Part shown: piece by piece, positions 1-36,424 of the stretch
Numbering within the stretch: position 1 is the stretch's first letter
How the letters are laid out: each line of letters starts with the position of its first letter
Source of the DNA: Acidobacteriota bacterium
GTDB taxonomy: Bacteria; Acidobacteriota; Holophagae; Holophagales; Holophagaceae
DNA: 36,424 nt
Direction of reading: 5' to 3'
NCBI GenBank assembly: GCA_018269025.1
Contig: JAFDVN010000102.1
Coordinates: forward strand, 1 to 36,424
The notes under the pieces: generated by a model
Seen by the model: the letters and a program-made list of their open reading frames with translations, nothing else
What the model was told of the DNA's origin: nothing
The model's database searches: none
Made by a program: the position numbers and the translations under genes

Positions 1-247
1 GAGGATAGGGAATTCAAAAGCCCCATTTGGGTTGGAGCCCGGGAGCAAGCTGACCTCCAGGGGGTAGGCTTCGGCCCTCCAGGTGACGGGCGAGGGGTGG
101 AAATGGGGCGAGTGGGCGTCTGCATGGGTCATTTCTGGCCCTCAGCGTCCCCCATTTGCCCCGGCGGATCAAGGGCGGGCGCGGCTCGCCTTGCCCCCTG
201 GTTCGAGGGCTCGCTTCTCGGGTGGTTATCGTGGGATCGCAATCCCC
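1..247. other. Left flank of the IS91-type transposase, no gene seen
   Basis: No convincing coding region is visible here; the short open frames have no recognisable protein content. Just past the transposase stop codon, positions 233-246 form a perfect small hairpin (GGGAT, loop of 4, ATCCC). Further out, a GAAC tetranucleotide on the minus strand lies at 201-204 and a CAAG at 190-193. IS91-family elements are known to end next to GAAC or CAAG on the side downstream of the transposase, so the element may end near 190-205. This boundary is an inference. Confidence 0.3.
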
Positions 248-1710
248 CTACGGCGGTCGCTCCTTTCGCTCCACGCAAGCGAGGATGGCCTTGATGGTTT
301 TGGCTTCGGTGATCCATGCGATGCGCGCCATGCGGCCGTGGCATTCGGGGCAATCGAAGACATCCACCTGGAACACCTTCAGCAGCAGTTCAGCCCAGGG
401 AACCCAGCGGCGGCGAATCGTCTTGCCGGTGCGGGTCTCCTGATAGACGACGCTGTGGCCGCAGCCGCGATCCTCGTCGGGAGGCTCGGGCACGATGCGC
501 GAACGGATCTTGGCGTGGGGGGCGAGGACACCGTAGTAGTGGACGAGGTGCATCCGCGGCGGCGGCACCAGGGCCGCGAGGCGGGCCACTACCTCCTGCC
601 CGCTGAAGAAGAGGACGCGGGTGCCATCGGACCACGGGGCTTTAAGTTCGAAGGCGTAGCGGCCATCCACGGTTTCGTGGAGGCGGCCCTTGGCGAGGGG
701 TGGACGCAAGAGGTACCTGCACAGCCGCTCGCGGTGCAGGCGGTTGTGGGCCGAGACGCGCACGGCGGTGTCGAGGGTGAATCCTAGAGCGCGGCCCACG
801 CGCTCGACCAGAGCGGGAGCGCGGACGGGGGCATCCTGCAGGCGCACGGGCTTCGCGCCCGCGCGGCCAAAGACGAGCGTGCCGGTTAAGGAAGCCCGGG
901 CCATCTCTGCGAGCGAACCACTCCGCTGGGCGACGGGGTCTTCCTCGTCGGGCGCGTCCTCCAGCCACACGCCGCGCCGGTGGAGCAGGGCCAGCACGGC
1001 TTTCGCGACGCGGGCCACGACGCGGTTCAAGTCCTCCAGCGTGGGCGGAGGCAGTTCGAAGAAGGTGGGAGTCCCGAAGGCGTCCCTCGCGTAGACGCCA
1101 TCCAGCACCAGGGAATGGAAGTGGATATTCAGGTTCAAGGACGACCCGAAGCGCTGCACCGCGATCAGCGCGCCAGGGAGGGCATGGCGCGTAGAGAGGA
1201 GGCCCAGCACTTTTCGCGCCCGCAGGCGGAGGAAACGGAACACCTCGCGCATCGCCGCCGACGACACGGCGCGAAGCAACTTGCCATCGTAGGCCAGCAG
1301 GTACCGCAGGGCGCGGGGCAGGCTCAGGACCCACTGCCGGAGCGGCACGGGCGGCAGCACCCGCTCGCAGAGCCACGCCGCGCCCTGCTCCATGCGCCGC
1401 CCGCCGCAGGAGGGGCAAAACCCTCGGCCTTTGCAGGAAAAGGCAACGAGGCGGTCATGCCCGCACTCCAGACAACGCACCCGCGCAAAGCCAAACTCCA
1501 GGAGCCCACACCGGAGGTAGCGCTCGAATTCGTGGCACACGAAGTGGGGAAGCGGCCTGCCCGTGGCTTCGCAGGCATCCCGCACCTCCGGCCAATGCCG
1601 TTGGACGCAGGCATAGGTGATGCTGCGGTTGGGGCACCGAGGCTGATAGTCGTGGGACGAAGCCACGACATCATTATTCGTTTATTTTTCGCAATTATTA
1701 CAGCCCCATG
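200..1710 (-). mobile_element. IS91-family insertion sequence (approximate limits)
   Basis: The span holds one complete IS91-type transposase gene read on the minus strand. Elements of this family transpose by a rolling-circle mechanism, carry no terminal inverted repeats and make no target duplication, so the ends cannot be read from repeats. The left limit is set at a GAAC tetranucleotide (201-204, minus strand) beyond a small hairpin that follows the stop codon. The right limit is set at the edge of an AT-rich stretch (about 1670-1705) that contrasts with the GC-rich surroundings and probably holds the transposase promoter. Both limits are tentative. Confidence 0.45.
248..1666 (-). CDS. 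IS91 family transposase
   Basis: A 472-residue HUH/Y2-type transposase that nicks and joins single strands during rolling-circle transposition. The N-terminal third carries a zinc-binding domain with Cys pairs (CLECGH, then CPSCGG). The middle carries the HUH metal-binding signature in NIHFHSLVLDG. A candidate catalytic tyrosine lies in CRYLLRPPLA, and a conserved HYYGVLAPHAKIR stretch follows. The length is close to family norms and the frame is intact, so the enzyme may be active. The chosen start is GTG at 1664-1666; an upstream in-frame TAA at 1682-1684 leaves little room for an earlier one. An AT-rich stretch lies directly upstream. The gene is divergent from pyrC. Confidence 0.9.
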   Translation of the reverse strand: MASSHDYQPRCPNRSITYACVQRHWPEVRDACEATGRPLPHFVCHEFERYLRCGLLEFGFARVRCLECGHDRLVAFSCKGRGFCPSCGGRRMEQGAAWLCERVLPPVPLRQWVLSLPRALRYLLAYDGKLLRAVSSAAMREVFRFLRLRARKVLGLLSTRHALPGALIAVQRFGSSLNLNIHFHSLVLDGVYARDAFGTPTFFELPPPTLEDLNRVVARVAKAVLALLHRRGVWLEDAPDEEDPVAQRSGSLAEMARASLTGTLVFGRAGAKPVRLQDAPVRAPALVERVGRALGFTLDTAVRVSAHNRLHRERLCRYLLRPPLAKGRLHETVDGRYAFELKAPWSDGTRVLFFSGQEVVARLAALVPPPRMHLVHYYGVLAPHAKIRSRIVPEPPDEDRGCGHSVVYQETRTGKTIRRRWVPWAELLLKVFQVDVFDCPECHGRMARIAWITEAKTIKAILACVERKERPP

Positions 1711-1981
1711 ATGAAGGGTCCAAAGTCCGCCCCGAAGGTTTGCGAAGCTACTCGCCGTGCTGTTTGGCGTGATCGGATGGGTGATGTTCGCCGTCACGCG
1801 CCGCCGGGCGGGTCCCTGGGGCGTGATTTACAGCGCAGGCCTCATCATTCGTCGCGCTCGTCTTCATGCACGCGGTTATTCCACTGTCCATCCTTGGCAC
1901 CTTGTTGGCCGCCTCGCTCCTTTTCAGGAAAGACCCAGCCTTCCCCACAAGCTAAGATTGAAGGGTTGCACCGAGGAACCC
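1667..1981. other. Intergenic region between the transposase and pyrC
   Basis: This 315-base gap starts with an AT-rich run (about 1670-1705) that is likely the transposase promoter. The frame of pyrC stays open upstream to a TGA at 1712-1714 and, from about 1739 to 1850, encodes a hydrophobic stretch (LLAVLFGVIGWVMFAV) followed by arginines. This could be a remnant of a membrane protein or chance. No separate ribosome site supports it. A GAGGA ribosome site for pyrC lies at 1973-1977. Confidence 0.4.
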
Positions 1982-3274
1982 ATGTCCCTGCTCGTCAAGA
2001 ACGCCCGCCTGCTGGATCCCGCCCAGAAGCTCGATGCCGTCGGCTCGCTGCTGGTGGTGGAAGGCGTCGTGATGGCCATCGGGCCGGACGCGGAGCGCGA
2101 TCCCATGACTGCGGGCGCGGAAGTGCTGGACGCGGGCGGAAAGCTGCTCACGCCGGGCTTCATTGATCTCCATGTGCATTTCCGCGAGCCGGGCCAGACG
2201 CGGAAAGAATCCATCGAGACCGGCTCCCGCGCGGCGGTGGCGGGCGGGTTTACGGCCGTCTGCGCCATGGCGAACACCAAGCCCGTGAACGACAGCGTCG
2301 CCATCACCGAGCTGATGCTGGCGCGCGCCGCGAAGGCGGGCCTTTGCCGCTACTTCCCCCTCGGCGCCGTGACGAAGGAGTTCAAAGGCGAAGAGCTCGC
2401 CGACTTCGGCACACTCAAGGGCGCGGGCTGTGTGGCCTTCAGCGACGACGGCCTGCCCATCGTGAGCGCCGAAGTCATGCGCCGCGCCCTGGAATACACC
2501 CGCTGGCTGGAGACGCCTGTCGTCGCCCATGAGGAAGACCCGACACTGGCCGCCAAGGGCTACATGCACGAAGGCCATGTGAGCGCCTCCCTCGGCTGCC
2601 TCGGCATCCCTGCCGCCGCCGAGGAGGCCATGGTGGCCCGCGACATCGTCCTCGCCGAGCACACGGGCGGCCATCTCCATCTCGCCCACATCAGCACCGC
2701 GGGCTCGCTCCGCATGATCCGCGAGGCAAAGAGAAGAGGCCTGCCCGTCACCTGCGAAGTGACGCCTCACCATTTCGCGCTCACCGACAAAGAGCTGATG
2801 AAGTTCGACTCCGACTACAAGATGAACCCGCCGCTTCGCAGCGACGCCGACCTCGATGCGGTGCTGGAAGCCCTCGCCGACGGCACCATTGACGCCATCG
2901 CCACGGACCACGCGCCCCACGGCTGGGATGACAAGGAAGTGGAACTGCCCATCGCCGCCTTCGGCGTCATCGGGCTGGAGACGGCCTTCCCCCTCGCGCT
3001 CGAACTGCTGGTGAACAAGAAGGTCATCAGCCTGGAGCGGGCCGTGGACCTGCTCACCGCCGCGCCAGCCAAGGCCTTCCACCTGGACAAGAAGGGCCTC
3101 GGCTCCTTGAAGGTCGGCCACCCCGCTGACTTCGCGCTCCTGGACCTGGACGCCAAGGTGACCGTGGACCGCGCCTTCATCCAGAGCAAGAGCTACAACA
3201 CGCCCTTCAAGGGCTGGGAGCTTCCCGGCAAAACCCTCGGCACCTGGGTCGCGGGCAAGAAGGTTTGGGGCTAG
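1982..3274 (+). CDS. pyrC: Dihydroorotase (class I)
   Basis: A 430-residue enzyme that cyclises N-carbamoyl-L-aspartate to dihydroorotate, the third step of pyrimidine synthesis, in the cytoplasm. The amidohydrolase barrel shows the metal-binding HVH at residues 64-66 within DLHVHFREPGQTRKE, the VAHEED and HLHLAHIST histidines, and the catalytic aspartate in ATDHAPH near residue 308. All expected metal ligands are present, so it should be catalytically active, unlike the inactive dihydroorotase-like subunits. The ATG at 1982 follows a GAGGA site by 4 bases. The frame continues upstream without a stop, but that extension lacks a ribosome site. The next small gene starts 14 bases after the stop. 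Confidence 0.95.
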   Translation: MSLLVKNARLLDPAQKLDAVGSLLVVEGVVMAIGPDAERDPMTAGAEVLDAGGKLLTPGFIDLHVHFREPGQTRKESIETGSRAAVAGGFTAVCAMANTKPVNDSVAITELMLARAAKAGLCRYFPLGAVTKEFKGEELADFGTLKGAGCVAFSDDGLPIVSAEVMRRALEYTRWLETPVVAHEEDPTLAAKGYMHEGHVSASLGCLGIPAAAEEAMVARDIVLAEHTGGHLHLAHISTAGSLRMIREAKRRGLPVTCEVTPHHFALTDKELMKFDSDYKMNPPLRSDADLDAVLEALADGTIDAIATDHAPHGWDDKEVELPIAAFGVIGLETAFPLALELLVNKKVISLERAVDLLTAAPAKAFHLDKKGLGSLKVGHPADFALLDLDAKVTVDRAFIQSKSYNTPFKGWELPGKTLGTWVAGKKVWG

Positions 3275-3288
3275 GGACTGGAGCGACG

Positions 3289-3459
3289 ATGCCAAAGAAA
3301 CCCAACTACAACTTCGAGAAGCGCCAGCGCGAGATGGCCAAGCAGAAGAAGACCGAGGAAAAGGCCCAGCGCAAGGCGCAGAAGCGTGCCGATGGGAATG
3401 AGGCTGAAGAAGGCACGGCCCAGCTCGACTCTACCGGCGATCCCACCGAAGACGCCTGA
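3289..3459 (+). CDS. Small lysine-rich protein
   Basis: A 56-residue, highly charged protein starting [20 protein letters not shown]. The first 35 residues are basic and predicted helical, and the tail is acidic ([15 protein letters not shown]). Small proteins with this kind of start ([13 protein letters not shown]) occur in many bacteria as conserved hypotheticals; no function is known to me. The gene begins 14 bases after pyrC and ends 5 bases before the next gene, so it is likely cotranscribed with both. The ATG at 3289 is chosen because the protein resemblance begins there, not at the longer open frame that overlaps the pyrC end. Confidence 0.75.
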
Positions 3460-3464
3460 TCTCC

Positions 3465-3926
3465 ATGATCACCCTCCTCGTGGACGCGGACGCCTGCCCC
3501 GTGAAGGAGGAGATCTATCGCGTCGCCCGACGCCTGGACCTGAGGGTGATCCTCGTCTCCAACAGCCGCCTGGCGATCCCCAAGGAAGACCGCTTCGAGC
3601 TCGTCGTCGTGGCCAAGGGCGCGCTGGACGCGGCGGATGACTGGATCGCGGATCGGGCGGACGCGGCGAGCATCGTCATCACCCAGGACATCCCCCTCGC
3701 CGCACGGGCCCTGGCGAAAGGCGCAAAGGCGCTGGACCCACGGGGCCGCGTGTTCACGGATGAATCCATCGGCGATGCCCTCGCCACCCGGGACCTCATG
3801 GCCCAGCTCCGCGACATGGGCGAAGTGTCCGGCGGGCCCGCGCCCTTCACCGACAAGGACCGCTCCCGCTTCCTGCAAAGCCTAGATACCGTGGTCCAGA
3901 AGCTGAAGCGCGTCCTGTTACCATAA
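3465..3926 (+). CDS. YaiI/YqxD family protein (DUF188)
   Basis: A 153-residue member of the UPF0178/DUF188 family, recognised from its start ([20 protein letters not shown]), the VSNSRLAIP segment, and the [15 protein letters not shown] region. The family resembles PIN-like nuclease folds, with conserved aspartates near the N terminus (DADACP) and in the middle (ITQD); a nuclease role is suspected but not established. Length is normal. It starts 5 bases after the small lysine-rich gene and appears to be the last gene of the pyrC unit. The end of the protein ([14 protein letters not shown]) is also family-like. Confidence 0.85.
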
Positions 3927-3984
3927 GCACAGGTTATTTATTTATCTAGGTGAATAAGTCCATGCTGAAACCTGCGGGGGCGGC

Positions 3985-5061
3985 ATGGGCATGCGAACAG
4001 TTATCGTGGGAAGCGGCTCGGTCCTGCCGCCGCGTGTCGTGGCGAACGCGGCCTTCCTTCAGCACGAGTTCCTGGACGCCGACGGATCGCCCATTCCAAA
4101 GGCCAATGCGGACATTCTGGCTCAATTCGAAGCCATTACCGGCATCCAGGAACGGCGCTACGCCGCCGAGGACCAAGTCTGTTCAGACCTTGCTCTGCTC
4201 GCCGCCCGGGATGCGCTCGCGTCGTCAAACCTGGATCCCGAATCCCTGGATGGGCTGATCGTCGCGCAGAATTTCGGCGATGTGCGACTTGGCAGCACCC
4301 AGTGCGACTTGGTGCCCTCCCTCGCCGCGCGGGTGAAGGCGGGGCTCGGCCTCCGCAACCCCGACTGCGCGGCCTTCGACCTCATCTTCGGCTGCCCCGG
4401 TTGGGTGCAAGGCGTCATCCAGGCAGACGCCATGGTCCGTTCCGGCCAAGCGAGGCGCCTCATGGTCATCGGCGCGGACACGCTATCCCGCGTCTCGGAT
4501 CCCCACGATCGCGACAGCCTCATCTACGCCGACGGCGCGGGTGCGGTGATCCTTGAGAGCCGGGAGACGACGGACGGCATCCTCGCCAGCGCTTCCCGCT
4601 CCCATGCCGTGGAAGGGTCCTGCCTTCTCACGACAGGCCCATCGTTCAAAAAGGACGCCTTCCCGGGCGAACGGTTCATCAAGATGGAGGGCCGCAAGCT
4701 CTACCGCTTCGCTGTCCAGCAAGTTCCCATCGCGCTCAAAGCCGCGCTGGACAAGGCCGGTGTGAAGCTCGCCGAGGTATCGAAGATCCTCATCCACCAG
4801 GCCAACCTCAAGATGGACGAAGCCATAGTGGATGGACTCTACGCCCTCGAAGGCTTGAAAGCCCCCGAAGGCGTGATGCCCATGACCATCGCGACGCTCG
4901 GCAACAGCAGCGTCGCCACCGTGCCCACGCTGCTCGACCTCATCACCAAAGGCCAATTGGATGGCCACACGATCCAACCCGGCGATCTCGTCCTCTTTGC
5001 TTCCGTCGGCGCGGGGATGCACATCAACGCGGTGGTGTATCGGGTGCCCAAGGGCGAATAA
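3985..5061 (+). CDS. 3-oxoacyl-ACP synthase III family protein
   Basis: A 358-residue thiolase-fold ketosynthase of the FabH type, which condenses a starter acyl-CoA with a malonyl-ACP-like extender. The catalytic triad is visible: Cys137 in FGCPGW, His271 in ILIHQANLKMD and Asn307 in TLGNSSVATVP. It differs from housekeeping FabH in sequence around the active site and stands alone, away from other fatty acid genes, so it may serve a special acyl product. Start could be ATG 3985 or the in-frame ATG 3991. An AT-rich stretch at about 3935-3955 may hold its promoter. The stop codon overlaps the first bases of a palindromic repeat. Confidence 0.88.
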   Translation: MGMRTVIVGSGSVLPPRVVANAAFLQHEFLDADGSPIPKANADILAQFEAITGIQERRYAAEDQVCSDLALLAARDALASSNLDPESLDGLIVAQNFGDVRLGSTQCDLVPSLAARVKAGLGLRNPDCAAFDLIFGCPGWVQGVIQADAMVRSGQARRLMVIGADTLSRVSDPHDRDSLIYADGAGAVILESRETTDGILASASRSHAVEGSCLLTTGPSFKKDAFPGERFIKMEGRKLYRFAVQQVPIALKAALDKAGVKLAEVSKILIHQANLKMDEAIVDGLYALEGLKAPEGVMPMTIATLGNSSVATVPTLLDLITKGQLDGHTIQPGDLVLFASVGAGMHINAVVYRVPKGE

Positions 5062-5116
5062 CAGGGATGAAGGGGACGGGTCCTGCCTTATCCCCTTCAT
5101 CCCCTTTATCCCTGTT
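5060..5116. repeat. Palindromic 9-nt-unit repeat, copy A
   Basis: The left arm (5060-5077) and right arm (5090-5116) form a hairpin; 16 of the 18 outer positions match. The right arm is built from units of 9 bases of the type CCCCTTCAT / CCCCTTTAT. The element starts within the stop codon of the FabH-like gene. It shares sequence and orientation (long arm on the right) with the copy at 5473-5537. Confidence 0.8.
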
Positions 5117-5195
5117 GATTCCATCTCTCTCTTCCATGGGCCGACACTCAGGCACGCGGGTGACGCCCCGACAGGTTCAGGTCCATGCTGTTTCC

Positions 5196-5483
5196 ATGGC
5201 CTTCCGCGCCTTCCACAAACCCCCGCCGCCGGAACCGGTCCCCATCTTCGGAGAACCTCCCATTCCCTTGGAATTCCTCCGGGACTTGTTCGCTTGGCTT
5301 GAACGGCCGGAGGCTCCCACCTGCACCCACGCCCACAAGGACACCATCCGCTTCCTCGTGGACCGCGACCTTCCCGCAGAGCCCGTGCTCAAGTGGCTCC
5401 GCGCCGGTGGCGGCTATTGCGACTGCAAGGTGGTAACCGAAGTCGCGGGGAAGTGGCGCGAAAAACAAGTTGAACAGGGATGA
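5196..5483 (+). CDS. DUF2695 family protein
   Basis: A 95-residue protein recognised as DUF2695-like from the ending LKWLRAGGGYCDCKVVTEV and the CTHAHKDTIRFL segment; Cys and His residues in these parts could bind a metal. No function is established for the family. The start is uncertain: ATG 5196 is chosen because the conserved part follows, but in-frame ATGs exist at 5136 and at 5067, the latter inside the repeat. The last three residues and the stop codon are encoded by the downstream palindromic repeat. The gene lies between two direct copies of that repeat, which suggests it arrived as a unit or that the repeats target gene ends. Confidence 0.72.
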   Translation: MAFRAFHKPPPPEPVPIFGEPPIPLEFLRDLFAWLERPEAPTCTHAHKDTIRFLVDRDLPAEPVLKWLRAGGGYCDCKVVTEVAGKWREKQVEQG

Positions 5484-5537
5484 AGGGGATGGATAGGTGG
5501 CAGTTCATCCCCTTCATCCCTTTCATCCCTGTGAATT
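5473..5537. repeat. Palindromic 9-nt-unit repeat, copy B
   Basis: The arms 5474-5493 and 5513-5532 match at 18 of 20 positions, around a short spacer. The right arm shows the 9-base period (CCCCTTCAT, CCCTTTCAT, CCCTGTGAA). It has the same orientation as copy A. Its left end encodes the last codons of the DUF2695 gene and its right end overlaps the stop codon (5536-5538) of the RNA methyltransferase gene on the other strand. The hairpin could act as a bidirectional terminator. Confidence 0.8.
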
Positions 5538-6330
5538 AAATTCCTTCCCGGTGCCCCGTCATCTGGTACATGAGGATGGCTCCGGCGGCGGCGACATTGA
5601 GGCTGTCCACGGCGTGGGCCATGGGGATGACGACGCGGCGGTCGCAGCGGAGGAGCCAGGCGGGGTCAAGGCCGGAGCCTTCGGGGCCGAGGACGAGCGC
5701 GCATCGGGGGGCGGGTTGCCAGCTATGGGCCACCTCGCTGCCGGGGCCCAACGCCGCCCCGACGATTTCACCCCCACGCCCTCGCCAACGCGCGAGCAGC
5801 TCGCCAGGTTCCTCCATGCGCCAAGCGGGCAACCGCCAGGCCGCGCCCATGGACACGCGGAGGGTGCGGCGACTCCAGAGGTCGGGCCCCTTGCCTAGCA
5901 GAACCCCATCCAGCCCTAACGCGGCGGCGCTGCGGAGCAGCAGGCCGAGGTTCTCGGCGTCATCCAGGCGCGGAAGCACGAGCAGGCGATCACAGGAGAG
6001 CAACGCTTCCTCGGGGGGCTGGGGCGGCACCTCCGCGCAGGCGAGCACCCCACGATGGAAGGGGAAGCCCGCCACGGCGTGAAGCTCTTCTTCCGGCGCC
6101 ACGAGCAGCACGGCTGTGGAGGGCATCTGGGGCTTCAGCTGTTCGGCGAGGGCGGGCGTGGTGGCGACGGAATGCACGACGAGGTGGCCCGCGCGGCCCG
6201 CTCGAAGGAGATCCTCCACGAGGATGCGACCTTCGGCGATGAAGACTTCCTGCTCCCCCATCTTCCGCCGCCCAGCGGACCGGAGATCCCGGTAGGGCGA
6301 CCAGAGCGGGTGGTCCGTGGCGAAGGGCAT
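5536..6330 (-). CDS. SpoU/TrmH family RNA 2'-O-methyltransferase
   Basis: A 264-residue methyltransferase of the SPOUT class that adds a methyl group to a ribose 2'-OH of rRNA or tRNA, using SAM bound in a knotted fold. The three signature motifs are seen: LDDAENLGLLLRSAAALG near the middle, LVLGPEGSGL, and IPMAHAVDSLNVAAAGAI near the end. An N-terminal substrate-binding part (EVFIAEGRILVEDLL) resembles the RlmB/TsnR type. The exact target nucleotide cannot be told. It is convergent with the DUF2695 gene, and its stop codon lies in the repeat between them. It starts 15 bases downstream of the end of the HutD-like gene, so the two may be cotranscribed. Confidence 0.9.
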   Translation of the reverse strand: MPFATDHPLWSPYRDLRSAGRRKMGEQEVFIAEGRILVEDLLRAGRAGHLVVHSVATTPALAEQLKPQMPSTAVLLVAPEEELHAVAGFPFHRGVLACAEVPPQPPEEALLSCDRLLVLPRLDDAENLGLLLRSAAALGLDGVLLGKGPDLWSRRTLRVSMGAAWRLPAWRMEEPGELLARWRGRGGEIVGAALGPGSEVAHSWQPAPRCALVLGPEGSGLDPAWLLRCDRRVVIPMAHAVDSLNVAAAGAILMYQMTGHREGI

Positions 6331-6345
6331 GGGCCTATTCTGCGC

Positions 6346-6924
6346 TCAGCGAGGGTCCAGGCGCACGAGAAGGCAGTGGCCTTCCGGCGAATGGCATTCA
6401 ACATCCACGGCTTCATGCTCCAGGCGCAGCGCCTCCAGGGGTTCCAGAGCGAGGTTCAAAGGTCGGATCGTCCACGATCCGTTCATGGCGATGAGCCAAA
6501 CCGTGGGCCCCGAAGGAATGGATACCGGGCCTTCGAGAGCGGTTAGGACGCGGACTTCCTGCCGCACTCGCGCGTGGTCGCTGATGACGCCGAAGTCGCG
6601 CACGGGACCTTGGGTGAGCGTGGCACGAGCCTCCCACGCGCCATCGAAGGCGACCGGCTCGAAGAGCGCGTCGAGGCGGACCTGACCCTGGCTCCCAAAA
6701 TCGAGGTCGAGGCCTTGGCCTTCCACCATCAACAGCGTGCGGTCATAACCCTCAAAGCGCGAAAAAGGCCCAGACCGCTCCACCCTCGCCATGCTCAGTC
6801 GCCACAGGAAGTCGTCGGCGAGGGTCGCATCTGGAGGCTCGATGGCGATCTGCTCGGTCACGCCACCGCCGTCCTTCCAGGGCATCGCCTGATAGTCGCG
6901 TGGGCGCAGATGCTGGAAAGCCAT
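6346..6924 (-). CDS. HutD/Ves family protein
   Basis: A 192-residue cupin-like protein of the HutD/Ves family. Family marks are MPWKDGGGVTEQIAIEP near the N terminus, WRLSMARVERSGPFSRFEGYDR, and LMVEGQGLDLDF. HutD genes often lie with histidine utilisation genes, where a role in controlling formiminoglutamate level has been proposed; Ves in E. coli is cold-induced. No hut genes occur here, so the family name does not give a function. The gene is divergent from the LysR regulator with 69 bases between starts, which makes it a possible target of that regulator. The RNA methyltransferase follows 15 bases downstream. Confidence 0.85.
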   Translation of the reverse strand: MAFQHLRPRDYQAMPWKDGGGVTEQIAIEPPDATLADDFLWRLSMARVERSGPFSRFEGYDRTLLMVEGQGLDLDFGSQGQVRLDALFEPVAFDGAWEARATLTQGPVRDFGVISDHARVRQEVRVLTALEGPVSIPSGPTVWLIAMNGSWTIRPLNLALEPLEALRLEHEAVDVECHSPEGHCLLVRLDPR

Positions 6925-6952
6925 GGTCCATTATTCCTTGGGCCTTCCTTTT

Positions 6953-6985
6953 TTTCTTTGCGTCCTTCGCGCCTTTGCGGTTCAA
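6953..6985 (+). repeat. Single-arm 9-nt-unit repeat (half copy)
   Basis: The stretch reads as three 9-base units close to TTTGCGTCC / TTCGCGCCT / TTGCGGTTC. It lies in the 69-base gap between the divergent HutD-like and LysR genes. No inverted partner is visible, so it is a half element compared with the hairpin copies elsewhere in the window. It may overlap promoter or operator positions for both genes. Confidence 0.5.
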
Positions 6986-6993
6986 CGGTAGCT

Positions 6994-7899
6994 ATGACCC
7001 GCAAACTGCCCCGACACCTCACCTGGCTCGAAGCCTTCGCGGCGGCGGTGGAGACGGGGTCGCTGGAAGGCGCGGCCCAGCATCTCGGCGTCGCCCGATC
7101 CGTGGTGAGCGAGCACCTGAAGGCCCTGGAGGAATCCCTGGGGGGAGATGAGCCGCTGCTGGAACGGGCCGCGGGCAAGCGCCTGCGCCTCACGGCCCGG
7201 GGAGAGCGGCTTTACGAAGCGGCCGAGGGGCCACTGCACCAGCTCAACCTGCGCCGCCTGCGAGATCTTGCGTCGCCGGAACTCAGCCTGCGTCTTGGGC
7301 TCAATCCGACTCTCTCGGATTTCCTCCTCGCGCCCCTCGCAGATGAACTTTCATCCAAGGGCATCAAGGTGGAAGTCAGCTTCGGCGGTGCCTTCGAGTT
7401 GGTGCGGCAGGTGCAGACCCACCAATTAGACCTCGCCTTGGGCTTCACCCCCCTTCCGCCCCACCGGGGCGTGGAAAACCGCACCTTGCTCCGCCTCCCC
7501 TTCGTCATCCTGGCCGCGCCGGACGCGCCCCTACCGAAGAAGGCCAAACTCCGGGTCGCGGACCTCGCAGGGGTGCCCTTCGTGGATTGGCTTCGGGATG
7601 ATCCCTACGGCGGGGCCAACAGCGCGCGCTTCGCGGCGGCGGGGATCCAGGCCAAGGAAGCGGCTCGGGTGGAGAGCTTCCTTCATCTGTTCGCCGTCCT
7701 GCGGGCCTATCGGGGTTGCGCCATTGCGCCGGATCTGCGGCGGCTTGGAGCCTTCCCCAAGGACCTGCGCGTCCTCCCGCTGGTGGAGCGCGAGCCCCAG
7801 GCCGTGGAGATCGTGGCGCTCTTCCCGGCGGAGGGCGCGTCCCCGGCGGCGGAGCTCGCACTGAAACGCCTCGCGAGGCAAGTTCGGGCTCGTCGGTAA
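6994..7899 (+). CDS. LysR family transcriptional regulator
   Basis: A 301-residue DNA-binding regulator. The N-terminal winged helix-turn-helix covers about residues 6-64 (FAAAVETGSLEGAAQHLGVA, then SVVSEHLKALEESLGG). The remainder is the effector-binding domain (ELSLRLGLNPTLSDFLLAPL; DLALGFTPLP). ATG 6994 is chosen because the helix-turn-helix begins just after it; the open frame extends far upstream but across the divergent gene. It lies directly upstream of the aromatic hydroxylase on the same strand and divergent from the HutD-like gene, so it is likely to control one or both, perhaps in response to an aromatic amino acid. The ligand is inference. Confidence 0.9.
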   Translation: MTRKLPRHLTWLEAFAAAVETGSLEGAAQHLGVARSVVSEHLKALEESLGGDEPLLERAAGKRLRLTARGERLYEAAEGPLHQLNLRRLRDLASPELSLRLGLNPTLSDFLLAPLADELSSKGIKVEVSFGGAFELVRQVQTHQLDLALGFTPLPPHRGVENRTLLRLPFVILAAPDAPLPKKAKLRVADLAGVPFVDWLRDDPYGGANSARFAAAGIQAKEAARVESFLHLFAVLRAYRGCAIAPDLRRLGAFPKDLRVLPLVEREPQAVEIVALFPAEGASPAAELALKRLARQVRARR

Positions 7900-7973
7900 T
7901 CCGACGAATGATCTCGATTTTTTTGGAATTCCGTCTAGGCTGACTCCGCCGTACCTTGGGATGCGAGGCCGCC

Positions 7974-9443
7974 ATGACCCCGACCGACCGCGCCATCGCC
8001 AAGCTGCCCGCGCATCTGCGCCGCTTCGTCGTGGCCCAGGATTACGAGGCCTACACGCCCCGGGACCAGGCCGTGTGGCGCCACATCCTCCACCGCCTCA
8101 CGGATCACTTAAGGGACAAGGCCCATCCGGTCTACCTGGAGGGGCTCGCCGCCACGGGCATCGGTGTGGAGCGCATCCCCAGCCTGGATGAGATGAACGA
8201 GAAGTTGGAAGCCCTTGGCTGGTGCGCCGTCGCTGTGCGGGGCTTTCTGCCCCCGGCGGTGTTCACCGAATTGCAGACCCTGCGGGTGCTCGCCATCGCC
8301 GAGGACATCCGGGACCATCGCCACATCGCCTACACGCCCGCGCCGGACATCGTCCATGAAAGCGCCGGTCACGCACCGATCCTCGCGAACGCCCGCTATG
8401 CCGAGTATGTCCAGCGCTGCGGGCAGGTGGGATTCAAGGCCATCGCTTCCCTGGAGGACCAAGAAGTTTTCGAGGCCATCCGCAATCTCAGCGTCGTGAA
8501 GGAAGACCCCACCGCGACACCCACCCAAGTGCGTGACGCGGAAGCGCGTCTCTCGGCCGCGGGTTTGGCCAAGCGCTTCACGAGCGAGAACACCAAGGCT
8601 AGCCGCCTCTACTGGTGGACGGCGGAATACGGCCTCATCGGCACCCCCGCGGCCCCGAAGATCTACGGCGCGGGCCTCCTCAGCTCCATCGGCGAGGCCG
8701 AGCACTGCCTCACCGCCGCGGTGAAGAAGCTGCCCCTGTCCCTCGCCTGCGTGGACACGGAATACGACATCACGACCATGCAACCCCAGCTCTTCGTGGC
8801 CCGGGATTTCGACCATCTCTTCGAAGTTCTCGACGCTTTCGAGGCAACGCTGGCCTGGAAGCGGGGGGGGGACTTCGGCCTGGAACAAGCGCTCGCGGCG
8901 CGCACGGTGAATCACCTCGTCTTGTCTGACGGCACGGAAATCACCGGAATCGTGACGAAGGTGGAAAAGCTCGACCGGGAACACGCGCCCGGCCTCGCCA
9001 CCCTCGCCGCCCATCTGCGCGGTCCCATCCTTGTCTCGAAGCAGGGCAAGGCGATTGGCGCACCCATGGAAGGCGACGCCGTGGTGCTCTTCGGCGATGC
9101 CGCGCTCCACGAGGCTCACCGCCCCGCGAATGGCCTCGTCTTCACCAGCGCCGCCCTGCCCTCGGTGGCCGGTGGCCCGGCCGACCCCGAAGCTTGGGAC
9201 GCGGCCTTCGGCGCCTTCAACGCCTTTGCCACCGGCGACGCCGAGGCCTGCGCCCGCGCCGCCAAGGCCGAGGCCCTTTCGCCGGAGATGGCCGCGCACT
9301 ATGTGGCCCTTCGCCGGATGAGGGAGTCTGGCCACTCCGATCCTCGGGCGCTGGACACGCTTTCGTCCGTCGTCGCCGCCCATCCTGAGGAATGGCTGCT
9401 CCAGGAAGAACTGGACGCACTCCGGACGCCCGTTCACGCCTAA
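7974..9443 (+). CDS. Aromatic amino acid hydroxylase (pterin-dependent, phenylalanine-type)
   Basis: A 489-residue non-haem iron hydroxylase that uses a reduced pterin and O2, probably turning phenylalanine into tyrosine. The iron ligands are visible: His128 and His133 in PDIVHESAGHAP and Glu218 in YWWTAEYG. The entry YEAYTPRDQAVWRH and GLLSSIGEAEHCL are also family marks. It is longer than the compact bacterial enzyme (about 260-300 residues): after the catalytic part ends near residue 290, about 190 more residues follow that I do not recognise. ATG 7974 is preceded by a GAGG site; a TTG at 7956 is less likely. phhB, four genes along, supplies pterin recycling. Confidence 0.9.
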   Translation: MTPTDRAIAKLPAHLRRFVVAQDYEAYTPRDQAVWRHILHRLTDHLRDKAHPVYLEGLAATGIGVERIPSLDEMNEKLEALGWCAVAVRGFLPPAVFTELQTLRVLAIAEDIRDHRHIAYTPAPDIVHESAGHAPILANARYAEYVQRCGQVGFKAIASLEDQEVFEAIRNLSVVKEDPTATPTQVRDAEARLSAAGLAKRFTSENTKASRLYWWTAEYGLIGTPAAPKIYGAGLLSSIGEAEHCLTAAVKKLPLSLACVDTEYDITTMQPQLFVARDFDHLFEVLDAFEATLAWKRGGDFGLEQALAARTVNHLVLSDGTEITGIVTKVEKLDREHAPGLATLAAHLRGPILVSKQGKAIGAPMEGDAVVLFGDAALHEAHRPANGLVFTSAALPSVAGGPADPEAWDAAFGAFNAFATGDAEACARAAKAEALSPEMAAHYVALRRMRESGHSDPRALDTLSSVVAAHPEEWLLQEELDALRTPVHA

Positions 9444-9469
9444 ACTTGGGGGCGCAAGCGGGAGCCCCC

Positions 9470-10516
9470 ATGCCTTTCGAGCAGCTCAACGACGGCAATT
9501 GCAAAACCTACCTGGTGGCCGATGGCACCGAGGCTACGCTGGTGGATCCGCTCCTGGGCCGGGAGGACCACTACCTGAGGGTGCTCAAGGATCGCGGGCT
9601 CAAGCTCCGCGCGGTGGTGGACACCCATGTCCACGCGGATCACCTCTCCGCCTGCGCTCTGCTCCGGGACCGCACCGGCGCGGACCACGCCGTCCACGCC
9701 GCCTCGAAAGTCGCTGAAGGCAATTTGCGGCTGGAAGAAGGTTCACAGATGAAGGTCGGCGGAATCCCCGTGGACATCCTCCACACGCCGGGCCACACGG
9801 GCGATAGCATGACGCTCCGCCTGCCCGACCGGATCCTCACGGGAGATTTCCTCTTCCTCGGCGAAGGCGGCGCGGGACGGACGGACCTGCCCGGCGGTGA
9901 TCCCGGTGCCCATTGGGATTCCCTTCAGAAGCTGAACGGCCTGGACGGAGCCCTGCTCGTCTTCCCGGGCCACGATTACCGGGGCCGTTCCGAATCCACC
10001 CTCGCCCAGGAACGCCAGGCCAACCCGCGCCTTCAGCCCCGGAGCCGGGAGGCCTATGTGGCCTGGCTCAACGGTCTGCAGATGCCTCCCGCCGATTGGA
10101 TGAAGGCCGTCGTGAAGGCGAACCTCGCCTGCGCGCGGGACGCGAGGGGCGTTGAGATCCCGAGTGGCGGCGCCGTCTGCGAAGTGGGCGCGGGCTGCGC
10201 CGTGCCCCAGCTCAGTTGCGAGGCGTTCATGGACGGGTCGCGCCCCGCCCTCATCCTTGATGTGCGCAATCCGGACGAATTCACCGGCCCCCTCGGCCAC
10301 CTCGCTGGCGCGCGGCTCATCCCCCTCCCGGAGCTCGCGAGCCGAATCGGAGAGCTGGAAGGTTTCCGTGAAAGGCCCATCGTCGTGAACTGCAAGGCTG
10401 GGGGCCGCTCCAACAAGGCCGCGGAATTACTCATCCAAGCGGGCTTCCTCGATGTCCACTCCCTCTCCGGTGGCATGGGGCGCTGGAACGAGCTCGGCTA
10501 CCCGATCGAGCATTAG
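9470..10516 (+). CDS. Persulfide dioxygenase-like metallo-beta-lactamase with rhodanese domain
   Basis: A 348-residue fusion. Residues 1 to about 235 form an ETHE1-like metallo-beta-lactamase domain with H53-x-H55-x-D57-H58 in THVHADHLS, then HTPGHTGDS, LTGDFLF and VFPGHDY. Residues about 260-348 form a rhodanese domain with catalytic Cys308 in the loop CKAGGRS. Enzymes of this type oxidise glutathione persulfide or related persulfides to sulfite, with the rhodanese moving sulfur. The start ATG 9470 lies 26 bases after the hydroxylase stop. The MFS gene begins one base after its own stop, so translation of the two is likely coupled. Its link to aromatic metabolism is unclear. Confidence 0.88.
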   Translation: MPFEQLNDGNCKTYLVADGTEATLVDPLLGREDHYLRVLKDRGLKLRAVVDTHVHADHLSACALLRDRTGADHAVHAASKVAEGNLRLEEGSQMKVGGIPVDILHTPGHTGDSMTLRLPDRILTGDFLFLGEGGAGRTDLPGGDPGAHWDSLQKLNGLDGALLVFPGHDYRGRSESTLAQERQANPRLQPRSREAYVAWLNGLQMPPADWMKAVVKANLACARDARGVEIPSGGAVCEVGAGCAVPQLSCEAFMDGSRPALILDVRNPDEFTGPLGHLAGARLIPLPELASRIGELEGFRERPIVVNCKAGGRSNKAAELLIQAGFLDVHSLSGGMGRWNELGYPIEH

Positions 10517-10517
10517 G

Positions 10518-11708
10518 GTGAACGACCTCCAACTCGGCCTGCGGGCCAACGCCCGCCAGTTCTCTCTGCTCGTTCTCGTCAACGCATTCGTCGGCGCCAT
10601 GGCGGGGCTGGAACGGAGCATCCTCCCCGCCCTGGCGGAGCAGGGTTTTGGCCTCAGTGCGAAAACGGCCATCCTCGCCTTCCTCGTCGCCTTCGGCCTC
10701 GCCAAGGCCGGAGCGAATTTCATGGCCGGCCATCTGGGCCGCGAAGGGCGAAAAAAGGTCCTCGTGCTCGGATGGATCATCGGCCTGCCGGTGCCGCTCC
10801 TCCTCGCCTTCGCGCCGTCCTGGACTTGGATCGTCGTCGCCAACCTGCTCCTCGGACTCAACCAGGGCCTGTGCTGGTCCACGGCCGTCATCATGAAGAT
10901 TGATCTCGCGGGGCCGAAACAGCGTGGCTTGGCGATGGGCCTCAACGAAGCCGCGGGATATGGTGCCGTCGCGCTCATGGCCTACGCCACGGCCCGCATC
11001 GCCGAAAGCTGGGGGCTTCGGCCCTGGCCTTTCCTGCTGGGCTTCGCGCTCGTCCTCGCGGGACTGCTGATCACGGTGCTCTTCGTGCGGGAGACCCGGT
11101 CCCACGCCGCCCTTGAAGGCGCGGGAGGAGGCATTTCCTCTCGAGAAGCGCTGCGACGGGGCAGTTGGAGCGATCCGGTGCTTTCGACCCTCTCCTGGAT
11201 TGGCATGGTGAACAACCTCAACGATGGCCTGGCCTGGGGTCTTCTGCCCCTCTTCTATGCCTCGAAGGGCCTGGACCTCGCCCAAATCGGACTCCTCGCC
11301 GCGCTCTATCCGGCCGTGTGGGGCGTGGCGCAGCTCGGCACCGGCTGGCTTTCGGACCACACGGGGCGCAAGCCCCTCATCGCGTGGGGCATGATCCTCC
11401 AGGGCGCGTCCCTCGCGGCCCTGCCCTGGTTGCAGGGGATGGCCGCCTTCGCCGGGGCCGCCGCCCTCCTGGGCCTCGGCACGGCCATGGTCTACCCGAC
11501 CCTGCTGGCCGCCGTGGCGGATGGCGCCGCGCCCTCGTGGCGTCCCGTCGCCGTGGGGGTCTACCGCCTGTGGCGGGATGGCGGCTATGTGGTGGGCGCG
11601 CTCCTGGCCGGGATCGTCGCCGACGCCATGGGCCTCGGTGCCGCCATCCTCGCCGTGGCCGGCCTCACCGCCGCAGCGGGGGTGCTCGGTGCGATCCGGT
11701 TGCGCTAG
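10518..11708 (+). CDS. MFS transporter
   Basis: A 396-residue membrane transporter of the major facilitator superfamily, with about 12 hydrophobic segments. The loop after segment 2 (GHLGREGRKKVLVLG) and the matching loop in the second half (GWLSDHTGRKPLIAWG) are the family's conserved cytoplasmic motifs. The chosen start is GTG 10518, one base after the rhodanese-fusion stop; an earlier start would overlap that gene. Substrate is unknown. Its place between persulfide dioxygenase and phhB might suggest sulfite or aromatic compound export, but the sequence does not show this. Confidence 0.85.
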   Translation: MNDLQLGLRANARQFSLLVLVNAFVGAMAGLERSILPALAEQGFGLSAKTAILAFLVAFGLAKAGANFMAGHLGREGRKKVLVLGWIIGLPVPLLLAFAPSWTWIVVANLLLGLNQGLCWSTAVIMKIDLAGPKQRGLAMGLNEAAGYGAVALMAYATARIAESWGLRPWPFLLGFALVLAGLLITVLFVRETRSHAALEGAGGGISSREALRRGSWSDPVLSTLSWIGMVNNLNDGLAWGLLPLFYASKGLDLAQIGLLAALYPAVWGVAQLGTGWLSDHTGRKPLIAWGMILQGASLAALPWLQGMAAFAGAAALLGLGTAMVYPTLLAAVADGAAPSWRPVAVGVYRLWRDGGYVVGALLAGIVADAMGLGAAILAVAGLTAAAGVLGAIRLR

Positions 11709-11727
11709 CCTTCCAGAGGAGATGGAT

Positions 11728-11976
11728 ATGACCTGGATCGAGAAGGACAAGGCCCTGCACCGCGAGATCAAGACGCCGGACTATGTCACGGCCTTCAGTC
11801 TCGTTGCCGCCCTCACGCCCCTGGCGGAGAAGGCGGGACACCACCCCGACCTAGAGCTGGGCTGGGGCTATGTGCGCATCAAACTCACCACCCACGACGC
11901 GGGCGGGGTGACCGACAAGGACCACGCGTTGGCGAAAGCCATTGATCAACTCGCGGTGAAGTTCGGCCTGCAATAG
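11728..11976 (+). CDS. phhB: Pterin-4a-carbinolamine dehydratase
   Basis: An 82-residue enzyme that dehydrates the 4a-hydroxy-pterin formed by aromatic amino acid hydroxylases, so the cofactor can be reduced and used again. The family signature GHHPDLELGWGYVRIKLTTH carries the paired active-site histidines, and THDAGGVTDKDHALAKAID follows. Start ATG 11728 is preferred over ATG 11722 because the AGAGGAG ribosome site (11715-11721) then has normal spacing. It ends the plus-strand run that contains the hydroxylase, which supports both assignments. It is convergent with murD, 16 bases away. Confidence 0.92.
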   Translation: MTWIEKDKALHREIKTPDYVTAFSLVAALTPLAEKAGHHPDLELGWGYVRIKLTTHDAGGVTDKDHALAKAIDQLAVKFGLQ

Positions 11977-11992
11977 CCTTCACCGCGGTGAG

Positions 11993-13321
11993 TCAGCTTT
12001 TCGCCCATTCCGCCACCAGCGCCTCGAATCTCCGTCCGCGCTCTTCGAAATTCTTGAACTGATCGAAGCTCGCGCAGGCGGGGCTGAGGAGGACTTGGTC
12101 CCCGGGTTCCGCCAATTCCAAGGCGCCGTTCACGGCATCCTCGAAGCCCCAGACGGTTTCATGGGGCAGATCGTCCAAGTCCCGCTCAAGCTGCGGGATC
12201 GCGTCCCCGAGGAAGACGAGGCGGCGCAGCTTGCCCTCCAGCGCCTCCCGCAGCGGGGCGTAGCTGGCCCCCTTGTCCGTGCCACCCAGGAGCAGCACGA
12301 GCGGTCCCGGGAGCGCGCGGACGGCGATGAGGGTCGCGTCCACATTGGTGCCCTTGGAGTCGTTGTAGCAGCGCACGCCGTCCTTCTCGCCGCAAAAGGC
12401 GATGCGGTGGGCGAGGCCGGGATAGGTGCGGAGCCCTTCTCGGATTGCCTCCACACTTGCACCGGCGTGACGCGCTAGAAGCGCCGCAGCGAGGGCGTTC
12501 TCGATATTGTGATTCCCAGGAATCTTCAATTCGGAACGGTGAAGCAGGGGTTCGCCATGAAGGTGGAGCTGTCCGGCTTCGTCGCACCAAGCCTCGCAAG
12601 GTTCCCATCCAAACCGTGCGGTGTTGCCTTGTCCTGGCGCGCCTTCCGCCAGTTCCGGATGGGCCAGCGGCACCACGCGCAGGTCCTCCCTGCCCTGGCC
12701 GCCGAACACCCGCAGCTTGGCGCGACGGTAGGTTTCCAGATTCCCGTAGCGGGCCAGGTGATCCGGCGTGAGGTTGAGGAAGGCCGCGCCTTCGGCATGG
12801 AAGGAGTCGAGGCTTTCCAGTTGGTAGCTGCTCAACTCCAACGCGAAGACGGTCCCAGGCTTCGCGGATTGGACCGCCTCCAGAAAGGGCGTCCCCAGGT
12901 TGCCGCAGGCGACGGTGGGAATGCCCGAAGTCTGGAGCAGGTGGGCTACGAGATCCGTGGTCGTGCTCTTGCCGTTCGTGCCAGTGATGGCGAGGACCTT
13001 GGAGCCATCCTGTCGCTCCCGGAGGAGGCGGTGCCCCAGTTCCACTTCGCCGATGACCTCGATGCCCCGGGCCAAGGCCTCCGCGACGAAGGGCGCACTG
13101 CGGGGGATGCCGGGGCTCAGGATCACCCGATCGCATTCGTCCAGGATGGAAAGGGGGTGCCCGCCCCAGACGCCCTGGATACCCCGGGCCGCCAGCTCCC
13201 GCGCATCGGCGGGCTCCGGGCCCAGGTCAGTCAGGAGGACCTCCCCGCCCTGGTCGCGCAGCCACTGGGCCGCAGCCCGGCCGGAGGCGCCAGCGCCCAT
13301 CACCACACTCCACATGCCCAT
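11993..13321 (-). CDS. murD: UDP-N-acetylmuramoyl-L-alanine--D-glutamate ligase
   Basis: A 442-residue Mur ligase that adds D-glutamate to UDP-MurNAc-L-Ala in the cytoplasm. The N-terminal Rossmann part (VVMGAGASGRAAAQWLRDQG) binds the UDP moiety, the ATP site is AITGTNGKSTTTDL, the central domain shows ELSSYQLESLD and NLTPDHLARYG, and the C-terminal domain shows YNDSKGTNVDATLIA and LLLGGTDKGA. Length is typical. An alternative Met codon lies at 13313-13315. In this cluster it is cut off from mraY by the plus-strand EAL gene, with which it is divergent, so it must have its own promoter in 13322-13422. Confidence 0.96.
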   Translation of the reverse strand: MGMWSVVMGAGASGRAAAQWLRDQGGEVLLTDLGPEPADARELAARGIQGVWGGHPLSILDECDRVILSPGIPRSAPFVAEALARGIEVIGEVELGHRLLRERQDGSKVLAITGTNGKSTTTDLVAHLLQTSGIPTVACGNLGTPFLEAVQSAKPGTVFALELSSYQLESLDSFHAEGAAFLNLTPDHLARYGNLETYRRAKLRVFGGQGREDLRVVPLAHPELAEGAPGQGNTARFGWEPCEAWCDEAGQLHLHGEPLLHRSELKIPGNHNIENALAAALLARHAGASVEAIREGLRTYPGLAHRIAFCGEKDGVRCYNDSKGTNVDATLIAVRALPGPLVLLLGGTDKGASYAPLREALEGKLRRLVFLGDAIPQLERDLDDLPHETVWGFEDAVNGALELAEPGDQVLLSPACASFDQFKNFEERGRRFEALVAEWAKS

Positions 13322-13422
13322 GCCTGGCTCCAGATGTTAAGTCTAGCAAAGACACAGGACAGGGCCTTCCTCTGGCGGGAATTCCGAGTAGGGTTAAGCT
13401 CATCCCACGCTTTGGAGACCCG

Positions 13423-14184
13423 ATGGAGCGATCGCTCCTCAACTTGATCCTCGCGGACGAGATTCAACTCGTCCCTGTGACCCAGCCCATCATGAACTTG
13501 CGCTCCATGCGGCTGGAGGCGCGGGAATACCTCACCCACTTCGTGGACGAAGCGGGCGTGGATCGAAGCTCCGGCGTGCTCCTGGCGGATCTCTCGCTGC
13601 CGGAAAAGGACCGGGTCGCGCTGGATCTCAAGTGCCTCGCCCGCACCTTCGAGACCTTGGCCCAGCTTCCTCCGGCCCTCTCTCACCTGCACTTCGTGAA
13701 CCTGGAACCGCGGACCTTGGAGAATCCGGCCTTCTGGGAAGTGCTCCCGGGCTGGCTCGAAGCCCTATCCATTCGCCCGGACCAGATCGTGATGGAATTC
13801 ACCGAAGCCCAGAGCGTCCACAACCTGGACGACCTGAAGGACTACGCCCGTCGCCTGCGCGTGATGGGGCTCCGCATCGCGGTGGATGATCTCGGTTCCG
13901 GCGTCGCGAGCCTGTCCCACATGGCGCGGCTCGCGCCGGACTTCATCAAGGCCGACCGCAGCCTCGTGCAACAGGCCCACCGCCGCCCCTACCAATCCGC
14001 CCTGCTGAACGCCCTCGCCCACTTCGCCCGCGCCATGCGCGTGGGCTTCATCGCCGAAGGCATTGAGACGCCCGAAGAATTGACGGCCATTACCGATGCT
14101 GATGTGCCGTGGGGCCAGGGCTATGTCTTTGGAAGGCCCGTCATCGGCGTGCCGGAGATCAGCCCGGCGAATCAGGCGGGCTGA
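13423..14184 (+). CDS. EAL-domain protein (degenerate signature)
   Basis: A 253-residue protein made almost only of an EAL domain, the fold of cyclic di-GMP phosphodiesterases. Conserved parts are VMEFTE, VDDLGSGVASL (family DDFGTG), FIKADRSLV, AEGIETPEEL and GQGYVFGRP. The signature ExLxR is altered to EAREY: the glutamate stays, but the Leu and the substrate-binding Arg are lost. Activity is therefore doubtful; it may bind cyclic di-GMP or another partner instead. A GGAG site precedes ATG 13423. It sits between murD and mraY on the opposite strand and ends at a strong hairpin shared with the mraY end. Confidence 0.82.
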   Translation: MERSLLNLILADEIQLVPVTQPIMNLRSMRLEAREYLTHFVDEAGVDRSSGVLLADLSLPEKDRVALDLKCLARTFETLAQLPPALSHLHFVNLEPRTLENPAFWEVLPGWLEALSIRPDQIVMEFTEAQSVHNLDDLKDYARRLRVMGLRIAVDDLGSGVASLSHMARLAPDFIKADRSLVQQAHRRPYQSALLNALAHFARAMRVGFIAEGIETPEELTAITDADVPWGQGYVFGRPVIGVPEISPANQAG

Positions 14185-14189
14185 AACGG

Positions 14190-14259
14190 GAACCACCGAT
14201 ACACAGCGATGAACACCGACCTGATTTCATCGGTGTCCATCGCTGTCCATCGGTGGTTC
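14190..14259. repeat. Long palindromic repeat, copy C (likely bidirectional terminator)
   Basis: The arms 14190-14220 and 14228-14259 match at 27 of about 30 positions around a loop of 7-8 bases. The right arm is built from 10-base units of the type CATCGGTGTC / CATCGCTGTC / CATCGGTGGT. The element fills the gap between the convergent EAL and mraY genes, starting 6 bases after one stop codon and ending 2 bases before the other. Its position fits a two-way terminator. Confidence 0.85.
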
Positions 14260-14260
14260 T

Positions 14261-15349
14261 TTATCGCAGTTTCAGCGAGCTGATCGCGAGGATGCTGCAC
14301 ACGATGGCGGTGATCCAGAGCCGGATCACGACTTTCGTCTCGGCGAGGCCGCCCAGTTCCATGTGGTGATGGAAGGGGGCCATGCGGAAGATGCGCTTGC
14401 CGCCGCGCAGGCGGTAGCTGCCGATTTGCAGGATCACGCTCACGGCCTCGATGACGAAGAGCCCACCCGCGATGAGCAAAAGCAGTTCCTGCTTGATGAT
14501 GATGGCCACCACGCCCAGCGCGCCGCCCAGGGCTAGCGAACCCGTGTCTCCCATGAACACTTCCGCCGGGTGGGCGTTGTACCAGAGGAAGCCCAGGCAG
14601 GCGCCGCACACCGCGCCCATGAACACCGCCAATTCCGCGCCGCCGGGCACATGGGGCACGACGAGGTAGGCGGCGAGCTTCGCGTTGCCCACCACATAGG
14701 CGAGGATCGCGAAAGTGACGGAGACGACGAGCAATCCCCCCGCCGCGAGTCCATCCAATCCATCGGTCAAATTCACCGCGTTGCTCGTTCCCACGACGAC
14801 GAGCCAGATCCAGGGGATGAGGAAGATACCCAGGTCCGGCTTGAAATTCTTGAAGAAGGGCACAGAGAGGTGGCTGGTGTCATGGCCCCGCAGTCCGAAA
14901 TGGAGCGTCAGCCACGCCACGCCGAGGGTGATGAGCGTCAACAGGACCATCTTCTGCTTGCTGGAGAGGCCGAGATTTTGTTTCTTGAGGAGCTTCTTGG
15001 CGTCGTCAAAGGCGCCGACCGCGCCAAATCCGATAAGCGCGATGAGCGTCACCCAGATCGCGCCGCTGTGGAGATTGCACCAGAGCAGCGTGGACAGGAG
15101 GATCACGACGATCATCAGCAGGCCACCCATGGTGGGCGTGCCCGCCTTGCCTTGGTGGTGCTTGGGGCCTTCTTCCCGGATGTGCTGGCCCATCTTGAGG
15201 CGGCGCAAGGTGCGGATCATCCAGGGCCCGAGCAGGAGGCTGAGCAGCATCGCCGTCGCCGCGGCCATGGCGGCCCGGAAAGTGATGTAACGCATGACCC
15301 CGGCACCGGGGACATGGTCTCGGAAGAGCTCGAAGAGGCGCGGCAGCAT
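14261..15349 (-). CDS. mraY: Phospho-N-acetylmuramoyl-pentapeptide-transferase
   Basis: A 362-residue membrane enzyme that joins UDP-MurNAc-pentapeptide to undecaprenyl phosphate, giving lipid I. About ten membrane segments are visible. Signature parts are GKAGTPTMGGLL, GAFDDAKKLLKKQNLGLS, NAVNLTDGLDGLAAG (catalytic Asp region), FMGDTGSLALGG and the histidine-rich FRMAPFHHHMELGG near the C terminus. ATG 15349 is chosen because the conserved start (MLPRLFELFRDHVPG) begins there; the open frame upstream encodes nothing family-like. The gene stands alone: a plus-strand kinase lies upstream (divergent) and the EAL gene lies downstream (convergent). Confidence 0.96.
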   Translation of the reverse strand: MLPRLFELFRDHVPGAGVMRYITFRAAMAAATAMLLSLLLGPWMIRTLRRLKMGQHIREEGPKHHQGKAGTPTMGGLLMIVVILLSTLLWCNLHSGAIWVTLIALIGFGAVGAFDDAKKLLKKQNLGLSSKQKMVLLTLITLGVAWLTLHFGLRGHDTSHLSVPFFKNFKPDLGIFLIPWIWLVVVGTSNAVNLTDGLDGLAAGGLLVVSVTFAILAYVVGNAKLAAYLVVPHVPGGAELAVFMGAVCGACLGFLWYNAHPAEVFMGDTGSLALGGALGVVAIIIKQELLLLIAGGLFVIEAVSVILQIGSYRLRGGKRIFRMAPFHHHMELGGLAETKVVIRLWITAIVCSILAISSLKLR

Positions 15350-15490
15350 GGCTCCATTGTGGCCCAGGTTGGCCTTTCCCGTCGGGTGGCGGGAAGCCGG
15401 GAGCAGCCTTCCCATTCACCGGAAATTCCCCATTCGGGTTCCCGACCGGAGTATGCTTGCCGCGCGTCCCCTCAATCACCCCGGAGATCC

Positions 15491-16960
15491 ATGCCCAGCG
15501 ATCCCCAAGCCATCGGCCGATACCAAGTTCTCCGTCTTCTCGGCGAAGGGGGCATGGGCGCGGTCTACCTCTGCCAGGATCCGCTCCTCAAACGCCAGGT
15601 GGCCGTGAAGACGGTGCTCGCGGGCCGCGCGGATTCGGCGGACATGCTGGAGCGCTTCCAACGGGAATCGGAAATCAGCGCGCGGCTCAATCACCCGAAC
15701 ATCGTGACGGTCTTCGATGTGGGCGATGATCCGGGCGTCGGCCCCTTCATGACCATGGAGTTCGTGGACGGGTCCTCCCTCGCGAGCCTCATCCAGGCGG
15801 GTCCGGTGGACCCTGGCTTCGGGGTGGACTTGCTCGCCCAAGCCTCGCTGGCTCTCGGTGCCGCGGCCAAGTCGGGCGTCATCCATCGGGATATCAAGCC
15901 CGAGAACATGCTCGTCAGCCGGGAAGGCGTCCTCAAACTCACGGATTTCGGCGTGGCGAAGGAAGAGACGAGCACCAGCCTCACCACCACGGGCATGCTC
16001 GTGGGCACACCCACCCACACGGCACCCGAGCTGCTCTCCGGTGACAAGGCCTCCCCGGACACAGATCGCTACGCCCTGGCGGTTACGGCCTTCCAGCTCT
16101 TCAATAAGGGGCTCCTCCCCCACAAGGGCGCGACCATCCACGCCTTGATGAGCCACATCGTCAATTCAGATCCTGAGCTTCCGCCCGATATGCCCAATCC
16201 CGCGGCCAGGGTCTTCCTCAAAGCGCTTCATCGCGATCCGAACCGGCGTTACAGCACCGGCGCGGCCTTCGTGGAGGATCTGGCGGATGCCTATGGGGCC
16301 TCCGTCGCCCTCCCCGCCCGGGCCATGGATCGGGCCGTCGTGGCGCACCCCGGCGACAGCGTCACCCAGGACATGCCCACGCCGACGGACTTCTCGCCTC
16401 GCACCTCCTCCGCCACACCAAGGACCAAGGCGAAGGAAACCAGCGGCGCCAGGCTCCAAGGACCGCCGTCGGGCCTATTCCAGAACGGCGCCGGGGGCGA
16501 CGACTTGCCGCCGCCTTCGGAACTCGCCCAGCAGATCCGTGTGGGCCTTGCCGCGCCCACAGCCCAGGCCCACGCGGGCCGTGTGCACCTGCCTCAACTC
16601 GCCCCCGTCAAGGCGCGGTCGCACAAGGGCCTGCTCACGGCGGTGCTGGTCGTGGTCGCGGCTTTGGTTGGTTGGAATTACCTGCGTTCTCGTCAAGCCG
16701 CGGCAGCCGCCGCGGCCGCGGCCGCCGCGCCTCCCCCGGCACTGGCCCCCGCGGGCTTCTCCACCGTGGTGACCGACCCCGGCGGGGCGACCGTCTACCT
16801 CGGTGGTCGCCAGGTCGGGACGACCCCCATGGACCTGCTGGCCATCCCCTCCTCCGCCAAGGAGATCCGCATCGAGAAGCCCGGCTACAAACCCTGGAAA
16901 GGCAGGCTCGGGCCCAGCGACCCGCTCCCGCCGCTCATCAAGCTCGAACCCAACGACTGA
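15491..16960 (+). CDS. Ser/Thr protein kinase with PEGA domain
   Basis: A 489-residue Hanks-type kinase. Residues 11-270 hold the kinase domain: glycine loop LLGEGGMGAVY, ATP-binding Lys40, catalytic IHRDIKPENM (Asp134), metal-binding DFG (Asp152) and GTPTHTAPELL. A Pro/Ala-rich linker follows, then one membrane segment near residues 380-400, an Ala-rich stretch, and a PEGA domain (about 418-489; VTDPGGATVYLGGRQVGTTP, KPGYKPWKGRL) outside the membrane. All catalytic residues are present. The gene interrupts the dcw cluster, divergent from mraY, so it may act on wall synthesis; this is inference from position. Its TGA stop directly abuts the stop codon of the next, convergent gene. Confidence 0.93.
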   Translation: MPSDPQAIGRYQVLRLLGEGGMGAVYLCQDPLLKRQVAVKTVLAGRADSADMLERFQRESEISARLNHPNIVTVFDVGDDPGVGPFMTMEFVDGSSLASLIQAGPVDPGFGVDLLAQASLALGAAAKSGVIHRDIKPENMLVSREGVLKLTDFGVAKEETSTSLTTTGMLVGTPTHTAPELLSGDKASPDTDRYALAVTAFQLFNKGLLPHKGATIHALMSHIVNSDPELPPDMPNPAARVFLKALHRDPNRRYSTGAAFVEDLADAYGASVALPARAMDRAVVAHPGDSVTQDMPTPTDFSPRTSSATPRTKAKETSGARLQGPPSGLFQNGAGGDDLPPPSELAQQIRVGLAAPTAQAHAGRVHLPQLAPVKARSHKGLLTAVLVVVAALVGWNYLRSRQAAAAAAAAAAAPPPALAPAGFSTVVTDPGGATVYLGGRQVGTTPMDLLAIPSSAKEIRIEKPGYKPWKGRLGPSDPLPPLIKLEPND

Positions 16961-18166
16961 TTATCCGTCCAGCTTCTCGTCCGAGCCGCCGATGACTCCG
17001 GCGGTGTTGACGAGGAGGAAGGGGAAGCGGCTGTCCTCATCCGGGTTGGTGTCGTAGGCGCCGAAGCGGCAGTTCTTCAGCACGACGAAATGGTCGTGGT
17101 TGGTGAGGTAATCCGAGAGGCGGATGTCCTCTTCGATGGCGAGGCTGCCCGTGACGGTGCCGCCTTCCATGAGGAAGGACACGCGGTGGACGGTGTAGTC
17201 CGCCGTGATCTGAGGCAGCGCGAGGATCTTGGGGTCGCAGTCGGGGAGCACGATGAGCGCCTTGCTGCGGCGCAGGCCGAAGAATTTCAGATCCAGCTTG
17301 AGGTCCGGCAGGGTCACATCCGTGAGCTTGAAGAAATCCCCCGCGAGGTTCAGGTGTTCCAGGAAGCCGTGCATGACGGGCACATGGAAGACGCCCCGGA
17401 TCCAGCCATTGGGCGTGAAGATCACGGAGGGCACGCGGCGAAGTTCCGCGTGGTACTTGGAGGGCTTCGGCATCTTCGCCACGCGCGATTTCACGATGCC
17501 GCCCGGGGTGCCAGAGGTCGTGCCGGACATCGTCCCCGCGCTCTCTGGGCCTGTACCTGCGCCATAGCCCAGGGTCGCCGGGCCGGGGCGGCGACCGCCC
17601 CGTTGGGTCAGGTCCAGCATGGGCATGCCCATGGTCGCGTTGGTGAGGGTGGGATCCAGGCCCACCGCGCCTTCGATGTTGGCGCCAACAAGGTTTGCCC
17701 CGCGAAGCAACGCGCCCCGGAAGAAGGCGCTGCTGAGATCCGCGTCCGTGAGGATCGCTTCCCGGAAATCGGATTCGCGGCACTTGGCGCGCACCAGGTC
17801 CGCCCCGGTCATATCCGCGTGGGCGAGGGTGGCACCCGACAGGTCGGCGAAGCGCAGCGTCGCGCCCTGAAGCAAGGCGTGGGAGAGGTTCGCGCCCACG
17901 AGGATTGCCTTTTGCAGGTTGGCGCCCGCGAGATTCGCCCCGGAAAGATCCACCGTGGTCATGTCCGCTTCGAACAACTTGGTCTTCTGCAGGTTCGCCG
18001 AGCCGAGGCGCGAGCCGTTGAGCCGCGTGTCCGTCATCTCGGCGCCGCTGAGGTTGGCCTTCCGGAAATCAATGCCGCGGAGGTCCAGGCCTCGAAGATC
18101 CGCGAACTCCAGCGAGATGTGACTGCGCACCTTCTCGATGACATCGTCCCGCGTGAATTCGGCCAT
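16961..18166 (-). CDS. Pentapeptide repeat protein with two C-terminal domain copies
   Basis: A 401-residue protein. Residues about 18-165 are tandem pentapeptide repeats (A-D/N-L-x-x pattern: ADLRGLDLRGIDFRKANLSG and on), which fold as a right-handed four-sided helix. A Gly/Pro/Thr-rich linker follows. The C-terminal half holds two similar short domains: FHVPVMHGFLEHLNLAGDFF (then KLTDV), and LAIEEDIRLSDYLTNHDHFV (then VLKNC). These look like a small domain of unknown function (DUF6812-like, from memory). There is no signal peptide. The gene follows murF by 25 bases on the same strand and is probably its operon partner. Confidence 0.85.
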   Translation of the reverse strand: MAEFTRDDVIEKVRSHISLEFADLRGLDLRGIDFRKANLSGAEMTDTRLNGSRLGSANLQKTKLFEADMTTVDLSGANLAGANLQKAILVGANLSHALLQGATLRFADLSGATLAHADMTGADLVRAKCRESDFREAILTDADLSSAFFRGALLRGANLVGANIEGAVGLDPTLTNATMGMPMLDLTQRGGRRPGPATLGYGAGTGPESAGTMSGTTSGTPGGIVKSRVAKMPKPSKYHAELRRVPSVIFTPNGWIRGVFHVPVMHGFLEHLNLAGDFFKLTDVTLPDLKLDLKFFGLRRSKALIVLPDCDPKILALPQITADYTVHRVSFLMEGGTVTGSLAIEEDIRLSDYLTNHDHFVVLKNCRFGAYDTNPDEDSRFPFLLVNTAGVIGGSDEKLDG

Positions 18167-18191
18167 GGAGGCACCTCGTGCAGGTTTTCGC

Positions 18192-19553
18192 CTAGTCTAC
18201 TCCCGAATTCAAGAGCAACCAGTCCACCACTCGTTCAGACCTCCAAAACCGGCTTCCCTTCACGAGGATGCGGGCCCCAGGCGGGATCGCGCCCAGGCCC
18301 GAGGGGTCATCCCGAAGGGGCTCGAAGTCCGGGAACGCCAAGGCGTCCGGCCCGAAGCCTTCGGCCAGATCCCTGGCGAACTCCCCGAAGGCCCAACACC
18401 GGGACAGGCCGATCCGTTTCAAGGCCGCGCCGGTGGCTTGGTGGATCGCGGGAGCCTCAGGACCCAATTCCCGCATGGAACCGAGCACGGCGACCGGCTC
18501 ACCGCCTTCCAGTTCCACCAGGGCAGCCGCGCATGCCTGGATGGAGTCGGGGCTCGCGTTGTAGGACTCATCCAACAACCAGCCTCCGCCCTTCAAGGCG
18601 TGGAGACGACCGCGTCCGGGCTCCGGCGCGACGGTGGCGAGGCCACGCGCGACGCCTTCGGCTTCGAATCCCGCGAGCAACGCGATGACGGCCGCGAGGG
18701 CCGCGTTGCCCACCTGGTGGCGGCCGCAAAGCTGGATCTGGATGGGAAGGGCGTAGTCCGGAGTCCGAAGGGTGAAGCGTTCGCCCTTCGGGCCGAGGGA
18801 TTCCACGGAAGCGATGCCGAAATCCCCTTCTCCAACCGGAACCGCGAGCGCGTGGGCCGCCCAGGGCTGCTCCGCCACCCACCGGCACCACCGATCTTCC
18901 AAAGGGAACGCCCACGCGCCTCCCGGACGAAGCCCGGCGACGAGTTCGCCCTTGGCCTTGGCGATGCCCATCTGGCCTTCCCTAAAGTTCTCCAAGTGAG
19001 CCGTGCCGATGTTCGTGATGAGACCGAAATCGAGGGGGGCGATCTGCGTGAGCCGCCGGATTTCGCCGGGGGTACTCATGCCCATCTCCAACACGACCGC
19101 GTCAAAGCCGCCGGGATAGGACGCGAGTGCCTGGGGAAGGCCCAGGGTGTTGTTGCGATTTCCGGGGGTCTTCCACGCGCCGGTGGCACCGGCCAGCAAT
19201 TCCTTCGTGCTCGTTTTTCCCACGGAGCCGGTCACGCCGAATACAGCCTTGGGGCGCAACTCCGCGAGGCGCGCCGCGCCCCAGGCCTGCAGGGCGGCGA
19301 GGGTGTCCGGAACGACGATCTGGGGGACCGGAAGCGGCAGGGCGTGATCCACCAGGAGGCTCGACGCACCCTTCTCGACCGCGGTGGCGGCGAATGCGTG
19401 CCCGTCCCGTTCCGCCCGCAAGGCGACGAAGCATTCGCCCGGTTGGATGGTCCGTGTGTCTATGGACAGTGCGGAGGGTCGGAGCGCACCCTCCCCCTCC
19501 ACATGCCCGCCCACGCGGGACGCGGCTTCAGTGAGGGAGAACAGGTCCGCCAC
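18192..19553 (-). CDS. murF: UDP-N-acetylmuramoyl-tripeptide--D-alanyl-D-alanine ligase
   Basis: A 453-residue Mur ligase that adds D-Ala-D-Ala to the UDP-MurNAc-tripeptide, the last cytoplasmic precursor step. Marks are SIDTRTIQPGECFVAL in the N-terminal domain, the ATP site GVTGSVGKTSTKELL, NRNNTLGLPQALASY, LEMGMSTPGEI, and DESYNASPDS in the C-terminal domain. The start is GTG 19551-19553, placed immediately after the stop codon of the DinB-like gene with no spacer, which suggests coupled translation. Pentapeptide gene follows on the same strand. Confidence 0.96.
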   Translation of the reverse strand: MADLFSLTEAASRVGGHVEGEGALRPSALSIDTRTIQPGECFVALRAERDGHAFAATAVEKGASSLLVDHALPLPVPQIVVPDTLAALQAWGAARLAELRPKAVFGVTGSVGKTSTKELLAGATGAWKTPGNRNNTLGLPQALASYPGGFDAVVLEMGMSTPGEIRRLTQIAPLDFGLITNIGTAHLENFREGQMGIAKAKGELVAGLRPGGAWAFPLEDRWCRWVAEQPWAAHALAVPVGEGDFGIASVESLGPKGERFTLRTPDYALPIQIQLCGRHQVGNAALAAVIALLAGFEAEGVARGLATVAPEPGRGRLHALKGGGWLLDESYNASPDSIQACAAALVELEGGEPVAVLGSMRELGPEAPAIHQATGAALKRIGLSRCWAFGEFARDLAEGFGPDALAFPDFEPLRDDPSGLGAIPPGARILVKGSRFWRSERVVDWLLLNSGVD

Positions 19554-20054
19554 CTAGGCGTCCAGCAATTCGGCGAAGCCGCCAGGGTTCGCGGAAGTCC
19601 GGTCCTTCGCCACGGCCCGGCGGTGGTAATCCATCTGGCCGAGGTGGAAGGAGAGATGGGTGCTCAGGTGCGCGAGCACCATGCGCGTTGAAAGCTGATG
19701 GCCCCGGATGGCTTCGGGAAAGGGTGCGTCGAGCCGCGCGGGGTCGAGCGTGTCTAGCGCGGCGGCGACTTCAACCTTGGCGGCGCGGACTTCGGCGATG
19801 ACCGCTTCCCGCGTGAGATCCCGCTGCTCAAATTCGGCGTCCCGGTGACGGACATAGCCGCTTCCCCCCAGCACGGCGCCGATGAAATGGCGGAGGTTGC
19901 CCGCGAGGTGGAGCGCGAGGTTGCCACCGAGGGTGGGCTGGCCTTCAACCGCCTTCCACAACGACGCATCATCGGGATAGAGCCCTACCTCCCGTTCCAG
20001 GACTTCCAGATCCCGGGCGAAGATGCGAGCGTGGACGAGGATTTCCAGGTTCAT
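19554..20054 (-). CDS. DinB-like four-helix protein
   Basis: A 166-residue protein of the DinB/DUF664-like superfamily, which has a four-helix bundle with a metal site of three histidines. Likely ligands are in NLALHLAGNLRHFIG and HLSTHLSFHLGQMDYHRR. Some family members use bacillithiol or mycothiol; many have no known role. Its ATG overlaps the murE stop (ATGA) and its stop abuts the murF start, so it is translated as part of the dcw cluster. This is not a usual member of that cluster. A role in wall precursor metabolism is suggested only by position. Confidence 0.85.
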   Translation of the reverse strand: MNLEILVHARIFARDLEVLEREVGLYPDDASLWKAVEGQPTLGGNLALHLAGNLRHFIGAVLGGSGYVRHRDAEFEQRDLTREAVIAEVRAAKVEVAAALDTLDPARLDAPFPEAIRGHQLSTRMVLAHLSTHLSFHLGQMDYHRRAVAKDRTSANPGGFAELLDA

Positions 20055-21511
20055 GGCCGCTCCTTGAAGAAAGCTTCCACCGCCGAGCGATCGCTGTAAG
20101 GACGCTTCACTCCCTTCACCTCCTGGTAGGGCTCGTGACCCTTGCCTGCGAGCAGGAGCAAGTCGCCGGGACGACAGTCGGAGAGGGCGGCGCGCACCGT
20201 GGCGGCGCGATCCGCGTCCCGGTGGTAGCGAGTGCCATCCTTGCGAATCGTTTCAGGAATGCCCGGCGCGGCGTCATTCAGGATGACCTCGGGGTCTTCC
20301 TCGCGCGGATTGTCCGAAGTGTGCCAGATCACATCCGCGCCCTTCGCGACCGCTTCGGCCATGAGCGGACGCTTGGTGCGATCCCGATCGCCACCACAGC
20401 CAAAGAGCACATGGAGTCTTCCGCCCGGAGGCAGCAAGCGCCGTCCTTCGATGAGCAGTTTCTCCAGCGCGTCCGGCGTGTGGGCGTAGTCCACCATCAC
20501 ACCGAAGGGCTGGCCGCAGTCCACCCGCTCAAGGCGACCGGGGGCGCCCTGAAGGCCGGACACGGCAGGCAGCAAATTCTCGATGTCGAAGCCCGCCTCG
20601 ATGCATGCCGCGAGGCAGGCCAACAGGTTGTAGACATTGAAGCGGCCCAGGAGCGGGCTCGCGATGGGCCAGCTTCCCGCCGCGCTGTGGAGCGTAAAGC
20701 GGGAGCCCGTAGGTCCAAGTTCCAAATCCGAAGCTCGGTAGCAGGCGGGCCGCTCGATGGCGTAGCTCACATGGCCGCTATCGGCGAGCCAGGCCCGGCC
20801 CGAGGGGTCATCCGCATTGATGAGAAACCGGTCGCACTGACCCGCGAGTTTCTTCTTGGACGCGAAATAGGCCTCCATGGTGCCGTGAAAGTCCAGATGG
20901 TCCTGGGTAAGGTTGGTGAAGACACCCACCTTGAACCGCGCCCCCGCGACCCGACCGAGATCGAGGCCGATGCTGCTCACCTCCACCGCTGAAGCGCGGT
21001 CACCCGCCTCGAAACTTCGTCGTAACCAACGGTAGAAGCTCGGGCTCTCCGGCGTCGTGCGGACGGCCTCTTCTTCATGGTCCCCCGCCGCGTTCAACAC
21101 CGTGCCCACGAGCCCGCAGCCGATGCCCGCGCCGCGAAGAAGCTGGCGGATCAGCGTCGTCGTCGTCGTCTTGCCATTGGTCCCCGTGACACCGATGAGG
21201 GCGATGCGTTCATCTGGGTCGCCGTGGAGGCGCTTGGCGAGGCGTCCCATGGCGAAGCGGGCATCCGGCAATCGCGCATAGGCCAAGCCCGGAGGCGGCT
21301 CGACGGCGGATTCACTCAAGGCCGCCGATGCGCCCTGGGCGGCCACCTGGGGAAGGAAGGTGATGCCATCCGACTTCTCGCCCTTCAACGCGATGAAGGC
21401 CCATCCCGGTCCGGCCTCCCGGCTGTCGCAGGTGAGATCAAGAACTTCCGCGTCCTGTGGCCCGGCCAGGCTCGTCACCGCTTCGCCTTGGATGAGTTCC
21501 GAAAACTTCAC
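20051..21511 (-). CDS. murE: UDP-N-acetylmuramoyl-L-alanyl-D-glutamate--2,6-diaminopimelate ligase
   Basis: A 486-residue Mur ligase that adds the third amino acid to the precursor stem peptide. The N-terminal domain shows LDLTCDSREAGPGWAFIALK; the ATP site is GVTGTNGKTTTTTLIRQLL; YAHTPDALEKLL and FGCGGDRDRTKRPLM are in the later domains. The motif DNPR in HTSDNPREEDP marks the meso-diaminopimelate-specific type, so the wall is of the Gram-negative DAP kind. The start is GTG 21509-21511, overlapping the ftsI stop codon (GTGA). The DinB-like gene overlaps its stop by 4 bases. Confidence 0.96.
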   Translation of the reverse strand: MKFSELIQGEAVTSLAGPQDAEVLDLTCDSREAGPGWAFIALKGEKSDGITFLPQVAAQGASAALSESAVEPPPGLAYARLPDARFAMGRLAKRLHGDPDERIALIGVTGTNGKTTTTTLIRQLLRGAGIGCGLVGTVLNAAGDHEEEAVRTTPESPSFYRWLRRSFEAGDRASAVEVSSIGLDLGRVAGARFKVGVFTNLTQDHLDFHGTMEAYFASKKKLAGQCDRFLINADDPSGRAWLADSGHVSYAIERPACYRASDLELGPTGSRFTLHSAAGSWPIASPLLGRFNVYNLLACLAACIEAGFDIENLLPAVSGLQGAPGRLERVDCGQPFGVMVDYAHTPDALEKLLIEGRRLLPPGGRLHVLFGCGGDRDRTKRPLMAEAVAKGADVIWHTSDNPREEDPEVILNDAAPGIPETIRKDGTRYHRDADRAATVRAALSDCRPGDLLLLAGKGHEPYQEVKGVKRPYSDRSAVEAFFKERP

Positions 21512-23646
21512 GGGCCCTCCACGGTGATGGTGACGGTGTCGCCGTCCTTGAGCTCTGTCCCAGCCGCGGGGCTCTGGGTTTTCACTTTGGCGGCGAAGGC
21601 GGTGGAGGGCGCGCCCTTCACCGCTGGCGTGCCGCCCACGAGCAGGATGCGCTGGAGGGCGGCCTTCAGGCTGAGGCCGCTCAGATCGGGCACTTTGCCT
21701 TTCTCGATGTGGAAGGAGGCTTCGTCCGTCTCCGCCACGGGCCAGTCCCGCAGGGTGAGGCGCTGGTCGGATTCGGCGGCCTGGCCTCCGGCGGTCTGCT
21801 GGTAGCGCAAGATGGCGTTGCCCACTTCCGCGAAGAGCGGCGCGGCGACGCTGCCGCCATCCAGATCACCCTGGGGATCATCCAGCATGATGAGGATGCC
21901 GTAGCGGGGATGGTCCTCGGGGAAGAACCCCATGAAGGACGCGTAGTGGCGCTTGGGATCGTATTTGCCGTCAATGATTTTGCGACTCGTGCCGGTCTTG
22001 CCGAAGGCGATGACGCCGCCATCCAGCTTCGCCCGCTTGGCCGTGCCTTCGGTGATGACCCCTTCGAGCACGCCGCGCATGATCTCGGAGGTCTCGGGGC
22101 TGATGACCTGCTGGCGGACTTCCGGCGCGTGCTCCTGGAGCAGCGCACCCTGATCATTGAAGACCTTTTCCACGAGGATGGGCTTCATGAGCTTGCCGCC
22201 GTTGGCGATGGCACAGCCCGCCATGAGCACCTGGAGGGGCGAGGCGCTGAGCCCGTAGCCGTAGGAGATCGTCGTCTGGGAGGTGCCGCTCCACTGGTCC
22301 GGGGAAGGCAGTCGGCCGTTGGTCTCGCCGGGGAAATTGAGCCCTGTGGGATCGCCGAAGCCAAACTTCTTCAAGTATTCGTAGTGGTCCGCCGGCTTGA
22401 GGCGGGTTCCGATCTCCGCCGCGCCGATGTTGGAGCTGAGCCAGAGCACCTGTTCGAAGGAGATCGTCCCGTGGGCGTGGGTGTCCGTGACGATCTGGCC
22501 ATGGGGGAACGCCATGCGTCCTGGGCCGGTGTTGAACATCTCGCCCAGGTGGACCTTCCGCTCCTCCAGGGCGATGGCGGCGGTGAAGATCTTCATGGTG
22601 GAGCCGGGCTCGTAGGCGTCCTCCACCGGATGCACCCGGCGCGCGTCCCGCTGCCGATCCAGCTCCGCCTGGTAATCGGCCTTCATCTCCGGGGTCATTT
22701 CGGATTCCGAAAGGCCCTGGAACTTCTTGGGAAGGATGTGGTTCGGGTCAAAGGTGGGCGTTCCCGCCATGGCCAGGATTTCGCCAGTGTCCGGGTCCAC
22801 GACGATGGCATAGGCGGTCTTGGGGTGGCTCTTGGCGACGGCCTCCGTGAGCGCGTCCTCGACGATGTGCTGGATGGTGGCGTCAATGCTGAGTTGGATG
22901 CTGGAGCCGTTCACTGGCACCTGGGCGTAGTTCTCGCTCATCTCAAGCAGGTGCCCACGGGCGTCCCGGGGCGCGACCAGCTTGCCTTCGCGGCCTGAGA
23001 GCACCTCGTTGTAGGCGCGCTCGATGCCGAGCTGGCCGAGGCCGTCAATGTTGGTGAAGCCGAGGATCTGGCAGGCGAGGCTGCCGCGGGGATAGAACCG
23101 GCGAACCTCAGGTAGGAATTCCAGGCCTTCCAAGTCCATCGCCTTCACCGCCGCCGCCTTGGAAGGCACGAGCTGGCGCTTGATCCACACGAAGCTCTTC
23201 TTCTTCAGCAGGCGGCTCAGGATGTCCGATTTGGACATCTCCAGCACCGGCGCGAGCCGCGCGGCCACTTCCGCCGCCGTCTTCCGATCGGGTTCCCCCC
23301 ACTTATCCGCGCCGGGCTCTTGCTGGTAATCCGGGTAGAAGGTGCGTGGGTCGGCGAAAAGACTATCCACCCTCAAAGAGATGGCGAGGTTGTCCCCCTT
23401 GCGGTCCCGCAGTTCGCCGCGGATGGGCATGATGTCCACGGTGGTGAGGTGCTGGCGCGCGGCGCGCTCGTGGTAGGAGCGGTGCTGCACCACCTGCAGC
23501 CAGAAGAGCCGCAAAAAGACGGCTGCGCCCCAAGCCGCGACGAAGGCCAGCACCCACGGCCGACGACTGCCCTGGAGCTGACGCGCCTCCGGCGCCCCCT
23601 CCATGAGGCGGCGCGAGGAACGGGATGAGGAGGACAGCAGCGACAT
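21508..23646 (-). CDS. ftsI: Septal peptidoglycan transpeptidase (PBP3) with PASTA domain
   Basis: A 712-residue class B penicillin-binding protein that cross-links peptidoglycan at the septum. A membrane segment lies near residues 30-50 (PWVLAFVAAWGAAVFLRLFW). The dimerisation domain starts with RGELRDRKGDNLAISL. Transpeptidase motifs are Ser349-TMK352 in EPGSTMKIF, SSN in LWLSSNIGAAEIG, and KTG in AFGKTGTSRK. The C terminus (about 650-712) is one PASTA domain (VPDLSGLSLKAALQRILLVG), common in Gram-positive enzymes and also found in SpoVD-like and Acidobacteriota/Deltaproteobacteria proteins. Start ATG 23646 is 28 bases after the FtsL-like gene; murE overlaps its end. Confidence 0.96.
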   Translation of the reverse strand: MSLLSSSSRSSRRLMEGAPEARQLQGSRRPWVLAFVAAWGAAVFLRLFWLQVVQHRSYHERAARQHLTTVDIMPIRGELRDRKGDNLAISLRVDSLFADPRTFYPDYQQEPGADKWGEPDRKTAAEVAARLAPVLEMSKSDILSRLLKKKSFVWIKRQLVPSKAAAVKAMDLEGLEFLPEVRRFYPRGSLACQILGFTNIDGLGQLGIERAYNEVLSGREGKLVAPRDARGHLLEMSENYAQVPVNGSSIQLSIDATIQHIVEDALTEAVAKSHPKTAYAIVVDPDTGEILAMAGTPTFDPNHILPKKFQGLSESEMTPEMKADYQAELDRQRDARRVHPVEDAYEPGSTMKIFTAAIALEERKVHLGEMFNTGPGRMAFPHGQIVTDTHAHGTISFEQVLWLSSNIGAAEIGTRLKPADHYEYLKKFGFGDPTGLNFPGETNGRLPSPDQWSGTSQTTISYGYGLSASPLQVLMAGCAIANGGKLMKPILVEKVFNDQGALLQEHAPEVRQQVISPETSEIMRGVLEGVITEGTAKRAKLDGGVIAFGKTGTSRKIIDGKYDPKRHYASFMGFFPEDHPRYGILIMLDDPQGDLDGGSVAAPLFAEVGNAILRYQQTAGGQAAESDQRLTLRDWPVAETDEASFHIEKGKVPDLSGLSLKAALQRILLVGGTPAVKGAPSTAFAAKVKTQSPAAGTELKDGDTVTITVEGP

Positions 23647-23674
23647 TCAGTTCGGCCGATCCTCCAGCCTACCG

Positions 23675-24052
23675 TCAGCGACCCAACTCCTCCCAGGAGT
23701 TCACGGGGCGCAGCTTGGCTTCGCGCTGATCGGCGGGGCTGAAGGCGCGCTGGATGAGGCGACCCTGCTTCTTGGGCTGCATGCCGCTCTTCACGGCGTA
23801 GGACTGGATTTCCTCATCCCGCTGGAAGCGGCTGCGTTCCAGGAGCAGCTTGCGCTGGGTCTCCTGCTCTTGATTGATGCGGGCCTGCACCTCCGTCATC
23901 CGGTAGCCCAGGCGCACGGACTGGACCTTCAGGTAGACGAGGGACATGAGCGGCAGCGCGAGGGCCAGGGCGAGGAGCAGCAGGCGCAGGACGCCCTCGC
24001 TCTCGACTTGGCGGACCTGGGCACGGTTTCCGAGGTTCACGGGGGACCTCAC
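23675..24052 (-). CDS. ftsL: FtsL-like cell division protein
   Basis: A 125-residue bitopic membrane protein: short cytoplasmic N terminus, one membrane segment at about residues 22-42 (VLRLLLLALALALPLMSLVY), then a predicted coiled coil (YRMTEVQARINQEQETQRKL) and a periplasmic tail. FtsL proteins of this shape bind FtsB/FtsQ in the divisome and diverge strongly in sequence, so the name rests on topology and on the position between rsmH and ftsI. The start is GTG 24050-24052, overlapping the rsmH stop (GTGA). Confidence 0.85.
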   Translation of the reverse strand: MRSPVNLGNRAQVRQVESEGVLRLLLLALALALPLMSLVYLKVQSVRLGYRMTEVQARINQEQETQRKLLLERSRFQRDEEIQSYAVKSGMQPKKQGRLIQRAFSPADQREAKLRPVNSWEELGR

Positions 24053-25014
24053 TGAGGCAGGCGCTCGGCCACGCGCAGGCGGGCGGAGCGGGAAGGCGGA
24101 TTGGCGGCGAGTTCGGCCTCGGAAGGCTCCTGACCGCCGGGATGAATGAGCGTGATGAGCTTGGGAAGGGGTTCGGGAGCGAAGCGGCCCGGGCCGTCGT
24201 AGATGCCCGCGAGGCGGCGGAAGGTCTGCTTGACGATCCGGTCCTCCAGGCTGTGGAAACTGATGACCGCGAGGCGTCCGCCAGGGCGGAGGGCCTGGAT
24301 CGCTTCGCCGAGCGTCGCCGCCAGGCGCTCCAACTCGCCGTTCACGGCGATGCGGATGGCCTGGAAGGTCCGGGTGGCGGGGTCCGCGTGGCCCTTGCGC
24401 TTGGCGGGTTCCCGGGGGATGACCTTGTAGACCGCTTCGGCGAGATCGAGGGTCGTCGCGAGGCGGCCTTCATGGAGCGCGGTGAGGATGGACCGGGCGA
24501 TGAGCTTGGCGAGGCGCTCTTCGCCGTAGGTCTTCAGCGCGTAGGCCAGGGTTCCTTCATCCTGGCGCTGGATCCATTCCAGGGCAGTCATGCCGGAGTC
24601 GGTATCCATCCGCATGTCCAAGGGGCCCTGTTCCCGGAAGCTGAAGCCCCGGGAAGCGGACTTGAGCTGGAGGGTCGAGACGCCAAGATCGGCGAGGATC
24701 GCATCGAAACCCTGGGGGGCGTGAAGCGCTTTCCAGGCCTGGAAGTCCGGCTGGCGGAAGACTTCCTCGTGGGCGGAGGCGAACACGGCCAGGCGGGGGT
24801 CGTGGCCCAGGCGCTCCTGCGCCAAGGCCCGAGCCTCGGGGTCCCGGTCCACCCCCGCGTACCGGGAATCGCCATCGCAGCGGCGGAGCAAAGCCTCCGC
24901 GTGGCCCCCAAGGCCCAGGGTGAGATCGAGGATGCGGGCGGCCGGCGGAAGCGGCAGAGCCTCCAACACCTCGTTGAGGAGGACAGGGATGTGGACGGGG
25001 GTCGTGGTCATCAT
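24049..25014 (-). CDS. rsmH: 16S rRNA (cytosine(1402)-N(4))-methyltransferase
   Basis: A 321-residue SAM-dependent enzyme (also mraW) that methylates C1402 of 16S rRNA in the decoding centre. The start HIPVLLNEVLEAL, the SAM site RILDLTLGLGGHAEALL, DAILADLGVSTLQL, GPLDMRMDTDSGMTA and the ending VISFHSLEDRIVKQTFRRLA are family marks. Length is typical. Its ATG directly follows the mraZ stop codon with no spacer; an in-frame second ATG follows at once. The ftsL start overlaps its stop. Confidence 0.97.
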   Translation of the reverse strand: MMTTTPVHIPVLLNEVLEALPLPPAARILDLTLGLGGHAEALLRRCDGDSRYAGVDRDPEARALAQERLGHDPRLAVFASAHEEVFRQPDFQAWKALHAPQGFDAILADLGVSTLQLKSASRGFSFREQGPLDMRMDTDSGMTALEWIQRQDEGTLAYALKTYGEERLAKLIARSILTALHEGRLATTLDLAEAVYKVIPREPAKRKGHADPATRTFQAIRIAVNGELERLAATLGEAIQALRPGGRLAVISFHSLEDRIVKQTFRRLAGIYDGPGRFAPEPLPKLITLIHPGGQEPSEAELAANPPSRSARLRVAERLPQ

Positions 25015-25479
25015 CTAGATCCCCAGTCCCGCGAGTTCAGAGAGGTCTTCCGGCGTGAGCGGATCGGCCACCAGACGCTTCTCGAAGCCGCCGCGGTTCC
25101 AGATGGCGATGTGGTCCATCTGACCGAGCACCGCGACCTCGCCCTTGAGCCCGGCGGATTCGCGCAGGATGGGCGGGATGACGAAGCGGCCTTGGGCGTC
25201 CGGCTCCACTTCCGAGCCGTAGTAGGCGGTCACTTCCAGGAACTTGCGCTTGGCGGGGCTGGTGGCGGGTAGGGCCGCCAGACGGGCCTCGATACCCTCC
25301 CACACCGGCATGGGGTAGAAGCGGGCGCTTTGGCCATCCAGGGAAGTCAGGTAGTGGACAGAGGCTCCCTGGCCCTCGCCCTGGGCGAAGGTTTCCAGCT
25401 CGGCCTTGAAGGTTGAGGGGAGCTTGAGGCGTCCCTTCTCATCCACCGTGGCCGGGGAATTGCCGCGGAATCGCAGCAT
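25015..25479 (-). CDS. mraZ: Transcriptional regulator MraZ
   Basis: A 154-residue protein with two AbrB-like (SpoVT) DNA-binding repeats, seen as VDEKGRLKLPSTFKAEL near the start and DAQGRFVIPPILRESAGL near the middle. In E. coli MraZ represses the dcw cluster it begins by binding boxes at 10-bp spacing upstream of itself. It is first in the cluster here also, and an array of five such boxes lies upstream (25527-25576), so autoregulation is expected. A GAAAGG ribosome site precedes the ATG at 25477-25479. Confidence 0.96.
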   Translation of the reverse strand: MLRFRGNSPATVDEKGRLKLPSTFKAELETFAQGEGQGASVHYLTSLDGQSARFYPMPVWEGIEARLAALPATSPAKRKFLEVTAYYGSEVEPDAQGRFVIPPILRESAGLKGEVAVLGQMDHIAIWNRGGFEKRLVADPLTPEDLSELAGLGI

Positions 25480-25526
25480 TCTCGGCGCCTTTCAACAAAG
25501 AGTCCCGGGAGACGCGGGTGGAAGGT

Positions 25527-25576
25527 CCGAGGCCACTTTGATCCTCTTCATTCCAATTTTGTCCACTGAGATCCAC
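25527..25576 (-). promoter_or_regulatory. Putative MraZ operator: five boxes at 10-bp spacing
   Basis: Read on the minus strand, five consecutive 10-base units begin GTGGA, GTGGA, TTGGA, GAGGA and GTGGC. Known MraZ sites are TGGGN-like boxes repeated every 10 bp on one face of the helix. The spacing is exact and the position just upstream of mraZ is right, but the box core here is TGGA rather than TGGG. The array lies at and just downstream of the predicted start of transcription, where binding would repress. Confidence 0.7.
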
Positions 25577-25581
25577 AACAG

Positions 25582-25609
25582 AATCTAGGAAGCCCCCCTC
25601 CCGCAACAA
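25582..25609 (-). promoter_or_regulatory. Possible sigma-70-type promoter of the dcw cluster
   Basis: On the minus strand a -35-like TTGTTG (25604-25609) and a -10-like TAGATT (25582-25587) are separated by 16 bases. The match is moderate. It lies immediately upstream of the MraZ box array and downstream of the ribA terminator, so it is the natural place for the mraZ promoter. Confidence 0.5.
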
Positions 25610-25654
25610 GGCAAAGAAAAACGAAATTTGGGCCCCGATTCAGGGCCTAAACGG

Positions 25655-25678
25655 GAAAAAGGCGCGAAAACCGCGCCT
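25655..25678 (-). terminator. Intrinsic terminator after ribA
   Basis: On the minus strand a 7-bp stem (AGGCGCG / CGCGCCT, loop of 5) at 25660-25678 is followed by five T residues (25659-25655). It lies 40 bases after the ribA stop codon and ends that transcript before the mraZ promoter. Confidence 0.87.
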
Positions 25679-25718
25679 CAGGTCGTGGGTTAGGGCTTGA
25701 GCCTGGCCCTTGGGGGCC

Positions 25719-26378
25719 CTAGGACAACCGCTCTTCCTTGAAGTCCAGCAGGTGCCCGCTCTTCTTCGCCTTGGTCTTCAAGTAACGGAGATTGTTGGGG
25801 TTGGCATCCATTTGGTGGCGCTCCCGCTCCACCTCGATGCCCGCCTGTTCCAGGGCACCGATCTTCTTGGGGTTGTTCGTCAGCAGCTTAATGCGGTGGA
25901 TGCCGAAGAACTTCAGCATTTCCACCGCGCTGTCGTAGGTCCGAAGGTCGTCGGGGAAGCCCAGCGCGTGGTTGGCCTCCACCGTGTCCATGCCCTGCTC
26001 CTGGAGCGCGTAGGCCTTGAGCTTGTTGAGGAGGCCGATCCCACGGCCTTCCTGACGCAGGTAGAGCACCATGCCGCCGTGGGCCGCGATGTGCTGCAAC
26101 GCTGCTTCGAGCTGCTGGCGGCAGTCGCAGCGCAGGGAGCCGAGCACATCCCCCGTCCAGCATTCGCTGTGGATGCGCACCGGGATGCGCTTGCGGGCGT
26201 CAATCTCGCCGCTGACGACGGCGAGGTGCTCCTTGCCCGTCGTCTTTTCGAGGAACCCGTAGACCGTGAAAGTCCCGTGGAGGGTCGGCACCACCGCCTT
26301 CGCGATGAAGGGCACCCGCTCCGCCTCGAGCTTCCAGAGCAGCTCGAGCTTCGGGGCGGTGGGGCAGTCCTTCGACAT
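25719..26378 (-). CDS. ribA: GTP cyclohydrolase II
   Basis: A 219-residue zinc enzyme that opens GTP to the first intermediate of riboflavin synthesis. The zinc ligands are Cys73, Cys84 and Cys86 in SECWTGDVLGSLRCDC; LYLRQEGRGIGLLNKLKAY is the catalytic and substrate-binding stretch, and LLTNNPKKIGAL is also conserved. It is the stand-alone form, without the RibB domain fused in many bacteria. It lies upstream of mraZ but is closed by its own terminator. No FMN riboswitch is seen upstream; a 13-base perfect palindrome (26415-26427) lies 36 bases before the start. Confidence 0.95.
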   Translation of the reverse strand: MSKDCPTAPKLELLWKLEAERVPFIAKAVVPTLHGTFTVYGFLEKTTGKEHLAVVSGEIDARKRIPVRIHSECWTGDVLGSLRCDCRQQLEAALQHIAAHGGMVLYLRQEGRGIGLLNKLKAYALQEQGMDTVEANHALGFPDDLRTYDSAVEMLKFFGIHRIKLLTNNPKKIGALEQAGIEVERERHQMDANPNNLRYLKTKAKKSGHLLDFKEERLS

Positions 26379-26479
26379 GATCGGGTCGTCCTCGTTCCTT
26401 CGGATGCGCTGGGATCACGGACCGTGACCTCACTTACCAGCTTAGGGCAGTCCTTGCCGCCCTCGCCACCCATCGGGCG

Positions 26480-29027
26480 CTAGCTTGCCCCTTCCGGGGG
26501 CGTGGGCCGCTTCGAAGCAAAGTCCGGGAACATCTCCTTCGTGCATTCCGGGCAGATGCCATGAGTGAAGTCGGCCTCGGAATGGCTGGAGATGTAGGAT
26601 TCGATCTGGTTCCAGTAGCCCCGATCGTCCCGGATCTTCTTGCAGCAGGAGCAGATGGGGAGGAGCCCCGATAGTTGCTTCACCTGGGTCAGGGCCGTGG
26701 TGAGTTCCGCGTTCCTCGCCTGAAGTTCCTCGGTGCGGTTCGCCACTTCCGATTCGAGCGCCGCCTTGCTCCGGGCGAGGGCTGCCACCCGAAGGCGGAT
26801 GAGGCCGTAGACCCCCGCGACGCCGACGAGCCCATAGATGAGAAGCGCCCAACCCGATAGCCACCAGGGCGGGCGCACGCGGAAGGCGACCGTCGCCACC
26901 GGCCCAAAGGACCCATCGTCTTGGGCTGCGCGGGCTTCGAAGCGATAGCTTCCTCCAGGCAACGACGCGTAGCGCGCGAGATGGCCTTCCAGGTCGTGCC
27001 AGGTGTCTTCAAGGCCCACCAAACGGATCTGGATGCGAAGGCCGCGTTCATGCAGAAAGGTGGGCGCGCTCACCCGGAAGGACACCGTGCCTTCCCGATG
27101 GGAAAGGGTCCCAAGGGCGTAGGGCGGCAGGAGCGTTCGAGCGCCCGTGGTGACTTCCAGAACGCGGGCCTCTGGCGCGGGGCTCGGAGTCGTCGTCGGG
27201 GATGGATCGTACCTCACGAGCCCCGCGCCCGTTCCCACCCAGACATGGCCGGGCTCGACGAGCAGCGCGTGGACGGAACAATCCTCATTGGCCATGCCGT
27301 CTTCGCGACCCACATGGAGCGGGGGATCCAGCCGATCCATGCCGCGGTCTGTCGTGGCCCATACCTTGCCAGCGGCATCCGTCCCAACCGCATAGATGAG
27401 GTTCGAATGGAGCCCCTGCCCTTTCGTGCGCTTCTCAAGAACGGTAAGGCGACCGCTTTCCACCCGGACCCGCGTCAGCCCTTCGGGTTCCTGGTAGTGA
27501 ACCCAGGCGCTGCCATCGGGCAGGAAGGCAACGCCCCGGACATTGTGGGGCTCCAGCCCATCCTGGGTGGTGAAGAGACGCCAATTCGAATCCTTCCCCC
27601 GCACCAGCAGCCCCGCCGATGAGCCCGCCCAGAGGCGTCCCTGGGTGTCCTCCTTCACCGCGAAAACGGCGAGGTCCTTCACGCCAAACCGCGCGGGCGC
27701 GACCTCCTGGATCAGACGGCGGGCCGTGGGATCCCACCGAAGCAGGCCGAGCCGCGTGTGGCCGAACCAGACTTCATGCCTGGAATCCTCCATGACGCTG
27801 TTCACGAAGGAACCCGCATCGCCCAAGGGCGCTTTCTCCGCGCGGGTCTGACCAGGGCGCATCCACAAGGTCGGTCCGATGGTGTTTACCATCCAAAGGG
27901 TGCCGAGATGGTCCTCGGCCAATGACTTTATCCGCCAGCCTTCGGTGCCTGGAACCGATTGAAACCCTGCCGGACCAAGTCGGTAAGCCCCGTCATCCGT
28001 TCCGATGAGGATCTGATCCTTTGGATCGCGCGTGATCCACCAGACGGTTTCTCCGGAAGAACCATCCCCAACCCCATAGTTTCGGACTCGGCCCCCGCCA
28101 TCCAGCCGCGCCAGATCCGGACCAACCACCCACAAGGTCCCTTCGGAATCCCGGAAGATCGTGCGAACCCACCGGAAGGGAAGTCCTTCCGCTCGCCCGA
28201 TGGTTTCAGCGTGACCCTCGACGAGGTGGACGATGCCGCTCTGGGTCGGTAACCAAACCGATCCATCCCGGTCCAGGAAAGGCAGACTGGCGGGAGAAAG
28301 GCTTCCACTCAACTCCTTGGACTGGTCCAAGAATCGCGAGCCACCGGGTTCCTTCATCGCGAGGGAGCGCCCGGTCCCAGCCCAGAGCCTACCTTGCCCA
28401 TCCTCGATCACGAGCCGCGGACCCTCCTGAGGCAAGCCATCGGCGGGCCCCCAGGATTCGGACCGTCCATCGGGGTAGATGGCATGGATCCCTGCGGGAG
28501 ACGCGATGTACATGGCACCGCTGAGGGGCCCGGCGCATAGCGCGAAGGGCGCGGCCGGTGGATGCCAGGCCACCTTCGTGAAGGAAAGGCCCTTCTGCTG
28601 GACATACAGCGCCGCACCGACGGAGGTCCATACGCGGCCCTGACCATCCAACGCGAGATGACCTGCGCCGCTGGTGGAGGGGATCCCATCCAACAGAGCC
28701 TGATCCACACGGCCATCCTTGAAGCGCACGAGCCCGCGGATAGAGGGGATCCAGAGCCCCTCCTTCGTCGCGAGGATCTGGGGCACATAGTCCGCCGGGA
28801 GACCGTCCTTCGTGGTCCACACCTTCCATTGACCGGCGGAATGGCGGAGGAGCCCCCCTTCGGTCCCCATCCAAAGAAATCCATCCGTGTCCTGGGCGAT
28901 GCAGGCGATGGTGCCCGCGGGCAAGCCCTGCTCCGGACCCACCACGGTGAAGGGAAGACGACCGCCCCCCTGGGCTGCGAGCCCCGTCGCCAGTACCGCC
29001 GCGAGAACCCAGCGCAGGAAGGAGATC
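26480..29027 (-). CDS. Beta-propeller/Y_Y_Y sensor-like membrane protein with C-terminal Cys motif, no kinase
   Basis: An 849-residue protein. After a signal peptide (residues 1-20) the periplasmic part to about residue 600 has two-component-regulator propeller repeats (GLPAGTIACIAQDTDGFLWM; many GxxxxRF/GLxxyD blades). A Y_Y_Y-like domain (about 640-715), one membrane segment (722-745) and a coiled coil (748-785) follow. The end (786-849) is a conserved motif with Cys793, 795, 796, 826 and 829 (LPICSCCKKIRDDRGYW; HGICPECTKEMFPDF), which may bind zinc. No histidine kinase, GGDEF or HTH domain is present. The start is TTG at 29027-29029, overlapping the upstream stop; the listed end is the last base before that overlap. 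Confidence 0.82.
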
Positions 29028-30021
29028 AACCGAGATCCTTGGCGACCTGCTCCGCGAGGGCCCCCTGAACGGTGGCGAGGGCCTTGGTGAGCGGCCCATC
29101 GAGTTTGGCGCCGCTGGCAAGACGATGACCACCGCCGCCGAAGCGCTTGCAGACGGCGTTCACATCCACCCGTTCCCGGGAGCGGAGGGAGAGCTTGATG
29201 CGGCCGTCATTCGCTTCGTAAAGCAGCGCGGAGACTTCCACGCCCTTGAGGCGCATGGGCTGTTGGACCAACTCGTCGAGGTCCTCGTGGTTCGCGCCGC
29301 AGGCCTCCAAATCGGAAAGGGAGACGGTGACGAGCGCCACGCGGTTCTCCTCAACCAGCCGCAGGCCCTCCATGGCGCGGCCCCAGAGCTTCACCTTCTG
29401 GGGCGTGTCCGTGTGGTAGAGCCCCTGGAAGGTGCGGGCGGGTTCGGCGCCCATCTCGATGAGCTCGGCTGCGGCGCGGTGCAGCTTGGGCGTGGCGTTG
29501 GAGAAGCGAAAGTTGCCCGTGTCCGCCACCATGCCCGCGTAGAGGGCGCGCACCATCGCGGGGGGCCATGGCTTCGCCATGCGCGTCGCGACTAGATCAT
29601 GGACCAGCTCGGCGCTGGCGCTGGCGGTGGCGTCCGTGAATTCCTGGTCGAAGCCCTTGGGCGCGTCCTTCAAATGATGATCCAGGCAGGCGCGGACGGC
29701 CTTCGTGGATTCAAACGCCCCGTGCATCGGGCCGAGGCGGTGGGGTTCCGAAGCGTCCGTGATGAGCCACACATCCGGCCAGGCGGCGAGATCCTTGTGC
29801 CGACCTTCCGGCTCGTAGGCCTCCGCGAGTCCGGCCTCGTCCAGCCACCGCAGGTTCTCCGGAATGGATGGCGTGACGACCATCCGCACCTCCTTGCCGT
29901 GCGAGCGCAAGTAAGCCGCGAGCCCAATGGACGCGCCGATGCCGTCCCCATCCGGATTCTCGTGGGTCGTGAGAAGAAAGCGCTGGTGCGCGTCCAGGAA
30001 GGCGGCGAAGCGGTCGAGCAT
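29026..30021 (-). CDS. DHH/DHHA1 phosphoesterase, NrnA-like
   Basis: A 331-residue phosphoesterase that likely degrades nanoRNA/oligoribonucleotides or 3'-phosphoadenosine phosphate. Motifs seen are THENPDGDGIGAS (His20, Asp24, Asp26), an Asp in ITDAS, LDHH in ACLDHHLKDAP, MVADTGNFRFSN, and the DHHA1 domain's FGGGGHRLASGAKL at the C terminus. All are intact. The ATG lies about 11 bases downstream of the end of a long hairpin repeat that separates it from the adenosine deaminase gene. The stop TGA overlaps the TTG start of the propeller sensor. Confidence 0.92.
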   Translation of the reverse strand: MLDRFAAFLDAHQRFLLTTHENPDGDGIGASIGLAAYLRSHGKEVRMVVTPSIPENLRWLDEAGLAEAYEPEGRHKDLAAWPDVWLITDASEPHRLGPMHGAFESTKAVRACLDHHLKDAPKGFDQEFTDATASASAELVHDLVATRMAKPWPPAMVRALYAGMVADTGNFRFSNATPKLHRAAAELIEMGAEPARTFQGLYHTDTPQKVKLWGRAMEGLRLVEENRVALVTVSLSDLEACGANHEDLDELVQQPMRLKGVEVSALLYEANDGRIKLSLRSRERVDVNAVCKRFGGGGHRLASGAKLDGPLTKALATVQGALAEQVAKDLG

Positions 30022-30031
30022 GAAAGGATTG

Positions 30032-30100
30032 TCTCACCACGAAGACCACAAAGACCACAATGCTCATCTTTCGTGGTCTTTGTGGTCTTCGTGGTGAAGA
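30032..30100. repeat. Long palindromic repeat, copy D
   Basis: A perfect 24-base inverted repeat (30035-30058 and 30073-30096) with outer near-matches surrounds a 14-base centre. Each arm is made of 9-base units (CACCACGAA-GACCACAAA-GACCAC). It fills the gap between adenosine deaminase and the DHH gene, both on the minus strand. It ends 4 bases after the deaminase stop and begins 11 bases before the DHH start, so it can act as a terminator or as a transcript processing or attenuation structure. Confidence 0.88.
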
Positions 30101-30104
30101 TTCC

Positions 30105-31172
30105 CTAAAGCTGTTCCTTCTTCGAATCCAGGCTTCCCGGTTTGAACTTCTTCAATTCGGCGACCACATCGGCGAGCATGGCGCGCTTGATGGCGTAGGG
30201 CAGGAAGGCGCTCTTGAAGCCCATGATGATGACTTCCTTGATCTCGTCCAGGGTGAAGCCGAGGGTCTCGTGGAGCTTGAGGTATTCCTCGCTGACCGTC
30301 GTGCCCGTCACGAGGCGGTTGTCGGTATTCACGGTCACACGCAGGCCCAGATCGTAGAAGAGGCGGATGGGATGGTCCTCAAGCCGCTTCACAGCTTTGG
30401 TCTGCACATTGCTCGAAGGACAGCATTCCAGTGGGATGCGGTGATCGTTGATGTAGTTGAGGAGGTCGCCATCCTCGATGAGCCGGACGCCGTGGCCGAT
30501 GCGATGCGCGCCGCAAAGGTGGACCGCCTGGTGGATGCTCTCGGGCCCGTAGGCCTCGCCCGCGTGGAGGGTGCAGTTGATGTTGTTGGCGAGCACGCGG
30601 CCGAAGGCTTCGCGGAACTTCTTGGCGGGAAAATTCTCCTCCGCGCCCGCCAAATCGAAGCCGACGACCCCCTTGTTCTTGAAGGCCACCGTAAGGTCCG
30701 CGAGCTTGTTGCTCGTTTCCGGGCTCATGTGGCGGATGCCGCAGATGATGACGCCGTATCGGATGCCGTACTGCTTCTGGGCCTTCTTGAGACCTTCAAG
30801 GACCGCCTGGACGATGGTGTGGAGCGTGAGTCCTTGTTGCTGGTGGAGGATGGGGCTGTAACGCACCTCGATGTAACGGACATTCTCCTTGGCCGCGTCC
30901 TCCGCCAACTCAAAGGCCGTCCGTACGAGGCTGTCGTAGGTCTGCATCACGGCCAGCGTCACATCGAAGGCCTTGAGGTATTCCACCAGCGAAGGGCAGT
31001 CTTCGCCCTTCTGCACGAAAGGCCGCAGCTTCTCCGGCGTCGAAGCCGGGAGCTTCACCTTCTGTTCTTCCGCCAATTCCAAAATCGTCTGGATTCGCAG
31101 CGACCCATCCAAATGGACATGGAGATCCGTCTTCGGAAGGCGCTGGAGGTCGGCGAGTGTGAGCTTCGGCAT
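30105..31172 (-). CDS. add: Adenosine deaminase
   Basis: A 355-residue amidohydrolase that deaminates adenosine (or a related purine) to inosine for purine salvage. Metal ligands His18 and His20 in TDLHVHLDGS, TLHAGEAYGP, RIGHGVRLI and VTVNTDNRLVTGT are the family landmarks. The TDN variant in place of the E. coli-type TDD is shared with several Gram-positive and actinobacterial deaminases, so it is not a defect. It lies 43 bases downstream of fur on the same strand. A hairpin repeat lies directly after its stop codon. Confidence 0.94.
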   Translation of the reverse strand: MPKLTLADLQRLPKTDLHVHLDGSLRIQTILELAEEQKVKLPASTPEKLRPFVQKGEDCPSLVEYLKAFDVTLAVMQTYDSLVRTAFELAEDAAKENVRYIEVRYSPILHQQQGLTLHTIVQAVLEGLKKAQKQYGIRYGVIICGIRHMSPETSNKLADLTVAFKNKGVVGFDLAGAEENFPAKKFREAFGRVLANNINCTLHAGEAYGPESIHQAVHLCGAHRIGHGVRLIEDGDLLNYINDHRIPLECCPSSNVQTKAVKRLEDHPIRLFYDLGLRVTVNTDNRLVTGTTVSEEYLKLHETLGFTLDEIKEVIIMGFKSAFLPYAIKRAMLADVVAELKKFKPGSLDSKKEQL

Positions 31173-31215
31173 GGGGAAGCCTAGCGCCTCCAGCCCCGAG
31201 TCTCCAGCCCGTCTA

Positions 31216-31728
31216 TCACGCGTTCAACTGGCTGACTTTGTGGGCCAGGAAGAGGTGATCGGTGCCCTTCTTCTGGCACTTGTCGCAAAGCCCGAAAATC
31301 TGGTGGCTGTGGTGGAGCGCCTTGAAGTGGTGTTCTTCGCAGATACGGTCCTGGAGCGCTTCCAGGTCGGGGCGGTAGAACTCGATGATGGTGTGGCAGT
31401 TCAGGCAGATGAGGTGGTCGTGGTGCTCATCGTGGCGCACGGCCTCGTAGTGGGCGTGCTGGTCGCCGAAGCTGCTCTTGCGGACCAGTCCGGCCTGCAC
31501 GAGCAGATCCAAGGTCCGGTAGACGGTGGCTCGGGAAATGTCCCGGCCCTGCCCTTTCTGGTTCATGTGCAGTTCGTCGGCGTCGAAATGATGTTCTTCG
31601 GCGAAGACCGCCTCCACGAGGCTGCGGCGCTCCTCCGTGAGCTTGAGGTTCCGGCCGCGCAGGAACTCCTCGAAGCGGACCTGGGCCTGTTGCAGGTCGG
31701 CGGCGCGCTTGCTGGGGCGTTTCGTCAT
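31216..31728 (-). CDS. Fur family transcriptional regulator
   Basis: A 170-residue metal-responsive repressor. The N-terminal winged helix holds LKLTEERRSLVEAVF, ADELHMNQKGQGRDISRATV and YRTLDLLVQAGLVRK; the dimerisation half holds HYEAVRHDEHHDHLICLNC and a second Cys pair in FGLCDKCQKKG, which bind zinc, plus the metal-sensing His residues. The sequence resembles Fur itself more than PerR or Zur, but the metal cannot be decided. The first 20 residues (TKRPSKRAADLQQAQ) are longer than usual. It is divergent from the winged-helix hypothetical, with 95 bases between. Confidence 0.9.
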   Translation of the reverse strand: MTKRPSKRAADLQQAQVRFEEFLRGRNLKLTEERRSLVEAVFAEEHHFDADELHMNQKGQGRDISRATVYRTLDLLVQAGLVRKSSFGDQHAHYEAVRHDEHHDHLICLNCHTIIEFYRPDLEALQDRICEEHHFKALHHSHQIFGLCDKCQKKGTDHLFLAHKVSQLNA

Positions 31729-31823
31729 GGGGGCCTCACCTGGAATTCTACCTTCGGCTTCCCAAACCGAGGAACTAAGCCTAGACTTGCAGCATCCGCG
31801 AGTTATAGCCGGGGGATTCCTCT

Positions 31824-32384
31824 ATGTCATTCGTCACGCTGAAAACGCCTTCCTTGAGCGCCGAACAGAAGAAGCGGTTGGGTGACCGCATTCTGTATGC
31901 GCTCCAGCAAGAAGGCATTCTCCCTGGTTCCGTCGTGCTTCGTTATGAGATCGAGCATGGGGATCTCTACATGGATGGGAGCCTCGTGGAAGCGCCCCGC
32001 CCCGCCCCGGTGGCCGCCCCTGCGCCCGTCTTCTCCCTCGCTGCTTCCCGGATCTCGGACGACGCCGCTCCCCGGGTTGAAGCCATCCCTGATTACAAGA
32101 CCAAGGCCCGCCGCAACAAGAAGGAACTGGAAGGCCTCAAGGACAAGCTCGCCGACCTCATCAAGCGGGACACGAGCGTCAGCAGCTTCGACGCCCAGAA
32201 GAAGCTGAACCTCACGGATTGCGATTGGGCGCCCAACACCCTGCGCCGCCTCTTCAGCGAGCTCATCGAGGAAGGTCTCGTCCGCAAGGAAGGCGAGAAG
32301 CGCGGTACCCGCTACCTTTGGGCCACCAAGGGCAAGGAAGACCTGCCCCCGGCGAAACTCGTGAAGGGCGAAGGGCACGAATAG
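31824..32384 (+). CDS. Hypothetical protein with probable C-terminal winged helix
   Basis: A 186-residue protein I do not recognise. The N-terminal 60 residues (LSAEQKKRLGDRILYALQQE, then SVVLRYEIEHGDLYMDGSLVE) are a compact alpha/beta part, followed by a Pro/Ala-rich linker (APRPAPVAAPAPVF). The last 90 residues look like a winged helix: basic helix TKARRNKKELEGLKDKLADL, then FDAQKKLNLTDCDWAPNTLR, LFSELIEEGLVRKEGEKRGT and RYLW. It could bind DNA. It is divergent from fur, on the other strand, and convergent with the peptidase gene, separated by a strong hairpin. Confidence 0.72.
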   Translation: MSFVTLKTPSLSAEQKKRLGDRILYALQQEGILPGSVVLRYEIEHGDLYMDGSLVEAPRPAPVAAPAPVFSLAASRISDDAAPRVEAIPDYKTKARRNKKELEGLKDKLADLIKRDTSVSSFDAQKKLNLTDCDWAPNTLRRLFSELIEEGLVRKEGEKRGTRYLWATKGKEDLPPAKLVKGEGHE

Positions 32385-32406
32385 GACGGGGCACAGACCT
32401 CAGGCC

Positions 32407-32440
32407 ACGGGCCTCGGACCGAATGAGGTTCGAGGCCCGT
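32407..32440. terminator. Bidirectional terminator hairpin
   Basis: A 14-bp stem with one G-T wobble (ACGGGCCTCG at 32407-32416 pairing with CGAGGCCCGT at 32431-32440, extended by GACC/GGTT) and a six-base loop lies between the convergent winged-helix gene and the peptidase gene. No long T run follows, but its strength and place fit termination from both sides. Confidence 0.75.
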
Positions 32441-32447
32441 CGCACGT

Positions 32448-33896
32448 TTAGCGCTTTTTCAGGCCTTCCCGGACGAGGCGCTCCACATCCTCCGCCTTCC
32501 GGGGAAGGCGCGCGCTCAAGTTCACCGGGCCATCCTTGGTGACGAGGATGTCGTCCTCGATGCGAATGCCGATGCCCTGCCACTTGGGGTCCACGCCTTC
32601 GGCGCCTTTCGGGATGTAGATCCCGGGCTCCATGGTGAGCAGCATCCCGGGCTCCAGCTTGCGGGAGCCGCCTCGGCGATAAATGGCGTCCCCCTGGCCG
32701 TAGCTCCCGGCGTCATGGACATCGAGCCCGATCCAGTGGCTCACGCCATGGGGCAGGAAGCGCTTCCATTCCATCTTCTTGAAGACTTCGTCCTTGTCCC
32801 CCTTCAGGATGCCCAGGTCCACGAGGCCGTCGCTGATGATCCGCCCGGCGGCATACATGCTCGCGATGTGGGGATTGCCCGGCTTCATCTCGGCGATGCC
32901 CGCGTCCTGGGCCTTCAGCACCAGATCGTAGAGCTTGCGCTGCTCGGGGCTGAAGGTGCCATTCGCCGGCCAGGTGCGGGTGATGTCCGAGGTGTAGAAG
33001 CCCAGCTCAGCCCCGGCATCCATGAGAATGAGGCTGCCCGGCGCGATGGGCTGGTCATTGAAGGGGTAGTGGAGCGTGCAGCCGTCGTTGCCCGCGCCCG
33101 CGATGGTTTCGTAGGCGAGGAAGCGCGCCCCCAGGGAGCGCACGGTGCCTTCGAAGGCCCCAGCTACCTGACCCTCGTTCGTGAAGCGGGGACTGCCCTT
33201 CATCGCCGCGAGGTGGCCTTCGATGCTCACCTCCACAGCCTTCTTGATCATTTCGATCTCGGCGGGCTGCTTGATGGATCGCATCTCCGCCGACATCGCC
33301 CGGCCATCCACGAGGATCTTGTCGCCCCCGCCCCAGTTGGTCGTGCCCTTGGGATAGGCCACATCCAGCACCCGGTCCCGGAAGGGCATGTCCAGGTTGT
33401 CCATGAAGACGATGCGCTTTGCGGCGCGAAGGGTTTTTTGGAGTTCTTTGTCGGCGGGTGAATCGCCCTTGCCCGTCTCGCCTTCGTTGAAGGTGAAGGC
33501 CTCATCCGCGCCCAGCGCCTTTGCGCCCTCCACGCCGAGGCGGGGTCCAGTCCAGGTTTCCATGCGCGGGTCACGGGGCTGAACGAGCAGCGTGTATTTG
33601 CCCGTATCCCCATCCAGCAGCGCGACCGAGTTCTCCTCCTCCACGCCGGTGAAGTAGTAGAAGTCCGAATCCTGGCGGTAGGCCCGGTCCCCATCGCCGT
33701 TGGCGGGCTGCACGGGCATGGATTTCAGCACGGCGATCGTGCCCGGACCCATGGCCTTGATGGCCTGGAGCAGCCGCGCGCGATTGCCCGCGAAGAAGGA
33801 GGCCGGAAGCCGCACATGGTGCCAGCCGCCGGGGGGCACGGGCGACTGGGCGACAAGAGCCGGTGCCGCGAGAAGGAGAGCCAGTGCGCTGCGCAT
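32448..33896 (-). CDS. Secreted Xaa-Pro aminopeptidase (M24B)
   Basis: A 482-residue dinuclear metal peptidase that removes N-terminal residues before proline. A signal peptide (MRSALALLLAAPALVAQ) starts at ATG 33896, so the enzyme works outside the cytoplasm; the longer frame upstream is not needed. The metal ligands lie in LMDAGAELGFYTSDITRTWP (two Asp), LPHGVSHWIGLDVHD (His), LLTMEPGIYIP (Glu) and IGIRIEDDILVT (Glu). The N-terminal domain shows RQDSDFYYFTGVEEENSVAL. It is the last gene of a GNAT-MFS-peptidase run, 28 bases after the MFS stop. Confidence 0.93.
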   Translation of the reverse strand: MRSALALLLAAPALVAQSPVPPGGWHHVRLPASFFAGNRARLLQAIKAMGPGTIAVLKSMPVQPANGDGDRAYRQDSDFYYFTGVEEENSVALLDGDTGKYTLLVQPRDPRMETWTGPRLGVEGAKALGADEAFTFNEGETGKGDSPADKELQKTLRAAKRIVFMDNLDMPFRDRVLDVAYPKGTTNWGGGDKILVDGRAMSAEMRSIKQPAEIEMIKKAVEVSIEGHLAAMKGSPRFTNEGQVAGAFEGTVRSLGARFLAYETIAGAGNDGCTLHYPFNDQPIAPGSLILMDAGAELGFYTSDITRTWPANGTFSPEQRKLYDLVLKAQDAGIAEMKPGNPHIASMYAAGRIISDGLVDLGILKGDKDEVFKKMEWKRFLPHGVSHWIGLDVHDAGSYGQGDAIYRRGGSRKLEPGMLLTMEPGIYIPKGAEGVDPKWQGIGIRIEDDILVTKDGPVNLSARLPRKAEDVERLVREGLKKR

Positions 33897-33924
33897 CGTA
33901 GGACCTCGTGCCGCTAGGTATACC

Positions 33925-35076
33925 TCAAATCGGCCGAGGGCGGAGCGAGATTCCATAGGCGGCGTAGCCGAGCGTCAGGATCACGAAGGCGGCCCGGATG
34001 CCCACCCCTTCCACCAGGGCGCTGCCCAGGAAAGGCCCAACCACCATGCCCACCGCGTAGGCGATGTTGAGCACGGCGAAGCCGGATCCAAAATCGGAGC
34101 GACCTTCCGCTTCGATGGCATCCGCCACGCCGGGACCGCAGGGGGCCATGACGAAGCTGGCAGTCGCGCCGATGAGGATCATGGCGGCGATGACGGTTGC
34201 GAATCCCGGCATGAAGACCGGCAGTGGCAGGACGAAGAGGCATAGGAAGAGCCCGATGCGGATCACCTTCACCCGTCCCGCGCGATCCGAGACACGGCCT
34301 ATGAGGGGCGACGCGAGCGTGTGGCTCAGGGCCGCCGCCGCGAAGCAGATCCCGATGGAGGCAGGGCCTAGGTGGAGTGCGCGATCTAGGTGCAGCGGCA
34401 GGGTGGAATCCACGAGCGCCCAAAGGCCCGACGCGAGCACCATCGCGCCGGTGATGGCGCGGATCAAGGGGTTGGCGAGAAGGGCCCGCCAGAGGATGGG
34501 TCCCATGGCCTGATGGGCCTCATCTTTCAGCAGGAAGGCCCGGCCCGCCGCATCCACCAGCACGATCGCCGCGCCCACGAGGAAAGGCGCGCGCGGACCT
34601 GCATGTTGGTCCAGGAAGCCCGACACCGGTGGACCCAGTAGCACGCCCACATTGGCCGCGGCGAAGGCGAGGCCCATGGCCTGACCTCGTTTCTCTGGCG
34701 CGAAATGATCCGCCAATAGCGCCATTCCGGGGACCCATGTGGCCGCGCCCGCAATGCCCTGGAGCACGCGAGCCACCACGAGCAGGCCATAGGATTTCGA
34801 GAAGGCGAAGAGCAGTGTCGTCGCGCCGAGGCCCACCAACCCGATGAGCATCACCGATCGCCGCTCATGGCGATCGGTGATACGCCCCACCGGCAGCGTC
34901 GCCGCCAGCAGCGCCACGGCGTAGCTCCCGAAGAGAATCCCCACCTTCATCTGACTCAAATGCAGATCGGCCGCGTAGCGGGGCAGCAGCGGCACCAGCA
35001 GGTAGTAGAGGAACAAGTCCGTGAAAAAGGCGAGGGCCGTGACGGTCAACGCGGCGGTGGAGGGTTTCAGGCGCAT
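33925..35076 (-). CDS. MFS transporter
   Basis: A 383-residue major facilitator with about 12 membrane segments. The conserved loop motifs are GRITDRHERRSVMLIG after segment 2 and GRVSDRAGRVKVIRIG in the second half; the antiporter-like region PGMALLADHFAPEKRGQAMG resembles drug-efflux transporters. Substrate is unknown. It starts 3 bases after the GNAT stop codon, so the two are likely translated together. Confidence 0.88.
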   Translation of the reverse strand: MRLKPSTAALTVTALAFFTDLFLYYLLVPLLPRYAADLHLSQMKVGILFGSYAVALLAATLPVGRITDRHERRSVMLIGLVGLGATTLLFAFSKSYGLLVVARVLQGIAGAATWVPGMALLADHFAPEKRGQAMGLAFAAANVGVLLGPPVSGFLDQHAGPRAPFLVGAAIVLVDAAGRAFLLKDEAHQAMGPILWRALLANPLIRAITGAMVLASGLWALVDSTLPLHLDRALHLGPASIGICFAAAALSHTLASPLIGRVSDRAGRVKVIRIGLFLCLFVLPLPVFMPGFATVIAAMILIGATASFVMAPCGPGVADAIEAEGRSDFGSGFAVLNIAYAVGMVVGPFLGSALVEGVGIRAAFVILTLGYAAYGISLRPRPI

Positions 35077-35079
35077 GGA

Positions 35080-35841
35080 TCAAGCATCGCGCGCCATCTC
35101 GACTTTCGGATAGGCCACGCGGAAACCACAGGCTTCATAGGCGCGCTGGCTGGGCGTGGAGGGGAGTGTGCTGGCGGTGGCGAGATCGCATCCCGCCGCG
35201 ACTGCGTCCCATAGGCGCGCGCGGATCAACGCCTTTTGGAGGCCGCGCCCCCGAAACCGCGGAAGGACGGCGTCCCCACCCAACATGGCGACACCATCAT
35301 TCCAGCCCAAGGTCGCGCCCCCCGCGGGTTCGCCCTCGACGAAGGCCAGGTAGCGAAGGCTGTCCGGGACCCCTTCCGGAGCCATGAAGGGCGGGTCAAA
35401 GGTGCGCCAATCGTCGCGTTCGAAGAAGCCTGCGCCCACGAGGCGGGATTGAAGCTCGGATTCGCCGGCGCGAATGGGCCGAATCTCGAAACAGCCTTCA
35501 ATGTCATCGAGACCATCGAGGCCACGCACCCATTGTTGCTGGAATTGATGGACGCGATACCCACGCGAAGCGAGCAGAGGCCAGAGCTGCGGATCCGCGC
35601 CCGGGCTCAGCTCCAACACAGTCGGGCGGCCAAGAAAGGCCTCGACGGCTTCGAGCAAGGATTCAGAGATGGGCTCGACGAGACCGAGCGCCTGGTTGAG
35701 CGGATGGCCCTCGCCACGAAAATGGGCGAAGCCACCACCCACGGCGAGGCTGCGGCCACCCGCAGCGAGGTTGAAGCGGTCGTTCTGGCGCGCCAGCGCG
35801 CGTTCTACACGAAGGATGAGGGCATTCAAATCGAAGGACAT
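35080..35841 (-). CDS. GNAT family N-acetyltransferase
   Basis: A 253-residue protein with a GNAT fold in its C-terminal half. The acetyl-CoA binding stretch is AVLPRFRGRGLQKALIRARL (R-G-R-G), followed by ATASTLPSTPSQRAYEACGF. The N-terminal half (LNALILRVERALARQNDRFN) is longer than in simple GNATs and may be an inactive second GNAT copy. ATG 35841 is preferred because GGAG lies 7 bases upstream; the in-frame ATG at 35859 lacks a ribosome site. It follows rnpB on the same strand and starts the GNAT-MFS-peptidase run. Its substrate is not known. Confidence 0.85.
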   Translation of the reverse strand: MSFDLNALILRVERALARQNDRFNLAAGGRSLAVGGGFAHFRGEGHPLNQALGLVEPISESLLEAVEAFLGRPTVLELSPGADPQLWPLLASRGYRVHQFQQQWVRGLDGLDDIEGCFEIRPIRAGESELQSRLVGAGFFERDDWRTFDPPFMAPEGVPDSLRYLAFVEGEPAGGATLGWNDGVAMLGGDAVLPRFRGRGLQKALIRARLWDAVAAGCDLATASTLPSTPSQRAYEACGFRVAYPKVEMARDA

Positions 35842-36035
35842 TCGAGTCTCCAAGGACATGCGTCACCAGCCGCCCAGGGGCGGCACATTCAGGACCAGTA
35901 AAGTCGCCCGCTACGGGCGGACAACACCCATGCCAAGGTCAGGCGCGGTCAGAATCGACTGGTTGATGCAGCGCAGAGGCCTACTCGAGAAAGCTCCATC
36001 CTACCCCGGTAGCCCGTAGCCGGAAGCCGGGTCAG

Positions 36036-36059
36036 CACGGCCCCCTTTCGGGGGCCGTG
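36036..36059 (-). terminator. GC-rich hairpin at the rnpB 3' end
   Basis: A perfect 10-bp stem (CACGGCCCCC / GGGGGCCGTG) with a GAAA tetraloop on the minus strand begins right at the RNase P RNA 3' end. No T run follows, so factor-independent termination is possible but not certain. It could also mark the mature 3' end. Confidence 0.6.
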
Positions 36060-36424
36060 GTGGACCGGTAAGCCGGGTTCTGTCGTGGAGCGTCATTCCT
36101 CTGGGATGGCGGTCACCCGCCACCTCTAGCAACCTACCCGCTGGCTCGATCGGGCCGATCCTCGCTCCCTTGCGGAAGTGCGCCAGCCTATTTGGTCTTG
36201 CTCCGTGAGGGGTTTGCCGTGCCCGCCTTGTTGCCAACGCGGCGGTGGGCTCTTACCCCACCGTTTCACCCTTGCCTGTGCGCTGGATGTTGCCACCCCG
36301 CGCCATCGGCGGTTTGTTCTCTGTTGCACTTTCCGTCGGGTCGCCCCGCCCTGCCGTTAGCAGGCTCACTGCCCTGCGGAGCCCGGACTTTCCTCTGCCG
36401 TGAAGCAGCGACGCCCTAGTCCAC
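36060..36424 (-). ncRNA. rnpB: RNase P RNA, type A (5' end at or just past the window edge)
   Basis: This is the catalytic RNA of RNase P, which trims the 5' ends of tRNA precursors. Read on the minus strand it holds the universal core AGAGGAAAGTCCGGGCTCC near the 5' side and GACAGAACCCGGCTTA near the 3' side, with GGTAAGAGCCCACC and other conserved parts between. The first bases in the window (GTGGAC) pair with GTCCAC at the 3' end to form helix P1, so few if any 5' bases are missing. About 365 bases is a normal size for type A. Confidence 0.95.

Follow-up and report, generated by a model that had tools for sequence, protein, structure and literature searches.

A DUF2695 gene between two gene-end palindromes in a Holophagaceae genome: probable separate copies of a dispersed MITE/REP-like element

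The two palindromic repeats that flank a small DUF2695 gene in a Holophagaceae genome are probably separate copies of a dispersed MITE/REP-like element that settles behind stop codons, with DUF2695 as a sporadic gene between two occupied gene ends. The elements supply stop codons and protein tails to several of the genes that they adjoin. The window, that is, the whole stretch of DNA analyzed, comprises 36,424 nucleotides of a 2.3-Mb draft genome (76% complete; the own genome). G001, a genome of the same genus, was used for comparison.

Results

Palindromes and genes at the DUF2695 locus

A FabH-like gene (beta-ketoacyl-ACP synthase III-like; 3985-5061, + strand) is followed by palindromic element 1 (5060-5116), the DUF2695 gene (PF10905, 95 aa; 5196-5483, + strand), palindromic element 2 (5473-5533) and a convergent SpoU-family RNA methyltransferase gene (5536-6330, - strand). 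No strand is assigned to the palindromes. The DUF2695 match was obtained with an E-value of 7e-10 and 39.4 bits, against a Pfam cut-off of 25, and the FabH-like and SpoU methylase domains were likewise confirmed. DUF2695 is the only gene between the two elements.

Element 1 consists of AACAGGGATGAAGGGGA, a loop and ATCCCCTTCATCCCCTTTATCCCTGTT, giving a short left arm (5060-5076) and a long right arm (5090-5116). Element 2, of the same family and in the same orientation, consists of AACAGGGATGAAGGGGATG, a loop and CATCCCCTTCATCCCTTTCATCCCTGT, again with a short left and a long right arm. The arms of both are composed of 9-bp units of GGGATGAAG type. The window contains six matches to the arm pattern, where chance would give 0.01, and both elements folded at -39 to -45 kcal/mol (z < -4). 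An earlier note on this DNA, which described two same-orientation palindromes with the long arm on the right on either side of the DUF2695 gene, was correct in this respect. Its placing of the FabH-like and methyltransferase gene ends at the outer edges was confirmed as well: the fabH-like stop codon TAA (5059-5061) shares its AA with element 1, and the SpoU stop codon (5536-5538) lies 3 bases from element 2. Between the two elements similarity was 0.814, ranking 53rd among 171 pairs, and their loops differ.

Following alignment of arms and flanks (n = 45), the outer consensus read AAAAA-N4-AWTNA-ACAGGG, of which the A-rich part is weakly conserved and lies outside many copies. Searching positions 4500-6500 against Rfam gave nothing at the gathering threshold. 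At the edges of the elements inspected, no direct repeat was seen by eye; as no target-site duplication was thus recognized, transposition is deduced from presence and absence only.

The DUF2695 stop codon TGA is situated inside element 2. The closest DUF2695 homologue found (G082, 62% identical) carries no repeat and ends in GKFPGKYC, whereas the window protein ends in GKWREKQVEQG; the end of the tail therefore comes from the repeat. Several unrelated genes (DUF2695, the GNAT genes in L062 and L063 and the GxxExxY genes in L059-L061) end in ..EQG* because the repeat contributes the codons GAA CAG GGA TGA. The last three DUF2695 codons and the stop had previously been ascribed to it. For the stop this is right, but the extent of three codons is not, since the weak outer consensus also covers the A-rich outer flank of element 2 (5460-5472, + strand; GAAAAACAAGTTG), which encodes part of the tail. 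The tail EKQVEQG* is at least partly repeat-derived and about the last seven codons (EKQVEQG) may have this origin.

Spread of the repeat family

Copies of the AACAGGG repeat family, to which both elements belong, number 22-23 in the own genome and are dispersed rather than arrayed. The repeat is present in 17 of 77 genomes of the bacterial family, with a patchy distribution. An unchanged 26-base arm was found in Holophagaceae, many Geomonas species, Desulfuromonadales, Spartobacteria and Pyrinomonadaceae. A reversed arrangement of the arms, with AACAGGG inside, also occurs. In G001, copies of the family (L066-L069) measure 123-231 bp, and the loop of several contains large, GC-rich inner inverted repeats. 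An IS1595-family transposase gene was observed between two arms of the family in a Holophagaceae MAG (L165:3110-4126). The view that arms propagate and loops are random was dropped, as a GGGTCCTGGC-like motif is common to some loops (by eye). The repeat letters gave no match in the open-licence literature.

DUF2695 itself is sporadic, occurring in 4 of 77 genomes of the family and in 26 of 396 of the phylum. Among the 25 testable DUF2695 loci elsewhere in family and phylum, none was accompanied by AACAGGG arms or bracketing inverted arms; two showed a direct repeat of unrelated sequence.

Gene-end hairpins in the genome

The two elements are part of a larger class. A 533-kb sample of the own genome, partly picked for contigs with the AACAGGG family or GxxExxY, yielded 52 strong hairpins, compared to 4 in a shuffled control. 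After exclusion of tRNA-like hairpins 49 remained, with a 9-base periodicity of the arms (z 10.9). At least nine arm families were distinguished (grouped by eye), at a density of about one element per 9 kb, which, like the distances below, is approximate because gene calling relied on a simple codon-usage script and contigs were partly selected. Neighbors could be read on both sides of 45 elements. A gene 3' end adjoins 42 of these, at a median of approximately 6 bp (41 within 51 bp, one at 76 bp), and the other three sit in divergent gaps. Expressed per gap, occupancy was 16/67 for convergent, 26/319 for codirectional and 3/63 for divergent gaps. The elements are short, multicopy and non-coding with terminal inverted repeats, as MITEs are.

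Other families are represented in the window. A gene-end palindrome with arms of another family (AACCACCGATACACAGCGATGAACACCGA; 14190-14259, no strand assigned) lies 5 bp past a predicted gene end. At 30034-30097 (no strand assigned), a palindrome of a third arm family (TCACCACGAAGACCACAAAGACCAC) forms a perfect 25-bp inverted repeat that fills the gap between two predicted genes; its arm recurs at L255:2316-2379. A further family is represented by a one-armed repeat (CTTCCTTTTTTTCTTTGCGTCCTTCGCGCCTTTGCGGTTC) at 6945-6983, upstream of a LysR-like gene.

Comparison with related genomes

Differences in presence and absence between genomes were not polarized by an outgroup and carry no direction of gain or loss. 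In G001, the interval between pyrC and SpoU is preserved as a locus but contains no DUF2695, yaiI, fabH or palindromes; instead, it holds short-chain dehydrogenase-like and DUF2721-like genes (both named by eye). With DUF2695, fabH and the palindromes all absent, the region has been rearranged, and since yaiI and fabH differ too, the change is larger than a 480-bp unit.

The earlier note had held that an empty site with one repeat copy in the fabH-like/methyltransferase gap of relatives would reveal a cassette. G001 indeed lacks both DUF2695 and the repeats between pyrC and SpoU, but an empty one-copy site was not found, because neighbors differ in the relatives compared. Approached through SpoU, the convergent neighbor differs across the Holophagaceae loci compared, leaving no clean comparison; approached through fabH, no other fabH locus had SpoU inside the flanks examined.

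Insertion polymorphism between related genomes, a further trait of MITEs, was found at another junction. In the own genome (L064) a palindrome lies 16 bp past the stop codon, while in G001 (L239) only 24 bp separate these two genes: one element was gained or lost without a gene. At two junctions with AACAGGG palindromes in the own genome (L063 and L071), G001 carries a palindrome of another family, so the same gene ends are used repeatedly by elements. At L063 a three-gene block is missing in G001, where only one palindrome, of another family, lies next to the two genes that flank the block.

GxxExxY genes and their arms

Seven GxxExxY genes (TIGR04256/PF13366 PDDEXK_3, nuclease-like) were identified in the own genome (L225-L231). 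Six lie between inverted arms whose sequence differs from pair to pair; the seventh, which is of the AACAGGG family, is accompanied by a palindrome only at its 3' end. Over own and related genomes, arms with a score >= 14 bracket 25 of 35 GxxExxY loci. For control genes of similar size the count was 6 of 41, five of these six being themselves GxxExxY genes, which leaves 1 of 36. The AACAGGG arm family itself brackets GxxExxY genes at L293 and L296.

At all five junctions tested, the GxxExxY gene was absent in G001: two were bare, and the other three carried a repeat of a different family without a gene (one-armed in one case). Several of the own-genome GxxExxY genes sit between codirectional genes that adjoin in G001, for example those for a thiolase and a 3-hydroxyacyl-CoA dehydrogenase. 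Upstream of glnS, a GxxExxY gene with an AACAGGG repeat is present in several genera (L059-L061, L068, L225), and in G001 no more than a 28-residue GxxExxY remnant precedes the palindrome at this site. By association only, the GxxExxY gene may be a candidate mobilizer of the elements.

Discussion

Separate insertions and their possible function

Under the favored explanation, elements would have inserted independently at the fabH end and at the DUF2695/SpoU junction, and insertion at the DUF2695 3' end would have replaced the last codons of the gene. The elements would be gene-less relatives of those whose same-kind arms enclose a GxxExxY nuclease-like gene, the product of which may mobilize them. 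Once in place, the hairpin may have a role at the 3' ends of mRNAs. That the two insertions at the DUF2695 locus were independent is what we infer, a clean empty site being lacking there.

The last step touches on a reading that we consider possible at best, namely that the palindromes are kept as bidirectional terminators or mRNA 3'-end stabilizers, their gene-end place reflecting selection and family turnover reflecting functional replacement. As it concerns function, it can be combined with separate insertion. The strength of the hairpins, the preference for convergent junctions and the occupation of the same junction by different families in sister genomes all agree with it, as does the A-rich outer flank, which on the other strand becomes a T-rich tract beyond the stem. 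However, no canonical intrinsic terminator (a hairpin followed directly by a T run) was detected in 4900-5700, many copies are situated between codirectional genes, and elements that avoid promoters and coding sequence upon insertion would yield the same distribution.

Insertion as a block

Separate insertion has to be weighed against the proposal, made previously for this locus, of a roughly 480-base DUF2695 cassette inserted as a unit. In its most explicit form, DUF2695 and the downstream repeat would have entered as a block through homologous recombination with a repeat that the fabH/SpoU junction already contained, leaving direct copies on both sides. We regard this as unlikely. What speaks for it are the sporadic occurrence of DUF2695 and an excess of same-family pairs: genome-wide, neighbors of the AACAGGG family within 2.2 kb formed 4 pairs, L063 being one of them, where a uniform model predicts 0.48 (P ~0.0015), and label shuffling gave p ~0.01 on the partly selected sample. 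This excess is not predicted by independent random insertion and counts against it, and block insertion therefore keeps a share of the probability. The search for other genes bracketed by the same repeat, suggested along with the proposal, yielded accessory-looking genes, namely a GNAT gene (L062), two membrane protein genes with a GNAT gene (the L063 block, with its absence from G001) and a RelE-like gene with a partner (L073, by eye).

On the other hand, neighboring element pairs of any family numbered 14 where density predicts 12. Together with the 25 DUF2695 loci that lack the repeat and the limited likeness of the two copies, with their different loops, this ranks independent insertion ahead of block insertion. 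Genes with a housekeeping look, for instance an mtnA-like gene (by eye), are moreover among those bracketed in other genomes, and the change relative to G001 exceeds the proposed unit. Elements are dense at gene ends in general, and the L064/L239 site shows one palindrome without a gene.

REP sequences and attC sites

Mobilization as a classical REP by a RAYT (Y1 tyrosine transposase) is improbable. Like REPs as described in the available text of PMC3733652, the palindromes are short, dispersed and intergenic and favor convergent and codirectional gaps. Nevertheless, the own genome, at 76% completeness, gave no match to Y1_Tnp (PF01797), many unrelated arm families with 9-bp units coexist, and the GTAG (or CGTC) tag that marks one end of a REP was absent from the palindrome ends in the 45 aligned arms and flanks read by eye (consensus AWTNAACAGGG). 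Integron-type attC sites ending gene cassettes would explain why a small gene ends in a palindrome but are highly improbable, as the copies are dispersed rather than in an array and paired GTTRRRY/RYYYAAC boxes are missing at both (none at element 1; a lone GTTRRRY at 5469 without RYYYAAC at element 2).

A wider view

Separate insertion of gene-free elements can be extended, tentatively, to a wider proposal that is more doubtful than the reading of the locus itself. Inverted repeats of 9-bp units and a GxxExxY gene might together constitute undescribed minimal mobile elements that cross phyla and settle behind stop codons. Unrelated arm families would compete for junctions, gene-free palindromes would be the non-autonomous forms, and an accessory gene such as DUF2695 could be enclosed and carried along by two of these. 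If the link is true, it offers a candidate enzyme and structure for palindromic gene-end repeats that occur in several phyla and for whose origin the accessible portions of the literature consulted offer no explanation, and a testable role for the GxxExxY proteins, which are seldom named in the open-licence literature. Gene annotation is affected as well, since some real proteins owe their stop codon and a short tail to an element.

Comparison with known systems

The available text of PMC2700814, PMC2996986, PMC3733652 and PMC10969869 does not make the link with GxxExxY; these belong to the open-licence literature, and an earlier description elsewhere is possible. The multicopy sequences of Geobacter, as far as presented in the accessible parts of PMC2700814 and PMC2996986, likewise include several palindromic or short-tandem families in intergenic regions. 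Similar sequences are reported there from many other genomes for a class built on CCYTC, which may, by description only, be the AACAGGG repeat family. Unlike here, they are read in those parts as putative IHF/HU sites, with no connection to gene 3' ends or GxxExxY.

Bacterial MITEs, reviewed in PMC10969869, which cites Chunjie of Geobacter uraniireducens, are according to its available sections short and non-coding, with terminal inverted repeats, a patchy distribution across species and insertion polymorphism, as are the present elements. They differ from these in that here no target-site duplication was recognized, no related transposase was identified and loops vary between copies. REP/BIME and TIRYT elements, in the portions of PMC3733652 available, are short dispersed intergenic palindromes that prefer convergent or codirectional gene pairs. 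As is seen here too, a gene can be flanked by some families, and TIR families vary among the elements of one genome. Yet no Y1 tyrosine transposase was found in our case, the arms consist of 9-bp quasi-tandem units and the enclosed gene is GxxExxY rather than RAYT. While the DUF2695 locus consists of two whole palindromes and holds no GxxExxY gene, it is the GxxExxY family whose genes are often bracketed by same-kind inverted arms, the AACAGGG family included.

Follow-up and report, generated by a model that had tools for sequence, protein, structure and literature searches.

The beta-propeller sensor described here very probably carries its output in a short C-terminal tail with four conserved cysteines. 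We assign this role to the tail because sister proteins hold a kinase or a GGDEF domain in the same slot, because many unrelated inputs precede it, and because the helix ahead of it varies in length in steps of seven. A first-pass annotation of the same DNA had suggested a small undescribed output or interaction domain, and this suggestion has gained ground, as no known family matched, the tail occupies the output slot of the sister sensors, and its linker is quantised in heptads. The module is present in roughly one in three of the genomes sampled, which represent six phyla, and it looks like a common, overlooked bacterial way to pass on signals. The libraries searched have no model for the tail, so that the annotation of proteins bearing it would stop at PAS protein, response regulator, or hypothetical protein and miss the output. 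If the tail is an output domain, a testable mechanism becomes available for many orphan response regulators and propeller sensors in Acidobacteriota, Desulfobacterota, Nitrospirota, and Planctomycetota, and the tail itself becomes a handle to fish for the partner.

The propeller sensor gene and its sisters

The features of the gene are collected in Table 1, with positions in the window, which is the whole stretch of 36,424 nucleotides that was analysed. The order of parts read at first pass, a propeller, a membrane segment, and a coiled coil followed by a short cysteine tail and no kinase, is borne out by Pfam, by hydropathy, and by the helix predicted by AlphaFold2. The Y_Y_Y-like domain that had been named is seen as a match below the cut-off of the family. 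The gene had been placed at 26480-29027; the locus is right, but that end is two bases short of the start at 29029 on the minus strand, a strand that had not been stated. The TTG start overlaps the end of a DHH-family gene (29026..30021). The tail has the form C-x2-C-x29-C-x2-C and holds both of the motifs reported earlier, LPICSCCKKIRDDRGYW and HGICPEC. The RTEEL anchor of the protein is at residue 765, 28 residues ahead of the first cysteine, and the invariant His823 is three residues ahead of the second CxxC pair. Beyond the four family-invariant cysteines, 793, 796, 826, and 829, the window protein has an extra one, Cys795.

Table 1. Parts of the propeller sensor gene and their positions in the window.
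Feature	Position	Strand	Basis
Whole gene, 849 aa and stop, TTG start	26480..29029	minus	ORF list and translation
Predicted signal peptide, residues about 1-20	28970..29029	minus	Hydropathy
Beta-propeller, Reg_prop repeats, residues about 35-620, outer edge approximate	27170..28927	minus	Pfam PF07494, E 7.4e-30, 6 stretches
Y_Y_Y-like domain, residues 664-718	26876..27040	minus	Pfam PF07495, sub-threshold, 21.7 bits (cut-off 26.6)
One membrane segment, residues about 726-746	26792..26854	minus	Hydropathy
Signalling helix/coiled coil, residues 747-787, pattern a-x-x-d-e-x-x	26669..26791	minus	AlphaFold2 and linker measurements
Tail, probable output domain, residues 786-842	26504..26674	minus	Alignments A1-A3
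First CxxC pair, Cys793 and Cys796	26642..26653	minus	Alignment
Second CxxC pair (CPEC), Cys826 and Cys829	26543..26554	minus	Alignment

The input half, consisting of signal peptide, Reg_prop, membrane segment, and signalling helix, is shared with the Reg_prop/Y_Y_Y hybrid histidine kinases; for Y_Y_Y, the match is sub-threshold. Unlike these, the window protein has no HisKA, HATPase_c, REC, or DNA-binding domain; searches with Pfam and NCBIfam gave no match to HisKA, HATPase, GGDEF, or REC. Could the gene be a frameshifted or truncated kinase? This was rejected, since nine full-length relatives from Holophagales end in the same way and the next gene past the tail end is ribA (25719..26378); there is no frameshift or kinase fragment downstream, in agreement with the earlier reading. 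These nine relatives (L032, L035, L036, L038, L040, L041, L043, L044, and L045; from Geothrix, Holophagaceae, Acidobacteria, or similar) have the same layout and are 49-57% identical over 813-832 residues (tblastn, whole protein), and one more distant full-protein relative, L076, is 26% identical (tblastn). The four cysteines are kept in the tails of the full-length relatives. Among the tblastn matches listed (E 1e-20), neither the DHH gene nor ribA is near the homologous tail genes. In one near relative, a second tail protein of 198 aa (L032:973-1566:+) is encoded directly upstream of the propeller-tail gene. In the window, the genes at 21508-25479, which we take from their translations to be a division cluster (mraZ-like, rsmH-like, and a penicillin-binding protein), adjoin ribA and the propeller gene.

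Four other propeller proteins from the window's own genome were compared. Two of these (L238 and L239) end in a HisKA/HATPase-type kinase, recognised by an HDLR box and G boxes, and two (L240 and L241) end in GGDEF, recognised by DxLTGLxNRR and GGEEF. Since the same membrane segment and RTxxL helix precede the output in all four, we place the tail of the window protein in the output slot. Counted from RT, the kinase His is at 34 or 41, the DxLT of GGDEF is at 18 and 18, and the first cysteine of the window tail is at 28.

Conservation of the tail and its nearest known counterparts

The 56-residue tail recurs in other genomes with E values of about 1e-31 to 1e-20, which is not chance. The alignments contain 76 of 86 tail stretches and the window (A1), 84 of 86 proteins and the window (A2), 75 of 85 tail proteins and the window (A3), and 74 of 87 same-strand neighbours (A4). 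Leu, Gly, Pro, the two CxxC pairs, Arg, Gly, Trp, Glu, and His are invariant in 106 distinct tails, and the same 12 columns are invariant in 76 aligned rows. All four cysteines are present in 194 of 195 tails, the exception (L205) being a truncated match that begins beyond its first CxxC; the loss of cysteines in homologues that had been named as a possible refutation is thus not seen. The Trp and the His of SHG are each found in 194/195. Of 224 distinct tail proteins, a set that includes 18 loci picked for odd layouts, 217 have the spacing C-x2-C-x29-C-x2-C. The tail fits a C4 zinc-binding domain on its four invariant cysteines, and because these form two invariant CxxC pairs, we suggest from the sequence that it probably binds zinc. 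About 20 further residues (Arg, Asp-Asp, Gly, Trp, Glu, and His) are near-invariant. Across the 224 proteins, the module has a mean net charge of -1.2; the window protein, at -3, is more acidic.

No tail family was found above chance in Pfam, NCBIfam, PHROG, or the PDB. In 73 of 76 tails there is a weak match to DUF3039, which spans about 13 residues and scores under the cut-off of the family; when tails are run singly against Pfam, the weak hits belong to zinc ribbons and fingers. AlphaFold2 predicts a continuous helix ahead of the tail. The mean pLDDT is 86.6 for the tail with the coiled coil and 91.3 for the tail alone (69 to 91 across its five models), and these two models differ in secondary structure. 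Neither matched a PDB fold, the best values being E = 2.9 with Foldseek and Z = 2.4 and 2.6 with VIA-align. The motif strings or a name for the tail were not found in the open-licence literature. These searches support the view that the tail is an undescribed domain by Pfam, NCBIfam, PHROGs, the PDB, and the open-licence literature.

Zinc-finger-like response-regulator outputs are already known in archaea, namely HalOD2 and TackOD1, according to PMC5847659. The tail differs from them in spacing and host range, and probably in its signature, which comprises SHGxCPxC, RDD, and GYW, and it serves membrane sensors as well. HalOD2, a halobacterial domain, is like the tail an output behind REC with two CxxC motifs and a predicted zinc finger, but its CxxC pairs are, by that description, 20-25 residues apart vs 29 in the tail. 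In the same account HalOD2 is known only from a few halobacteria, whereas the tail is found in six bacterial phyla; furthermore, the window protein has no REC domain, unlike the HalOD2 proteins. TackOD1 is described there as another Cys-rich response-regulator output of unknown role, also found in some bacteria, with 11 conserved cysteines, five CxxC, and an HxxC, compared with four conserved cysteines in the tail.

A role in DNA or RNA binding has been suggested in print for HalOD2 (PMC5847659), and the weak matches to zinc ribbons and fingers would fit a similar role for the tail, with the sensors acting directly on DNA or RNA as nucleic-acid-binding zinc-finger proteins. We consider this unlikely. 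The module is acidic to neutral, a membrane segment is predicted (by crude hydropathy) in 92 of the 224 proteins, and near-identical tails on up to 40 sensors per cell could hardly give separate targets.

The best PDB profile matches are to the coiled coil and CPxC of the Rad50 zinc hook (1l8d and 6zff, E = 0.016-0.035), which like the tail has a coiled coil leading into a CPxC turn. They raise the alternative that the tail serves passively as a cap or an assembly tag, which ends the coiled-coil dimer and staples it as the zinc hook does, with the output being another part of the protein or a hetero-partner. In the hook, each chain supplies a single CxxC, located at the apex where two antiparallel helices meet. 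The match is weak and spans only the helix and the first cysteine; the tail has two CxxC per chain and no returning coiled coil. With four invariant cysteines, each chain could hold a site of its own, in contrast to the hook, and the roughly 20 other near-invariant residues exceed the needs of a staple. Furthermore, the REC-coiled-coil-tail proteins are only about 200-250 aa and hold nothing else that could be an output, so that the tail is the only candidate output there. A mere cap is therefore improbable, and we continue with the tail as an output domain.

Input domains and linker length

The first-pass annotation placed the motif at the C terminus of some response-regulator and PAS proteins and proposed that partner domains be listed by profile search. 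This list agrees with that placement: among 85 full-length tail proteins, PAS, REC, and Reg_prop lead, with PAS models found in up to 22 members, Response_reg in 16, Reg_prop in 11, and Y_Y_Y in 9. Rarer inputs are dCache (5), HisKA_7TM (4), Tll0287-like (4), GAF (3), CHASE (2), and MASE6 (2). No catalytic output is among the 25 of 55 Pfam families listed for these proteins. Ahead of the tail are thus PAS, REC, propeller, membrane, and CheB-CheR-PAS inputs. The last is seen in L254, which is CheB-CheR-PAS-PAS-tail, an arrangement that normally ends in a kinase. REC is present in 44/195 tail proteins, the list of REC-tail proteins being drawn from loci biased to close relatives and from genome-search loci. 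A local histidine kinase profile matches none of the 224 tail proteins and 42 non-tail ORFs, and a local GGDEF profile matches 2 of the 224 and 4 non-tail ORFs.

In 210/224 distinct proteins (190/195 before the odd-layout loci were added), no more than 40 residues separate the tail from the C terminus. The 14 non-terminal cases include two REC-tail-REC-GGDEF proteins and six Nitrospirota proteins with the tail before GAF domains. The former, from two genomes of the family Holophagaceae (L242:2551-4218 and L259:2790-5771, both minus strand), are the sole examples observed of a diguanylate-cyclase protein that contains the tail. The latter (L262, L263, L265, L266, L267, and L269) have a divergent tail domain ahead of two or three GAF domains; Pfam found no recognisable output in the five scanned, that is, all except L269. 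In the planctomycete proteins L164-L167, the C-terminal tail is shorter.

How is the tail joined to such different inputs? From the lysine of the KP motif at beta5 of REC to the first cysteine of the tail, the distance is 34, 41, 48, 55, 62, or 90 residues, so that all 39 directly joined proteins are in class 6 modulo 7; left out of these are 7 of 43 KP-REC and KD-type proteins, which have an intervening PAS (at least 175) or another residue after the lysine. The REC subtypes KD, KG, and KQ have distances of 42, 42, 49, 54, 58, and 93 and are not of the KP class. From the RTxEL helix, the distance is 14, 21, 28, 35, 42, 49, or 56, with 33/33 in class 0 modulo 7; a looser pattern gave 32/35, its three misses being one KTAKL hit and two hits that fall within PAS sheets, all excluded here. 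From the DIT of PAS, it is 35 in 54 of 56 proteins, L125 and L202 being the exceptions. The control distance, from the last cysteine to the stop, is spread over all seven classes with 25-41 proteins in each. The chance of a single class would be 7^-5 for the six REC lengths and 7^-6 for the seven RTxEL lengths if the lengths were independent, rough figures given that the proteins are related and the measures were chosen after looking.

Linker positions -17, -14, -13, -10, and -7 are hydrophobic in 89-96% of 195 proteins, which gives the pattern a-x-x-d-e-x-x. In the Rec-GGDEF proteins (such as DgcR and WspR), PMC8041772 describes KP-to-DxLT lengths that differ by multiples of 7 and the same ambiguous a-x-x-d-e-x-x pattern, tied there to a coiled-coil register switch. 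These proteins are thus like the tail proteins in their REC or other inputs, heptad-step linker, and C-terminal output; however, their output is the GGDEF enzyme, while the tail is a 50-residue four-cysteine module without a recognisable catalytic fold. The linker data suggest a parallel coiled-coil dimer, continuous from the input into the tail in the manner of kinase and GGDEF outputs, with the tail as what the coiled coil controls, and gating of this kind is likely. That the cysteines are instead a redox or metal sensor, an input at the cytoplasmic end, is very unlikely: CxxC pairs are typical of thiol switches and the domain is ahead of GAF domains in the six Nitrospirota proteins, but most tail proteins are without any other possible output and the heptad-locked linker places the tail downstream of the input.

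Proposed mechanism and distribution

Our explanation as a whole, which we hold with moderate confidence, is that the tail is a stand-in output domain, dimeric, gated by the coiled coil, folded around zinc, and acting as a docking surface. The sensor would be a parallel dimer. The signal, a ligand on the periplasmic propeller here or phosphorylation of REC elsewhere, would twist the coiled coil or shift its register. Each C-terminal module would be folded around one zinc held by four cysteines, and the change in the coiled coil would alter how the two modules face each other. As a result, a surface of conserved residues (Arg, Asp-Asp, Trp, Glu, Tyr, and His) would be exposed or hidden, and this surface would most likely dock onto a protein partner that every tail sensor of a cell has in common. 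Such docking to a common partner is suggested by the acidic-to-neutral charge, frequent membrane attachment, high copy number, and uniform sequence of the tail, and we judge this part to be evenly balanced. More tentatively, the tail might be a general docking output through which many unrelated sensors per cell, up to 40 in one planctomycete, converge on one conserved, unrecognised partner, a hub alongside histidine kinases and cyclic-di-GMP. Among 74 neighbours scanned (of 87 on the same strand, the 67 on the opposite strand being left out), no family occurs more than 10 times (REC 10, HATPase 8, and HD 4). With no recurrent neighbour, the partner of the tail would not be encoded next door.

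Over six phyla, 724 genomes were sampled and 238 of them carry the tail, where each survey includes its positive centre genome. By phylum, the counts are 86/247 for that of the window (Acidobacteria), 27/119 for that of a Ca. Anammoxibacter genome, 53/118 for that of a Desulfobacterales genome, 29/79 for that of a Verrucomicrobia genome, 8/81 for that of a Herpetosiphonaceae genome, and 35/80 for that of a Nitrospirae genome; the Acidobacteria were surveyed with one query sequence at E 1e-3 and the other five phyla with profile A3 at E 1e-5. The scan of genome contigs confirmed 173 loci, and the best 80 of 173 were analysed, which biases this sample to close relatives. The window's genome, which is 76% complete, has one clear copy. 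The most copies per genome are 19 in an acidobacterial genome and 40 in the 7.6 Mb Candidatus Anammoxibacter genome (G252, L071), where many are on ORFs of about 190-250 aa and some have a six-residue insertion.

A tree of 186 tails has 68 changes of input type, compared with 93.4 in shuffles; with 56 columns and 11 of 182 branches starred, it is too weak to prove domain shuffling. No tail match was found in the INPHARED phages, and among plasmids there is one (Dongshaea). Nine IMG/VR contigs match; in five, the core CxWC...W...SHGxCPxC is found in proteins that are small or divergent. The proteins with this core on the viral contigs L203, L205, L206, and L207 are small, and the tail domain may also occur alone in phages.
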